From positions 1,550,001-1,614,000 of the forward strand of contig OY101123.1 of the NCBI GenBank assembly GCA_956465555.1: a stretch of DNA of 64,000 nt. The letters run 5' to 3'. The stretch comes from Nitzschia sp. pyKryTriq1 (lineage: Eukaryota > Bacillariophyta > Bacillariophyceae > Bacillariales > Bacillariaceae). This document shows, piece by piece, positions 1 through 64,000 of this stretch. The first letter of the stretch is position 1. Each line of letters begins with the position of its first letter. The notes under the pieces are model-generated. The model worked only from the letters and a program-made list of their open reading frames with translations. It searched no databases and was not told where the DNA came from. The position numbers were made by a program, and so were the translations under genes.

Positions 1-601
1 CAAGATTCATCACCAAACCCATAGAAGAACTGGTCACTTCTGGACGCATGATTCGTTGCGCCGAAAAGAATTGCGAGAGTTGTCCAAAGCCAAAGATACC
101 TGGAACAGCAAAACTCAAAACACGAGCATAGTATGCTGCCATCTCGCTAATCTCCTCATCGCTTCCAAATGCCAGCCATACTTGTTCAGTGAAGAACCAA
201 GCTATAATGACGACGGTGGACATACATCCCAGAACGACATACGAAACCTGCAGGTAGATACCTGCCAACTTGGGATTCCCTGCACCCACGGCTCCTCCTA
301 CTAGTACACCCAAAATTCTACCGTTCAGCAAGACTTGGGTGCACATGGTCCAAAGATCGGAAAGAGCAGATGCCGACAATGCCTCTCGACTGACGTGCCC
401 CAGCAATGCTGTGTCGGTCGTTTTCATACCCACAAATGAGAGTCGGGAAATAAAAATAGGAACGCCCAGAAGGAGGATGTCCCAGGCATCGGCTACGATA
501 CTGGGTGTTTCGAGATCAGGTATCTGCACCGGATCTTCCTCATCGGCCGCCAACTTGGGAACAAGAGGTTGCTTCTCACCCATTGCCTTGTCGCTGCCCA
601 T
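1..601 (-). CDS. MATE family efflux transporter, N-terminal part (runs off the left edge)
   Basis: Membrane transporter of the MATE family, which usually exports organic or cationic compounds against H+ or Na+. The frame reads without a stop from the ATG at 601 to base 1, giving the first 200 residues. After a polar 40-residue cytosolic tail the hydrophobic segments begin near residues 41-57. Family hallmarks are the DTALLGH motif at 63-69, the ALSASALSDLW stretch at 75-84, the GAVGAGN turn at 103-109, and QLSQFFSAQ at 174-182. The start is the first ATG after an in-frame TGA in the leader. No intron is needed in the visible part. The substrate cannot be inferred. The family call is sure; the C-terminal half lies outside the window. 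Confidence 0.88.
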   Translation of the reverse strand, partial: MGSDKAMGEKQPLVPKLAADEEDPVQIPDLETPSIVADAWDILLLGVPIFISRLSFVGMKTTDTALLGHVSREALSASALSDLWTMCTQVLLNGRILGVLVGGAVGAGNPKLAGIYLQVSYVVLGCMSTVVIIAWFFTEQVWLAFGSDEEISEMAAYYARVLSFAVPGIFGFGQLSQFFSAQRIMRPEVTSSSMGLVMNL

Positions 602-1579
602 CTTGAGCTCGGGTGGAGTGAGTCGTCGCACTTTTTTAGATCGATTGCATGCACCGAGAAGAAGCCGGCCGTGATCTAGTCGTCACGTCTTCTAATCAAA
701 AAGCAAGTGGAGTCTCTACTAGAGATTCTGGTACCAGGTACCAGGTAGTGCTGAGACAAGAATTGACGCCATTGTCATCCGTTCACGAGTTTTTTTATTT
801 TCCTCCGCTTTGATGGCGGGCCGCCGGCGCACGCAGTCGATCTCTTCGAACGCTACGAGTGTGCGTGACTGCGCTGCGTGTTTGGCGCGCTTCCTTTGTT
901 ACTGTCCGTACAGGGTACCAGGTACCCGGTACAGTTCCAGGTTCGTACCGGTACTGTATCGGCTGGTCTATTATCAACTAGTAGAGTAAAGTGCGAATGA
1001 ACTGAGCTGTGTCATAGCTCTATTCCTGCTGCTACCAGTGTCATCCGTTCTCGCTCTTCTACTTTTAAGGTAAAAAGTCTAGAAGATGCCTCGCGCAATA
1101 GGTTTCGCACTCTCGCAATACTCTCGTGTCTATTACTACTGAACTACGACCAAATCGAAACCTGCCAGTGGTCGTCGAGAAACGAGTTTGTTTATTGAGT
1201 AGAGTGAGGAAGCAGTTTGTGGTGATTGCTACAAGTCCCAGCGTCAGTGGATTCGTGAGTATACCAGTATATCTATCCTTCGGTCGTCCGACGTCAGAAA
1301 TAAATGGGCCCATCGAAGAATCTTCTCATGAAAATTCAAGACTAAAAAGCGAGAACGCCAAAAGCCCAAAATTCCAAATATTCTCGCAGTGATTTCAGAT
1401 TTTCATGAACCGAGGGTGACACAGGAACAATGTTTTTGAGATTTTCGATCATTCAACGGCAGTATTGGTGCATATTGTATGTATCGCCAAGAAGCACAAC
1501 TTTTCTTGTGTTCTCAACAAAAATTGGTAGATCCTTCCCATCACGAACCACAACGCCCATACAACAACAAACAAGCCTC
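602..1579. other. Intergenic region between divergent MATE and three-exon genes
   Basis: Nearly 1 kb with no convincing coding frame. It should hold both promoters. The stretch around 728-745 and 910-960 is dense in GGTACC and TACCGGTA words, a recurrent intergenic feature of this window. The short open frames on both strands overlap one another and have no protein-like character. Confidence 0.6.
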
Positions 1580-2147
1580 ATGGGTAAGTCCTCCTTTCCA
1601 ACATCGCCACCATCGCTGATCCGACTTATAAAAACATGTTGTCCGTACGCTATCACGCCCTAATCGTCGATCTTCGCTTGCCCTTATGAATTACAGGGAT
1701 CACCACACTGCACAGATCTGATCATGGTGGGAAGATTGTGCCGAAGAAAGGCCCACAGAATATCCAAAAGGTACAGCGCGTCCGACGCTACATTCGATCG
1801 ATGGTTGGCGTCGATTCACGAAATGTCAGCGTTCAAGCCGAGCTAGACCCGGTAAGTTTGAAGTCTCCAACGTTGTCATCGCGCTCTGCAAAGTTCTGAC
1901 CCATCACGAACGTTTATTCGTCGTTATATTTCTCCAGAAAATGACTCTTCGAAAACTGCTGGAAGCTCAGCCATCATTGGAATCCGAGAACAGGATACTT
2001 CATGCTAGCAAGTGGGCGTCGAATAGTGATGTTAAGCCAAGGACTAGCAGCAGCAAGCCGCTTCTCGTGCAGACAGATTCGTTGAACAAGGATCTCGCGT
2101 CACTGGACATCAACTCCCCGTTGGTAGTGGAAAGTATGGAAGGCTAG
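1580..2147 (+). CDS. Small conserved-looking protein of unknown function, three exons
   Basis: I do not recognise the family. The model joins 1580-1583, 1697-1851 and 1938-2147 and gives 122 residues. Both introns have textbook GTAAGT donors (1584, 1852) and AG acceptors (1696, 1937). The first exon holds only ATG plus one base. The protein starts MGITTLHRSDHGGKIV, so residue 2 is Gly. The middle is very basic (KVQRVRRYIRSMVG, about 30-42), followed by a short helix-like part (TLRKLLEAQPSLESENRIL) and a Ser/Lys-rich tail. There is no signal peptide or membrane segment. The tiny first exon is inferred from phase and splice sites; a longer upstream exon is possible. The clean reading frame across two introns argues that the gene is real. 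Confidence 0.6.
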
Positions 2148-3699
2148 AAAAATCATTCTTCTTACCCCAACCGGTAGCTTGAAAAGATACTATCCAGAAA
2201 ACGAGACAGTCCAAGGCGGGACTTTGGGCGAAAGGTAGATAGGTAGATATTTCGAATGCAAAAGACTCATCGATTGGGAACGCATTGATTTATTCCGTAA
2301 TGGCAGAGCCCAGACACCCGCAATTGATGCGTGTGGTCGACGTAGGAAGTCCGAGTAGGTAGCATGTCTTCTTTGCGAGAGCCTACTCTGCATTTCAGAA
2401 GTTTTAAACTGCGGCAATTACTACTAGTGTTTTGTTTCGTAGTGGCATTCCTGTGCGGACCATGATGCCTTCATGATGCGCTGATGTTGTTATACAGCGA
2501 ACGTGTTGCTTTTGAGATTATAGAAGCGTTCGTCAATAAGATGATGGTACAACTGCTCTTGTTGGTGTTCTTCCGAAGGGATCGGAGGGAAGTTCCAGCG
2601 GCGCGCGCAGCTGACGATTCTTCATGATGATGCTTTTACGTCCAATACTGGTACACTTTGAAAATTTGGATTTTCCCGCACCAACCAACAATAAAGAGAC
2701 TCTCCATGTAAATACAACATCAACATCTCACCATCATGAACCATATCGTACAGTACGAGTACTGTTACGAGTAGAACAAAGAACGCGTACTTCCATGTCT
2801 TTTTAAAAAAAACTTCAAACTACAGTACCTGTACCCCTGCATACTACGTTACTCGTACTGTTTTATTAGAGAGAACAGGTAGTAACGAGTACAGTACCGG
2901 TACCGGTAACAGTGTTAAATGCTAACAGTACTGGTAGCTACCTGTATGAGTATGTACCAGGCAGCCGGGAAATGGGGAGAGGAAGCGGTGGACGGACAGA
3001 ACAAGGATTTCAGATTTCGGATTGTTCGAGAAAGACCCGGATATGATGCACATAAAAGGGCGTTGGTGCGTCATTCTTCCACCGACCGCGCCACCGATCG
3101 ATCGACCGTGACGTGTTGTGCCTGTGAAGATTCAAGATAAAAAATGTCAACGAACGGTGGTACGAGTACCAGGTACAGTACCACCGGTACAGTACCAGGT
3201 ACTAGTACTGCAAAGTGGGTGCGCGTGGCTTTTCGACTTCGTACGACGGCGTGACGTCAAAATCAGCCAATCACAAATCGTCCACGTCACCGTTGTTTCA
3301 GTTTGGTGGTGTGCTGGCATCAGAATAACAGGCCACCGTTTTGTATGTGTGATCACACGAACCAAGGATAAACAACTAAAAGCGAAAAAGTGGAGATACA
3401 TAAAAGGGTCCCCATAAAAGACGCATCGATGCATGCGAGAAACTCAAATTTGAACACCATCGACGACCACAAAAATAATTAGTCCCGAACCATAGTAGGC
3501 AAGCCGAAGCCCAAACTTGCACAACAGCTCCGCACAGTACAGTTCCGTCGTCGGAGAGATTCTTTGCGGCAGGAATCATCATTTTCTTCTTGCTTCAGGG
3601 GTCGTATTTTGATCGGATCTTTTGCATCTTGATAAACTATTTTGTGCGTGCATTGCTCGCAAAAAACATCTCCTCAAACAAGATAACCATTACATCAAA
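2148..3699. other. Long intergenic region with short palindromic words
   Basis: About 1.5 kb without a supported gene. Tandem TACCGGTA/GGTACC words occur at about 2893-2912 and 3160-3205. The last few hundred bases should hold the promoter and leader of the membrane-protein gene starting at 3700. Open frames on the two strands here mirror each other and look accidental. Confidence 0.55.
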
Positions 3700-4785
3700 A
3701 TGTGTAAGAGTGATGGTATGTCACCCGCTGCTGCTCGGTCAGATTCCACGATCTCCACAGAGGACTCCACAGGATTTTCAGATGGAGATTGGGCAGATAG
3801 GTCGCCAAACTCGCGCTATTCACCGCTGACGAAGGATTTCAGTAGTCTTCTTTCTGTTGACGAAGAAGGCTGGGGATATTGGTCTCGTCTTTTGACTTCG
3901 ATTGGATCCGGAGCTGCAGCAGGTGCAGCGGTGACAGGCTTCGCCGTCTGGTTTCCGTTTGCACTGGCCCCGGAAGCAGCTAGAAAGACCTATGATTGGG
4001 CATTTTACCATTACGATGAAAGCTTGTCCCATTTCGACAACACTGCGTGGACATATGGCACTGACTACGGCCTCGCGGTTGTGATGGCAGTTGTGGCTGC
4101 TTCTATCATGGTGTATTCGAGGCCGGGGGTTTCAGATGCTCTATGCACTCGATCCGCTGGTCTGCTTTTGGGGTACTGCATCTCCGTGATCGCGGGTGGT
4201 TACTGCCACCAGTTCTACACTACCCTGGAAGATCGCAATTCCTTATCTTTCCGCCTCTTGTGGACACTTTGCGTGGGAACAGTCTCCGGGGCTTCTTGTT
4301 TTATGGGCAGCAGCGGAACCGAAGTTATTCGAAAGTTCCAGCAACAGCCCAACTGCAATCCCCTACTGCTCCGGATTCCGCTTATCCCCGAGTCGTTTTG
4401 GTGGTCCTTTGGCACAATTGTAACGGCCATTTGTGCCTGGGGCGGTATGTCCTTCCAAAGACCCGCCTGTGACATTTTCATCGCGGGTATCACGCAGTTT
4501 CCTTCCACCTTTTACTTGATGGTGTTCTTCATGACAGTGCAACACCCCAAGGCGAAACTATCAGCTCGGATTCTAGGATTCATTGGTTTCATCTTGAATG
4601 CTCCACTGCTGCCTATGTACCCATTGTTGATCCAGTACACCGACTTGTCTTTAGCGTCTGTGAACACATTGCTGCATTCGTGGCTTTGTGTTGCATGGTC
4701 CTTGCAGGGGTATTCATTACGCCACATGATTCAGGCTCTGGTGGAAACCCGAGACGAAGAGAAGAGAGGGATCAAGGCAAACTAA
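3700..4785 (+). CDS. Polytopic membrane protein of unknown function
   Basis: 361 residues with no intron. A Ser/Thr-rich cytosolic head of about 60 residues (MCKSDGMSPAAARSD) is followed by roughly eight or nine hydrophobic segments. These include GAAAGAAVTGFAVWFPFALA (about 72-92), LAVVMAVVAASIMVY, LLLGYCISVIAGGY, LLWTLCVGTVSGASCFM and ILGFIGFILNAPLLPMYPLL. The tail is short and charged (EEKRGIKAN). The ATG at 3700 has a good context (TCAAAATG); the frame opens earlier at 3622, but only with a TTG. I cannot assign a family. The even spread of membrane segments suggests a transporter or lipid-acting enzyme, but no catalytic motif is visible. The 3' end faces a small gene on the other strand. 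Confidence 0.8.
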   Translation: MCKSDGMSPAAARSDSTISTEDSTGFSDGDWADRSPNSRYSPLTKDFSSLLSVDEEGWGYWSRLLTSIGSGAAAGAAVTGFAVWFPFALAPEAARKTYDWAFYHYDESLSHFDNTAWTYGTDYGLAVVMAVVAASIMVYSRPGVSDALCTRSAGLLLGYCISVIAGGYCHQFYTTLEDRNSLSFRLLWTLCVGTVSGASCFMGSSGTEVIRKFQQQPNCNPLLLRIPLIPESFWWSFGTIVTAICAWGGMSFQRPACDIFIAGITQFPSTFYLMVFFMTVQHPKAKLSARILGFIGFILNAPLLPMYPLLIQYTDLSLASVNTLLHSWLCVAWSLQGYSLRHMIQALVETRDEEKRGIKAN

Positions 4786-4926
4786 ATATTTACCCGACCT
4801 CGTCACTATACCTTATACTGTAATTTATTTGCATATTGTCTCAACTATAATCCTCCTACTAGGATTAGAAAAGAAAGGAGCAAACTAGCCATCGGGCTCT
4901 AGACTGGTGGCCTAAACTTTGAATTT

Positions 4927-5181
4927 CTACAGGTAGTTTTTATCATATTTTTTTGCGGTTCTGTATATTAGTTCGCAAACCTGAGCTTCCTTCACACCTC
5001 CGTCGTCGTTCATGTTTTGCAACCGTCGAAGAAAATTGGTGATCCACTCACTGCTGCTCGGTTGGCGTTGATCGCTGATCAAGTGTGTGTTGACATCTTC
5101 AACAAAGAAGTATCGAAGTGCGGCAGCAGCATTGGGTGGTGGCAAGTGCCAAAAACCCGCTGACCGAACTTTGGAACCCAT
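4927..5181 (-). CDS. Small hypothetical protein (84 residues)
   Basis: Unrecognised. A single open frame with a true ATG at 5181 and protein-like composition: an N-terminal FWHLPPPNAAAALRYFF segment, then SEWITNFLRRLQNMND and EAQVCELIYRTAKKYDKNYL, which both look like amphipathic helices. There is no signal peptide or membrane segment. It lies tail to tail with the membrane-protein gene (4785) and head to head with the thioredoxin-like gene (5485). It might be the last exon of a longer gene, because TACCGGTA-rich sequence directly upstream (5230-5325) leaves little room for a promoter. Moderate to low certainty. Confidence 0.4.
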   Translation of the reverse strand: MGSKVRSAGFWHLPPPNAAAALRYFFVEDVNTHLISDQRQPSSSEWITNFLRRLQNMNDDGGVKEAQVCELIYRTAKKYDKNYL

Positions 5182-5484
5182 CTCGGATAGGTTGAGAGAA
5201 CCGGCGGACAGACTACTGACTGATGTACAGTACCTACAGTACGTGTACCGGTACCACTGGTACAGTATATACTTCCTTCGATGATTCTTCCTGTACGTGA
5301 GATATGTACCAGGTACTGTACGAGTAATCTTTTTTTTAACGGCATCATATAGCCATCAGCGTGTGATGTGCCAAGGTCGAGCCTCCGCCTCTCCTCTTCG
5401 CTGTGATGTGATGACGGCACGGAGAAGCCATTTATTAGCCATTCACATGCAGGATTGGGATTGCATTCTAATTTCAACAAGATT

Positions 5485-6111
5485 ATGTCTCGAAAGCATT
5501 GTAGCATGTTGATGTCCAGATCGTTTGTCGCCCTTGTGTTCTTCCTCGCAATCGGCTGGGCCACTTCCGAAGTAGTCACCCTCACCGATGCCACATTGGA
5601 ACATCAAACCCAAGCTTCCACGGGTGCTACTACTGGAAGCTGGTTATTGATGTTCGGAACACCCACTGGGTGCAACGCGTGTACTGAACTGAAGCCCTTG
5701 TTTGAAGAACTGGGACAAGATGAAGTGCTCTACGAAAATAGCATTGTCCTGGGAAGTGTCGACGTCAACGAATCTCCCACGACGGCCATGCGATTTGGTA
5801 TCCAAACAATTCCATCCTTGTTGTATTTGCACAAGGGCCATTTTTATCGATTCGCTTCCGACGTCGAACGAAGTGTTGAAAGTATGAAAGAATTTGTGTT
5901 GGAGCACTACAGTAAATCGCCTGCCGAAGCCATTCCGCCCCCGCCGTCGCCAGTGGACCAACTCTTTGACTTCTGGAAAAAAATGCAAGAAAGTGGACTG
6001 GCGTTGTATGCGATTTTGATAATGACATTCCTTTTGCTCGGAACCATTGGTGTCCTGGTTTTGGCCCTACTTGGTGGGGGAAGGAAAAAGACCGCGGCAA
6101 AGAAGGACTAG
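5485..6111 (+). CDS. Membrane-anchored thioredoxin-like (PDI-type) protein
   Basis: 208 residues. It starts with a signal peptide (hydrophobic SFVALVFFLAIGWA, about 13-26). A single thioredoxin fold follows with a C-N-A-C active site at residues 63 and 66, in the context GTPTGCNACTELKP, and the usual cis-proline (TIPSLLYL). A proline-rich linker (PPPPSP) leads to one C-terminal membrane helix (about 172-197) and a basic tail, GGGRKKTAAKKD. The domain should lie in the ER lumen or secretory pathway as a type I protein and act as a dithiol oxidoreductase, like TMX-type PDIs. The tail is lysine-rich but not a canonical KKXX signal. The start is the first ATG; ATGs at 5506 and 5512 would also keep the signal peptide. 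No intron. Confidence 0.85.
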   Translation: MSRKHCSMLMSRSFVALVFFLAIGWATSEVVTLTDATLEHQTQASTGATTGSWLLMFGTPTGCNACTELKPLFEELGQDEVLYENSIVLGSVDVNESPTTAMRFGIQTIPSLLYLHKGHFYRFASDVERSVESMKEFVLEHYSKSPAEAIPPPPSPVDQLFDFWKKMQESGLALYAILIMTFLLLGTIGVLVLALLGGGRKKTAAKKD

Positions 6112-6666
6112 ACTAGCAAATTTTCTTGTATTCAGTGGCCGATTGGGTTTATACAAAATCTATGATTTCTACTCCTAGATGGCTTGCGGCCCGCACCAGT
6201 TGCATGTTGACTCATGAGACCCGCACTTGTATCTCGAAGAGGAGGGCAGCGTGTCTAGCGTAGGACCCTACGTAAAGCGTCTGCACTGTCTGCCAATGTC
6301 TGCTAGAAAGGTATAGTAAATGTGCAGCTCTTTCTCAAGACCATGGCTGTGCAAAAGGCGTCGGGTCTTCTATTCTTGATTCTATAGGTATAATGGAATA
6401 GTAGGTCATATTGCTAAAAAGGCTAATTATGTTAGAGAGCGTCGTCTCTATGATGGGGAGATCTACTTCGTGGAGAAGTGTGGGCGGAATGGTTATGTAT
6501 GCAGTCGTCAAGGTCGTTTCCAGCAGTCATTCTCGAAAAAAGATCGTGCAAAGATTTCGAAACACATCATCAGAGAAAACATCTTTGAAACTGAGACGCA
6601 ACATTATCCACCCAACGAGGCGTTACACACAAACTCCAATTGCATGTGATGCTTTGGAGGTGTGAT
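6112..6666. other. Intergenic region between convergent genes
   Basis: It holds the 3' ends of the thioredoxin-like gene and the DUF6824 gene. I see no supported coding frame, RNA gene or repeat. Confidence 0.5.
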
Positions 6667-9579
6667 CTAGTAGGAAACCCGACGGCATGACTTGACGGGA
6701 GGCATAGGAGAAGCAGCAGGCTGATGGTGATTCGCTTCCGACGCCACCGGCATACAGTGGTCGGAATTGCCAGGAACACCAAAGCCACCCGAGCATGGTG
6801 AGGACGAATTATCTGAGAGTCTGCGACCTGATGGTAAGGGAAAGCTTCCGTAGTGGGCGATCTGTTCCGTCTGGAGCCTGCTTTGGTTCTTCGTTGCCCA
6901 CAAGAGTGCCCCTGGATGGATTTGCGAGGTGGTGAGAGGAGGATCCATGTTGTGCATTTTGACATCTGAGATTCGTCGAGGCGAGGGTTGATACCCAGCT
7001 TGCGTGGAAGCATGACGGTGTGAAGACACACTGACAAATTCATAGCTTGCAGGCAGAGACTGGGACATTTGTGTTGGTCTCTTTTCCGGTCTATTGTGCT
7101 CCTCTTCAAGGAGGCTGTCCTTCGCTTTTCGTTTCCTGATCCCTGCGGATGATTCATGCTTGGATTCATGCTTGGACGCGGCCGAATCTTCAAAGTCCAA
7201 CACCTTCGCTGCCTGGGCTGCTTCCAAAAGGAATGTAATTCCGCCTCGTTCAGCGCTGCTTGGCTCCTGGCGCGTGGTGGGATCGGGCGAGAAGCAAGTT
7301 GTCACTGGAAACAGAGGCGAAGGTGTCCAGCGAGAAAATCCAGACGCAACGGTGGAAAGTCCGGTTGGCGAGGATTGAATCGCGCCGCTTGATGCCCCGG
7401 AAACACAAGGTGGAATGACAGATGCAAACATACGCCTTGGAGATGGCGAGGCCTCGCGATGAAGAAACTGGTGTATAGCACCATTCCCTACGGCTGGGGG
7501 AGGTACATGGATCTCTTTGCCAATCGGGGACCAGCCACTTAAGTTCGCGGGCGAAGCATGTTGACTGTAGTGCGGCAATTCGCCGTGGTTCCAAAAGGTA
7601 GAGGGAGGAGTAGTATTCCCGGCGCTTGCTCTGAAGGGATGGATAGGACAAGGCCAGCCTTGACTATTTCCAGGCGAGCAGAAGAGGCAACATAGATCCA
7701 GGCTGGTCTTTTCCTCAGGACTTCCGAAAATGTGGTCTTCTTCGGTTCCTGGCTGAGCAAGATTGGATGAAGAAGTCTCTGCGTTATTGGTAACGAAGAT
7801 GCCCATGCTGGCCATTGTTGCCTCTGGTGCCGAAGGTGGACTCTTCCCGCTGCCAAGGATTTGACTATGAAAGTGGAATGCCCTCGTGTCAGAAGACGAC
7901 TTCTCATACACGGATCGGTAGCTGTCATTCTCATTGAAAAGGGCGCCAAAGAGGGGACTTTCCTGTAGATTTCCCGAGACGAAGGATCGTCGCCCAAACA
8001 TCGATGGCGAAGTCATCATGAAGGCCGAAGACGGCGTCACCATGGACATGCGATTGGTGGAAATAGTCCCTCCGGGAGAGTGGGCAGGATACACATTCAC
8101 TCCATAGTTCATTCTTTGGGTACTATCACTGATAGCTCGAGCAGATGGTCGCACGTTTGCACGAGAAGGTCGTCCAGATATTTGGAGAGAGGCGTTCGCA
8201 GCGCTTGTCCCGTTCGAGATTGAAGTAGGTCTCGGAGATGGCGCTTGCCCCCAGTCAGAGTCTTGATTGGCAACCCGGATCTCTGCATGGGTGCAAGTTG
8301 CGGTCGTGATGCCAGCATGCTCCTCCAAGGGAGATGCCACACCTTCGGAGGCAATCGATTCAATTTGTCCAAGCGACAAAGTAGGACTGCTCTTTGACGT
8401 CACATCACCCCCTGCTGTGGTCTTGAAAGGCGGTGACACAGTCGTGTTGGCAACAGTTAGAGGCACATATGCCTCATTTGGTACGATCATATTCCATCGA
8501 GAAGCCATTGACGAGGAGTCAAGTTCCAGCGCTTGAAGCGCTTGGCGTCCCCTCGCCTCCTCTGAAACAGCATTTCCTGTGGAAGGTACAATGGGGATAA
8601 ATTCGATGCTCGAGGCGGAGACCGCAGCAGCGTCATTCAGGTGGGAAGTGGCATCAGCCTCAGGTTCCTGATCTTGATGACAAAAGGTGAAATCCCGCAA
8701 CAGGGGACGCTTCTTCACAGGCAGAGCAGATCGGTGGTGATCGCTCCTTTCACTCTGACCCAGAGTCTGGCCGGCAGAATCTACTACCACACTTGTAGCT
8801 GGCTGACCGAGGCTTGGTGGCGGCGTACCAGCAACCGCGGAGGGCCGAGGCTGTTCTTCGCCGTTTTTGTTGTTCGCAAGAACTTGCTGCTCGTGCTCTT
8901 GTGCTTGAATCACTGCTCGTGTCGTCCGACTGTGACGAGGCTTCGTGGGAGGGGGAGGAGTCAAGTCCCGCGAGTTCTTGGGTGGAGGTGTCACGACTGC
9001 ATCCCACTTGGCAGTAGTACGGCTGTTCTGGGTCGTCTTGGTCTTCTTTTTCGCCTTGGTAACAGTGCTCGTCTTGGTCGTGGCCTTCTTGTTCTTGTTC
9101 ATCGGGTGGCGACTTGTGGCTGGAGTCTCGAGCTGGGCCACAGGCGCCACGGCGGGACTGATCACATGCTGCAGCGCCGGTAACTTCATGGTATTCATGG
9201 GAGATGTCGATGCCAAGGCTTGTTGAATGCACTCGTTGCGCTTGCAAGAGAGATTGAGTTCTCGGAGCGCTTGCGATGTCTTGTTCAGGGCGAGTTGCAA
9301 CGGCACAGTCCGGAATCTTACTTTGCCACCGACCTTCACGGGATGCACAAAGCTCCCGCCCCGTTGTGTAATGGCATGGACGATCGCTAGAGCAATGCCG
9401 CTCTTTTCCGTCTTCGCTGCCTGTTGGTATTTGGCTCGATTCTGATCCACGTGAAACCTAAACATCGCGTTGCCGACATGCTGAGCGACGCCTGTGCCAC
9501 GACCCATCACGACATCATTGAGGTCAGGCACCCTGGTGTCCCTTTTCGGGAGTTCGACAACTATTGTGGCCTTCGTCAT
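6667..9579 (-). CDS. Large DUF6824-domain protein
   Basis: 970 residues, single exon. Near the N-terminus (about 18-105) lies a domain with LNDVVMGRGTG, HVGNAMFRFHVDQNRAKY and IVHAITQRGGSFVHP. It matches the DUF6824 domain (N-D-V-L-M-G-R-G, then G-N-x-x-F-R and Y), which is abundant in diatoms and of unknown molecular role. The remainder is low-complexity and probably disordered: Lys/Thr-rich KKKTKTTQ at about 190-210, long Ser/Pro stretches, and scattered RRxS motifs that could be phosphorylated. The start is the first ATG in frame (9579); the frame opens earlier only with TTG. Head to head with the CLASP gene across 1.36 kb. A regulatory or DNA-binding role has been suggested for such proteins but cannot be shown here. 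Confidence 0.85.
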   Translation of the reverse strand: MTKATIVVELPKRDTRVPDLNDVVMGRGTGVAQHVGNAMFRFHVDQNRAKYQQAAKTEKSGIALAIVHAITQRGGSFVHPVKVGGKVRFRTVPLQLALNKTSQALRELNLSCKRNECIQQALASTSPMNTMKLPALQHVISPAVAPVAQLETPATSRHPMNKNKKATTKTSTVTKAKKKTKTTQNSRTTAKWDAVVTPPPKNSRDLTPPPPTKPRHSRTTRAVIQAQEHEQQVLANNKNGEEQPRPSAVAGTPPPSLGQPATSVVVDSAGQTLGQSERSDHHRSALPVKKRPLLRDFTFCHQDQEPEADATSHLNDAAAVSASSIEFIPIVPSTGNAVSEEARGRQALQALELDSSSMASRWNMIVPNEAYVPLTVANTTVSPPFKTTAGGDVTSKSSPTLSLGQIESIASEGVASPLEEHAGITTATCTHAEIRVANQDSDWGQAPSPRPTSISNGTSAANASLQISGRPSRANVRPSARAISDSTQRMNYGVNVYPAHSPGGTISTNRMSMVTPSSAFMMTSPSMFGRRSFVSGNLQESPLFGALFNENDSYRSVYEKSSSDTRAFHFHSQILGSGKSPPSAPEATMASMGIFVTNNAETSSSNLAQPGTEEDHIFGSPEEKTSLDLCCLFCSPGNSQGWPCPIHPFRASAGNTTPPSTFWNHGELPHYSQHASPANLSGWSPIGKEIHVPPPAVGNGAIHQFLHREASPSPRRMFASVIPPCVSGASSGAIQSSPTGLSTVASGFSRWTPSPLFPVTTCFSPDPTTRQEPSSAERGGITFLLEAAQAAKVLDFEDSAASKHESKHESSAGIRKRKAKDSLLEEEHNRPEKRPTQMSQSLPASYEFVSVSSHRHASTQAGYQPSPRRISDVKMHNMDPPLTTSQIHPGALLWATKNQSRLQTEQIAHYGSFPLPSGRRLSDNSSSPCSGGFGVPGNSDHCMPVASEANHHQPAASPMPPVKSCRRVSY

Positions 9580-9745
9580 TGTGCTGGATGACTGTTCCGA
9601 TGCTGTGTGTACTAGTAGATTGATAAGGGATGACGGTAGCTGATGGTATGCGGCATTCAATAAGAATATAAAGAAAGTTGGTGGGTGTTGTTGATGTAGT
9701 ATTGTAGAGGCAGTCCGTGACGATCAAACGAGCGAAAATCTTCTT

Positions 9746-9788
<43 letters not shown>

Positions 9789-10939
9789 GCATTGGTGCGG
9801 CCGCAACGGTGATCGTTTCACGACGGCTTATTGGTAGTGTTTCGCATCCAGATATGTATGTACCGGTAGTGTGCCCTGGACACTTTTTCAAAAGAGACGT
9901 CGTCAGCCCATGTGATGATGATTCACCTGGCTACCGACCACGTGACGACTCCCACCACTATTTATCATTTGTTACGACATGTACTGCATGATTGATTGTA
10001 TACTTTAGTGCAACCCGATTAAAATAGGATCGCATACGTCGTTCAGTAGTGACGGATCGTGGCATGGACAAAAATGAAGGGCTTCGGCCGGCCGCTTCCT
10101 TTGTCAAGTGTGAATGAGTTGTTTTACGCGCCCCCGTCTTCCACCAGCTCCCATCATCACGAATTCATATGTATTCAATACGTATTGCGCCCGCACGCCG
10201 ATCATATCGAGGTCAATTGCTTCTCAGGACGACGCCGACGTCTAACTCCTCCTCGATGCCAGCCCGAGCAAGATGATACGAGTGCCGGTACGAACAGGTA
10301 AATTGCTGATTGGTGATGATTGCCCTGTCGCGACGACAAGGATGATGAGATGCATGCCGAGAGGCCCGGCTGTCGGCGGCGCGGGCGTCCATGGATTTTT
10401 GTTGGCGCGGGAGAGAAAGAAAAGATGGATCTTATTAGTTCTTCAAAAATCAAGTCGTCCGAGTCATGGAATTCCACGTGGAGGTCATTATTTGTACTTG
10501 TACCGGTACTACTGTATGATAGAGTCTCGTCTACAGAATGCCGTTGGGCGGCACGCGCGGGGCGGTCATCACGGGGTGGATTTCCGATTGATAGGGCGTG
10601 CTGCGCTGCTGTCGAATGATGAATGATGAGTGGTGATAGAAGACTGCTGAGAAGAGGGTGTGCAATACAATATCATTAGCCTTCTACTTCTACTTCTACT
10701 TCGCAACTATTCCACGTACTTGACTTTGAAATTAAGCCGATCTTCGACGAGACGCATAAGGAAGCAGAAAGTGTTGTGCTTGAGATCGATTGTAGTCGTT
10801 TCGCAGTGGCTCCTGGCAGGGGTTGTTTTGAATATTCGCGGCAGTTTGCCCAAGTCTACTAGCAATTATCGGTTCTACCAAGCATTGACGATCAGCTACT
10901 GCATTTCATTGAAGAAGAACGGGAAAATCATCTCTCAAA
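9580..10939. other. Divergent promoter region between DUF6824 and CLASP genes
   Basis: 1.36 kb. It contains a dinucleotide microsatellite (9746-9789), TACCGGTA words near 9858 and 10500, and a CTTCTACTT-type repeat near 10682-10700. No coding frame stands out. Confidence 0.55.
9746..9789. repeat. Compound (TG)n-(GA)n microsatellite
   Basis: Eleven TG units (9746-9767) run directly into eleven GA units (about 9768-9789). It lies about 170 bp upstream of the DUF6824 start codon, so length changes could alter the leader or promoter. Confidence 0.95.
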
Positions 10940-12688
10940 ATGAACTACGCTAAGTCTCCTTCCAGTCATATGCGAGGGTCTCCTTTCGGTAAACAACTTC
11001 CCGATGGCCCGATCCACGACCTTGCCACGGTAATTGAAAAGTCGACGCCTGAAGACTGGCAGAAACGAACTCAAGCCTTGGCTAGTTTGGTGTCTATCAT
11101 TCCTACTGGATCGGAATACGCCGTGGAGGAGGCTTGGTACAATTCTCCTCCAATCTTGCGTCATTTGGCGTGGCCCCTAGCGGAACTCTTAAAAGATCCT
11201 CGATCCACTGTGGTAATACGGGCTTGTGAATCTTGTGCCGAACTCTTTGCGAAATGTCAAGCGGATGCTCGGTATTTGTTAAAAGATATCATGCCCACTA
11301 TATTAGCATGTCATGCACAAACGGTCGCAGTCATCCGCACGACCGTCCAAGACATGACGGTTGACATCCTAGGCGTGACGCCGTGTAAAATGGTCATGCC
11401 GGTTTGGTTGGACCGATTAAAGTCCGATAAATCACGGGCGGTACGAGAGGCCTGCGCTCTCTATTTGGGAGTTGCCCTACAGGAATGGACGGAAGTAGGT
11501 TATTTGTCGGTTCAAATATGGGAACAAGTCGGCATGGCATTGACCAAGGCTCTGAGAGATCCGGCTCCGCAGGTCCGACAGCAAGCCAAACGGGGGTTAG
11601 AAATCATCAATCGACAACAACCTGATATTTTTGATGGGTTGGTGGACAATTCTGACTTGGTACGGGATGTACGAGTGAAAAAGACACTTAGTCGGATCCA
11701 AGCGGGAGAGGCAGTAGCGGACGATATCAGTGTGGCAAGTAGCCGGGCGGGATCGGTCGGCAGTCGAAAACCAACAGGAGGAGGTCGATCCATTGCTAGT
11801 ACACCTCGAGGAGCCAGTGGCGGTGGAAGTGCTGCTGGTGCATTAGCGACCGAGGGCAGATCCACCCCCGCGGCCCCGATCCCCAAGACGATTGGTGTGA
11901 CAACAAAGGGCGCCGCTCCTCGCAAAGCTGGTGGACTGGGACCTCCTGTCCGCTTGCCGGGACCTTTCCACGCTGCAGTCTCCTCCCCTCCCAAAATCCA
12001 ACGAAAAAGTGGCGACGACGAAGAAGAAGCAGGAGAAGAACGAGGGGTATCCTCGCCAACCAATGGCATTGTGGCTACTTCCTCCGACGACGATCAAGAA
12101 GCGCTACCAACTGCTGCCAATGCGTCATTTGATACAACGGAGACAAATGAGTCTGACTTGCCTGTTATTGCTAGTGCCGACGAACTTCGAGAGTACGCTA
12201 AATCTCGGGGAGGTAGTCGGCGTTCAAGTGTGCTACAAGAACGCTTTGCTCGATCCCATACTCAGAGTAGCGAGAACATGGGATCGACTATGGACTTGAA
12301 TGATATTCTCAACAAGGAATCGGAAGAGGAGGGGAAGTCCAAAGCTGCCACGGCGAATGGCTCCACTGTTCCTTCGAATGTATCTCCCGCTGTGAATGAT
12401 GATTCTCCGCCAGTGGTTAGTATATCTCTTCCTGAACATACACGCATCGCCCAGGCCCTCCTGGAAGCCCATAAAAAACACGTTGACCTCATTATGGAAA
12501 CGCTCAAGGTGGAAATGGATGCACTGAAAGAATTCGAACTGACCATGCTAGAGGAAGCTCCAGTGCGGCCTACCGAAGATGAAGTCCTGGAATATTTTGA
12601 AAGTGTGATACTATGTGTGGAACAACGGGCCAAAGCTGGTTCCATTTTACAAAAGAAAATGGACAAGATCAGCAAAGGAATCATGTAA
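10940..12688 (+). CDS. CLASP_N/TOG-domain protein, probable microtubule-associated protein
   Basis: 582 residues, no intron, ATG in good context (CAAAATG). Residues about 20-255 form a HEAT-like TOG array of the CLASP_N type: DWQKRTQALASLVSII, then paired helices (ILRHLAWPLAELLKDPRSTVVIRA), REACALYLGVALQEW, and DPAPQVRQQAKRGLEIINRQQP. TOG domains bind tubulin and regulate microtubule growth. A basic Ser/Gly/Pro-rich linker (about 255-350) is typical of microtubule-lattice binding. Acidic and Ser-rich stretches follow, and a C-terminal helical or coiled-coil part (about 480-582, TRIAQALLEAHKKHVDLIME) may dimerise. It is much shorter than animal CLASPs, with one TOG visible. Convergent with the next gene, 94 bp apart. 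Confidence 0.85.
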   Translation: MNYAKSPSSHMRGSPFGKQLPDGPIHDLATVIEKSTPEDWQKRTQALASLVSIIPTGSEYAVEEAWYNSPPILRHLAWPLAELLKDPRSTVVIRACESCAELFAKCQADARYLLKDIMPTILACHAQTVAVIRTTVQDMTVDILGVTPCKMVMPVWLDRLKSDKSRAVREACALYLGVALQEWTEVGYLSVQIWEQVGMALTKALRDPAPQVRQQAKRGLEIINRQQPDIFDGLVDNSDLVRDVRVKKTLSRIQAGEAVADDISVASSRAGSVGSRKPTGGGRSIASTPRGASGGGSAAGALATEGRSTPAAPIPKTIGVTTKGAAPRKAGGLGPPVRLPGPFHAAVSSPPKIQRKSGDDEEEAGEERGVSSPTNGIVATSSDDDQEALPTAANASFDTTETNESDLPVIASADELREYAKSRGGSRRSSVLQERFARSHTQSSENMGSTMDLNDILNKESEEEGKSKAATANGSTVPSNVSPAVNDDSPPVVSISLPEHTRIAQALLEAHKKHVDLIMETLKVEMDALKEFELTMLEEAPVRPTEDEVLEYFESVILCVEQRAKAGSILQKKMDKISKGIM

Positions 12689-12782
12689 CCCCACCATATC
12701 AGTAATAATTGTAATTTTTGTGCCACAATGGATTTCCCGTGTCGACGATCAAAACAATCAAAGTATTGCATGGTTCGTTCTA

Positions 12783-13379
12783 CTATTTTCGTCCAGCACC
12801 AAGGAACATGGATGCAGCTACCGCTATGGCACCGACAGCAGCACCAGCGGCAACAGATTGTACCACAAGCTTTTGTCGATCTGCTTCTAGCCGCTTCATT
12901 TCTTCTTGTCGCTTTTTTCTCCGTTCTTCTCGTTTCAATTTTCTTTCCTTGCGTCGTTTCCTTCGTTCCTTTTTGGACAGCGATTTCTCGTCCTCGAGAT
13001 CGTCTTCGCTACTACTGCTGCTGCCACTGTCCCATTCTTCCTCTTCTGATGATGCCGCCGAAACCGCGTCACTCGCATTTCCTGCTCCGCTGCCACCACC
13101 ATGCTGGGGCAAGCTGGCTTTGCCACCCCAAACCCACTTGTTCATGGTATCATCGAGCTGCATATTTTGTCCTCGAATCGTCTGTGTAATCTGTGGTATT
13201 TTGGCATGCTGTTCTCTCATGTTGGAGGAATATTGCTGTTTGAGTCTATCATCAATATCGTCTTGATCGCGTCGATACTTTTCCGTATAGGCCGCCACGG
13301 CACAAGCACCTCCGAGCACTAGCGTGTAAACGGCCATGGTGGGATTGATTCCCACAGAGACGGGAGCTCTACCAGCTGG
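12783..13379 (-). CDS. Small protein with two hydrophobic segments and a charged middle, unknown function
   Basis: 198 residues from the first ATG (13379). A hydrophobic N-terminal segment (MAVYTLVLGGACAVAAY, about 15-31) is followed by a polar part, then an acidic Ser/Glu run (about 90-120), a strongly basic helix rich in KKERRKRRKERK (about 122-158), and a second Ala/Val-rich hydrophobic segment (VVQSVAAGAAVGAIAVAASMFLG, given here only as composition) near the end. It could be a hairpin-like or two-pass membrane protein with a charged cytosolic loop. No family is recognised. It lies between the convergent CLASP gene and the divergent gene at 14143. Confidence 0.7.
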   Translation of the reverse strand, partial: PAGRAPVSVGINPTMAVYTLVLGGACAVAAYTEKYRRDQDDIDDRLKQQYSSNMREQHAKIPQITQTIRGQNMQLDDTMNKWVWGGKASLPQHGGGSGAGNASDAVSAASSEEEEWDSGSSSSSEDDLEDEKSLSKKERRKRRKERKLKREERRKKRQEEMKRLEADRQKLVVQSVAAGAAVGAIAVAASMFLGAGRK

Positions 13380-14142
13380 CATTGTTCGATTGTTGATGAA
13401 TAATGTGATGAGGGGAGTGATGGATAGATCAAGCAAGTCAGGATGAAATGGCTGCGAAGTTACAAAGTACTGTAAACAACTACGGAGAGTGAGAGTACAA
13501 GTAGTGAGTTTCTTCGATGATCATCATTGTGGCGGGAAGATCGTGTCGGGAGTGAGGAGTTGTCGTCGTCGTCATCGTCGTCACGCGTCGTCATCTGTCG
13601 TCTTGCTTGATTTTTTGCTGATGATGATCATTCTTCGGGCTTGAATTGACGTGGCAAAAAGCGACGAAGAAGACGCCATTCGAAATTCCAGATTCCCAAC
13701 ATCTGAATTTCGAAAAATTTAAAGTGGCCGGCGTGCTGCCACGGTACCTGTACTGTACAACTTGTACCGGAACCGTATAGGTTGGCCGGCGTGGTGGTCG
13801 ATGGTGCACCGGTACATGGTACAGGTACAGTACCAGGTACCGTAGAGAGTAGAGCTGAGAGTAGGCCGGGCGAGAAAAAGAATGAAAACCGACCGGCGAC
13901 GATGACCGCTTCCGCGGGTTTCTCCGTTTGTTTACGAGTACCTACTGTACCGGTAGTAGACTACCCAACGGTCCAACTTTGGCTCTTCGGCATTCTCGAG
14001 CACAGTCTCTTGGTGGGACAAAAGTACGTACCGGTAACTGGCAAGACTACCTGTACGACTCCTGCTCTACATAATTCGAACAGGGCGACCTTGTAGAAGA
14101 CCAAGTTGCATTGCTCTTCTTGAGTAATCGGATAGTTCCATA
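13380..14142. other. Divergent promoter region rich in GTAC/CCGG words
   Basis: Dense TACCGGTA, GGTACC and CAGGTACAGTACC words lie at about 13740-13845, with more near 13940 and 14025. A GTCGTC-type trinucleotide tract lies at about 13560-13600. No coding frame is supported. Confidence 0.55.
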
Positions 14143-15348
14143 ATGTCTTTCGCTCCGTACCAAGTGGACTTCAGCGTGAAGAATGCATCCAAGACTTTTG
14201 GATTCTCCAAGAAGCGAGTTTCCTTCAAATTTGGGATCGCCAACAATGAGGCTATCAGTCGAGGATTGACGGGTGCCCACTGCCGTGGGAGTGAGCACGA
14301 AGTCATCTTCGTTTGGAGTCTCAACAGCGGCAAGCGCCAGATTTTGGCTGATGGCAAGGATGTGCATTTTTCCGAGTCTGGACAAAACGGATGGACTACG
14401 GACCAAGTCTTTCAGCACCAGTTTCACTTGCGAGTGCCGAACTTTAGTTCTCCTCTGAGGTGCCACTTGATTACGCAGCCCGCTAATAGAGATGTTCCCT
14501 CCGTACACCCCTTTGATTTGCGTCTCAACGGGATCTCGTTTTTTGCATTTTCCAAGATCTTTCAGCTGGGAACCCCCCAAATGATTAGTCGTCCGATCAA
14601 GGGTGGCTCTCGGGGGCGAAATGCAGGTGTGGACCCTGACGATGATCCATATGTTACTCCAGAGGAACGCAAGGCGATTGCGGCTGCTAAATTAGCAAGC
14701 ATTCGCGATTTGAGGGGAGAAGGTGGGGTTACGAACAGTACCAGTATCCAGTCGGCTCCTCCCGTCATGACCCGTGATGAAGGTAACTTGATCAATCTGT
14801 TGGATGATCCTGCTCCGCCTCCACAGGCGGTACCTTCTCAGTTCATTTCCAGTATGACCATGGATCCTGCGTTTGGTGCAAGTCCTGCACCCGCCCCTGC
14901 CTCGTATGGGCAGCAACCGTACAGCAATTACTCGATTGGCGCACCACTACCACAGGAACAACAAAACCCGTACGGGCAACCTCCTCCTCCCCAAGGTGGA
15001 TATGGGCAGCCGCCACAGGAGCAACATCAACAAAATATGTACGGGCAACCTCCCCCTCAGCAAGGGGGATATGGGCAGCCACCACCGGAGCAACAGCAAC
15101 AAAACCATTACGCCAGTGCCTATCAGCAGCCACCCACTCCTCAGGGATACTATGGGGCACCTCCTCAGCAACAATACGGGTTTGGATCGCCCCCTCCGAA
15201 TTCCATGATGAGTCCGACTGGTCAGTCGGTGGCGAGTTATGGGTCCGCACCTGCCTTTGCTCAACCTCCGCGACAAGCCCCACCTCCACAGCAACAGTAC
15301 CAACAACCACCACAGCAACAACAATATCCGGGATATCCTCAATACTAG
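14143..15348 (+). CDS. Protein with N-terminal beta-rich domain, clathrin-box-like motif and YGQPP repeats
   Basis: 401 residues, no intron, ATG start. Residues 1-145 form a compact beta-rich domain with the striking stretch CRGSEHEVIFVWSLNSGKRQ followed by ILADGKDVHFS, and LRLNGISFFAFSKIFQLG near its end. The SGKR..ADGK pattern is faintly like the FAIM fold; this is weak. A short basic/acidic linker (VTPEERKAIAAAKLASIRDL) leads to NLINLLDDPAPPPQ at about 214-227, which fits a clathrin-box consensus as found in endocytic adaptors. The last 150 residues are low-complexity Pro/Gln/Tyr/Gly with imperfect YGQPPPPQGG repeats, a type common in membrane-trafficking and condensate-forming proteins. 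A trafficking adaptor is a reasonable hypothesis, not proven. Confidence 0.7.
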   Translation: MSFAPYQVDFSVKNASKTFGFSKKRVSFKFGIANNEAISRGLTGAHCRGSEHEVIFVWSLNSGKRQILADGKDVHFSESGQNGWTTDQVFQHQFHLRVPNFSSPLRCHLITQPANRDVPSVHPFDLRLNGISFFAFSKIFQLGTPQMISRPIKGGSRGRNAGVDPDDDPYVTPEERKAIAAAKLASIRDLRGEGGVTNSTSIQSAPPVMTRDEGNLINLLDDPAPPPQAVPSQFISSMTMDPAFGASPAPAPASYGQQPYSNYSIGAPLPQEQQNPYGQPPPPQGGYGQPPQEQHQQNMYGQPPPQQGGYGQPPPEQQQQNHYASAYQQPPTPQGYYGAPPQQQYGFGSPPPNSMMSPTGQSVASYGSAPAFAQPPRQAPPPQQQYQQPPQQQQYPGYPQY

Positions 15349-15869
15349 TCGACCAAGTAGATGGGTGGTTTTGGAGGCGTATCACTATTTTCACGTACTG
15401 TTCTGTCAATCTAAATCAATACACACGATTGCTATTTGTCGCGCCCACAATTGGCATTGAACATTGAGCAGTCTGATAGTACTACCAGTTTAGGGACAAC
15501 TGACCACACCGTCTCACAGCATTATCCAATAATAACATCTAGCTGTGAATGAAATTACCGTCCCTACATTAGTTTTCGTCCCATTCCCTGGAAGTGTGTG
15601 CAGTGGGAAACGCAGTTTGTACTGTTCTGTGCGAGTATCGTACCGGTACGAAGGTTGCATCTGTGATTTCTCTACAGTTGTAAACATTGAAGATAACGGT
15701 CATTTCGGCAGGAAAGACAGGGGCAAGTGTAGAGAGATGTCGTCTGCAAACTAATTCATGACATTTTAAAAATGCAATCCTTCTACTTTTCTAATCTGAC
15801 AACTTGTACAACGGCATTGTCACTAGATTTCCTTTGCTTCGCCGTTTTTCGTTTCCTCTACCTGCCTCG
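15349..15869. other. Intergenic region between convergent genes
   Basis: About 520 bp with two 3' ends. A TACCGGTA word lies at about 15640. Short frames here lack ATG starts or protein-like character. Confidence 0.5.
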
Positions 15870-16745
15870 CTACACAAGGTCTCCGCCCCTGGCTGCCAAG
15901 GCTTTTGTGAGATCTTTGTTTCTGGAGGCGCTTCGTGGTATTGTCTTCCGACTTCGACTTCGACTTCGACTCTTTCTTCTCTTTGCCCTGATCCTCTCCT
16001 TATCATCCTTATCATGTACGGGGGGCGCCGACACATCATGCCTGCGGTAGTCATCCGGTTCGCTAGACCCACAGCAACAGTGAGCGATGGAACTCAAAAT
16101 CAAGGGACTGAATAAAAGTACAAGAGCCACGCAGATCATGGCACACGCTATCGCAGCCGCCATTATAACCCGTTGAGCTCGTGATAGAAGACCCATACCA
16201 ACTCGGGTATCTTCTCCATACTCGTCGTCGTTCTGGGAAAAATATCCTCTTTTCTTTCCACTACTACTGTCAAAGCTGTAACCCTTATAGCGTTGGGAGT
16301 CATCGTCGCGTTGGACGTATGCGCCGCCTGTTTGCTTATCATCGTTGCCATTGTAGTAGCCGGCCTTTAAATTCTTGTTCTGATTCCAGTAGCTGCTAGA
16401 TGAATCGTAATAGTCATCGTCATCATCGCGTTGCCACAGGTAATTATATTTCTTGTTGGCAGACGTTGAAGCATAGTCATCATTTGCTTGGTAGCTTTGG
16501 GCAGAGGATGAGCTGGGGGTTGAGGCGCTTGTAGCGGCACTGGTGGGGGAACTGGTGGGGGAATTGGTGGGGGCATTTGTGGATTTGTTGTAATATTTGC
16601 TGCTGTAGTACAAGTTCCGTTTCTGCTGTTGGTGTACCTGTCTTCGTCGCACATACTGCTTCATCGACGCCATAATTAACGTCGATGGGCAAATCGATAG
16701 CAAGACGAAAGGCACTAGCCCTGTCACTATCCTTCTTGACATCAT
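15870..16745 (-). CDS. Secretory single-pass membrane protein, Ser/Tyr/Asp-rich, unknown function
   Basis: 291 residues from the MM start at 16745. A signal peptide (VTGLVPFVLLSICPSTLIM, about 6-24) precedes an ectodomain rich in Tyr, Ser, Asn and Asp, with short degenerate repeats of the kind NSPTSSPTSAATSAS and RDDDDDYYDSSSS. One strong membrane helix lies at about 188-212 (IMAAAIACAMICVALVLLFS) and is followed by a Cys cluster (HCCCGSS). The cytosolic tail is basic and Arg/Ser-rich (KRRKSRSRSRSRK). The topology is type I. The Ser/Tyr-rich lumenal part resembles cell-surface or frustule-associated proteins in composition only. Head to head with the MiaB gene. Confidence 0.75.
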   Translation of the reverse strand: MMSRRIVTGLVPFVLLSICPSTLIMASMKQYVRRRQVHQQQKRNLYYSSKYYNKSTNAPTNSPTSSPTSAATSASTPSSSSAQSYQANDDYASTSANKKYNYLWQRDDDDDYYDSSSSYWNQNKNLKAGYYNGNDDKQTGGAYVQRDDDSQRYKGYSFDSSSGKKRGYFSQNDDEYGEDTRVGMGLLSRAQRVIMAAAIACAMICVALVLLFSPLILSSIAHCCCGSSEPDDYRRHDVSAPPVHDKDDKERIRAKRRKSRSRSRSRKTIPRSASRNKDLTKALAARGGDLV

Positions 16746-17726
16746 GGTTGCTATAGAAAAGAATGAAAGCTGTTTCGGTATCGTAAGCTTCGAATGGCCT
16801 ATCAGAGGTGCAAGGTAGCGTTGATTGCGTTGTCTGTGTTGTTGTCCTGCATTCGTGCTGCAAGTGCAGTACAAGTAATACCAGGTACACTGGGAATACC
16901 TCGCTCCGGCGGGGCCGCTGTGAGCCGTTTGCGTATATTATTATCCCGCCACCATTTTTTCGTTGACTCTTGTTGTCTTGGAAACTCCCGCCAAGTTTTG
17001 AAGGGCGATTGTGACGTCGCATGTCGCCGAAGTGTTACTACTTGTATGTGTAGCGTGTCACTTCTTAGCGATGATAACGGGCACATTTGTCCCACCCTTT
17101 AGCGATATTGGGGGCACGTTCATCCAACCGCTAAACGAGCCAGCAGGCATGCTTTTTTCATGTATGCTTTGTCTAAGTACCATACCGGTACCGTAGAACG
17201 GCCGCGTGACCCTCCTACCAACCATGTGCAAGAGAGCTGGCCGTGCGTCCTTCTATGCATGCAGCGCCCAGCTCTAGAGGAGGAGTCGAATAAAAAATAA
17301 TGAAGTCGGACGGCGCTGACATTCAGAAGTCGAAGTAATCATTATTTTCGAAGCACTGCCTACCGACCATTACTGCGCCTACCGGTACCTGGTACTGGTA
17401 CCGGTACGCACCCCACGCACATGCGTGGTGTGCACGGCCAGGCCGCGCCGATCTCTATCATAATAATAATATTATTATTACTATGCATATCATATCATAT
17501 CTCGGCCCTGCCTGATGGCCGACCACCGAAAATAAAAGGAATCGAAAGATGATGACGACGAGGGAGAGATATATTATGAGCAACGATCAACGATCAACGA
17601 TCCAACAGACATCACAATAAACATCACCGATCACCGTCAATATTAATTACGTCTTCCTGCATCATCGTCCCAGGACATTTCTTCATTCTCCACTGCAAGT
17701 CGTGGCTCCTTGATTCACTCATTAGC
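16746..17726. other. Divergent promoter region with an AT palindrome
   Basis: 980 bp. It holds TACCGGTA words near 17185 and 17380-17405, a 20-bp perfect AT palindrome at 17461-17480, and a CGATCAACGATCAACGATC direct repeat at about 17583-17601. No coding frame is supported. Confidence 0.55.
17461..17480. repeat. 20-bp perfect AT palindrome
   Basis: The sequence taataataatattattatta equals its own reverse complement. It lies about 250 bp upstream of the MiaB start and may form a hairpin or simply be a slippage product. Confidence 0.9.
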
Positions 17727-19911
17727 ATGGTAGCTGCCCTATATTTTCCGCTGATGCGGTGGCTGTTGTTCTTTGTGGCTGCAGAAGTACTGAGGGGGGT
17801 TTCTGTCGCGGCGTTTGTTTCGCGAGGTAGGACGAGATCTACGTCGATAGATGGAGGGTCTCTCTTCTCTACAACATCCAAAGCTGGGATCGCTTCTAGC
17901 ACTTCCCAGACACCACAGATATGGTTCCCTACCCGCATTCAAGAAGATGTAGATTACACGGCCCTGGTGCAGAGTCTGTATCTTCGGCACATTGTCGTGG
18001 AGACTCCAGAGACGGCACAGCTCGTGCTGGAGCAGTACCTGGCTGACACATCATCCAGGGACCCGTTCGGGGGCTTGGCTTCCAAAGTGAGTGCTTGTGT
18101 GGAATCACGGGAGGAGGCAGGGAAAGTTGGCTGGATCGATGTGGCAGACGTCAATTCTTCATCCGGGTCTTCGCCAATCCTTCCAAACGATGTCTTTCGA
18201 CAGTTGGTCGATATGGCGCCCAAAACAGGAGATGTACATATTCTACCATCCAAATCTACCGATCAGGTCCATATTGTACGTGTAGAAGAACTCCTCATCC
18301 AACATAAACCCAATCTGGTTCCTTCAGCCGACAAACATACCCGAGTGGGGTCTCACACGGGCCGAAACGCCGTTCTTTCGCGTCGCAAACTCAAGGGACA
18401 GGGCGTCATGCCGAGACTTCCTGATTGGTCAAGTAGTACCGGTGCCGGTAGCGATGGTGGTCAGAGCAAAAAGTCCTACTTCGTTCAAACCAACGGATGC
18501 CAGATGAATGTGGCAGATAGCGAACGATTAGCAGGCATTTTGGAACAAGAACTAAAACTCGTTCCGGCGGTGAAACCAGAGCAAGCCGACGTGGTGATAT
18601 TCAATACCTGCAGTATTCGAGACCACGCGGAACAGAAGTTATACGATTTGTTGGGTCCCTACTGTGCTCGAAAACGCAAAGGAGAAGAGATTGCTTTGAT
18701 TGTCACGGGTTGTGTCGCTCAGCAAGAAGGCGAAGCACTTCTACGAAAGGTCCCCGAGTTGGATGTGGTTCTCGGTCCTCAATATGTTCCGTTTTTAAGT
18801 AATGTGTTGGAACAAATTGAATGGGGAAATCAATTGGTAGCAACGGCACCAATGCTGTACAAAGAGGATAATGCTTTTGCCAAGCCCATCCGAGGCCACA
18901 GCGTTCGTGGGTTTGTCAATACCATCTTCGGCTGCAACGAGCACTGCACGTATTGCGTCGTTCCGGCGACACGGGGCATGGAACAATCTCGGCCTATGGA
19001 AAGTATCTTGCAGGAATGTTTGGATATGGCGGAAAAAGGATATCGAGAAGTGACCTTGTTGGGTCAGAATATTGACGCGTACGGCCGTGACATGTCTCCT
19101 AGACGATCCTTTTCTCAACTTCTCGAATACTTAAATTCCAATCTTCCCACGAAAATGCGCATCCGATACACGACTTCCCATCCCCGATACATGTCAAATA
19201 AGGCAATCGATGCGATCGCCGATCTCGATAAGGTTTGCGAATGTTTTCATGTACCGTTCCAAGCCGGCGACAATGAGGTTTTGAAACGAATGAGGCGAGG
19301 GTACACCTTTGAAAGCTACATGAAGATAATTGACCGCATCAAGGCCAAGTCACCGGATGCAGGGATATTTGCGGATGTGATTGTTGGTAAGTTCAACGGA
19401 TTGGATTATAGTGGGCGGCATTCTTTCAAGATCCCTACTCGCACTGTACTTGTACCGTACCTGACAGATACGATATTATGTCGTTGACACCTGACCTTGT
19501 CATGTAGGATTTCCGGGGGAGACGGAAGAGCAGTTTCAAAGTACCTTGGAATTAATGGAACGGGTCAAATTTGACAACTTGAACACATTTGCCTATTCAA
19601 CCCGGCCCAATACTGAAGCTGCGACATGGACCGATCAAGTACCGGAAGATGTCAAGAAGGAACGCCTTCATCGAGTACAAGAACTGGCGGCACGGCATGG
19701 CTTAGAGAGAAGTCAGCGATATGTTGGTCGTATGGTGGAAGTTCTAGTGGAAGATAAAAACCCTCGAAATTCCAATCAAGTTATGGGGCGGACGCGGCAA
19801 GGGCGGCAGGTTTATTTTGATGGGGATATTGACTCGCTAGAAGGTGAATTTGTAAACGTCCGAATTACGGAAGCCAGAACTTGGAGTCTCATGGGGGAAA
19901 TGGAATCCTAG
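17727..19911 (+). CDS. MiaB/CDK5RAP1-type tRNA methylthiotransferase, organelle-targeted, two exons
   Basis: Radical-SAM enzyme that adds a methylthio group to N6-isopentenyl-adenosine 37 of tRNAs (ms2i6A). Exons 17727-19386 and 19508-19911 give 687 residues; the intron (GTAAGT...GTAG) splits the GFPGE codon run and restores the frame exactly. The UPF0004 domain starts near residue 250 (TNGCQMNVADSERLAG), with three cluster Cys (TNGC, NTCSIRD, TGCVAQQ). The radical-SAM motif is CNEHCTYC (about 402-409), and a TRAM domain closes the C-terminus. The roughly 250-residue N-terminal extension begins with a signal-like segment (WLLFFVAAEVLRGVSVAAF) and a possible VAAF-VS plastid cleavage motif, so plastid import is likely; mitochondrial import cannot be excluded. 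Confidence 0.93.
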
Positions 19912-20355
19912 CCAAGTGAGTAGGTGAAAAGAGCTATCACGAGTAACTGTTTTGTTTAGATTATTTTCCCTCTTGTATGTCACCATTTGAGTCACCATGA
20001 TTCGATAGTAGGGATTCTCGGATGATACTTTGTGTCGACAAAAGGCAAAGATTCGGGCGGTGCAAATCATCGAGAGAGAAGTTGAAACACCAAAATCGTT
20101 GTTAACCCAGCCTGCTGTGCTCAACGTATAATCTGAGCCGATCAAGTGGCTCACTTCTTCCCCTGCTCTGCCTGGTTTCGAGGGCATGACTATAGAAGTA
20201 TTCTTTTTGAAGACGCCAGTATTCAGCAGCAATCGATCTGAATTTTCGTACACTACTTCTCCTCTCTCCTCTAGAGCGAGTCCAGTAGAGTCCGTATTGC
20301 GAGTTTTACCAGAAGTATTTCGATAATGAAAAGGCCGAATGCAGTAACGAATCAT
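19837..20355 (-). CDS. Doubtful ORF, antisense-overlapping the 3' end of the MiaB gene
   Basis: An open frame of 172 residues from an ATG at 20355. The middle (GEVVYENSDRLLLNTGVF, SKPGRAGEEVSHLIGSDYTL) has a protein-like mix, but I recognise no family. Its last 75 bases overlap the MiaB coding end on the other strand, so either the true 3' end lies earlier through an intron or the frame is accidental. No signal peptide or membrane helix. Confidence 0.28.
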   Translation of the reverse strand: MIRYCIRPFHYRNTSGKTRNTDSTGLALEERGEVVYENSDRLLLNTGVFKKNTSIVMPSKPGRAGEEVSHLIGSDYTLSTAGWVNNDFGVSTSLSMICTARIFAFCRHKVSSENPYYRIMVTQMVTYKRENNLNKTVTRDSSFHLLTWLGFHFPHETPSSGFRNSDVYKFTF

Positions 20356-20718
20356 CAAGTCTACCGGGATACGGGAAGGTGGTGGAAGAGAGCCATTAGC
20401 GCTATGATGTGATATTATGTGATGCAGTAGTTGTATTTCACATTGCCTGGCGGGTACGAGTACTTGTTATCTGACAGTTGGTGATGTGTCCTTCTCCATC
20501 ACTCGTTCTTTTGGGGGAAATGGAAAATCGCCTTGCGTCGCGCGTGTACAATATTACATACGAATGCGATCTTTGACTTTTCGGACTCGAACCATACTAA
20601 CATTTTGTGTGTGGACCATGGCGCAATGGCTGACTAATAATCTTCCACGACGACACGCCTTCATATTCATATCATACGTACAGTTGTCCTGGGAAGCTAC
20701 AGACAGTCAGTCCATGTT
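20356..20718. other. Leader and promoter region of the MSS51-C gene
   Basis: About 360 bp with no supported gene. A short upstream ATG frame begins at 20714, overlapping the main start in another frame. Confidence 0.45.
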
Positions 20719-21660
20719 ATGTTGGCCCAGCATTTTTTCAAGAAGCTAAAAAGTGCTGGATATGCTCAGCGGCGATCTGGATCTGGATCTGGATCTCGTC
20801 TAATACGTCGTTGTTTTTCCAATAACAACGAAGAAGATCCAACATTGGTTTGGGCTAGAGAGAATCCCGAGCAGGCCCAACAATGTCTCCAGCCTCCCCG
20901 TTGGGATCTCGATGCTTGTGACGTCTCTTTTTCAGATAACAAAGCAGAGTCCTTGGATGGATATTGTCAGTGGAGAAGGTGGCCCCATGTTGGGCCAAAC
21001 GAGGAGAACGCCTTTCGAAGAGAAAAGACGCTGGCGATATCGAGTCATGTCCTCTCGGCACCGCTGACGTTGGCCAAGTTTTCATGCAGGAGGGAGTTCC
21101 GTGCCAATAGTCGGTTTTGCTGTGTTGGTGCTCGAGCAGAAGCGACTATTCCTTTTGACTTCTGGAAAGAATATTTATTGCTGAGTTTTGCCCTCTCTGG
21201 GAATACGGTGGCAACCTCTTTGGACTTTGTGGGGCCCGACATTGTAGCTACCCCGGGAAAGACTCCAGATCGGAAGGTTGGATTAGAATCGGGTTCCTCA
21301 CTCTTGCTCAAGTGGTATTTCAAGGGCTTACTGCATGATCTTCTCTCCGAAAATCAGGGTGCCAACGCTGACTGGGGCGCATTCGTCTTTTTCAACCCTG
21401 GCTTTGGACATCCGAATTTGAAGGCTGACTGGTATCCCACGTTGGAGAAAGTTGTCCCACTGGGTATGCCTATGTTGCTGACGGCACATTCAGAATTCGA
21501 TGCTCAGAGAGATTCTAAACATCTGAAAGAAAGTTTCGGATTGGACGTCACGTATGAGCAGAATCCTTTTGCTAGTCGCATTAGCTATCAAGATCCTTTC
21601 CATAAGGACCATCGTGTCAGACCTAACCATTATGTTGCTCACGTTATCCTTGAAAGCTAA
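20719..21660 (+). CDS. MSS51 C-terminal-domain protein, probably mitochondrial
   Basis: 313 residues, no intron. The C-terminal half (about 130-305) matches the splicing-suppressor-51-like C-terminal domain, often linked to MYND zinc fingers: WGAFVFFNPGFGHP, then WYPTLEKVVPLGMPMLLTAHS with EFDAQRD. In yeast Mss51 acts in mitochondrial COX1 expression; many relatives in other eukaryotes have unknown roles. No MYND finger is visible here. The N-terminus is basic and hydroxylated (FFKKLKSAGYAQRRS, GSRLIRRCF), which fits a mitochondrial presequence, and contains an SGSGSGS run coded by a ggatct repeat. Tail to tail with the MscS gene, only 34 bp apart. Confidence 0.75.
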   Translation: MLAQHFFKKLKSAGYAQRRSGSGSGSRLIRRCFSNNNEEDPTLVWARENPEQAQQCLQPPRWDLDACDVSFSDNKAESLDGYCQWRRWPHVGPNEENAFRREKTLAISSHVLSAPLTLAKFSCRREFRANSRFCCVGARAEATIPFDFWKEYLLLSFALSGNTVATSLDFVGPDIVATPGKTPDRKVGLESGSSLLLKWYFKGLLHDLLSENQGANADWGAFVFFNPGFGHPNLKADWYPTLEKVVPLGMPMLLTAHSEFDAQRDSKHLKESFGLDVTYEQNPFASRISYQDPFHKDHRVRPNHYVAHVILES

Positions 21661-21694
21661 TCGGAGAGTTTCATTTGTCTCCACGTCTGAACTA

Positions 21695-24600
21695 CTACTT
21701 TTCCTTCTTTGGTTCATCGTCCAAGTCCATAGAACCGACATTGTCGGTTCTATGCGATGACCCCTCGGACGTCACCCTTCGAATGTCAATCGGTACATGT
21801 GGTGCCCTGTACTTCATGTCGAGATCCTTTTGCACCTCCACTGCATAGTTAAAAACCTCGCCTCGGCTGGAAAGGACCGCCCCCAGATTTTGCCACTTTT
21901 CACGGTGCTGAAGGATGAGCACGTACTGAACGTAACCTAGATGTGCTTCGATACTAGTGCTCCGAAAATCAACCAACCTGATCCATTCCCGTGGCCGCTC
22001 CTTCACAAAGGCTATCATCCGGCGCTTGAACATTTGTCGCTGTTGGAGCGTCGAGTCTACCGAAAATTTCAAGTCCAAATACACGTTCGGCTTGTCAGAC
22101 CTGTTCAAGTTCATGATTCTCATCATAGCCAATGAACCATTTGAGAATGTTGCGAGCTCCCGAGTGGTCCCAAGGCGAGCTGTGGTCGTAAACAAATCAA
22201 CGTTTTCAACGATCCAACTGGACTCGCCACCAAAACTATCTGGTTGCGTGGTCACTTCGTCGATGTTTACTCTGTCGCCAATGTCGTACGGCTTGCGAGC
22301 TAGGACAAAAAGAATACCCTATGGTTGCAAATAATAATAATATACAAACGAGGCGATAAAGGTGAGCTGACCCACCGACTCGCACATTATTCCAGCAGGC
22401 ACTCTCATTAAAAAAATTACCTCCAAGTATTTCGAACTGGCGGGCCCAATCATAAAAGCAAAACTAACGACGAGACTTCCAAGTCCTATAAGGAGGGCCT
22501 GAATATTGACGCCGATGATTGCCATTGCAATGAAACCCATACAAATGGCGAAGCACACGTTGACGATAGTTTCATCTATATTGTTGGAGGAAAAGAGCAC
22601 AGACACATCAGTTTGATGGGGGATCGACCTGGTCCAAGCAGTTGCGGGAGAAAGACTTACATGCTTTGTCGATCTGCTGGGAATTGTTGATCGAAGCCAG
22701 AAGTAGTCGTAGACTTTTGTAGACACTACGAGAACACACAACAGAAGTGAGATTAAACAGCAAAACGAGTTGAGTGACAACGAATCGATTGATCCCTGTT
22801 CATGAGGAATTGTCAGATATGCTTCTCACCTGTCCACCGACTTCACGAAGTCAAGCTTGCTCAATTGGCCGTTTCGATTCGGTCGGAAAACGCGAATCAA
22901 TTCTTTCACTGTGCTACGATTTACATTTCCGTCGGAGTCTTTCGCGACGAGACAGAGTACATCAAAGTTGAGATATGGTCCCGTAGTGCCCGTCATCAAA
23001 CGCTCGAAAACCTGCTGTGCAGATGTCACGCAGTTTTCCCGCGTCCTCACGCTTCCAAATGCTCGAGAGAATGGGTATTCATCCCCTATGAAAGTTATGG
23101 CTCGGCGAAATTGAAGAATGGTACCGACGTTGATCAACTGCGCGAAGGGGAAGGCAATGTGAGCATGAAATGTTTGCTCAATGGTATCAGCTCTCAGCTC
23201 GTCTACTTACTTCTTCGTCCCCTCCTTGTAATTCGGGCTCCTCCCACTCTTCAAGAAGTTCCATGATTTCGATGTGCGCTGTTGCCGTGAATTTTTTCTT
23301 TTCTCTTGACTGCACTGAAAATGCATCACTATAGTCGAAGCTGTCGGCCTTGTCCGCATTATTACTAGCCAACATTTCCACATCGATGGCCAAACCCAAT
23401 TCCTTATATCTACTTCCTTCGAACAGTTCAAAATGACTGAAGGTGTGATGAATGCTTGCATCAAGTTGCAAGGCGAGTTGCGAGACATCATTCAACAAGA
23501 TAAGCTTCTTCATCAAACGAGCCATTTCTTCTCGATAATTCCCTGGTGAACAAATAGTACATTCAAATCGTGAGATAAAATCAAGCCAATTTCAAACTTG
23601 ACACACACCAGAATACTCACGAACAACCCGTTTGCCAACTAGTTGACCCATGACAGCTCTCTTGATGCTGAAGGCTATGCCCACTAATATCGCCGAGAAA
23701 ATGAAGCCCGTATATACTCCAGAGGAAGTAATATCGCCGGCGGGATTTGTGGCATTCATCATACCAATGAACGATTGCCAATATGCCCAATGGCGAACGA
23801 ATTCTCGCTCTCCAAATAAGAGCGCAAAATCCCATAATGCCCAAGAAGTGAGGATATAAGGCCAACCTTTGGACTGCGCTACCATTAGCGCCATACTCGG
23901 ACCGAGAATTCTGGGAAATGTCCTTGTTCTCAGAGTAAAGAAATCAATAACGATCAACTGGGACAATCTTGCCAGCTCCAGCGTGATGACTTGCCGAACT
24001 CCACAAAACAGAAACCACCATGAAAGAGATGCAGGCTTTGGCTTTCCAAGAATACCCACTGTCTCCTCTGGAGTAGAATCGTACGTCCCTGTTTTCCATT
24101 CCTTCTCGAGGTACCCAGTGGGGGGGTTTTCAAAGCCATAATACAGAATGCTCGCAATGCATAGCGAGGGAATCATGATCAAACGAACCAGACGAAAAAA
24201 CTCCTGCATGAGTGATGATTTGTGTGGTCCCAAAAACTTGGCGAAATAGGCTAGGTCTTTCCTCGCTTTTGAACGGAATCCGACTAGGCGTTGGCGGGGA
24301 GAAAAAGCTGTCGATTTTCTGTCTGCTTGGGCAGCGTCGACAGATTTCGCTGTTTCTTCAGCCTTTTCTTCATCCACAGCTCCCCAGTTTGTCATTGAGT
24401 TCGCATATTGCCCAAACAACGTTTCTGCTGCTTCATATAGCTTATCCCCTGCATGCATTTGTGTATCTAATGTAGCTTGCCGATGATGCATGTTGCGTCG
24501 TCGGCTCATATTATTTCGTGCCCCTTGAGATCCATCTGGTCGTAAGGGGGACCCATCCAGTAGCTTTTTAGCGATATCCCCAAAGGTCTCGCTGGATTGA

Positions 24601-26021
24601 TTCTTTCTACGCGGGGTGGCAAACGAGTCAGGATCCTTCTTTTCGTCCTCATGCATACCATCACTAATTTGATCATTTTCCAAATCGCTCAAGACTAAGT
24701 CCGGAATGAGATGATCTTGATGCAGTTGAGTTCCTCTAGATTCGATCCGACTCATCAATAGAGTTTCTTCGGGAGGCTCTTGAGGGTAGGCATCCATTAC
24801 CTCGTCGACGGTATATCGTTTCAGGGGATTATCGGGAGGAGACACTGCTGGCTGCTGCCGGGGTACGGGTCGAAATGGGGATCGATCAACTGCTGCTGCT
24901 GCTGCTGCTGCTACATTATCCGATGTCGCAATAAAACTTCCCGTGTCTTGTGCCGCCGCCGGATTCCAAATTGGGGCTTCTCCCCTTGTGCTTCCCGACG
25001 AGGACGACGACTTTGGTGGAGAATTAATATTCCTCGCCTTGACTGTTTCGCCTGCCCCGAACGCTTGTCGTTGCGATAAACTTGGTTTGGGTCTCCGATC
25101 GCTACTACCGGGCCCACGATGATTCATCATTGCAGATGAGGGAGCAATCATCATCTCGCCAACACCCTGTATTATCTCATCGGTGGTGCTGGCCGCCTTG
25201 AGGCGACTGTCCGTCACTATGGACGCAGGAGGTGCGCCGAATAATTCTTCGCTTAAAATGGGTTGTAAAAGATTTGCCGGCGTGGATCGGGTCGAGGTGT
25301 TGGTGACACCTCCTGGACTGTCCGTGGTTTGGCGACCTTCGTTGAAATCCCAAGAGACGGTCCGCCGCCTCGGCACAGAAATGTTGCTGCTGGCAGGGAT
25401 AACGTTCGCGTTGTTGACATTATTACTGGTACTATTCGGAGCGCCGCTGTGGCTGTGATTGTCGCTGGTACCATCCGTCAACGCGGATAGGAAACTAAAT
25501 TCGGAATTAGAGAGACCCCGTCCGTGGCGCGGATGGTTCCCCCTTGCTGGATGCAAGGAAACCTGGGGAACGCGAGGTGGTCTCATTCTTCCTGGGAGAG
25601 AATTGGTGGTTGTGGCAACTGCTGCTGCTTGTTGTGGTTGTGGCCGAAAAATTCTGCTGCTGGGCGATGTTGATTCGCGAGCGGCCATGGATGACGGTGG
25701 GTTCAATCGAGGGGGCGTGACAGGGTCTGCTAGACTTACAGGCGGCGTCTGGGTTCCATCGCTGGGCGTAAAGGGAGACAGGGCGATGTCTGTTGGGAAG
25801 TCCAGTGGTGGCGGTCGGGCTGAAAGAATAAAATCCTCACCAGCCAAACTATGGCTGCTCATTACGCGTTGAGGAGGACTCCCGCCATCATAATCATAAT
25901 ATATCCCCTCGGATTGATTTTGTGTTTGCTCGGGAGAAAGAAAGAATTCTTCACTGTTCAAAACTGGCAAGTCGTACCCGCTAAGATCATTCTCGTCCTC
26001 ATCCTCCTGCTGGTTCCACAT
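21695..26021 (-). CDS. EF-hand-containing MscS-like mechanosensitive channel, six exons
   Basis: Eukaryotic MscS-family channel resembling fission-yeast Msy1/Msy2 and plant MSL proteins. Exons, in order of transcription, are 26021-23621, 23542-23211, 23137-22830, 22725-22661, 22575-22421 and 22318-21695, giving 1294 residues with consistent phases and GT-AG sites. The first about 600 residues are disordered and Ser/Pro/Asn-rich. Membrane segments follow (LIMIPSLCIASILYYGF and later ones). An EF-hand pair is seen in exon 3 (KDSDGNVNRSTVKELI and RPNRNGQLSKLDF). The pore-lining helix and beta domain are in exons 5-6: IIGVNIQALLIGLGSLVVSF, then the junction KYLE-GILFVLARKPYDIGDRV. It should release ions in response to membrane tension, with Ca2+ control. 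The tail is charged (DLDDEPKKEK). Confidence 0.9.
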
Positions 26022-26796
26022 GTTGCTTCCAAGCCTCTATTCGTACAGCCAACCAACCAACTTCTTCTCGTGAAGATACTGGGGAAGGCACCTTGGAATG
26101 AAATATAGAATGCAGAATGTAACAGAAACAGAATATCCTGCTTGTACGTACAGTACTACTCCGAGTGAAGACAAGTATTATGCTGTGTTGAAGAGATGCA
26201 AGCAAGAAACAGCGAGATCCGTTACCGATAGTTCTTCGTTAGTTTGCTTGTACTGTACCTGCTATGCTGTGGTACTGTACAAGTACCGTACTACGGTATG
26301 TACTGTGGGGTACCGGTAAAGTACACTGTGCGGTGTGTGTGTCATCGCCATCCGCCGGTGCGTCGTCTTGTACCGGTACCAGGCAAGCGCCCTCACACAC
26401 ACGTCAGCCGAGCCTACTTGTAATCACACACAAAAGACACACGACCCCGCCCGAAAGAAAGAGAGAAACGCCCGCAAGAAATCAGACTAATCGAGCGGGT
26501 CAAATCTCAAAACGGGTGGGCAGAGGACGGACGGTGGAAAGATTTTCACGCACATTACGACTCAAATAATATCTTTGATCAAAGGATATAATATTATGAT
26601 CCTTGCGGTACTACTCTAGTACTGTACAAAATAGACTACGGTCTCCATACCGGGTACTACTAAATAGCTGTAGTAGAGAGTAGAGTACAAGTACCGGTAC
26701 ACCACAGGGATCCGACATCGGAAAGGCAAAAAGATAGAAGGAGTCGTTATCAACCGAACCTAGCATCCAAAAGTTGATCACTTCAACTGTATTTGT
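26022..26796. other. Divergent promoter region, rich in GTAC/CCGG words
   Basis: It separates the MscS and cysteine synthase-glutaredoxin genes. TACCGGTA and GTACC words lie at about 26270-26320, 26370-26385 and 26690-26700. A near-palindromic AT tract, AATAATATC...GATATAATATT, lies at about 26566-26595. No coding frame is supported. Confidence 0.55.
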
Positions 26797-28715
26797 ATGT
26801 ACTTCTCTCCTCATCTTGTCAGATCAATTGCTCGCACTGCTGGTCGTAGCAGCACGCCCCTTGGATCCACCACAGCACCATTATTCCCATACCAGTCTCA
26901 GCTGTTCAGTACCACCACCATGTCCGAAGAAAATCCAGCCAAAAAGCTCAAAACAAACAACGGAGAGGAACTCGCATCCAAACTTTCTTCCTATGATGTC
27001 CCTCGAGAATTAATTCACGAATCTGTCCTCGACTGCATCGGTCGAACACCCATCATCAAGCTCAACAAAATAGTACCCCCCAATAACAAAGACGTAAATG
27101 TCTATATCAAACTCGAAGCAGGAAACCCTGGTGGATCATTGAAGGATCGTTTGGCGTATGGTAAGTATTATTATTTTTAAATGCGGCAGTTTGACGTGTT
27201 GTACAAGATGATGCTCACATGAAAAACGTCTGTACGACTTCTCTTATCGTACTACTACTACCAACAACAATAATAATAATACCACCAGGTACTATTGAAT
27301 GGGCAGAAAAGCATGGGCATCTCAAGCCCGGGCAAACGATCGTGGAAGCTTCTAGCGGCAACACGGGCATTGGACTTGCGATAGTGTGTGCCGTGAAAGG
27401 GTATCCTCTGGTGTGCGTCATGTCGGAATCCTTTTCTGTGGAACGTCGCAAGGTGATGCGATTTTTTGGTGCCAAGGTCGTCTTGACCAACCCTGCGCAT
27501 AAAGCAACCGGTATGGTCATCAAGGCGAAAGAATTAGCCAACAAGCACGGGTATTTCTGGTGTAATCAATTTGAGAATGAGGTACGGACCTGTGAAGAAT
27601 GAGTGAATGACTGTTGTCTTTTACAAACTAGCTTTTGATGGTGGTTTCTTTCAACGGAACATGATGTGCTGGGGCAGGCGAACGCATGGATTCATGAGCA
27701 AACGACAGGCCCTGAAATCGTCAAGGCATTTGAGGGTAAGAAACTCGATCACTTTGTCATGGCTTATGGTACAGGAGGAACACTGTTGGGAGTTTCGAGA
27801 GTCCTTCGTGAACACTCCCCGGGAACCAAAATTCATGTTTGCGAGCCGAGCAATGCACCTATGTTGCACTCGGGAATTGACACACCCTACGATGGGGACA
27901 GCCCGATCCCTACCGAAGCGCATCCAGTGTGGAGGCCTCATCTATTCCAAGGCTGGGCAACTGACTTTATTCCCAAACTTGTCCGAAAGGTCTGCCAAGA
28001 AAATCCGGCCATCGAAATTGTTCCAACATCGGGATTCATGGCCATGGAAACGTCCAAGCGCTTGGCTAGAGAGGAGGGGATCTTTTCGGGAACATCTGGT
28101 GGTGGAATTGTGTATGCGGCCCTGGAGTTAGCAAAAGATTGTCCTCCAGGAACCAACATTCTAGCAATGGTTCCAGATACGGCAGAGCGGTACTTGTCTA
28201 CACCTTTATTCGCGGATATTCCGGCAGATATGACACCCGAGGAAAAGGAACTCGCTGCTTCCACGCCGTCGGAAGCCCCTCCCAGTCCTGGACTGCCCGA
28301 AAAAACGGACGAAGCTGTTGCTTTTGTCAAGGAACAAAATAATGCACACAAGATCGTGGTCTGGTCGTTGGAGTACTGTGAATTCTGTTGGACGCTTACT
28401 CGCTTTTTAGATCGCCTTGGAGTTCCCTACGAAAGGATCGACATTGACAACTTTGCCTACGCCCAGGACCAAATGGGAAACAAATACCGAGCTGCTCTTT
28501 CTGACGAGACTGGTTGTGCTACCTTCCCTCAGTTCTTTCTGGAAGGGAAATTCATTGGCGGTGCAGTAGATGCCTGTCAAATGTGGAAAAGGGGTGAACT
28601 TCAACCTTTGTTGGAGAAGGCCGATTTGAAAAATGAGGATTTTAAGGGATACAAGGGGGATCCGTTTGAATTTCTGCCCAAATGGATGACCCAAAATCCT
28701 CTTGGCGACAAGTAG
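26797..28715 (+). CDS. Cysteine synthase-like PLP enzyme fused to a C-terminal glutaredoxin, three exons
   Basis: Exons 26797-27160, 27289-27581 and 27678-28715 give 564 residues, all junctions in phase. The first about 45 residues (RSIARTAGRSST...) look like a mitochondrial presequence. Residues about 72-385 form a fold-type II PLP domain of the cysteine synthase/cystathionine beta-synthase family: GGSLKDR with the PLP lysine at 116, the substrate loop SSGNTG at 143-148, and the phosphate-binding GTGGT at 250-254. The end of the domain has SGTSGGG. A Pro-rich linker joins it to a glutaredoxin domain with active site C-E-F-C at about 453-456, TFPQFF with the cis-proline, and GGAVDAC for glutathione binding. 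It likely makes cysteine and has its own thiol-reducing module. Which acyl-serine it uses is not visible. Confidence 0.92.
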
Positions 28716-28919
28716 TACGAGTAAGAGTGAGAAAAGCTCTCGAGGGGGTGGTAAAAATGTGCACAAGAATCATCATACAAGGAGAAACAATTTGTAGACT
28801 AAAGTCACAATTTGTAGACAACTGTCAGTATGTACCAATTAGTGAAATATAATTGATGTTTTAACAACCATGAATTATGATAGAGATGGTTCCCCATCAA
28901 TATCATCACGTGCATTGTA

Positions 28920-30187
28920 CTACTCTTCCTTGTAATGCAGGTATTTGCGATCGGCAAGCTTTCGTGGTCGGAACCAGTGTTTGGTAGCAAACATTACCCC
29001 ACAAAACAAACAAAAGAATCCCATGTAGTAGAAGGTTTGCCCAATTAATGTGCTCTTGCCACCCGTAATGGAATTGGTACTGATGATGATAGCTTTGGTT
29101 CCCTCGAAACTTTCCACCACATAGTTCAAATTGATGTCAAACGAGAACTGCGTTCCAGCCGGTATAGTCTGTTCAATGTATCCATAGAGCTTTCGAAATT
29201 GCGGGCGTGTCGCCACTCGCATCCACACCACAAAGTGTTCATTGGTAACGTGCTCGAGCGGACTAATGACATTTGGGTACGTCTCGTACAAGTATTGAGT
29301 GCTGTTCTCGTACGGGTAGTTGTAGGCATAGCAAAGGCCGTCCTTTTTGGAAATCACTGGCGTCTCGCAAGAAAAGGCGTTCTCTTGACAACAAGATGCA
29401 TCGCACACATCACAAAGGGCTTGCTTGTAGCCATCCGGCATGGCAAATCTGAATTCTAGGTCTGTCTGCCACGCAATTCCTTCCTCGACCATGACCACCT
29501 CGTTCCCATTGCTATCCTTGATCCCTGGTTGTAACGTAAAGACGTCATTGAAGAAAGTGTTGGCGATGAATCCACAGGGATTGAGTGCAATGTTGCCAAG
29601 TTTGTTCATTGGGTCGCACGCGACGGCACTGATTGGATCTTGCCCCGAAGAACGACCAGCCAGTTGAAAATCATCTCGGCTAGACACGTAACTTCGGTGG
29701 TTCTGGTGAAAATTCGTCAGTTCGTAGTGGATCAAAATAGGAGGTTCCATATCTCGAGGAGCTGTGAACATAAGGGTGCAATTCTCATTGGCATTGTATC
29801 GCATGCCGATGCCACAGATTTGATCTTTCTTATCCACACCATCGTACACTGTCTTGATTTCTACAACATCATTAGACACGGCCTCTAGCCTGAAACCTGC
29901 AAAATCATCCATCATCGCGGGAAAGTGAGTGAGTCGTCATCCACGTTGGCCTTACTAGTGAGAGCCTCTCAACAATGTACGATATCTCAAGACGAGGGCA
30001 CGCACGTACCCACAGGGATCATAATGACAGCTAAAATCAAAAAGGAGTAAATCATCCATTCGGGATCTAAAATGGGATGCCAGGCGGAGACTCTCTGCTG
30101 TTGAACCGCCACATCCTTTGGTCGCATCGTCTGCTCGGACTCATCCAAGACCGATTCTTCTTCTCCGTCTACCAGAATTGTCGGCAT
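28920..30187 (-). CDS. CDC50/LEM3 family protein, P4-ATPase flippase subunit, two exons
   Basis: Exons 30187-30010 and 29896-28920 give 384 residues; the intron falls inside the first membrane helix region (MIPVG-FRLEA). CDC50 proteins are beta subunits needed for ER exit and function of phospholipid flippases. Two membrane helices (about 45-65 and 345-368) flank a lumenal domain. Diagnostic stretches are YELTNFHQNHRSYVSSRDD, NPCGFIANTFFND, and HFVVWMRVATRPQFRKLYG. Paired Cys in CDVCDASCCQ and CETP likely form disulfides. The tail is basic (FRPRKLADRK). The sequence upstream of its start carries the left copy of a 213-bp repeat that duplicates a neighbour's promoter. Confidence 0.95.
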
Positions 30188-30488
30188 GCTGAAGTATTGC
30201 TTTTCCTGCTAACAGTATATGTGTCCGACGAAAGGGTGGGTACTCTACGTAGGGTCTACCGAGTAAATACGGTCCGCTCAATGCAACGAATGCATACTAT
30301 GATGAAATCGATTGATTATCATTGTCGCTTCACCCTCGCTCCGGGTCTTCCGCGGCTTCCGGCTGAATTTTTGTTGTTGCTGTCATGATGGCTGGCGCGC
30401 GCGTAGTCCGGTACACGAACGTACAGTATGTACCGGTACGAAGTACAGTATTGGTATTGGGTACTGCTGCGAGTCTACCCCTCCTACT
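30188..30488. other. Leader/promoter of the CDC50 gene
   Basis: About 300 bp between the CDC50 ATG and the left 213-bp repeat. It has a TACCGGTA word near 30430. The truncated frame described at 30330-30542 crosses it. Confidence 0.45.
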
Positions 30489-30542
30489 ACTTAGCGGCTC
30501 TAGTGCCGTACTGGCCAGACTATCTAGGTAATCGTCGTCCAT
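30330..30542 (-). pseudogene. Truncated duplicate of the start of the 30860-31822 gene
   Basis: The left repeat carries the same ATG and first 18 codons (MDDDYLDSLASTALEPLS) as the gene at 30860-31822. After the repeat ends the frame goes on into unrelated sequence for about 52 codons and stops. The gene body is missing, so this is a 5' fragment made by the duplication rather than a working copy. A short chimeric peptide or an upstream exon for the CDC50 transcript is possible but unproven. Confidence 0.65.
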
Positions 30543-30701
30543 TGTCGATGGGGGGTTGTTGTGTTGGGTTGGGCACAGATACTGCTCGACGGTCCATCCA
30601 TCTCTGATGGCTGGTTGTCAAGATCCAAGTGACCCTGTCAAATGTCCTTATGACTACTTGGATTCAGTATGACGGGCAGGCGTCTATCCGTACACGTTAC
30701 G
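30489..30701. repeat. 213-bp direct repeat, left copy
   Basis: Matches 31769-31981 at an exact offset of 1280 bp with only two differing bases (around 30551-30556), so the duplication is young. The unit contains about 159 bp upstream of the ATG and the first 54 coding bases of the gene at 30860-31822. Confidence 0.95.
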
Positions 30702-30859
30702 TCCCCTCTACTTCTTTTGGCTCGACAACGCTGAACCGAAAAGATGTACCGGTAGCTGGTTCGCGTATGATTCCTTGCACTCAAGCGCAGGCCTTTTCCT
30801 TCACTGAACGTTGATTTCCGTGGGCAAAGTTTCCGGTGGCTCTAGTTTCAACGCGGAAG

Positions 30860-31822
30860 TCACCAGTGGTGGAGAGATTCGAGTCCTTCGAGCGGGCCGA
30901 CGAACGATAAATGGATGATTTGTGCTGCGGCGTGGAACAAGACAGAGTGTTGGAAATGTTCCAACCAATTTTGGTGGGTTTCCGGGTTGACTGCGAATTT
31001 CCCCATTTGTTGTGGGTCGAAAGAGATTTGCATGAGAACGAACCAAGGTACGATGCGGTCTGGATGTTCGATAGTGTCACGATCGAATTGTTGGTCGAGT
31101 TGACCTGCATTTCGTGGAGCGTTGAGGTAGATGGTACGAGTCTGTGCTTGTGGGAACCGGGTGGGGTCGACTCCGGTATTACCGGTGTCGGCGTTTCGAG
31201 GGGTCGCGGTCATCTGCAATTGTACAAATTTGGTTTGTGTTCGGACGGCTGCGGTGAGAATGTTTGCTTGGGTGTATGCTGGGGCTATGGCGTTCAATTG
31301 GGCGTCGAGTAAGGTTAAGTCTTCGAATTCGAACACGTTGCTGTTATAGTTGTATACATCGATCGCGGCGGCTTGCGATTCGGTGTCGATGGCGGGGCAG
31401 TGTGTTAGGAAGCTGTTGGTGGTTAGGAGTCCGTATTTGTCTTGCCAGTTTCCGCTGGGGTTTAGTGTGTTTTTGACGAACGAATCTACTAGTTGGTTTT
31501 TGATGCGCTTCTCCTCTGATTTCGGGCAGAGGCGGGGGACTTTGACGGTGAGCTTGTTCCAGGTAGCTGTTTCGAATACCGGCATCTCGCTCCACCAGTA
31601 ATACGAGCGATCATTCTGTTTTGGAGCGTCGTGACGATAATTACTACGAGTACGATATGGCGGCGACGAGGACGAATTCGGGTCGGAAGCGAGAAAAACG
31701 CTTCCGCTTCCCCCCATACTTGACCTGGCCGAATTGGATTCTGGGTTCGAATCCTCGGCGGCGATACCACTTAGCGGCTCTAGTGCCGTACTGGCCAGAC
31801 TATCTAGGTAATCGTCGTCCAT
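30860..31822 (-). CDS. Orphan protein of unknown function (320 residues)
   Basis: Single-exon frame with a true ATG at 31822, inside the right copy of the 213-bp repeat. A Ser/Asn-rich N-terminal 60 residues is followed by a well-ordered domain: RSYYWWSEMPVFETATWNKL, VKVPRLCPKSEEKRIKNQL, NSFLTHCPAIDTESQAAAID, and PWFVLMQISFDPQQMGKFAV. The C-terminus is LEHFQHSVLFHAAAQIIHLS followed by FVGPLEGLESLHHW. There is no signal peptide or membrane helix. I cannot place it in a family. Sharp domain character and a stop-free frame make a real gene likely. It sits between the CDC50 and four-TM genes, all on the same strand. Confidence 0.65.
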   Translation of the reverse strand: MDDDYLDSLASTALEPLSGIAAEDSNPESNSARSSMGGSGSVFLASDPNSSSSPPYRTRSNYRHDAPKQNDRSYYWWSEMPVFETATWNKLTVKVPRLCPKSEEKRIKNQLVDSFVKNTLNPSGNWQDKYGLLTTNSFLTHCPAIDTESQAAAIDVYNYNSNVFEFEDLTLLDAQLNAIAPAYTQANILTAAVRTQTKFVQLQMTATPRNADTGNTGVDPTRFPQAQTRTIYLNAPRNAGQLDQQFDRDTIEHPDRIVPWFVLMQISFDPQQMGKFAVNPETHQNWLEHFQHSVLFHAAAQIIHLSFVGPLEGLESLHHW

Positions 31823-31981
31823 TGTCGATGGCGGATTGTTGTGTTGGGTTGGGCACAGATACTGCTCGACGGTCCATCCATCTCTGATGGCTGGTTGTCA
31901 AGATCCAAGTGACCCTGTCAAATGTCCTTATGACTACTTGGATTCAGTATGACGGGCAGGCGTCTATCCGTACACGTTACG
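31769..31981. repeat. 213-bp direct repeat, right copy
   Basis: The functional-looking copy: it holds the promoter-proximal region and start of the gene at 30860-31822. Its right end abuts CTACTAGTAG-type low-complexity DNA. Confidence 0.95.
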
Positions 31982-32716
31982 ACTACTCTACTAGTAGTAG
32001 CTCTCTACTCTACTAGTAGAGTAGAGTAGAGAGATTAGAGTAGAGTAGACAGTCTCTCTCTACTAGCTAGCTAGCTAGCTAGCTAGCTAGAGAGCGAGAG
32101 TAGAGTAGAGTAGAGTAGAGACACGACACGACACGCAGCAGGTAACAGGTACAAGGTATGTATGTACTAAAATCCGCCTACTACCGGTATCCAATACGTA
32201 CGAAGAAGTCTTTCCACAGTCTAGCTAGAGATAGAAGAATAATCGAACTACTACTACTAGTAGAGAGTGTGTGTGTCCCTAAAGAGGGTGCCTACGAGCA
32301 CTTGTAACCTTCGGGAGTCTATCACAAGCTTCTCTCTTTCTCTAATTGTGCCCGAACTCTTAGTAGGAGCGAGCACCAGAGATACTTGTCATAGCTATCA
32401 TAGGAGGAAGAACAGTCAATTGCTCCTTCTCTGGCTGGTGGCTCTACTACAATAGAATCGAATCTCTCAACTCCCCGCTCTCCTCTACAAAATCTCGCTT
32501 GTACTCTCTAGAGAACTGAATTGGACGCATCATGTATACGAATTAGTACGTGTAGTGTGGTACAACAAATGCTAAAATATTGGGACATGTTGTCCATACT
32601 TCGTAGACAGGACAAATTTTAAATTCCAAGCAATGCAGCGGATTTCTTTCCGCGCCCATCTCGATGAAGGCTACCGGTATAGTACTATTACAAGTGATGA
32701 TGCATCACCCTGAATT
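31982..32716. other. Low-complexity intergenic DNA with CTAG repeats and palindromes
   Basis: A run of CTACT/AGTAG words and TAGAG repeats spans about 31982-32120. It includes a 24-bp perfect palindrome at 32003-32026 and seven CTAG units at 32063-32090. The rest up to 32716 has scattered CTACTAGTAG words and no supported gene. Confidence 0.7.
32063..32090. repeat. (CTAG)7 microsatellite
   Basis: Seven perfect tetranucleotide units, self-complementary, so the run can fold on itself. It is embedded in TAGAG/CTCTA-rich DNA. Confidence 0.95.
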
Positions 32717-34619
32717 TTACATGCCCAATTCCTCATCAATGGTCAAAGGATCGATCAATGTTGTCACAACTCGAGATCCATCCGGACGAAGTTCGTCCAT
32801 CACCGTCTTGCGTCCTTGGGGGCAGTATTCAGTGCGAACTTTCACAATTGGAGCCCCAGCTTTCTTTTCTTTTCCTTTCGACTTGCTTTCGGCAGGGGCA
32901 GGATACTCATCCACAATCTTCATCGTCTTGCCGAATGTTGTCTTCTCCTTTCGGACACCACCCTTTCCGAGAATGACGCTTTGGGCGAGCTGCTCAACAA
33001 GGAATGTACATGCTGAGGAACCACCGGTCTGGCTGCTTTGGTCTCCTAGAGATTCTGACGACGCATTGGACTTTACACTTTTTCTTGCACTTTCGTTACT
33101 CCTCGAAGTGGCAGTCTTCACGCTACCACTTTTGACGCTGCCACCGCTCTTGACACTAACGCTCTTCACGCTGCCACTTTTGACGCTGCCACTCTTGACA
33201 CTAGCGCTCTTGACGCTTTCGCTGTTCATGCTGGCGACTTCTTCAGATACCCTTTCTTTGATGGCTTTGTCTTGGGGCGTCGTTCTGTTCTCAGATTGGC
33301 GCGCTCGAACATGACGCAAATATGCTTCAGCAAGTGGTGTTTGGACACCGTCTTCCTTTTCATTCGAGGCCACAGGCTTGACATAAGACCTGGAGTCCAC
33401 GATGAACTGGGACTGGGGGGCAGTGGGTATGGAGGACTTAAAACTATTTGTGGGAATATCTCCACCTGTGGTTTTTGTATTCGACTTCAAGCTTTCAATA
33501 GTGCTCTCTGTGGCGCTCTCTGTGGCGTCACTGGATGTTTGTAAAGTATCAACCTTCTTCAATGTATCATCAGGACTCGTAGTATTTTCAAATCTCTTGA
33601 ATATGTTTCTCTGAGTGCGGTAATATGTTCGAACTCGAGGATCCACCATTGGTTCATCTGCGTGTGGAACCGATCGTGAATCAACCTTTGGGGAGGGTGC
33701 ACCTGTCTTCAGTTGGTTCATCGGCCAAAGGTTCTTTCCTTCCAACCTTCTAGCATGTTCTCGAACGCTAAGTTTAGGGCCCAGTGACAACCACGACTTT
33801 TTGCTGTGGTTACTACCAAACAAAGAGACACTCTCGTTGTCGTCAGATCGACGCTTCTTGGATCCTGTCTTCTTCTTTTCGGATTTTGGATCCTCAACAT
33901 CCTCACTTTCTTCCTCTGCTTCCTCACTTTCATCGGTATCAAGTTCCCCAGCGACAGCATACCAGCAACGAAATACTGGATTGCGGGGTGGCGACGAGTT
34001 GCAGGTAGCAATCACCATACCAAAAAGAAGGATGCCATTAACAATGGAGAGGATTCCATCACTCCCAAGGAGGCACTGCGAGTCTTCCCCCTGGTACTGA
34101 TCACATAGATTTGTCATCATGATAAGAAATACTCCTCCTTGACACAAGAAAGCCGCAATATACGACCACGTCATAACCGCCCACAAGCAAGATTTCCCAT
34201 GCTTGTTGAAACATTGAACAAGCAAGCAAACAAAAGTCGCCAACGTGATGAAAGTTCCCAAGAGAGCGGCAAAGATACGTGCAAGCTCAAAACCCATGTC
34301 TTTGGTTTCCTTTGAGAGGTACTCGGAATACTTAACACACCCAAGAAATGCGCCAGTTTCGTCATCGTATACGGAATTCGAGAAGAAGCCGAAACCCTTC
34401 AAATTTGTTCGACTCTCATCAATTGGTCCTACGACAATCATGTTGCATCCCATCAGTACATCCCATGACATCGGCAATACTGCAAGAGACACTATCAGAA
34501 TGTACCAGCTTTATAACAAAGTCGCAACGTTAGAGATGATTTTTCTTTGGAATGAGAAAGAAACAAGAATCGACTCACAGCAGAAAACGCCTAGCGGCAA
34601 GAGATTGGCAGCAAAACAT
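32717..34619 (-). CDS. Four-TM membrane protein with long Ser/Lys-rich tail, two exons
   Basis: Exons 34619-34579 and 34508-32717 give 610 residues. Splicing (GTGAGT...AAAG) completes the first membrane helix (FLLWYILIVSLAVLPMSW, about 12-29). The large loop has GFFSNSVYDDETGAFLGCVKYS. Three more helices follow (LARIFAALLGTFITLATFVCLL, SYIAAFLCQGGVFLIMM and LSIVNGILLFGMVIAT), giving a claudin/tetraspanin-like topology seen in many diatom proteins of unknown role. The cytosolic tail of over 400 residues is acidic, then Lys-rich, then carries tandem SGSVKSGSVK-type repeats at about 440-480. The C-terminus (YCPQGRKTVMDELRPDGSRV) looks conserved. Family and role unknown. Confidence 0.78.
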
Positions 34620-35423
34620 CGTCAAGTGGAGGGCACGGCGGTTATTTTCCAATAGGTTAAGAGTTTTTTTGTTGTTTGTTTCAATTTTTCGCTTCCTTCT
34701 ATTGTCTGTATCATGCATGCAAAGAAGCAACAACCACAGCTCACAGCTCTCAAACTTGCACAGATCGACTTCGACTACTTTTCCTCCCAAATTGTGATCA
34801 GATCGCCGAAGATGGAGCGTCCCGCTCGTTTTCCTCGTTAGTATACGAAATGTTGTCCTCAAACTTGCATATAAATGAATGTGCGCGCGCGCTACGATGC
34901 TACATATTTACATGTGAGTCGTCATCGGCTGTCTATCAGACAGACGGCGTGTTACCAGCTCTCTAGCGCTAGAGCTAACAGCTACGGGTACGTACGGTAG
35001 GTATGTACTGTACCACACGCGGGGGATCGCTAGGGACTGGCGCGCCGGACCATGAGTTGTCTGTCTGTCTGTCCATGCGTACCGGCTGGGATTTGAGGGA
35101 AGACAATCTCTACTAGGCTCGCTCCAAGCTAGACTATGCAATGGTAAAGTTTCAGCACATGGTACCAGTACAGTACAATACTGTACCAGGCACATGCACT
35201 ACTAGCTACTAGTGGTACGAATATCTATAAACTTAAGCTTCCTGTAGTAGTAGACAGTAGTCTAAAATGAATCCACCATCAACTGTACTGTCTATATGAG
35301 TGATCGGTACTGACTTTACGAACAGGAAACATGTTCGTTCCCTTCCGATGATTGCTGGGATGACACTCCGTAGATAATTTAGTGGCACAAATAGCCTCAC
35401 TACTATGCCGCGCTAGTACTCCT
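34620..35423. other. Intergenic region between two minus-strand genes
   Basis: About 800 bp. A GCGCGCGC run lies near 34884, a TCTGTCTGTCTGTCC run near 35058-35072, and GTAC-rich words at about 34985-35010 and 35160-35190. No supported gene. Confidence 0.5.
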
Positions 35424-37181
35424 TCATTGGAAGACATCATCGTTGAGGAGCTTATCAAAGTCGTCCAGATCCTGCTTATTCCGATCGACTTTTAGCTCAG
35501 TCGCTGATGTTGTCTTTGTATCGAAAATGACATCATTGGAGCTGAGCTGCTTTCGCCCCGTTGCAAATCCGGCCGCGGCCTTTAGTTTCCTCGCAATACT
35601 TCCCGTATTGGCTGAAAGTCGTGCCCGCCACTTCCTTCGTGCAGAGTTGCGCTGCTCTATCTTTTGATTCTGAGCTCCGATCCAGGCATTTCGAGCAACC
35701 GGAATGACATTAAAGAGAACGGCATACGCCAAGAGGAGGGGATACAAGCTCTGCGTGAGACCCAAGAAAGAGGGAAGCTTCACTCCATATAGCGCATACT
35801 GCTTCAAAATGTTGCCCAGATAGAGGGCACCACCCAGATTGAGAACACCTAGCCCTCCAGCAAAAAATTTGTATGTGTTGGGTGCCAAACTAAATCTGTA
35901 TTGTCTTTCTTGCAAAACAGAAGGATCAGCATCCAATAGTGCTTCCTCTTCCGCGGGGGTCATGGGCGGCAAGGCATCTTCGAGAATCTTAATGAGATCG
36001 CCCTTTTCCAAAGCCCCACGAGTTTGGATTCCATTCAAGTACAGTAGCTTCTGAATCTCTTTCGCAGATGCATTGGCAGGTAAGCCTGCGCGTTGCAATA
36101 CCATGGATGTCTCGGAAACTTTTGAAACGATCTTTTGGCTGGTGGCGGAGACTTGTAACTCGGGAAACACATAAACAATATCTCCCTCTTCAGTTACTTG
36201 GGGCTCTCCATCCAGTTGTGCTACAATAGGCAAGACGAAGGATTCGTCCACGTAGGCCTTGTCGCTGTCCTCTGGATCGGGGGCATCGCAAAAGGGTGCC
36301 AGCTGCTCAGCCGTCACGGCCCCATTGTTTTGTCGAATCATTTCAGCAGCCAAACTCAATCGTCGCTCTTCCAACCCTTGATTCGGATTACCGTCTCCGA
36401 AGATATAGCTGAAGACAGACTCGAAAAAGCCCATTTCACTAGGATCTCTTCGCTCTTGTCCGTTTCCATAGTATCCATAATATCCGTACGGTCGATAATA
36501 AAAGAAATCAAAGGGACTGGGTCCCCACATCATGTTCAGTCCACCCCCAAAACCACCACCACCACGCCGATCGTCCCGGCGTCGATCATCATCACTGCTA
36601 CTACTGGAATTGATAAACAGCAAAGTACTAAAAATCAATACAACTGATGCCAAGAGCGCCACGCCAAAGCTGACCCGAATGCCCCAAAAGACCGAAGGCC
36701 AGACCTTTTCAAACGTTTGAAGGCTTTGGTACTTGGCAGAGTTGCTGGACAAGACGCCCTTCAAATTGGACGGAAATTCATACAGCAGTTCTCCGTCGGG
36801 AGAAACGGAAATGTCACCTTTCGAAATACTCGCAAGCGCTGTTAGATCTTTGCGGGCTTGCGAGAGACTCACACCCGCGCGTGTGGCCACATCGGAGGCG
36901 ATGACCTTGTCGCTTGGTATCTCGACTACGGCATCAATTACAGCTTTCGACGGGAGCTTCTCCATGATCTGTTCGTAAGCAGACGACATGTGAAGCGGTG
37001 CGGAAGGCCTTTGAGGGGGCACCGCGGCGACGACGCGAATCCGCTGGCCAGTTCTAACATCAGAGAATCGCGGAAGATGCGGTACTACTCTGGGAGCCAC
37101 CGGACTTTGAAAGGCAACAATGCCATTGCTGCTTGCACTGAGAGCTATTAATAAACAGGTGAGGAGGTAGTCAATCTTCAT
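35424..37181 (-). CDS. Plastid-targeted membrane protein, At5g03900-like
   Basis: 585 residues from the first ATG (37181). A signal peptide (YLLTCLLIALSASSNG) and the motif IVAF-QSP form a bipartite plastid presequence. The mature part has a helical winged-helix-like segment (SDVATRAGVSLSQARKDLTALA), a membrane helix (about 172-192), a Gly/Arg/Tyr-rich stretch, then ESVFSYIFGDGNPNQGLEE, a second small helical domain (DESFVLPIVAQLDGEPQV), and two C-terminal membrane helices (LGVLNLGGALYLGNIL, LYPLLLAYAVLFNVIPV). The FGDGNPN and GxxYVFPEL stretches are, from memory, those of the plant plastid protein At5g03900, annotated as linked to Fe-S biogenesis but poorly studied. Function stays open. Confidence 0.78.
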   Translation of the reverse strand: MKIDYLLTCLLIALSASSNGIVAFQSPVAPRVVPHLPRFSDVRTGQRIRVVAAVPPQRPSAPLHMSSAYEQIMEKLPSKAVIDAVVEIPSDKVIASDVATRAGVSLSQARKDLTALASISKGDISVSPDGELLYEFPSNLKGVLSSNSAKYQSLQTFEKVWPSVFWGIRVSFGVALLASVVLIFSTLLFINSSSSSDDDRRRDDRRGGGGFGGGLNMMWGPSPFDFFYYRPYGYYGYYGNGQERRDPSEMGFFESVFSYIFGDGNPNQGLEERRLSLAAEMIRQNNGAVTAEQLAPFCDAPDPEDSDKAYVDESFVLPIVAQLDGEPQVTEEGDIVYVFPELQVSATSQKIVSKVSETSMVLQRAGLPANASAKEIQKLLYLNGIQTRGALEKGDLIKILEDALPPMTPAEEEALLDADPSVLQERQYRFSLAPNTYKFFAGGLGVLNLGGALYLGNILKQYALYGVKLPSFLGLTQSLYPLLLAYAVLFNVIPVARNAWIGAQNQKIEQRNSARRKWRARLSANTGSIARKLKAAAGFATGRKQLSSNDVIFDTKTTSATELKVDRNKQDLDDFDKLLNDDVFQ

Positions 37182-38463
37182 TATCGATATGGACGTCTGT
37201 GCAGGTGAGAGGTACAACAACGCGCTTTATGCCGACAAGGAAAGCGTCTCATCGTCATCAGATCGTGGCTCGTGGTGGAGAGCGAACGGAAATCTTTTCA
37301 TTCTTTTTCTCGCGCGGGGATGAAGCATCGCGTCAATTTAATCGTTGCTTGAGTCGTCCCGATCGAGACCAAACATGCCACGTGGCAAAAATCTAGGTAC
37401 CCATCTCCAGCTGTCTACTTCGTACAGTCAGTATTATTTGTACTCGTACTTTACCGGTAGAGAGAGCTAGTACTCGTACTACCTACTCTAAACCTTCGAG
37501 GCCCCCGTGCAGAGTAGTAGACTCAATATGTACACTGTTTTGCAACTGAAGTGTACCGGTAGTAACTGCTGCTGGTCGTGTTCTTGTACTACTGTAGTAC
37601 TCATTCATCTCTATTTGAAGAATAGTTCTTCTGCTACTGTACTAGATAGTAAGGGTCAGCTAGCTTCTTGGGCAATTTTCGACCCACCATGCGCTGCTTC
37701 TTCCTTGGCGATAAGTGGCAGCACCACCACGGCCGCTTCCTGCCCAAGCAGGATAGGCAGAGAATGAATGAATAATCATGGACGAACCCAACGAATAATG
37801 ATGGAAGACAAAGACTTTCACTCTCCACTACTAGTACGTACATGCTGTGCGTAAATAATGATGATCGTACATTGCAACTTGTGTTGTGGCTCGATACTTC
37901 CTGTGCAGTTTCAACTACTACTACTCGTACTGTTCACTGCAAATAAGCTACGCACGTATAGTACTGCTGGTACCGGTACAGTAGGTTCCGAACATGCCTG
38001 CTGGTCGGTCCCGGTAGTACCAGTACTTGGACCGCCCGGTAGTGGGTATTAGCGCGGTTGTGGAATGCCTCGACAGCGAAGGGCATATTTATTTCGAAGA
38101 AGTCAGAGTAGCACTCAGAAAAACTACATAAATAACAGACATACATACAACATACAACATACATCATACACACACAGTGAGGCTAGGCGACGTAAGAATA
38201 CTACTGCATCGCCAATATTATTATTTATAATCACCATCTTCGCCTCTCTCTCCATGCGCTTGAAGCTTGAATACTTTACAAGTACCTGTACGCGTACTTC
38301 CGTACTAAAATGATAGAGAACAAGCATTTCGAATTTCGGCTTTTTCGCTCGGCAGCAGTACCCGTTTCCTGCTGTTGACGAGATCGTCAGACATTGAAAC
38401 TGTTCCCTGTTGGTAGTCTTCAATGCAATAATATCATCTCCAACTACCAACTATCAACGCACA
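37182..38463. other. Divergent promoter region upstream of the selenoprotein-like gene
   Basis: About 1.3 kb without a supported gene. TACCGGTA words occur near 37453, 37553, 37970 and 38015. CATACA/ACATAC repeats lie at about 38138-38175. Small frames on both strands here are not convincing. Confidence 0.5.
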
Positions 38464-38902
38464 ATGTGTACGAGTACTATTGAAGATTCTTCATTGGCAA
38501 CGCAGACTAGCAAGAACAATGCGGCGACGCCAAAATTCACAGTAACCTATGTACGTTCAATGCCTTTTCCGGTTTCCTTGGCCGTTTATTTTCCAACACC
38601 TGACTGACCTTTTATTATATTCCCCTATTTTTCCGTAGTGCCATAACTGAGATGGAGGGCAGGGAGAGATGGCAGCGGTCGTGCAGTGCATCCGCGAAGT
38701 CTTTCCAGGAAGTTCTATCAAAACGGTTCGTATTCACAGCTTCAGAGCGCGTGTCACCATCGATACGGACGCGTTTGGTAAAGAACAATCGGTGTGGTCG
38801 GGGAAGCAAAGCAATCTTTATTCAACTTTTCCCAAGCGGCGGAGAAAAACAATCGATATGATTAAATCCAGTTTGGCGGACCTTCGAGAAACTCTCCGGT
38901 AG
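38464..38902 (+). CDS. Probable selenoprotein of the SelW/Rdx family (in-frame TGA read as Sec), two exons
   Basis: Exons 38464-38550 and 38639-38902, joined at a GTACGT donor and TTTCCGTAG acceptor, give 116 residues if the TGA at 38648-38650 is read as selenocysteine. The product has the Rdx layout: strand KFTVTY, then C-H-N-U (30-33), a helix (MAAVVQCIREVFPG), strands (IKTVRIHSFRARVTID), a VWSGKQ loop and a C-terminal helix (TIDMIKSSLADLRETL). C-x-x-U right after the first strand is the redox motif of SelW, SelT and SelH. Read as a stop, the first exon gives a meaningless 32-residue peptide, while the conserved-looking 84 codons beyond would be untranslated. The TGA lies in the last exon. 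Likely a thiol redox protein of the cytosol. A SECIS element must exist downstream; only a weak candidate is seen. Confidence 0.72.
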
Positions 38903-39870
38903 AACCAAGCGAGAATGCCGGGGGTTGCAGCAGCCCAGACAGAGTGTTTCTTCTTTCTAAATCGAGAATGAAAGCCAGACGTATCTTCGTGAGTTGTGCT
39001 CTGTGATTGATATTCGACGCGAAGAAAGAAATTGTCTATCCGGGCTTCTACTTGACTGTACTATGTTCAAAATGAGGCCAATATTGCTACTTGTTGGCCC
39101 GAGGTTTGCAATGATGTGGTATGCATAGTAAGATTTAGGAAGTAGACCATAATACGGTTATGCCAGAGTGTATATTTCGCCGGTTGGATCAACAAGTAGT
39201 ACGTAGACTAGTCAATGGACAGCCCGCGGCCAACACGGTGTCATCTTAGAAGTACTTGACGAGGTAGTACACGACCTCCTTCTTCTTCTTCCTCCTCCTC
39301 CCCTCCGGCCGGTTGACTATCAGGGCTAGTACTACTACATCTCTACAAACATCTGTGTAGTACGTAGCTCCTCTATTAACGGTAGAGATGGTAGAGATCT
39401 CGACACGAAGTACGAGTAGTTCACTGTTTCGCAGAAGATTTCCGATCTGTTTGAAGGAATGAAAGAATGAATCATTCGACTTGAACCAAACGGTTGACGG
39501 ATGGACAATTACGTCATCTTCCATCTTCCTCCCGCGCGTCTGCGCGTGCGCGCATCAAGCATCGTGAATCGCGCGATTTGCGCGATGGCACGTTCGCAGA
39601 GGGCATAGGACGCCGTTATGAGTACCAGGTACCTGGTACGTATGTCGTACTCGTACTGTACCGGTACGAGTGTAGCGCTCACCAACTTCGAGCAAATAGC
39701 CTTGTCATTCGTTCTCGCGTCATCGTCATCAGTTATCATCCATCATCCCATCATGCTCTCACCCTCCAAGAAAACGTCGGGCCGATGCTCGTTGCATGCT
39801 CGTCAACCTTTGTTCTGCTTCTCAGAATTCATCAAGAAGGACGACGAGTGCTCTTTTCCGACGCCTTGGG
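38903..39870. other. 3' region of the selenoprotein-like gene and promoter of the hydrolase gene
   Basis: It should contain the SECIS element if the Sec reading is right. A TACCGGTA/GGTACC cluster lies at about 39623-39666. Frames on the minus strand (39246-39524) cover low-complexity AGTAC words and are not convincing. Confidence 0.5.
39068..39108 (+). promoter_or_regulatory. Weak SECIS-like hairpin candidate
   Basis: ATGA (39072-39075) is followed by GGCCAA, a 12-base loop, then TTGGCC and CGAG (39100-39103), with CAAA/TTTG outside. The ATGA/GA pair fits the SECIS quartet, but the inner helix is only 6 bp and the loop lacks the usual AA, so it is not a canonical element. It lies about 170 bp after the stop codon. 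Confidence 0.15.
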
Positions 39871-41013
39871 ATGATAAAGCCTCTTGTTTCGCTTTGCATC
39901 ATATTCGCAGTCATGAGTATCGTTGCTTCCTCGGCGGTGGCATTTGTTCCTCTCGTAAGTCGGCTGAGTCGGTCGTCGTCCGCCAGTACTAGTACTGGTA
40001 TCTTGAGACAAGTATCGATCGTCAATGGCGGCGGGAAAAGCTACTCTGACATGACCATCGCAGACACCCCGCTGGGTACCAAGAAGGGGTCTGAGCTCCT
40101 GGACGGACTAGATGTGTATTGTGTTCCTTCGAAGAGCGACAAACATCCTCTTTCGGTGTATGGCATCGAAAGCTCGCAGCCCAAGGAGGACGACAATGTT
40201 TTATTGATGCTACATGGAAGAACCTGGTCGTCCGTTCCCGTGTATCATTTGCACGGTGGACCAAAGGCTGCTAAGAACGGTCTTGAAAGTCACAGTTTGA
40301 TGGAAGAGTTTCTTTCGAAAAAAATCCAAGTCTATGCCATGGACTTTCGAGGTTTCGGAGGGACACCTAGAGACGCGACGAACGGCGTTGAACCTAACCG
40401 TTGTGTTGAAGATGTTGAGTCTGTACTTTCATGGATCCGAGAGAGACATGGTCCCAAAACAGACCTTTCGCTACTTGGTTGGTCCCAGGGAGCTTTGGTT
40501 GCGCAGCTGGCTGCTCAACGACGTAAACCTGTTTTCTCGAAACTGGTCCTGTACGGATCAATTTATGATCCGATGGTTCGATATCCTAGGGAGCCTCTCT
40601 ATGTGAAGCAGAAAGATACTGCTCCCGACATAGAGAACACGTATGATGGGGCAGTGGAGGATTTCACAATTGAGGGGACGATTCCGCCTGAGCCTGCTGA
40701 TAACTTCGCCGAAGCTGCTCTTCTCGCTGATCCGATCAAAGCTCGATGGACGCATTTGCACGAATTCAACAATTGTGACCCAGCTCGAGTCCATCTACCT
40801 ACACTTGTTGTGGCTGGTGACCAAGACCCATACTCGCCGATACACGTGCAACAAGAACTCTTCGTGAACCTTGGTCGTGGCTCCGATAAGACATGGAGTA
40901 TTCTTGCGAATGCCGACCATGCGGTGCACTTGCTAGAAGGACGAAAAAGATTCGCGACCGTCGTGGCTAGTTTTCTTCGCAACAGTAAAATGCGGGAAGA
41001 ACGACCTAATTGA
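39871..41013 (+). CDS. Plastid-targeted alpha/beta hydrolase
   Basis: 380 residues from the ATG at 39871, chosen because MIKPLVSLCIIFAVMSIVAS plus the motif AVAF-VPL makes an ideal signal peptide and plastid cleavage site; the frame also has an ATG at 39796 that would bury this. The hydrolase fold shows the oxyanion stretch (LLMLHGRTWSSVP), the DFRGFGGTPRD strand, the nucleophile elbow G-W-S-Q-G with Ser near 205, the acid in GDQDPYSP (about 317) and the His in NADHAVHLL (about 350). It probably cleaves an ester or lipid; the substrate is unknown. It resembles serine aminopeptidase/monoacylglycerol-lipase-type hydrolases. Tail to tail with the CRTISO-like gene, 45 bp apart. Confidence 0.87.
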   Translation: MIKPLVSLCIIFAVMSIVASSAVAFVPLVSRLSRSSSASTSTGILRQVSIVNGGGKSYSDMTIADTPLGTKKGSELLDGLDVYCVPSKSDKHPLSVYGIESSQPKEDDNVLLMLHGRTWSSVPVYHLHGGPKAAKNGLESHSLMEEFLSKKIQVYAMDFRGFGGTPRDATNGVEPNRCVEDVESVLSWIRERHGPKTDLSLLGWSQGALVAQLAAQRRKPVFSKLVLYGSIYDPMVRYPREPLYVKQKDTAPDIENTYDGAVEDFTIEGTIPPEPADNFAEAALLADPIKARWTHLHEFNNCDPARVHLPTLVVAGDQDPYSPIHVQQELFVNLGRGSDKTWSILANADHAVHLLEGRKRFATVVASFLRNSKMREERPN

Positions 41014-41058
41014 TTTTTAAAACCCTTTTCACTCTGTTGCCTCTCTCTACTTTTACTA

Positions 41059-42798
41059 TTATTTTACTGGTAGTCTGATTTTTCCTAGCATTTCAAAGTG
41101 CTTTGGGAGGCTGACGAGAGTATTCGCCGTCACTGCACCAGAAGCAGCCGTTGCAGGGACACCAATCCCCGGGAATGTATAGTCCCCACATAGCAAAAGG
41201 CCGTTCAATGGAGTCGTGTGGCCGGGTAAAGTATGCTTTCCAGCTTCGACTCGTGGTCCATAGGCCCCGCGACTTCGACGCAAGAATCGTTCGTGAGTCA
41301 GAGGTGTACCAATCTGGACAGTCCCCGGCACGGCCCTTTTTCTGGCATCCGGAACATATTCCTCGATAGCACTCCACAAAAAGTCGGCAGCGTCATCCTT
41401 CTTCTTCTTGTACTCCTCGGAGTTTCTGTCCATTCCCTCCCACCATTCGTACGGCTCCGTTGCGGGGACGTATGCATGAAGGACGTGCTTTCCTTCGGGT
41501 GCTAGTGATGGGTCGATAAGAGAGGGCATAGAGCAAAGTACAATATTTCTTGGATCCTCCACTCCTTCAGGACCGTCCCAATTACGAACAACAGCCCATT
41601 GGGCAGGAAAGTCGGCGCTTGGCTTTTCTGGAAGACCAGCGGCATCAATCCCAGCGTGGATATGAATGAAACTTTTCAAATCGGGTATACCACCAGTGGA
41701 TTCATCAGTATTGATGAGAGACGCCATATAATCGATAGCTTTTTGGTTTAGAGAACCATTTTCTCGGGCTTTTGAGAGAAGTTTGTTGGTGATGTATGGA
41801 TCGGCATTGGAAACAACAGCTTGCCTTGCTCGAACTACCTTCCCACTGGCTAACTTTACCCCGACCGCTCGGTCGTTCTCAACAATGATTTCATCCACAT
41901 GGCAGTTGAGACAAACTTCACCGCCATATTTCTTTACACCTCTCACAAGCGCGTCCGCAATTGAACCACTACCACCCTTGGGAAAGTCAAGCGTCACTCC
42001 AGGGCGATACCAGTCTGCCAGCATATATGCCATGACGGCATTCATGGTTCCTGCAGCTGGTAGACCTTGCAGTAGGAAGCACAGCATATCGAGCCAATTC
42101 TTGACAAATTTGTTTTCAATCTTCATTTCTTCCATAATGTTTGCGAAAGGCTCGTTCAGCGCCTGTCCTTGCTGCAGGGTAGCAAACAGCTCTTTGGGGT
42201 ACTTGAGCAGAGTGAAAATAGCACCTGGGTCCTCTCGCAACGCCATGGAAGTCAAAGCCTGGGCTGCATTCGAAAGAGGAGTCATTCTCTCCATCAACGC
42301 TGCAAATTCCTCTTCTGCACCGGGTCCACCATGTTGCTTCAAAACGTCACCGAATTCTTCGGGGCCAATTTTCGCGGCAAACTTTTCTCCATTAGGCAGA
42401 ACCGTCCCCCATCGATCGTATGTAATCCACTCGCAGTCTTCCTCGATAATTTGAAAGATATTCTTCAATGGGTTGGGAGAACGGTCGGTACTGAATCCAG
42501 AGTAGAGTGATGGGCCAGATTCAAAATGAAATCCGCGACGGGTCCAAGAGTGGGTAGCACCACCAGGAGCATCATGCGATTCGAGGACGACTGTCGACTT
42601 CCCACAATGAGACAATAGCGCTCCGCAGGAAAGACCTGCGAGGCCACTTCCAATTATCACCACGTCAACCTCTGTTGGAACTTCTGGCTCGGCAGCCATT
42701 CTCAGCTGAAATGGAGCCGCGTTCCCATTTTGCCCCAGAAAGGCACTTGATGTTGGGAGAAAACCCAGCAACGCTGCTAAGGCAACGGACTTCGCCAT
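41059..42798 (-). CDS. CRTISO-like carotenoid isomerase/desaturase-family flavoenzyme, plastid-targeted
   Basis: 579 residues from the first ATG (42798). The presequence is MAKSVALAALLGFLPTSSAF-L, a signal peptide with plastid motif. The FAD-binding site follows (VVIIGSGLAGLSCGALL, then VVLESHDAPGG), as in phytoene desaturase and CRTISO. The core has FHFESGPSLYSGF, TLDFPKGGSGSIADALVRG and a C-terminal FAD motif, LLLCGDYTFPGIGVPA. CRTISO proteins isomerise cis-carotenes; diatoms carry several paralogues, and one (CRTISO5) has been reported as a hydratase in fucoxanthin synthesis. Which paralogue this is cannot be told by eye. The sequence just 5' (TTTCTTGCAG) looks like an acceptor, so a leader intron is possible. 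Confidence 0.88.
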   Translation of the reverse strand: MAKSVALAALLGFLPTSSAFLGQNGNAAPFQLRMAAEPEVPTEVDVVIIGSGLAGLSCGALLSHCGKSTVVLESHDAPGGATHSWTRRGFHFESGPSLYSGFSTDRSPNPLKNIFQIIEEDCEWITYDRWGTVLPNGEKFAAKIGPEEFGDVLKQHGGPGAEEEFAALMERMTPLSNAAQALTSMALREDPGAIFTLLKYPKELFATLQQGQALNEPFANIMEEMKIENKFVKNWLDMLCFLLQGLPAAGTMNAVMAYMLADWYRPGVTLDFPKGGSGSIADALVRGVKKYGGEVCLNCHVDEIIVENDRAVGVKLASGKVVRARQAVVSNADPYITNKLLSKARENGSLNQKAIDYMASLINTDESTGGIPDLKSFIHIHAGIDAAGLPEKPSADFPAQWAVVRNWDGPEGVEDPRNIVLCSMPSLIDPSLAPEGKHVLHAYVPATEPYEWWEGMDRNSEEYKKKKDDAADFLWSAIEEYVPDARKRAVPGTVQIGTPLTHERFLRRSRGAYGPRVEAGKHTLPGHTTPLNGLLLCGDYTFPGIGVPATAASGAVTANTLVSLPKHFEMLGKIRLPVK

Positions 42799-43266
42799 TT
42801 CAAAGACTGCAAGAAACACACAGAACAGAAACTAATACTGACTCTGCAAACTATTACACGCTCCTCTGTCGTAAAAGTTTGAAGTTTGAGCAGACTATGA
42901 AGTAGAATTGAAACGCATTGTAATGATGATGATGCTCCAGTATCCTTACCGGTCCCGATAATACTCTCGTATTGCATCGGCATCATCGCAGCCAGCGAAA
43001 ATCACGAAAACACGTCATTCGAGCTCGAAATAAGACTCCTCAGAAGGGTTTGGTTCACGAATCATTTTGCCTGTCTCCGTTTCAGACTACTAGAGCTTGA
43101 GTAGACTAAATAATAATAGTACCTTATTTGCCAGACGAATTATTGTACACACTAAACGGGTACTCGGGTACTACTAGCTCGAAGAATTATTGTAAGATGT
43201 GGATATAGTGATAAACATACATAGCAAAACTTACTAGTCTACAAAATCTGTTCAGACCCTCTAGTA
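42799..43266. other. Promoter of the CRTISO-like gene and 3' end of the LRR gene
   Basis: About 470 bp with CTAGT/ACTAG words near 43085-43170. No coding frame is supported. Confidence 0.45.
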
Positions 43267-44622
43267 CTACCTTCGGAACTCAAACAAATCGGGCCTCTCC
43301 CTTAAAATGGAATACATCACATCCGGGCACTCTGTTGGGCTACGGTTACCACTTGTCTTTGCAAGAGCGATAGCCCACAACTTTGGCGGAATATCACCGC
43401 GTGAATGCAAGAGACTTCGGCCACACCTGTTGAACCGCAGCAAGAAATCCAGCTTTCTCTCCGCTGTACAAGTCTCGTCAAATGCCGGTGATTCCATGTG
43501 CAACACAGTTAGTTTGGTGTTTCCTTCGAGGCCTTTCACCAAGGCTTCAGCTGCGACCGTGTCAAATACATCTCCAACATTAAGATACTCTAGACCTTTC
43601 ATTTTCGGCAGTAGCTCCCCCCAAACACGCATACCATCGGTTCCGATCTGATTGGACGGTATGCATAACTTTGTGAGAGTAGAATTGATGGTAAGAACCT
43701 TTGCCAGCGCTTTCGCGCCTTCGTTGCCGATTTGGTTGAATGAAAGAATAAGCTTTTTGAGGGACGAATTGCAGCTCAGCGAGCTTGCCAAATATTCAGC
43801 ACCACGAGCATCTATCCGATTCCCGAAGAGATGAAGCTCTTTTAAAGTGCTGTTGCGGCTCAGCATCGATGAAAGGGACTGGACTCCATGGTGACCAAAA
43901 TCATTGAAATCAAGACATAGAAATTCGATGGATCCGTTGTATGTCAGGGAATTGCAAAGCTTCGACAGAGAGATATCACTTATTGAATTCCCCAGGAGGT
44001 CTAGGCTTTGCAAAGTCTGATTTTGTCTCAGCCCCTTGGCAAATGAACCAAACCCATCGTCAGTTATGCCGTTGTGGCAAAATCCAAATTGCACAATCGA
44101 CCGACTAAATTTCAGCATGTCACCAACTGCGTCGGCGCCTCTGGGGCAAACAACGTTCCCTTTTAAATGCAGTGCTGTGACATTCCTCGAGTCTTGCGCA
44201 AGCTCATTGCAAACACTTATCACAGCTTCTTCTCCAGAGTCTTCTAGGCGTACTGAGGAAATGGAGCAGCCTTCCCGGAATATGGGGGCGAAAAGAAGTG
44301 GACCTCTATCTGGTTCTGTCTCCACGTTACGAAGAACGAGGCGTGTTACACCCGAGCTGTCCTTCAAAGCATTGGAGATGAGAACCAGATCATCGTCATC
44401 GACCACATGTTCGTATGGATCTACCTCTAACTCCTCAACGATATTTCGCCTCAGAGCCTCACACGCCCGCTCTATCCAGGATTCATGTGAGCTGGCATAG
44501 CTCGATGATAGACCATCCGTCAACGAATCATCGTCGGAATGGCACACTGGTGGATAGACATCTTCAATTGCAGGCGGCCGAAAGGCTTCTCTTGCTCGTT
44601 TGCAAATTGAGAAGAGGAACAT
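43267..44622 (-). CDS. Leucine-rich repeat protein, ribonuclease-inhibitor type
   Basis: 451 residues from the first ATG (44622). The frame opens further up only with TTG and has an in-frame TGA beyond that, but a hydrophobic run in that stretch (CHLILICALVMFLFSIC) suggests that a spliced upstream exon may add a membrane anchor. About residues 90-370 are LRRs of the RI/NLRC3 type with 28-residue periodicity: LQSLDLLGNSISDISLSKLC, LKELHLFGNRIDARGAEYLA and LKKLILSFNQIGNEGAKALA. The C-terminus has a capping-like segment with LDFLLRFNRCGRSLL. It should be a protein-protein scaffold. Such LRR proteins are numerous in diatoms and mostly unstudied. Confidence 0.82.
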   Translation of the reverse strand: MFLFSICKRAREAFRPPAIEDVYPPVCHSDDDSLTDGLSSSYASSHESWIERACEALRRNIVEELEVDPYEHVVDDDDLVLISNALKDSSGVTRLVLRNVETEPDRGPLLFAPIFREGCSISSVRLEDSGEEAVISVCNELAQDSRNVTALHLKGNVVCPRGADAVGDMLKFSRSIVQFGFCHNGITDDGFGSFAKGLRQNQTLQSLDLLGNSISDISLSKLCNSLTYNGSIEFLCLDFNDFGHHGVQSLSSMLSRNSTLKELHLFGNRIDARGAEYLASSLSCNSSLKKLILSFNQIGNEGAKALAKVLTINSTLTKLCIPSNQIGTDGMRVWGELLPKMKGLEYLNVGDVFDTVAAEALVKGLEGNTKLTVLHMESPAFDETCTAERKLDFLLRFNRCGRSLLHSRGDIPPKLWAIALAKTSGNRSPTECPDVMYSILRERPDLFEFRR

Positions 44623-45137
44623 GACTAATGCACATATCAATATGAGGTGACAGCTTGTGCCAGGATAGTGGGGCCAAAAGAACAAAGCCTGCCTCCGAGT
44701 AGAGGTTTTGGTGAAGCGATCGGGCCTTATTTCTCATTCCATGCTCTTGATCGAAGGCGGGATATCAACCGAAGCTACCATCAGTGCGTTAGAATCCTAC
44801 CGGCTCAATTTATGGCCAGGTTCAGATTTCTATCGGTATCCCGGGTCCTAAGTGAACGTGGTCACACATGGTTACATAGACAAAAATTCTTAGTAATTAG
44901 AGGAAAAATCATATTCAGTTTCGTATAAATTCATTGAAACAACTCGTTTTTATATATGTGTATCCCGTCACGCTTTTTGGATCGTCTCGGGGGGCGTCTC
45001 CTTATTATTCTTCATTATCACAACTATCATCTCCCAGCCAGGACGACCATGATCATTATCCCGCCAGCAAGGGATCCGTCCTCCCACCCGATTGCCTATT
45101 GCTCGATAAATGCTACGACAGACAGGACCTTCATGGT
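44623..45137. other. Divergent promoter region between LRR and GH128 genes
   Basis: It may contain 5' exons of either gene: frames from a TTG at 44934 and an ATG at 44956 run into the GH128 start region. No repeat stands out. Confidence 0.4.
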
Positions 45138-46049
45138 ATGCTGTCCCGTAGCTGCTTGTGCTGCTCATTCATCTCCCGCATATTCTACCATCAAGTTGTC
45201 GCACCAGGTGCTGGAAGCGAGGAAGACGAGGAAGAGCCCTCCAAGTTGCACCATCTCACGTTCTCCCTCAGGGGGAAGAAAGGCGTCGCCTTTACATTAA
45301 GAGAAGGAGACAAGGAAGGGTCTTGGATAGAAAACCTGCCAAAAGTCTTGGCGCTTCATCCTTACTGGAACTACTCTTGGAGCACTAGACGTCTTGACGA
45401 AAAACTGCAACCACCCAGTATTGAGTTCTTGCCAATGCTCTGGGACTACAACAGGACAGAAATTGCATACGAATTAGAATTCATCAAAGCTCAAAAGTCA
45501 AGAATAATCCTCGGCTTCAACGAGCCAGACAATTCTTCGCAATCCAACATGCAAGTGCGAGAAGCGTTGGAAGCTTGGCCACAGTTAGAGTCGATTAATT
45601 TGCCGCTGGTCAGTCCTTCTTGTGTTGACGCAGAAGGACCGTGGATGAAAGCGTTTATGTTAGCTATAGACCGGAGAGGACTCCGAGTTGACATAGTTGG
45701 CCTACATTACTACGGTGGGGCAAGTCCAATAGCCTTCCAGAAAAAGCTGGAGCGGGTGTATTCGAAATATGGCAGACCGATTCTCGTTACCGAGTTCGCC
45801 GTCGCTGATTGGAAGGCAAACACTCCACAAGAAAATCGATATTCGAAAAGCGCCGTTCTACATTATATGGAGGAGGTTCTACCATGGCTAGAAGCTCGAC
45901 CGTGGATCCTTGGTTATGCTTGGTTTTCTTTCCACGAAGACAACCCTGCTGGAACGAGTTCGGCGCTCTACCACGGGGACGGTACCATGACTGAATTGGG
46001 AGGGTACTATTCGGGTTTCAAGCCCAACAAGTCACTTCGCGTGGTGTAG
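45138..46049 (+). CDS. GH128-type glycoside hydrolase, probable beta-1,3-glucanase
   Basis: 303 residues from the first ATG in frame (45138); the true N-terminus may include an upstream exon with a signal peptide. The catalytic domain starts near residue 50 (GKKGVAFTL) and ends near the C-terminus. The two catalytic glutamates are seen in ILGFNEPD and ILVTEFAVADW, with VDIVGLHYYGG between and WILGYAWFSFHED after; these match the Asl1-like GH128 family, which cleaves beta-1,3-glucan. Diatoms store the beta-1,3-glucan chrysolaminarin and use callose in the wall, so either could be the target; this is inference. Tail to tail with the cyclophilin gene, 74 bp apart. Confidence 0.8.
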   Translation: MLSRSCLCCSFISRIFYHQVVAPGAGSEEDEEEPSKLHHLTFSLRGKKGVAFTLREGDKEGSWIENLPKVLALHPYWNYSWSTRRLDEKLQPPSIEFLPMLWDYNRTEIAYELEFIKAQKSRIILGFNEPDNSSQSNMQVREALEAWPQLESINLPLVSPSCVDAEGPWMKAFMLAIDRRGLRVDIVGLHYYGGASPIAFQKKLERVYSKYGRPILVTEFAVADWKANTPQENRYSKSAVLHYMEEVLPWLEARPWILGYAWFSFHEDNPAGTSSALYHGDGTMTELGGYYSGFKPNKSLRVV

Positions 46050-46123
46050 GCGAGGCTGCTTCTTTCTCTTGACCGGGCGGCGTTTACTATTCAAAAGTCA
46101 ATGTACTACTCTAGAGTGACCAT

Positions 46124-47337
46124 TCACTGGTATCGATCTGGGGGAATTTCTTCCTTACCAAGTAGCTTCATCGATACGATAGCAACGTTGTCAGTGAACG
46201 CCTTGTATCCACCCGGCTTCACAGGGCCAAGCTGCATCCTATCTACTACATTGAAACCTTCGACAACTTTTGCAAAGCATGGATCGGCTTCCGATGGGTC
46301 GTCGTAACTCCTCTGACCCCCTGGGCCATGCAACTTTGTGTTGTTGGCTGTTGAAACGTAGAAATCTGGCCCACCGGGCCGCCCTGCCAAGCCCATGGTA
46401 TACTTTTCATGTGGGAATTTCGGAGAATACTCCTGGAACAATATGTGGTAAAATCCAGCCCTTTGGAACCGCTTGTGCAATTGTGGATCAGGAGGCGAAA
46501 GAAAATTCGGCGCTGGACCCCCCTGGACAACGTGCCCCGCATTTCTATGAAAGCTGCATCCATCGAACAAGCCTCGTGTTACTTGTTCCAAGAACCAGTA
46601 CACGGCATGTGGCATTTCGTCGATGGGTGCAAGCTCAATCACAATTCTTTGTTGTTCAGTATCGGTATCTTCCTTCTTAGGAAACTCAGGAACGAAAGCT
46701 ACTGTGATCTCAACACGGTGCGGACCTTCGCCAAACCTGGAAAGTTTAACAAGAGAATGATTCTTAGCTCGCTAGTGCCACAAATGCAATGTTTCTCACA
46801 ATAGAGCACTCACTTTTCCACCAACAATGCTCGAGACATAAGTTTGATCCGTTTCTTGATCTCAATTTGATATTTCTTGTAGTACTCGATCTGACCCTCT
46901 TGCTTTTCCATCAGTTTTTGCTGCTCACTTTCAGTCTCTAGCAGTTTTTCGGTTTTGGATTTCATTTTTTCATACTCCATCTCACGTGACTTCATTCTCT
47001 CGTTTTCTTCCTCCAATTTCCCATACTTTTCTTCCCACTCTTTCGACAGCGGTTCCACTTGGTCATGAATAACTTCTTGCCGAACATGTTCAATTTGTGT
47101 CTTCTCATGCTCTGCTACCAGAAAATAAGATGCCACCAGCACCACGATCATCAAAAAAGAAAAAGTTATGACCCAGTTTGCATTCCCTTTGGAGGGTGTC
47201 TCTGCAACCTTTAGTTTACGAGGACGCTGTCGCCCTTCGACTTTCAACTTCGTAGGTCCGTCATCAGCAAAGGCTTGTGGAAAATCTATCGTCCCCTGAT
47301 CTTCCTCATATACCTCATTTCGTCTGCGGTGTTGCAT
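46124..47337 (-). CDS. Membrane-anchored coiled-coil cyclophilin-type peptidyl-prolyl isomerase, two exons
   Basis: Exons 47337-46814 and 46736-46124 give 378 residues. The N-terminal 55 residues are charged; a membrane helix (ITFSFLMIVVLVASYFLV, about 57-74) makes a type II anchor. A coiled coil of about 90 residues follows (KEWEEKYGKLEEENERMKSR and beyond). The intron separates it from a cyclophilin-like domain (about 205-370): VIELAPIDEMPHAVYWFLEQ, FDGCSFHRNAGHVVQGG, YTMGLAGRPGGPDFYVS, CFAKVVEGFNVVDRM. Cyclophilins isomerise prolyl bonds; here SFHRNAG-VVQGG keeps the catalytic FHR but other positions differ, so activity is uncertain. The layout suggests a Golgi or ER lumenal domain held away from the membrane. 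Confidence 0.88.
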
Positions 47338-48096
47338 GATGGAAAATGGGACACTGGAATGTGCTGTCTTTTACTAAGAAGTTCTGTTGAGATCTGGCTG
47401 GCAGTGGTCATTATGGTCATTGTGTGATACCGGTAGGATCTGCTTTTTTGTGATGGATCGTTTTCTTGTTTTGTGGGGAGTGGGTGGGGTGAATTCGGTT
47501 TCTCCCCCAAAACGAAGAAGAACATCCGTTGAGAAGTGGCGGGAAAAAGTCATCCACATGAAAGTGGTGGTCGGAGGAGTCGACAATTTACCGGACAACG
47601 TACGTACGATTTTTGAATCCATGTAATTTGCGTGTGTGACTTCTCTCTGTTTCCAAAATTTCGTGCTCGACAAAAAGGAGCCAATTTTTGTGGATGGAAT
47701 GACTGCGATGACTGTTTGCCGGTCCCCGTAGGATGTGTACCACTCCGTACGAGAGCCGAGCTGGCCCGCCCGATCCCCCGAGCTCAACAGACGCACCAAT
47801 TTCGGTTAGAGGAAACGATTTAGAAAGATTTACGTTCCGGGAGACACTTCTTGTTAGCTTGACAGAGCAGCCGCTGCAGGGGCGCCATCTCTTGATTCTT
47901 GATATCCACTGTCGGATATTCCAGCAAGACACACCTCTACGTTAGTCATTGCAGATAGAAACAAGCAATATAATATTTGCTCTTGCTCTGGTCATCGAAG
48001 GACGTCGCCTGCATTGAGAACCTTGGACGAGAAAATATATCAAACACGCGGACTACGGTATCTTTATCACAGTGGGATTGAGAATATTTGTTGAGG
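47338..48096. other. Divergent promoter region, may hide a small gene
   Basis: 760 bp between the cyclophilin gene and the coiled-coil gene. The plus strand holds two open pieces with protein-like sequence, 47453-47626 and 47733-47945, listed separately as one doubtful gene. Confidence 0.4.
47453..47945 (+). CDS. Doubtful small gene, possibly two exons
   Basis: The first piece (ATG at 47453) reads RRRTSVEKWREKVIHMKVVV followed by GGVDNLPD and meets a GTACGT donor-like site at about 47600. A CCCCGTAG acceptor-like site precedes 47732, after which one frame gives GNDLERFTFRETLLVSLTEQ and PLQGRHLLILDIHCRIFQQD. The phases do not join cleanly with the sites I can see, so the model is unproved. 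Unspliced, the first piece would end as a 57-residue protein. No family recognised. Confidence 0.25.
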
Positions 48097-50454
48097 ATGT
48101 TTCGTAGATCGAAAAAGAGCGAGGCCAGCAACGCCGACACTCCGGCAAAAAGTGGAATGGGTGGCCTGTTTCGTCGAGGTGACCGCGGAAACCAAGAGTC
48201 GCCCGCTGTGATCAGTGCTGATGATGAAGAAAGGTCCTCTTCTCGCCGCTCGCGACAGGGGCGGGGACGCAGCGGCAAGAACCAGGATGAGGAGTCCTCG
48301 TACGCAAGCTCCATGACTTCCCAGTCTCGAAGTCGACAGCAACGACAACCGGACTCGTATCAAACTAGCGCGAACCGTATCGAAGAAGACGAGGACACTG
48401 GTGCCGGAATGAGTGCGGAAGAAAAGTTCATGTCTTACTACCAGCAAAAGCGGGCCTCTGCCAGCCAACCAGAAAAACCGGCGATGCCTGCAACGCATAA
48501 TCCTTACTACCCGGAAGCCGACTCCGATCCCGAGGACGATCCTTACAGCACTGGAGATCACTTGGCCATGATGGCTGCCGCTTCTAGAAAGGAAGAAGAG
48601 GAGCGTGAGCGTCAACGAATGGTAGCAGAGGAGGAAGAACGGCAGCGCAAGGAAAAAGAGGCCGCCGCTCAAGCCGCCGCAGAGTCTGACACTAGCGGGA
48701 TGACCCCAGAAGAACAGCGTCGTGCTAAGGCTCGCCAGGCTGTCGAGGACCGCAAGCGTAAGGCTCGTGAGGCGGTAGAGGCTCGAAAGGCCAAGGCGCG
48801 TCAGGCGGCTGGCAATACCGACATAGACGATGATTCAGCGGCAAGGAAGTTGGAGGAGGAACGCCGTCAATTGGCAGAAGCCGACCGAAAGGCTGAGGAA
48901 GCCCGCCTAGAGAAGAGGCAACTGATGGAGGAAGCAGAGGCTGCTCGCCGAGCTCAGGAAGAGAAAGAACGCATGGAACGCGAGCAAGAGCAGCTGGAGC
49001 GTGAAGAAATGTTGCGCCGCGAGGAGGAAGAGTTGAATCGTCAACAGGAAGAACTTCACCAAGAAGAGTTGCGCCTCGAAGAAGAAATGCGAGCGGCCGA
49101 AGATAATAATGGAGAGGAGGACGAGGAGGAGGAATTGCGACGGCTGGAGGAAGAAGAGCGACGAATGAATGAAGAAATGATGCGGCTCGAAGCTGAGGCC
49201 AGGAAGGCCGCAAAAGATGCCGAGATACAAACACGCCTAGAAGCAGAGGCCGCAAAGGCCGTAGAAGAGGCACGACTTGCTGCCGAGGAGCAAGCTTTTC
49301 TCGAAGAAGAAAAGGCTAAGACTGAAGCTGCTCGCCTTGCAGCTGAACGTTTGCAGAAAGAACAAGAACGTCAGGCGGAAGAGGCGCGTCTGGCCGTGGA
49401 AAAGTTTGCTGACGAACAAGCATTGGCGACACAGGCACTTCAAAAGGAGGATGGACGTGCGTTGACTCGGGATTCTGTACCCTTTGTAGGTGATCTATCT
49501 GAATTCGAGGCACCTATGGTGATTCCGGATGTTGAACCCTCTGAAGGCGATCTATCTGAACTACTCGGAGATGCCGACGCCATGCTTGATAGTGCTCTGG
49601 AGTCTCCTTCTCCTGCCTCTCCAAGCAAGAAAAAGTCTAGTCTTCGGAGCTCCTTGACTAAGATGCTGTCAGGAAGTAAGAAAAAAGTTCAGGAAAAGCC
49701 GAAAAGTGACGGTGCCGGTCTCCGCACGTATAAGCCAAAACCAACGACTCCGAAAGCGCCGGCTTCAAAACCACCAACAACGAAACCTAAACCTCCAACG
49801 CCGAAAGTATCGAAGGCGCCTGCACCTGCTTCCCAACCCAAGACTGCGCCGACACCTAAGCGTAATCCTGCTCCTCAGAAAGCACTACCTACCCCGACGC
49901 GCCCGGCCCCTTCTCCACCTGCTCCCAAGCCCACGAAAACTCCGGATCGAGCTGCCCTCACGGTTCGCACGGGTCCCAGTCCCGAGGCCAGGTATACCCC
50001 AGCACGGTCACCTCGTAACTTTCCTCAATCGCCGGCTCGATCTGTCGATACGTTTGGATCAGTCGCTTCTATCGAGCGCATTCCTCGTTCACCGTACGTG
50101 AAGCGTCAAGACGACGAAGAACCAGATGTGGTCTGTAGCAACGCATACGAGCCACTCTTGCACGTGGTCAAGGGTTCCTGTCAGGTATGTGTCTTTCGTC
50201 TGAATGAGAAAGATCGAGCACGATTTGAGAAGAACGGCCGGAGTCTGTTGGTCAATTCAACAGCAGGAGGATGCATTGATTGTCAGGCCTTCCCGTCCCA
50301 CGAGGGCGAGGATCCGATTCGTATTTGTAAGTCTTGTTTCTTCAACAGCCACTTGCAGCATGTCAAGGAAGAAGAAGCTTTTTCGGGAACGGGAGCCTTG
50401 GCCGGTACTGCAGATACCCCGAAGGGGGAGCGTGGACGACATTCGCTACAGTAG
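48097..50454 (+). CDS. Long coiled-coil protein with Pro-rich linker and Cys-rich C-terminal module
   Basis: 785 residues, single exon. The N-terminus is Ser/Arg-rich (FRRSKKSEASN). Residues about 160-450 are a continuous, highly charged coiled coil full of EEER, RQAEEAR and EEAEAARRAQEEKE heptads, like MAP7 or myosin-tail-type helices. A Ser-rich part with an acidic motif repeated twice (PFVGDLSEFEAP, PSEGDLSELLGD) follows, then a Pro/Lys/Ala-rich stretch (about 540-635). The last 100 residues form a compact module with C-x2-C (SCQVCVF), another C-x2-C (GCIDCQAF) and C-x2-C...H (RICKSCFFNSH), probably binding zinc. A cytoskeletal or vesicle scaffold is likely; the module was not matched to a named family. 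The start is the first ATG; TTGs precede it. Confidence 0.8.
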   Translation: MFRRSKKSEASNADTPAKSGMGGLFRRGDRGNQESPAVISADDEERSSSRRSRQGRGRSGKNQDEESSYASSMTSQSRSRQQRQPDSYQTSANRIEEDEDTGAGMSAEEKFMSYYQQKRASASQPEKPAMPATHNPYYPEADSDPEDDPYSTGDHLAMMAAASRKEEEERERQRMVAEEEERQRKEKEAAAQAAAESDTSGMTPEEQRRAKARQAVEDRKRKAREAVEARKAKARQAAGNTDIDDDSAARKLEEERRQLAEADRKAEEARLEKRQLMEEAEAARRAQEEKERMEREQEQLEREEMLRREEEELNRQQEELHQEELRLEEEMRAAEDNNGEEDEEEELRRLEEEERRMNEEMMRLEAEARKAAKDAEIQTRLEAEAAKAVEEARLAAEEQAFLEEEKAKTEAARLAAERLQKEQERQAEEARLAVEKFADEQALATQALQKEDGRALTRDSVPFVGDLSEFEAPMVIPDVEPSEGDLSELLGDADAMLDSALESPSPASPSKKKSSLRSSLTKMLSGSKKKVQEKPKSDGAGLRTYKPKPTTPKAPASKPPTTKPKPPTPKVSKAPAPASQPKTAPTPKRNPAPQKALPTPTRPAPSPPAPKPTKTPDRAALTVRTGPSPEARYTPARSPRNFPQSPARSVDTFGSVASIERIPRSPYVKRQDDEEPDVVCSNAYEPLLHVVKGSCQVCVFRLNEKDRARFEKNGRSLLVNSTAGGCIDCQAFPSHEGEDPIRICKSCFFNSHLQHVKEEEAFSGTGALAGTADTPKGERGRHSLQ

Positions 50455-50718
50455 TGCGGGTTTTCATTATTTATCATGTCACCCCGCAGAAGCCTTCAGA
50501 TAGTGTTCTCCTATTTGTTCTAAAATCTTTGTTATGTTGAATGGCGCCCCATCCATAGTGTCTGAGCGCATATTTACTTGTTACCATTAATCTCCTATGG
50601 CATCTTGTATCCGTTCAAGCCTCTACATAGGTTCGGACGAGTCGTCGTCGTCGTCTCCCTTCATTTGTGGGTTCACGATAGGGTTCAACAATAAGAAGCC
50701 GCACTTTTGCTTGGTGGG

Positions 50719-51204
50719 CTAAGAAGGGGGCGTTAGTTTTTGATTTTTGTTGTTTGCTTTCTTCTCTACAGTCTCTTTCAGTGATTCATTCATCAACAGA
50801 TAGTTTCGTTTCAGAGTCTTGTATGGTAACCCTGATCCAAGCATTGGCAAGAGACCACCAAACTTTTCTTCATGAATCAGTTTCGTTTGCTTTTCCTCGT
50901 TGATTGACTCCAGTTGCATCGTATGATAACCCGAGAACAACCAGCCACCACCAACAGAACCTCGCCATGTCAAGAGATGTGATGATTCACTGACGGGGCC
51001 AAAGGCGAAATCAAACTCTTGCCACTTGTCATCTCCTTCGTATGATGCCATTAACTTTCCACGATTTCCCTCCACGGGGCGCTCGGTTGCCTTGAGCTTT
51101 GTCCACCGGTTCCATTCCCAGTCATCGATCGCTATCAGTTCTTTCCAGACAGCATCGATGGGTGCCTCTATAATCGTTTCGTGTGAAATGTTGTGCCGTG
51201 ACAT
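50719..51204 (-). CDS. SRPBCC (START/Bet v1-like) domain protein
   Basis: 161 residues, all one domain. The opening SHETIIEAPIDAVWKELIAI is typical of the polyketide-cyclase/dehydrase SRPBCC group, followed by DDWEWNRWTKLKATE, a central strand set (LLTWRGSVGGGWLFSG) and a C-terminal long helix (YKTLKRNYLLMNESLKETVE). These helix-grip folds bind hydrophobic ligands in a deep cavity. No targeting signal is seen, so it is probably cytosolic. The ligand is unknown. Head to head with the Sen54 gene, 455 bp apart. Confidence 0.8.
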   Translation of the reverse strand: MSRHNISHETIIEAPIDAVWKELIAIDDWEWNRWTKLKATERPVEGNRGKLMASYEGDDKWQEFDFAFGPVSESSHLLTWRGSVGGGWLFSGYHTMQLESINEEKQTKLIHEEKFGGLLPMLGSGLPYKTLKRNYLLMNESLKETVEKKANNKNQKLTPPS

Positions 51205-51659
51205 TTTTTGGACGAGGAGCAGCTTGAAAAAGTGAGACTTTCTTCGCCGAGATGCAGAGTGAACGACGAATCATCATCGTAGTCGTCGTCGCGTCTACTG
51301 TAAGGCTTCCAACGAACCTCTTGTATTTTTTAGACTAAGTCGTGTTTACAATTTAGTCGTATAAGTCAGCCCCCTCAAAATTGCCCCCAAAGCACGACAC
51401 ATAGATGAAGGGGTGAAGACGAGGATGCGATGGCACTTTCAAATCCAAAGCTCAGCGCCCGCGGCGCCACACAAAACCCAAACTGACAGAACAGAGACCG
51501 ACCCCAACACGATGATGATGCACTGAGGTGCTTTCTTGCTCCATCACAATCATCAGCATACTCGTAGATACTGTGCTGAACTGTTCGATCTTCGCTGAAG
51601 GACCCGTTCGGTGAGGGATGAAGACAGGGTGGTAGGATCTGGTCTGGCTGGCACGTGTA
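51205..51659. other. Divergent promoter region
   Basis: 455 bp between the SRPBCC and Sen54 genes. It has GTCGTCGTC and GATGATGATG trinucleotide stretches at about 51278-51292 and 51510-51520. No gene is seen. Confidence 0.45.
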
Positions 51660-52604
51660 ATGGAGACGAAGGATGCAAGCACTGGTGCTGCAGCCGATGC
51701 GCTGCCGTCGGAGCCCGGGAATTTTGCATCCCGTCCTGGTGGGGATGCTGACGAAGGTGTTCAGATCCGATGTTGTTTGGAGGGCGAACTTGGAATGTTT
51801 CGAGTTCTGGAAGCCAAAGGCAAGGCTCTTTCTTCAGGAGGGTTCGGGGTTTCCATGCCTCAAAGAAAGTCACAACCTGCCTTAGATGCCGACCAAACGG
51901 GCGGAGTTGGCGAGGAGGACAATAGTAAGGCTACTGCTTCAAGAGGTGCGAATGAGCATCTCTTTATTGAGGAAGTGTTGTTTTTACACGAACGTGGCTT
52001 GTTGGAATGTCTGGCTTTTCCGCCCACAAATAATACCGATGCAGCTACCGACCCATCCTGCTGCTGGGACACTGCTCAACTCTTTCGATTGCTACCTCAG
52101 TTGAACATGAGCGTCCCCATGTATTTGGTGTATCAACATTTGCGATCCCAGGACTTTCGAGTGCTTCGACATGATCCCAAGCGACTGGCATTGTTACAAC
52201 GGCAGCAAGAGTTACGATCCACACGAGAAAAGGACATGTCACTGCGTCAAGAGGCGACTGCTTTGCGCCACCAAGTACGATCATCCATCGCCCAAGCTCT
52301 TCCACCTTCTATAGACGATGACGATGATGATTCGGAGGAGGGACGACTCTTGACCATTGCTTGGGATGCTTACCAGCCCAATTCACAATTTGGAAAGACC
52401 CATCCTGGATTGCCCGATTTTTATGTGGCCGTGACTTACTACAACGAGTCTCATGTCCGATTTGCACAAATTGAAGAGTTGGTGGTGAATCATTGTCACG
52501 GAATTCCACTCAAGCTGGCAACGGTATCCGATTCTGGTACTGTGGTCATGTTTGGCGTTTCCAACATGGGTGTTCCGAGCATCCGCAACAATCATGTGGA
52601 TTGA
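51660..52604 (+). CDS. SEN54: tRNA-splicing endonuclease subunit Sen54
   Basis: 314 residues, no intron. Sen54 is a non-catalytic subunit of the heterotetrameric endonuclease that removes introns from pre-tRNAs in the nucleus. The N-terminal Sen54 domain is seen at about 95-185: FIEEVLFLHERGLLECLAF, WDTAQLFRLLPQ, and PMYLVYQHLRSQDFRVLRH, the last being the hallmark Y-x-V-Y-x-H-L-x3-G/D-Y/F pattern. An acidic linker (IDDDDDDSEE) leads to the C-terminal nuclease-like domain: WDAYQPNSQFGKTHPGLPDF and VAVTYYNE, matching the family's YKP...F-K-x3-P-x-P-x-F. The length is shorter than in animals or yeast. Confidence 0.85.
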   Translation: METKDASTGAAADALPSEPGNFASRPGGDADEGVQIRCCLEGELGMFRVLEAKGKALSSGGFGVSMPQRKSQPALDADQTGGVGEEDNSKATASRGANEHLFIEEVLFLHERGLLECLAFPPTNNTDAATDPSCCWDTAQLFRLLPQLNMSVPMYLVYQHLRSQDFRVLRHDPKRLALLQRQQELRSTREKDMSLRQEATALRHQVRSSIAQALPPSIDDDDDDSEEGRLLTIAWDAYQPNSQFGKTHPGLPDFYVAVTYYNESHVRFAQIEELVVNHCHGIPLKLATVSDSGTVVMFGVSNMGVPSIRNNHVD

Positions 52605-52924
52605 TGAACCGCCCTTCGGTTTCGTGTTCCACGAAACGTTTTCTTTTACAGCTTCCAATTAGCCTCCCAACAAAGCAGTCCGTGAACATTATGGTATCAC
52701 GCTCTCCTCCGCCATAAGATTTGAGATCAAAGACCTACTCATCGCAATCAGATGTGCAGAAGGAAACCTACTGTAGAGTGTCTAGTACTGTTAGACGATT
52801 TATGTGAACTACTTCGTAGGAGCCAGGTCAAAAAATTGCCACAAAACTTGGGAGATGCTTAGGGCCTTGGAGCCGTCAATCGATACTTTGAATAAATCTA
52901 GTGGAGACCACCGCACAGGCACTT
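52605..52924. other. Intergenic region between convergent genes
   Basis: 320 bp of 3' flanking sequence for the Sen54 and MFS genes; nothing else seen. Confidence 0.45.
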
Positions 52925-54568
52925 CTAGATGATATTGGCAGCAGGCTGTGGCAATTCTGTGTACTTTATGGGGTCGCCACTTCCACGGTTGCTACCGTCA
53001 TTATTGCCGAACTCGTCATCCCAGGGATGATCATCATCTCGATTCGTAATATAGTTCCAACATACCGTCAATAAGACGGGAGAGGAGATAGTCAGCAGGC
53101 CAATGATGAGCCACATTTTTTGTGAATGCCGTTCTCCTTCAATGGGACAATAGGTTTGCAGTAGAATTCCGCTCAACATTCCCACAGGCAACTTAGCCAA
53201 GAACAGTGGTGCATTCGATAACGCCATGTAGGTTCCTTCCCTTCCTTCTGGACACACACTCATGGCGTAATCATACAGGCGCGGCGACCAGATGGCTTCT
53301 CCAATGCTCAAGACTGTCACAAATACGATACACGCTCCAATGCTGGTTGAGAGCGCCAAGGCAAAGACACTGATGGCACTCACGTAAGACCCAAAGTGAA
53401 TCATGACCAACGGATCGACTATGCTCGTGGCGGCAGTGACTAGGGGAACTAGCACAATAATGAGTGCTGGATTGATGCTGTAAATAGTTCCCTTTGGAAC
53501 GCTTTCTCCAAATTCTCGAACCATGTACTTGGGCAGCGTCGCGTCCAAATGGCGGAAGATCATTCGAACATTGAGCGTAATCAAACACACCAACAAAAAG
53601 CGTCGAAAAGAAGGAGAAGTCAACGTCTCTTGCAAGATTTGTTCGAACGTTCCACCCTTAGGTGAAAAGATAGCCACACGGCCGGGACTATTCGGGATTG
53701 CGGCATTTGGGATTTCAACTTTGATTTCCCGAACGGTAAACGCAATAAGGCAGGCCGCCACGTTGGCTAGGATGCCCGTCATGATAATAGCACGATAGCT
53801 CGTCAGAGTCCATTCCCTGGGGAGCCCTTCCCTGTCCGTACCCGTATCCTCATCGTCAGGTCCTTTGTATCGAATTGTCAGAAGATCCACGATAGGTCCA
53901 CTGAGGAGGGCAGCGACATTCATGATGACATAAAATAATCCAAAGGCAAAACCTCGGGCCTCTTCTTTGGTATATCTTCGTATTCCAGTGGTGAGTACTG
54001 GTATTCCCAAACAATTTCCCAGTGGCAATGTGATGCAAATATGAACCAGTAGCATAGTTCGAGACGTGGTAAAGACAATACACGCTCGTGCCAGCAAACT
54101 CAAGCAAAATCCCAGTTGCAAGGACTTGGCGACTCCCAGATTATCCACAATCGTCCCAGTCAACAAGCCGTACAAAGTCACCAAGGCTCCCCATGCCCCA
54201 TACAAAGTCCCCGCTTGGACATCGGAAAATTCAAAATCGTTGCTCAAAAAGAGGGTAAAGATGATGGAAAAGCTGAAATAGGAGTAGGAATCCAAGAATT
54301 TGAGTGCGTACGCCTTGTAGAGTTCCGGGGGAGATCCTTTCAGGGACTGAAAGCCTGACAAAACTTGAGGAAGTAAAATGGACGGTCGCAAGGCTTGTCG
54401 CCAAGGGAACGACAACGACAAAGACGCGGTCTGCCGTGAGGAGAGACTTTCCAACAATATCGGTGGACCTTCCGAGTGGCGGTTGGATCGAGGAGTGCCA
54501 TCCTCCTCCTCCTCCTCCTCATCATCATCATGCTTCGGATCTACCAGAACATCGCGATACTTTCCCAT
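52925..54568 (-). CDS. Major facilitator superfamily transporter
   Basis: 547 residues, single exon. An acidic N-terminal tail (DDDEEEEEEDG) is followed by 12 predicted helices. The first helix pair has LYKAYALKFLDSYSYFSFSI and the loop after helix 2 has LTGTIVDNLGVAKSLQLG, the usual MFS G-x3-D-x2-G pattern. A second such signature is FGLFYVIMNVAALLSGPIVD, reminiscent of the POT/PTR group. The long central loop (about 245-330) contains EIKVEIPNAAIPNSPGRVAI. The C-terminal helices end with a polar tail (DDDHPWDDEFGNNDGSNRG). The substrate is unknown. Convergent with the Sen54 gene. Confidence 0.83.
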   Translation of the reverse strand: MGKYRDVLVDPKHDDDEEEEEEDGTPRSNRHSEGPPILLESLSSRQTASLSLSFPWRQALRPSILLPQVLSGFQSLKGSPPELYKAYALKFLDSYSYFSFSIIFTLFLSNDFEFSDVQAGTLYGAWGALVTLYGLLTGTIVDNLGVAKSLQLGFCLSLLARACIVFTTSRTMLLVHICITLPLGNCLGIPVLTTGIRRYTKEEARGFAFGLFYVIMNVAALLSGPIVDLLTIRYKGPDDEDTGTDREGLPREWTLTSYRAIIMTGILANVAACLIAFTVREIKVEIPNAAIPNSPGRVAIFSPKGGTFEQILQETLTSPSFRRFLLVCLITLNVRMIFRHLDATLPKYMVREFGESVPKGTIYSINPALIIVLVPLVTAATSIVDPLVMIHFGSYVSAISVFALALSTSIGACIVFVTVLSIGEAIWSPRLYDYAMSVCPEGREGTYMALSNAPLFLAKLPVGMLSGILLQTYCPIEGERHSQKMWLIIGLLTISSPVLLTVCWNYITNRDDDHPWDDEFGNNDGSNRGSGDPIKYTELPQPAANII

Positions 54569-55517
54569 GCTCTTGCAGCTCGATCAACTAGCTTTGAGTG
54601 GGATTCTGGTGTGCTGCTCTCCTAGCTAGCAGAGCACATGGGATGAGCAGTTTGTATTATCACCACGTTAACCTAGCTACGTGCAACTCCCAACTCTACA
54701 CCGCATGCACCCGCCGCCATGATTTTCATTCGTAATGTGTTGGAAAGATTTAATCCAATGAGTCGTCTTCGTCGTCTTTTGCGCACGGCTATGGTATGTC
54801 GAGCCTTCTCGCGACGCGAGGCTCCGAATCCCTTTTGTAGTTTCTACTAGGCTCTCGAACCCCTAACGCCTGCCCTTCGTTCCGGTGGGCTAGTGGTAGT
54901 GTGTAATGAAGGTATTAGTACTAGTCCTTGTTGACGATATTGCCTCCGTTGATGGATCGGACACATTTATTGAGCGAAAGTAAAATCAAAGGCTTGATGT
55001 TATATTGGCAGGAGATACCAAAAAGCTCCAGAGGATCCGTGTCCTTATCTTCCAGAAGTTTGTCACACTCGTCAATCGATCCCGTGTAGACGGGCTTCTT
55101 CTTCGAGAAAACTTCAGAACATATCGCGCCAAAAAGATCATAGTCGTCGTCATTATTTCACTCGCGTTGTGCGCGATAATGTCTGTCCTTCGTCCAAAAT
55201 TTTGACCCATTCGACCTCTGAAAACTCGAAACACCTTGGGCGCTCGGAAGCATCGAGAGAATGATGACCGCGTGACACGTGACACATCGCACACCTAAGA
55301 GTTATTCTCCCTCCTCTCCAATCCTCTCTAAGAGTGAGTAGAGTAGAGCTTGCTTCACTATCCAAGACCACGCCCGTGTCGATTTCCAAGCCAAGAATTC
55401 TCATGAGCTGTGTTCTCGAGCCTTCCTCTATACTAGAGTAGTACTAGACGACAAATCTGCCCTAGCTACTCTAGAGAGAGTGGATTGCGAACCTGGAACC
55501 CAACGACGGAAATTATC
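54569..55517. other. Intergenic region with a broken coding fragment
   Basis: 950 bp between divergent MFS and Golgi-type genes. The minus strand of about 54934-55404 reads like interrupted coding sequence, listed separately. CTAGCTAG and CTACTAG words occur at about 54622-54635 and 55430-55475. Confidence 0.45.
54934..55404 (-). pseudogene. Broken coding fragment, unknown family
   Basis: Two stretches with clear protein character follow one another on the minus strand in different frames: one contains CFEFSEVEWVKILDEGQTLS, the next DLFGAICSEVFSKKKPVYTG, then DPLELFGISCQYNIKPLILL and LNKCVRSINGG. The pieces do not form one open frame and lack a start codon, so this looks like the remnant of a lost gene or paralogue, with at least one break. 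I do not recognise the family. An unusual spliced gene is an alternative. Confidence 0.35.
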
Positions 55518-57122
55518 ATGGCGATGATGACTTCGCGCCCCATTCTTCTTTTCGGATTTCTGTTGGTTATTGTCTTGGTTGCTCAGTTGCAAAACCAGAG
55601 CCAGCTCGACTCTATCCGTCCCTTCTTTTTGGGGTTTTCAGGAACCAACGAAAACTACGCCGCAGCATCTTCCTACTACACCTGTCCGTTTCGAAATCAT
55701 TCTCGATACTACGGATTGACTGACGATGCCTATCCACCCTCTTTTCTACGAAGCGCATTTTACATGCATGGAAAGCCTCCTACTTTGCTTCCACTCGCTT
55801 CTACGTCTACGAAAATATGTTACCGACCTTCCCTGCTTCACTTGCAGCTCAAGATTCAGAATCTAACCACGGGTCGACCCGACATATTGCCGCTGACTCA
55901 ACCATTGATGGATGGAACCAATCCGACCTTGGTATCACTCCATCGACTTCGAAGAGAATTATCTCCAACATCCTTGGAAACCTTTCAGTATTTGTGGCAA
56001 CAGTTTCCGACAGCCGCTTACCTCGTTTCCAACACCTTCAAGAGCGCCAATCAATGCAACTATGACTTTGCCAAAAAAAAGAAGGACAAGCATAGTAAAA
56101 AAGAATATGTGGTAACCGATGGGAATCGTCCTCCAGGACGACAGCATCGAAATGAAGTGGACCTGATACTAGTCGATGCGCAATTTCGAACACTGTGGCA
56201 AACCACCATTAGGAGTCGTCGTCATAACAACACCTCCTTTTCGGCGGATGACGCCCGCTTGTTGGTACACAATGGAGATATCTTTTTGACTTTTAAACGT
56301 TACAAGGACCACGGAGGCAATGGTGCGGCCTTGTATTTAGCGCAACTTGGAGGGATTGTTCGTGATGATATGGAGGGTGCGCGGTCACTTCAAGTCCACG
56401 CGGTCCGAGAGTGGGCGATGTGCTGCGGACGAAATTTCATGGCCTTGTCCTCGTCGGAAAAGCATGATGGTTCGAAGAACAACAAGAAGCGGTCTTCCAC
56501 ATCAAATATACTGTCTTTTATGACGTGGCCCGATCCTATTTGGGTTCAATCCTTGGATACTGCTACTCCTACGCCTCATAAGGATGATTTATCGACAGTC
56601 GTTTCGATTGGATTTGACGCCCCGTCTGTGTCAAGCCAAAATGCCATGGGCAAGACCTCCAAATTTCATGGGACCAGTGGATTCTTGCTCTACCTACCAG
56701 ATACCCGTGAATATTTGGGTATTGGGCACCTTCATCGTGAACGAAAATGGGCCAAGGATTCTCGGATGGACGCCCGATTTGGACACCATTACACCCATGC
56801 ATTTTTTACCATGACCAGCGAGCCTCCCTATCAGTTGACACGCTTGTCTGCAGAATTTCTCTTTCCGAGTACTACCGATCCGAAGGACGCGGATATCATT
56901 CAATTTGCCAGTGGCCTAGAATGGGCGCAAGGTGGTGACGATGACCGACGACAAATTGTGATTGCGTATGGTATTAACGACTGTGAAGGTGCGGTGGTAC
57001 ACGTCGATTGGGAAACAGTCCAAGGGCTCTTGCTTCCGGTTCCAAAGGGATCTCAAGTTGTTCATACTATTGCCAACATGACTCGGGAGGCCTTTCAACA
57101 ACCCATTGAGAAACACACATAG
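55518..57122 (+). CDS. Type II membrane protein with probable beta-propeller lumenal domain
   Basis: 534 residues from the first ATG (55518). An N-terminal signal anchor (PILLFGFLLVIVLVAQL, about 7-23) predicts Golgi or ER location with a lumenal C-terminal domain. The domain contains EVDLILVDAQFRTLWQTTIR, LLVHNGDIFLTFKRY, a glycine-rich strand ending GTSGFLLYLPDTREYLGIGH, then LHRERKW, FGHHYTHAFFTM and IVIAYGINDCEGAVVHVDWE. Repeated strand-turn patterns with the HLHRE and HHYTHAF motifs recall five-bladed propellers of GH130-like or beta-mannosyltransferase-like proteins. This is a resemblance, not an assignment. It may modify glycans in the secretory pathway. Confidence 0.65.
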   Translation: MAMMTSRPILLFGFLLVIVLVAQLQNQSQLDSIRPFFLGFSGTNENYAAASSYYTCPFRNHSRYYGLTDDAYPPSFLRSAFYMHGKPPTLLPLASTSTKICYRPSLLHLQLKIQNLTTGRPDILPLTQPLMDGTNPTLVSLHRLRRELSPTSLETFQYLWQQFPTAAYLVSNTFKSANQCNYDFAKKKKDKHSKKEYVVTDGNRPPGRQHRNEVDLILVDAQFRTLWQTTIRSRRHNNTSFSADDARLLVHNGDIFLTFKRYKDHGGNGAALYLAQLGGIVRDDMEGARSLQVHAVREWAMCCGRNFMALSSSEKHDGSKNNKKRSSTSNILSFMTWPDPIWVQSLDTATPTPHKDDLSTVVSIGFDAPSVSSQNAMGKTSKFHGTSGFLLYLPDTREYLGIGHLHRERKWAKDSRMDARFGHHYTHAFFTMTSEPPYQLTRLSAEFLFPSTTDPKDADIIQFASGLEWAQGGDDDRRQIVIAYGINDCEGAVVHVDWETVQGLLLPVPKGSQVVHTIANMTREAFQQPIEKHT

Positions 57123-57312
57123 TGTGTGTGTGCGCGCCTTTCACAGCATAACTATTTTCTCTACTAGTGTGGGATTCGAAAGGCTGTGACATGTTTCTAC
57201 GATGGACACGGTTGGATGAGTAACGCTTTGCTCTACTAGAGAGTATTATTTATTGCAACATATGAAGAGAGAAAGAATGCAGGTTTCATATACAATGAAT
57301 CTACCGCCCAGG

Positions 57313-58566
57313 TTAGAGTTTGCACTCCTTGCATTCCTCTTTGCCGAAATATTTGACAAGCACGTTGTTATAGATGAAACAACCAACGCAGAAGCCTGCA
57401 TTACCTTCGAGCCAAGTGGCAACATTACAGGTGATAGCTACGGCCGCGACGGCTGGTTTGTAGGAGCTTCCAAGCTCCTCGCGAAATTGAATTAGGGTGA
57501 AACATGTCACAGCAAGGGACAGGCCGATGAGCCACGCAAAGCGCTTGGGTCCGGCAGGTTTCCAAAGGGGGGCAGGTTGCAATGCAATGGCCAGCAACGT
57601 TCCGATCCACCCCAAAGGAGCAAAGGGAGTCAACCCAAAGACCATACTGGTAACAAACTCCCAGGTGACGATTCCGAAGATGACCTTGGCCAAGGTTTGA
57701 TCTCTCATATGGAAGATGTTCATGATAGCAAGCCATGTGATGATGTTCAACAGGCCAGCCCTCATCCTCACAGCATGCTCGTCCATATACATGTCGTTTG
57801 GATGGACGTCCGAAACGTTCTTATGGCCAAGTTGCCACCAATGGCCATAACGCCCATGGATCCAGATACGATCACATGCGCTGATTGGGCCAGCCTGCTT
57901 CTTCTCAATCGAGCCCCAAGGAAAGTTCTCGCACTTGGGATCCTGTTCCAAGATTTCACGCGCATTGCTGTAGACGTGAGGCGCCTCTTTGAAAAAATCA
58001 GCGTTACGAAGAATCATCAAGGCTGGAATAGTTTTGAGGCCGAAGAGATCGCGCATCTGGGCAGTTTTGCTGGTATCATACTGCATAACATCGAGCCCTT
58101 GTACTTTTCCACAGCTGATGTGAAAGTTTTCTAGGTCGCGATCGTTGCTAACAAAAATGACCTTGCATTTCTTTCCCTCAAAGAACGGTTTTGCTGCAAT
58201 GACGCTTGGAGCAAACTTCTTGCAGAAGGGACAGTAGTTGGCTCCAAAGAAGATGGCAATATAGTCGTATCCCTGGAAGAATGTTTCGACGGGTTCGCTT
58301 TTGGTGGGAACGACGGCTTTTTCAGCGGGGGGCTTCTCCCTGGACTCCTCCACACCCTGCTCCACGTCGGGTTGCTCCAAGTCTTTCTCAGGATCACTGT
58401 TCAAGAGGATATGATCCCCGAACAGTTTGATTCTCCAGTCAGTGTTGGACATGTTGGATATGGTTGTGGTGGTGTTGCTGATAGTGTTGCTGTTGGTGAT
58501 GTTTCGGTCTGATGCTTTTGATTTTATGAGCTTCATTCGAAACCTCAATAAATGTTCACGAGCCAT
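57313..58566 (-). CDS. Nucleoredoxin-like thioredoxin domain fused to a DUF4395 membrane domain
   Basis: 417 residues. After an Asn/Thr-rich and acidic head, residues about 90-210 form a tryparedoxin/nucleoredoxin-type thioredoxin fold: IFFGANYCPFCKKFAPSV with Cys 112 and 115, KVIFVSNDRDLENF, and the cis-proline segment IPALMILR. The C-terminal half matches DUF4395, a membrane domain better known from bacteria: MDEHAVRMRAGLLNIITWLA, EFVTSMVFGLTPFAPLGWIG, and EGNAGFCVGCFIYNNVLV with a Cys pair (FCVGC), then a Cys-rich tail (CKECKL). A soluble thiol oxidoreductase is thus tied to a membrane domain with its own Cys pair, suggesting electron transfer across or at a membrane. The start is the first ATG; later Mets exist. 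Confidence 0.85.
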   Translation of the reverse strand: MAREHLLRFRMKLIKSKASDRNITNSNTISNTTTTISNMSNTDWRIKLFGDHILLNSDPEKDLEQPDVEQGVEESREKPPAEKAVVPTKSEPVETFFQGYDYIAIFFGANYCPFCKKFAPSVIAAKPFFEGKKCKVIFVSNDRDLENFHISCGKVQGLDVMQYDTSKTAQMRDLFGLKTIPALMILRNADFFKEAPHVYSNAREILEQDPKCENFPWGSIEKKQAGPISACDRIWIHGRYGHWWQLGHKNVSDVHPNDMYMDEHAVRMRAGLLNIITWLAIMNIFHMRDQTLAKVIFGIVTWEFVTSMVFGLTPFAPLGWIGTLLAIALQPAPLWKPAGPKRFAWLIGLSLAVTCFTLIQFREELGSSYKPAVAAVAITCNVATWLEGNAGFCVGCFIYNNVLVKYFGKEECKECKL

Positions 58567-59549
58567 CAGGCTTCTGATATCGGATCAATGGAGATCACGA
58601 TCGAATGTGATGATAGTTCCTCGCGGCTCTATTTGGATTTTGATATCATCGGACTAGGCTTGATGTGAGGCTCTATTATGTGGATGGACCGGGAAATTAT
58701 TTGTGGTAGTAGAACATGAACGAAGGATGCGAGACAAAAGACATGTTGGCGAACGGAAGAATAATAACAAGCGAGGCGAAACAACGCGAACCCCAGCGCC
58801 CTTGAGGCTTTTTCGATCAACAATCAACACAGACTTTCGGAGAAAATAGTGTCATCAAAAGTAGTCTTCTGTGCTATTTGTGCGATTCTGCCCACCAGGA
58901 ACTACCGCACTTGTGCGGTACATGAGTTCCCGTACCTGGTACCGTAGCCAGGGATCAATAAATCTGACCGTAGCCACATGCGATCGCCGTACTCGCAATA
59001 AAATCAGTGAAAAGCCCGCGCGATTGGTGCACACGCGCGCTGGCCATCCATGGCCCGCCACATTATTTCTTCTAGAGGATTTCCGTGATAACACTCAGAG
59101 CGTAGAGCCTTCGTAGCTCGTACTCTGATGAATCCGATGACGTACAGACGAGGTGTCCAGTCTCGTTGCACTTCGGTCAGATCCAGCAGTAGAGATTAAC
59201 TACTAGTAGATAGCGATGAGCGATGACAAATTCCAGTAATGAAATATTATGAGCTTTACATCATCTAGGAATGAAATGGTTTCGAAGGGGAAGAGCAAAC
59301 ATCTTGGATCCAGGATATGCTTCAAGATTAGGATACTTCACCAAGATGCAACAGAGAGAGGATAGTAGAGGCAGCTGGAATGATCAATGACGAGCTGCGT
59401 TCGAGCCAAAATTGATGGACTGGCAATGACGACTCGAATGATCGACAAAAATCTGGTGGACAGACAGACCATGTCGCATCCGTTGGATGGGCTCGCGCGC
59501 CTCGACTATAACTAGTACCTCTACTATTCTGTTCTAATAAGAGTCCTGG
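58567..59549. other. Intergenic region
   Basis: Nearly 1 kb upstream of the thioredoxin-DUF4395 gene. It has a GTACCTGGTACC cluster near 58932-58945 and CTACTAGTAG words near 59200. No supported gene. Confidence 0.45.
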
Positions 59550-60202
59550 TTTGCAATGTGTTGGACGAGCAAATCCTTGCACTTCTACGAGAAGAAATGC
59601 TAAGCAAGAAGGATGTCGTTGGACACGATTTCGTGTTCAGCAGCCAGGTGGAAAGACATGTTTTCACGGAGGCCAAAAAGCCTGGAGTGAAAGGCGCGCA
59701 TTGATTTCCCCCATCAACCGGTTCTGTCCGGATTCATAGACGCCTTACGCGAACTCATGACCTGGCGGCAAAAGTGCTACACTGATGTAGCACTTATCCA
59801 ACAGCTAGATACTTCCATTGACCAATCCCAGGTAAAACTACAACGGGATTCAATTCCTATGACGTTTATAGTGCGCAAAGTGATGAACCGCAGTGGCCTG
59901 TGGGGATTTTCTTTGCCCTTGAGCCAAGGAATATAACACTTCGAATCAAAGAGACTCACAGAGGTCGTGGGCGGTCTCCAAAGCCAAAAAACATGACAGT
60001 ACCTGCAAAGAGCATACTCTTGATTGACCCTTGCTTATTTTGGCATGCTACGAAGAAATGGAAAGGCGGAGAGCCAAAACCCCCACCGAGAGTCAAAATT
60101 CACCTCCATGGACTCTTTGAGATGAAGACAGGTCGAGAACCTGAGGTGGATGAAGAAGAGGAAGATGATCAGGAGGAGGAAGAGAAATCGGACACCAAAT
60201 GA
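59550..60202 (+). pseudogene. Broken gene of unknown family
   Basis: Coding-like sequence continues across about 650 bp, but in three successive frames, with about two breaks: DEQILALLREEMLSKKDVVG, then FPHQPVLSGFIDALRELMTW, then PQWPVGIFFALEPRNITLRI and MTVPAKSILLIDPCLFWHAT. The last stretch, with LLIDP and LFWHAT, faintly recalls the metal-binding end of 2-oxoglutarate dioxygenases. It ends in an acidic tail. A short-intron gene is an alternative, but no clean splice pairs join the pieces. The final open piece has an ATG-less start. Confidence 0.35.
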
Positions 60203-60624
60203 TGAGAGGAAGACAGCAATGAATTGATATCGATCCAACGAGAAGTGGATTGATCTTTCGGATCGACGATGATGCGATGCATGCATGGATGAGCAAGGGA
60301 AGTTCTCCTCAAATAAGCAAATAATATGAAAAGACATTTCTTTACGTAATGGATTCGAAAATTTCGACTCATATGGAACTAAGAAAAGCATCTCCACGTT
60401 GCAAGCTCCTTGTCAACGTGAGAAATAGTTCCATTTGGGCAACTGTCAAAAGAAGTGGGTTCACCAAATACCCCAACAGCGAAACAATTCAAGCCTTTGG
60501 GTCTAAGCAATCAATGGGTGGTGGTCTTCTGGATCAACAACTCGTCTCCCCCGGCTCATCACTCATCACTATCTGTTACATCCTCCACCCATCATGTCGA
60601 ACCGCCAAGCAAAACATCCTTCTT

Positions 60625-61100
60625 CTACTCCATAGAACTATCTGCCGACGGCGGCGGACAATCCCAGCCAAGACACCAGCCAATTTCAGGGTCTTCTTCG
60701 TGAGCCGAGGTAAATTCCGTTGTTTCATATTCACCATCTCGCAGCACGACGTAGACAGCTTGCTTCCCCATGAGTTGGTCCTTACGCCAACGACTCCCGA
60801 CGACTTCAATGCGGATCGGCTTGGACGGGTCGTCATTTTCATAACACATTAACTTGACGCCCTTGGGATATTGCTGGGGACACATCTTTGGACAGCCAAA
60901 AGGTGAGAATGCATTCAATAGTAACGGCAACTGAAGAGGAACAATGCTGGTTTGCTGTCACTTACCTCTTCCGCAGTGTAAATGTTGGGGTGTTTCTTCT
61001 GCAATTGCTTCCACCACGTCAAGAGTTCCTTTTGCGGAATAAAAACGCCAACATCAGCTTCTGTAGGCTTGTCTACTTCATCATGATAACCCGCAAACAT
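60625..61100 (-). CDS. Small protein of unknown function, two exons
   Basis: Exons 61100-60966 (45 codons) and 60885-60625 join in phase (GTAAGT donor, CCAAAG acceptor) to give 131 residues. The first exon has ADVGVFIPQKELLTWWKQLQ; the second MCPQQYPKGVKLMCYENDDP, IRIEVVGSRWRKDQLMGKQA and VYVVLRDGEYETTEFTSAHE. It looks like a compact cytosolic domain with several Trp. No family is recognised. Retaining the 80-bp intron would move translation into a short unrelated end. Evidence that it is real: clean splice sites and good composition on both sides. Confidence 0.6.
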
Positions 61101-61957
61101 TTTGCAATGCAGGTTGCAGAACGTAGGAAGCTAATGATAATAATCTACAAGTACTTGTATACCGTATACCGGTGGTGCCAGCAAGCAACAGCGACGCAAG
61201 GAAGGCGCAGAGAGACGATGCGGGCCGTTGCTCTCTCGATCGCCATGGTCATCAACCGCGGTCGACGGGCGTGTCTTGTGCTCGAGCTTTGTATCGTACC
61301 GGTATGTGGTTGGTGGTGACTTCTCTGATCTTGAATCTTTTCGAACGGTGGCGCGGCTGGCTCTGCTGCCTGTGCGCGGCCAGCTGTTCACCGGTAACTC
61401 ATGCCCACAAACGTTGGATATTTTTAGTTCCGAAATTGATGTTTATCGACATCAGATACCGTGCTGTCAAAAGTGTGTATTCGGAGTAGTCCTACCTTAT
61501 TCTAATCTTTGATAAGGGAAGGATCCTCGTCCGCTCTCTCTCTCTACTACTGTAGTAGATTACTTGTACTGTACTACAAGAAGTAGAGTAGCTCCTCGAG
61601 ATAGACCGACCCCGACTTTGAGGAGTATCGAACTGTGACACACAAAGGGGAACTCTACTAGGTGTTTTTCTGTTTTTTGTACTATTGTACGTACAGGTAG
61701 CTAGCCGCTGAGGTCAGCAGTAGAAAGGTCGTCGCGTTAGATATGGACAATACGAGTACGTACTCCTTAAAAGAGACGAACATAAAATTCAGATAGCTCA
61801 TGTATTTAGTTATTTTTTTATCGATTTGTAATAAATGATTCGGACTAACGTGCAGGCTAGCACATAGTAAATGAGAAACCAACCATGACCCCTATTATTC
61901 CTGGCTTGCTGCTTGTTCATTGCAGCAGCAGAACGTATGGGGTGCTTAGCGACAAAT
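61101..61957. other. Intergenic region
   Basis: About 860 bp, with TACCGGTA words near 61165 and 61297 and CTCTCTCTACTACTGTAGTAG-like words near 61536-61560. No supported gene. Confidence 0.45.
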
Positions 61958-62545
61958 TTACCAGTCATGTTCAGGGTCTCGAGCTCTTTCCTTTTTCACA
62001 GCATCCTCCATTTTATGTCGCTTTTCGATCGCTTCTTTGTTCTCGTGTTTCTCCGCGTAATCAATGATTGATGAGGTCTCTTTCACGCCCTCGTTGAGCT
62101 CGAAATCGGAGACGCCGTCGGGGGCATCCACGGCAAAGCCACTGCGAGCGCTCATCAAAGACGCCTTGAGAACTTCAATCTGACGGGACATATTCTCTTT
62201 CTGAAAGGCGGCCTTTTCGAAAAGAGCTTCTACCTCAGCCGCAGAATTTCCTTGCTTCATAGCATTCTTCTTCTTTGCGTAAGTAGTCTTTAATTCGTCG
62301 AGAGACGATTCTAGTGCAATTGTTTTATCAAGCATATCATCAAGATATTCCAACCGATCGGCCATCAGATGGCCATCATAGTAATCTTCTGGAGGCACTT
62401 CTTCTCTCGTCGACATTGCTCTCCCTTTCAAATACTGTGATGCGGCTGGGCTTCCAAGCGCTCGTGGCTGGTAGAGAGCACCAGACGCACGCATAACACC
62501 TCGTTTGGCATGCTGGAAAATGGCTTGGCGGCTGACTTGAAACAT
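61958..62545 (-). CDS. Small probable mitochondrial coiled-coil protein
   Basis: 195 residues from the ATG at 62545. The N-terminal 43 residues (MFQVSRQAIFQHAKRGVMRA) are basic and amphipathic, as in a mitochondrial presequence. The mature part is mostly helical: YYDGHLMADRLEYLDDMLDK, LESSLDELKTTYAKKKNAMK and FEKAAFQKENMSRQIEVLKA. The tail is very charged (KRHKMEDAVKKERARDPEHD). I know no matching family; an inner-membrane or matrix assembly factor is possible. Head to head with the TspO-like gene. Confidence 0.65.
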   Translation of the reverse strand: MFQVSRQAIFQHAKRGVMRASGALYQPRALGSPAASQYLKGRAMSTREEVPPEDYYDGHLMADRLEYLDDMLDKTIALESSLDELKTTYAKKKNAMKQGNSAAEVEALFEKAAFQKENMSRQIEVLKASLMSARSGFAVDAPDGVSDFELNEGVKETSSIIDYAEKHENKEAIEKRHKMEDAVKKERARDPEHDW

Positions 62546-63027
62546 GGTTCTAATCTTTAAATGTGGCAGGGGTCTTGGATTTTTGTTCGACGACGGTTTA
62601 TGATCTTTCCTTTTTTTGTGAAGAAGAATCATCATCATCATTATTTGTTGGTTCCTCGCCTACTTGTACCGGTACCGGTGCAAGTACGCGTTATTCTATT
62701 GGCTTCGGGTCCGGTCGTCCTTGACACGGGTTCGCATTCTGCTGTTGATCTATTCGACTGAGGTTCTTCGAAAAAAGATCCCTGTGCGTAGACATTCTAC
62801 TCGTACTAAGCGCTACTGTGCACGTACGCTTTTCATCAGTTGTCGTGCGTGCTTTCAAGAAGTGACGCGTGTTAGTATAAGAGTCCGGTGTTCCGATCTT
62901 TTGTGGACCGCTTTTTTCGTTGTTATGTTGAGAGTGTGACACACGAAGTAGTCTGTCATCGCTAGCATCGTTTCATGTCCACCCCCACAACACAGTCTCG
63001 CATAGACAGGGACGCATAAAATCCAAA
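62546..63027. other. Divergent promoter region
   Basis: 480 bp between two head-to-head genes, with a double TACCGGTA word near 62667-62680. No gene seen. Confidence 0.45.
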
Positions 63028-64000
63028 ATGAGCTTTCAGTTCTTGTCCTCTATGAATAAACCTCCCATTGTGGCGGCGGTAGGAGCGGTGATTGCTGGTG
63101 GTTTCCCGTTGATTCCTGCACTGCCCATTGGAGTCCTGCAAGTTGCCAATGTCATTGCATTTGCCACCAACGTCGCAGCGGTTTCTGTCCCCGGTCGGCT
63201 GGATGGAGAGCAAGATCAAAAAATGCGACAAGGGGATGTGAATCCAGAATCGTCTCCTCTGCTATCAGGTCCTAGCGACCCGCTTGCCTTGAGACAGCGT
63301 ACGTTAGTTCTTCCGGCAGGCTGGGCCTTCAGTATATGGGGCCCAATCTATTTGGGCGAGGCGACGTTTTGCGTTGCTCAATTCATCGACAGTACCAATC
63401 TAGCTGCTTCTCTTCCACAAGCCACGGTCCCGTTTGTGGCAGCCAACTTGCTTCAAGCTCTTTGGTGTGCATCCTTTCGACCTTCTTTCAACGAAGGCTG
63501 GCACAAATATGTCAGTTGTGCCATGCTGGGCGGTACCGCATACGCGTTGTCTTTCATTCCTGCAGACCAATCATGGTACTTTCTTCCAATGGCAGTCCAC
63601 TTCGGTAAGTGATATGTACGAGTACTATATGAACGGTGTTGATCTCCGGGCTGGTGGTTGTATGCTCATTCTTCTTCTTTTTGCTCACTTCTGTTATAGG
63701 GTGGACGACCGCTGCAACCCTCGTAAACGTGAACGGAAGCATGGCCATGTCGCGAAATGTTTCGGATACTGCACTTGTAGCTGCTGGTCATTCCTCGGCC
63801 GTTTTAGCAACGTTGCTAGGCGTTGGTGTCACTGTGTTTGAGTGGTCCACTCCTGCGTATGGGTTGACGGTGGCATGGGCGTTGGCGGCAGTAGCGAATG
63901 GCATCAAAGTTGAACGACATGAACGTGATTGGACTCCTGCCTTGCAATCAGGAGCCCGAGTCCAAAAAACTCTGTGCTGGATTGGATCGGCCATTTGTGC
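63028..64000 (+). CDS. TspO/MBR-related tryptophan-rich membrane protein, runs off the right edge
   Basis: Exon 1 is 63028-63604 and exon 2 starts at 63700 and continues past the window; the GTAAGT...TATAG intron restores the frame at FG-WTTAATLVNVN. About 290 residues are visible. The core motif LPAGWAFSIWGPIYLGEATF is typical of the TspO-related group, followed by helices LLQALWCASFRPSF, GTAYALSFIPADQSWYFLP and VHFGWTTAATLVNVNGSM. TspO proteins bind porphyrins, sterols or other ligands in bacterial, mitochondrial or ER membranes. The N-terminus has a hydrophobic segment (VGAVIAGGFPLIPALPIGVL) of unknown targeting value. The C-terminus is missing. Confidence 0.75.

Follow-up and report, generated by a model that had tools for sequence, protein, structure and literature searches.

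A Nitzschia gene pair with a probable Rdx-like fold whose internal TGA very likely encodes selenocysteine

Two questions are raised by a short stretch (positions 38464-38902) of the 64,000 nucleotides of Nitzschia sp. pyKryTriq1 DNA analysed here, which we call the window (G000:C9:1550001-1614000): (i) is the TGA that interrupts its reading frame decoded as selenocysteine (Sec), rather than as a stop, and (ii) to which family of redox proteins would the product belong. Genome searches covered 40.65 Mb in 20 contigs. The earlier note had placed a SelW/Rdx selenoprotein at this locus, with a splice donor at 38551 and an acceptor ending at 38638 that brings TGC-CAT-AAC-TGA directly after the junction, and these elements are found in the sequence as it described them. 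The gene model is as follows, in window coordinates.

38464-38550, + strand: exon 1, 29 codons from the ATG, MCTSTIEDSSLATQTSKNNAATPKFTVTY, ending in PKFTVTY, the presumed first beta strand
38551-38638, + strand: intron of 88 bases, GT-AG (GTACGT...TTTTTCCGTAG), phase 0 between Tyr29 and Cys30, at a place conserved in the paralogue
38639-38902, + strand: exon 2, C-H-N-U-D-G-G followed by a predicted helix, three strands and a helix, with the TAG at 38900-38902
38639-38650, + strand: putative redox motif TGC CAT AAC TGA, Cys30-His-Asn-Sec33, aligned to TGC CGT AAC TGA in the paralogue
38648-38650, + strand: TGA of codon 33, very likely read as Sec (TGA at the same column of the paralogue, flanking protein conservation and Sec machinery in the genome)

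No ATG precedes that of exon 1 in the open frame. The donor is GTACGT, and the acceptor AG, which closes TTTTTCCGTAG at 38638, is the sole AG within the intron. With the TGA read through, the spliced product has 116 residues, MCTSTIEDSSLATQTSKNNAATPKFTVTY from exon 1 continuing in exon 2 as CHNUDGGQGEMAAVVQCIREVFPGSSIKTVRIHSFRARVTIDTDAFGKEQSVWSGKQSNLYSTFPKRRRKTIDMIKSSLADLRETLR. The sense codons that separate the TGA from the TAG number 83, not 84 as first counted, and the placing of a C-x-x-U motif after a predicted strand is supported, PKFTVTY being followed by CHNU.

A genome-wide search with this product returned its own two exons and one other place, L014 (G000:C6:1705950-1706237; E 9.0e-15), the match containing one TGA within the aligned stretch. 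The L014 locus (G000:C6, about 1705839-1706255), absent from the earlier note, reads as a second selenoprotein gene of the same kind, with the motif CRNU. Its parts are given below, in L014 coordinates.

1389-1418: exon 1, MSQPKFTITY, ending at the same residue as exon 1 of the window gene
Between the exons: intron of 115 bases, GTGAGT...TTTTTAG, at the same codon boundary (Tyr/Cys) and in the same phase as in the window gene
From the intron through the TAA at 1804-1806: exon 2, CRN-TGA-DGGYQEF...

Exon 2 of the two genes aligns over 87 codons, gap-free, at 34% identity and with TGA on TGA. The string YC-x-N-TGA-D-G-G is common to both, and the two proteins share a W-S-G-x-Q-x-N-L block and R-R blocks. 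Across the 86 codon pairs that exclude the TGA, pN is 0.49 and pS is 0.79; amino-acid-changing differences are depleted (Fisher p 6.4e-5), which argues that the stretch downstream of the TGA has been maintained as protein. Synonymous sites are saturated between the pair, so the duplication is probably old. A reverse search of the genome with the L014 product found only these two genes. The codon pattern TGY-NNN-AAY-TGN-GAY-GGN-GG has three matches in the 40.65 Mb, two of them being these genes, and the reversed control pattern has none. The third match (G000:C17, L036) was dismissed as chance, as it contains additional in-frame stops. A Cys codon in place of the TGA would also fit the pattern (TGN), and none was found in the genome. 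The earlier note would have given up its reading if no homologue carried Cys or Sec at the column of the TGA; within the genome, L014 has a TGA at that column. The intron it had proposed gains support from the conserved position in the paralogue.

The genome is also equipped to decode Sec. It contains three tRNA-Sec genes with the anticodon TCA, a SepSecS gene and an SPS2 of the Sec type, whose own Sec lies within GUACK. Five other genes carry a TGA within their family match: a SelT-like gene (L003, motif CASU), a Sep15/SelM gene and three of the four GPx matches. For EFsec, 28 EF-Tu-like matches were obtained in the genome, none above the cut-off, and the second of these (L025) reads by eye as an EF-Tu-like protein. 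Two of the tRNA-Sec genes (L006/L007; G000:C4:2830576-2830822) are arranged in tandem, 161 bases start to start, and the third is on contig C5. A search of the genome for MsrA gave 15 matches, two with TGA, which we have not used as evidence. Published counts provide a context for these numbers, 20 to 44 selenoprotein genes being reported for diatoms (PMC7539508).

Because the second gene keeps the same intron, the TGA and a similar downstream protein, we consider it very likely that the stretch is a genuine gene and that the TGA inside it encodes Sec. An in-frame TGA, homologous coding sequence on either side of it and a TGA aligned to a TGA are all present, and the Sec reading put forward in the earlier note is supported by the L014 TGA, by the protein constraint that follows the TGA and by the Sec machinery of the genome. 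Such an alignment of TGA on TGA, across a divergent paralogue with its intron at the same place, makes both a SECIS model and transcripts unnecessary for this reading.

Other ways to account for the TGA have been weighed against Sec decoding. A changed code, with TGA as an ordinary sense codon, was rejected, since 6 of the 22 stop-to-stop open frames of at least 300 codons in the window (open frames, not proven genes) terminate in TGA. The TGA could instead be spliced out, as both genes have an in-frame CAG a little past it that could serve as acceptor (24 bases into exon 2 of the window gene and 27 bases into that of L014); the redox motif would be lost with it. The codons that would be skipped are, however, conserved as protein, with C, N, TGA, D, G and G identical and with D and one G differing at silent positions only, and in both genes the TAG acceptor of our model abuts the pyrimidine tract, no other AG coming before it there. 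We regard removal of the TGA by splicing as very improbable. Hardly more credence can be given to the proposal that the pair are pseudogenes, or that the TGA is a true stop followed by downstream initiation. TGA does act as a stop, both in the standard code and in the window, but a pseudogene would not be expected to show amino-acid constraint, and no frameshift, across 87 codons at saturated synonymous divergence, and the TGA is retained in both copies. As for a downstream start, L014 has no counterpart of the Met at exon-2 residue 11, its own first exon-2 Met being residue 50.

A Sec-encoding gene of this kind would be served by a SECIS element in its 3' UTR. The Rfam SECIS model has no match in positions 38300-40300. 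It also has no match in a set of seven loci, among them SelT, SelM and three GPx genes (the SPS2 locus, L023, was left out of this set), nor any match genome-wide at E 10, where 133 of 718 first-look candidates were scored. Since the model passes over these other selenoprotein genes as well, its silence at the window says little. The flank of the window gene does contain the following candidate.

39100-39179, + strand: SECIS-like hairpin with a helix I, an AATGA core (39110-39114) set against GA (39166-39167), a 7-bp helix II and an apical part of ~35 bases

Hairpins with an AATGA core recur in the 3' flanks of other selenoprotein genes of the genome. Earlier scans of these flanks had used varying rules. 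The rule finally adopted, which asks for an AATGA core together with helices I and II, was fixed after the hairpins, including that of the window, had been seen. It gives a site in five of the six other selenoprotein genes: GPx L022 (score -25.1), GPx L021 (-21.4), SPS2 (-18.9), SelT (-16.7) and, weakly, GPx L020 (-11.1, within the range reached by 31 to 41 of 406 background segments), with none in SelM. The window flank has one site, at 39112-39166, with a score of -17.6, and a score at least as good occurs in 8 of 406 background segments and in 19 of 1000 shuffles; the best site of L014 scores -15.7, reached by 15 of 406 segments and 61 of 1000 shuffles. The choice of core bears on these counts, as among 180 segments a score of -17 is reached by 5 with an AATGA core, 34 with ATGA and 70 with any TGA.

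When folding is unconstrained, the window hairpin appears in both the MFE and the centroid structure; its core lies within an internal loop, a placing also seen in SelT. The L014 candidate is missing from the MFE fold of its sequence. By folding energy, 181 of 200 shuffles are at least as good as the window hairpin and 156 of 200 as that of L014; in the other genes, shuffles as good number 60 of 200 for SelT, 7 of 200 for SelM and 0 of 200 for GPx L022. The search for a SECIS in the 3' flank, as envisaged in the earlier note, has thus given no Rfam match but a hairpin at 39100-39179 that is suggestive of one. In the 3' flank of the SelT-like gene, two AATGA hairpins score equally (L003 2089 and 2329) and are possibly two SECIS elements.

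For the second question, that of family, predicted structure provides one line of evidence. AlphaFold models of exon 2 alone, built with two sequences in the alignment, show a helix, three strands and a helix for both genes, with one additional short helix in the window model. The earlier note had read two strands in place of three, and its Rdx-like order of elements is supported by the predicted structure of both exon-2 products. For the window protein, the best of five models has a pLDDT of 77.7 and a pTM of 0.69, the other four lying at 50-52; for L014, the values are 68.7 and 0.60. Strand 1 is encoded in exon 1, outside the modelled chain. The element order of SelW is beta-alpha-beta-beta-beta-alpha, and the presumed exon-1 strand joined to the exon-2 prediction would give this order, which fits an Rdx protein. 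Foldseek, run with the exon-2 model and hence without strand 1, gave no match at E <=0.001 and no Rdx protein in the best 50 of 464 rows, and a sequence search of the PDB gave only chance matches.

The Rdx family (PF10262) comprises SelW, SelT, SelH, SelV and Rdx12, which are thioredoxin-like CxxU proteins. It is the sole match of the window protein among 24736 Pfam families (E 0.11), and the score of 13.2 bits lies below the Pfam cut-off of 22.6 bits. Similarly, the SelT/W/H model TIGR02174 is the sole match among 18950 NCBIfam models, at 13.1 bits against a cut-off of 34.2. In the search against the SelW, SelT and SelH families that the earlier note had suggested, these models are the only ones matched, but both matches fall far under their cut-offs. 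The L014 product is listed for neither model at E 10, a setting at which the HMMER filters drop most weak matches, and the one Pfam row that it does have is for a helix motif unrelated to Rdx. For comparison, the Rdx score is 48.2 bits for the SelT-like exon found in this genome, and 39.5 and 57.9 for provisional sequences of SelH and SelW.

The Rdx match begins at residue 26 and profile position 3, which would place Cys30 and Sec33 at profile positions 7 and 10; by arithmetic from the match starts, these are the CxxC columns of a clear Rdx domain in L001. A C-x-x-U/C motif between the presumed strand 1 and the predicted helix 1, a feature of Rdx proteins, is found in the window protein. By contrast, the tGxFEI(V) consensus that PMC10650576 describes in the C-terminal half of the family is absent from the pair, which has SFRARVTI and EYPVKVVI where the strand is expected. 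The pair falls short on two of the tested Rdx features, and we do not assign it to SelW. The name SelW given in the earlier note is set aside in view of the low scores in both profile libraries, the unmatched L014 product, the missing tGxFE(I/V) signature and a lean of the profile comparison to SelH. The pair is too divergent to be filed under that name, and resembles the SelW/SelT/SelH group.

The pair shares with Rdx proteins a C-x-x-U directly after a presumed strand 1, a small single domain and a predicted helix, three strands and helix, but differs in having D-G-G after the Sec and W-S-G-x-Q-x-N-L and R-R blocks in place of tGxFE(I/V). In common with SELENOH, as judged from the provisional SelH sequence, are a strand, a Gly and a Trp-[Ser/Thr]-Gly strand end, followed by the C-terminal helix; the pair lacks, however, a basic stretch upstream of the motif, and the residues after the Sec differ from those of that provisional sequence. 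An N-terminal RKRK motif is reported for SelH (PMC10650576). SELENOW is matched in its CxxU, in size and in the predicted order of elements, whereas its FEV motif and GGF/P region have no equivalent in the pair, and the genome has, as a separate gene, a SelW-like protein of the Cys type with two Rdx domains. This last gene (L001/L002/L004; G000:C9:1133824-1134547, minus strand), in which both domains carry CTGC, lies ~0.45 Mb from the window gene.

It is also possible that the pair is an ordinary, fast-evolving SELENOH (or SELENOW) orthologue, both families being on record in algae, and was duplicated in this lineage, an account that is compatible with Sec decoding and that we find credible without thinking it probable. 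When the pair is compared, profile to profile, with eight Rdx sequences, the probability is 81% over 66 columns, a value reached by 0 of 200 full-column shuffles and 0 of 200 motif-kept shuffles. The probability stays at 81.1% without the SelW row and drops to 38% without the SelH row, which favors a SELENOH relationship, but removal of the SelT row likewise lowers it, to 59%. The SelH and SelW rows are, moreover, those of the provisional sequences, and without both of them the probability is 6.4%, which 183 of 200 motif-kept shuffles reach. The comparison thus leans to SelH only through provisional sequences. Single-sequence probabilities (3.6% for SelH, 5.0% for SelW and 8.6% for SelT) do not separate the subfamilies, and the Rdx scores of the provisional SelH and SelW contrast with 13.2 bits for one member of the pair and no match for the other. 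According to PMC7539508, SELENOH and SELENOW are among the Sec families widely distributed in algae, and in PMC2375036, 16 selenoprotein genes are listed for Thalassiosira pseudonana, SelH and SelW both being absent from the list.

Alternatively, the pair may found an undescribed family, defined by C-x-N-U-D-G-G and the W-S-G-x-Q-x-N-L block and kin to Rdx at the level of fold only, a suggestion that we advance tentatively and judge somewhat doubtful. Such a family would have held the Sec form in both of two old duplicates, with an intron placed right at the edge of the active site, and neither the cut-offs of Pfam and NCBIfam nor, presumably, gene callers pick up the pair. The two motifs are not described in the titles and abstract openings of the literature listed; supplementary tables or SPDB may list the pair. 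If the Sec reading of the pair is correct, a eukaryotic selenoproteome gains two genes unrecognised by profile libraries, and tests of selenium-dependent function become possible on a small CxxU protein with Sec in both old duplicates.

We think it probable that the window holds a two-exon nuclear gene, in a eukaryote rich in selenoproteins, for a 116-residue selenoprotein, one of a divergent pair of Rdx-like C-x-N-U redox paralogues with an Rdx-like fold and oxidoreductase function. As judged from sequence, the pair may work like an Rdx protein, and could be a distant relative that lies closest to SelH. In our model, the transcript would be spliced and the UGA of codon 33 decoded as Sec by tRNA-Sec together with a 3' UTR SECIS. 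The chain would then fold as an Rdx-like (thioredoxin-like) domain, in the order beta-alpha-beta-beta-beta-alpha, in which Cys30 and Sec33, located between strand 1 and helix 1, could form a reversible selenenylsulfide. The role of the product would be that of a thiol-disulfide oxidoreductase in the cytosol or the nucleus. A hydrophobic targeting segment ahead of the motif is not apparent by eye, and L014 has only ten residues there; a cytosolic or nuclear place is therefore the simplest guess.

Relatives were also sought beyond this genome. Collections of viral contigs and of genome contigs contain 58 and 33 stretches with the pattern, respectively, none of them kin by tblastn, and a codon-pattern scan of viral contigs gave 15 stretches, none of which continues by eye as the window protein. 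Closer to the gene, a long open frame at 39700-41013 (+ strand) of the window is by eye alpha/beta hydrolase-like, and another at 41059-42831 (- strand) resembles by eye a phytoene-desaturase-like or carotenoid-isomerase-like oxidoreductase. Elsewhere in the genome, the GPx locus L020 contains, at about 2390-2700, a long array of ~10-base units (catcgtccaa).
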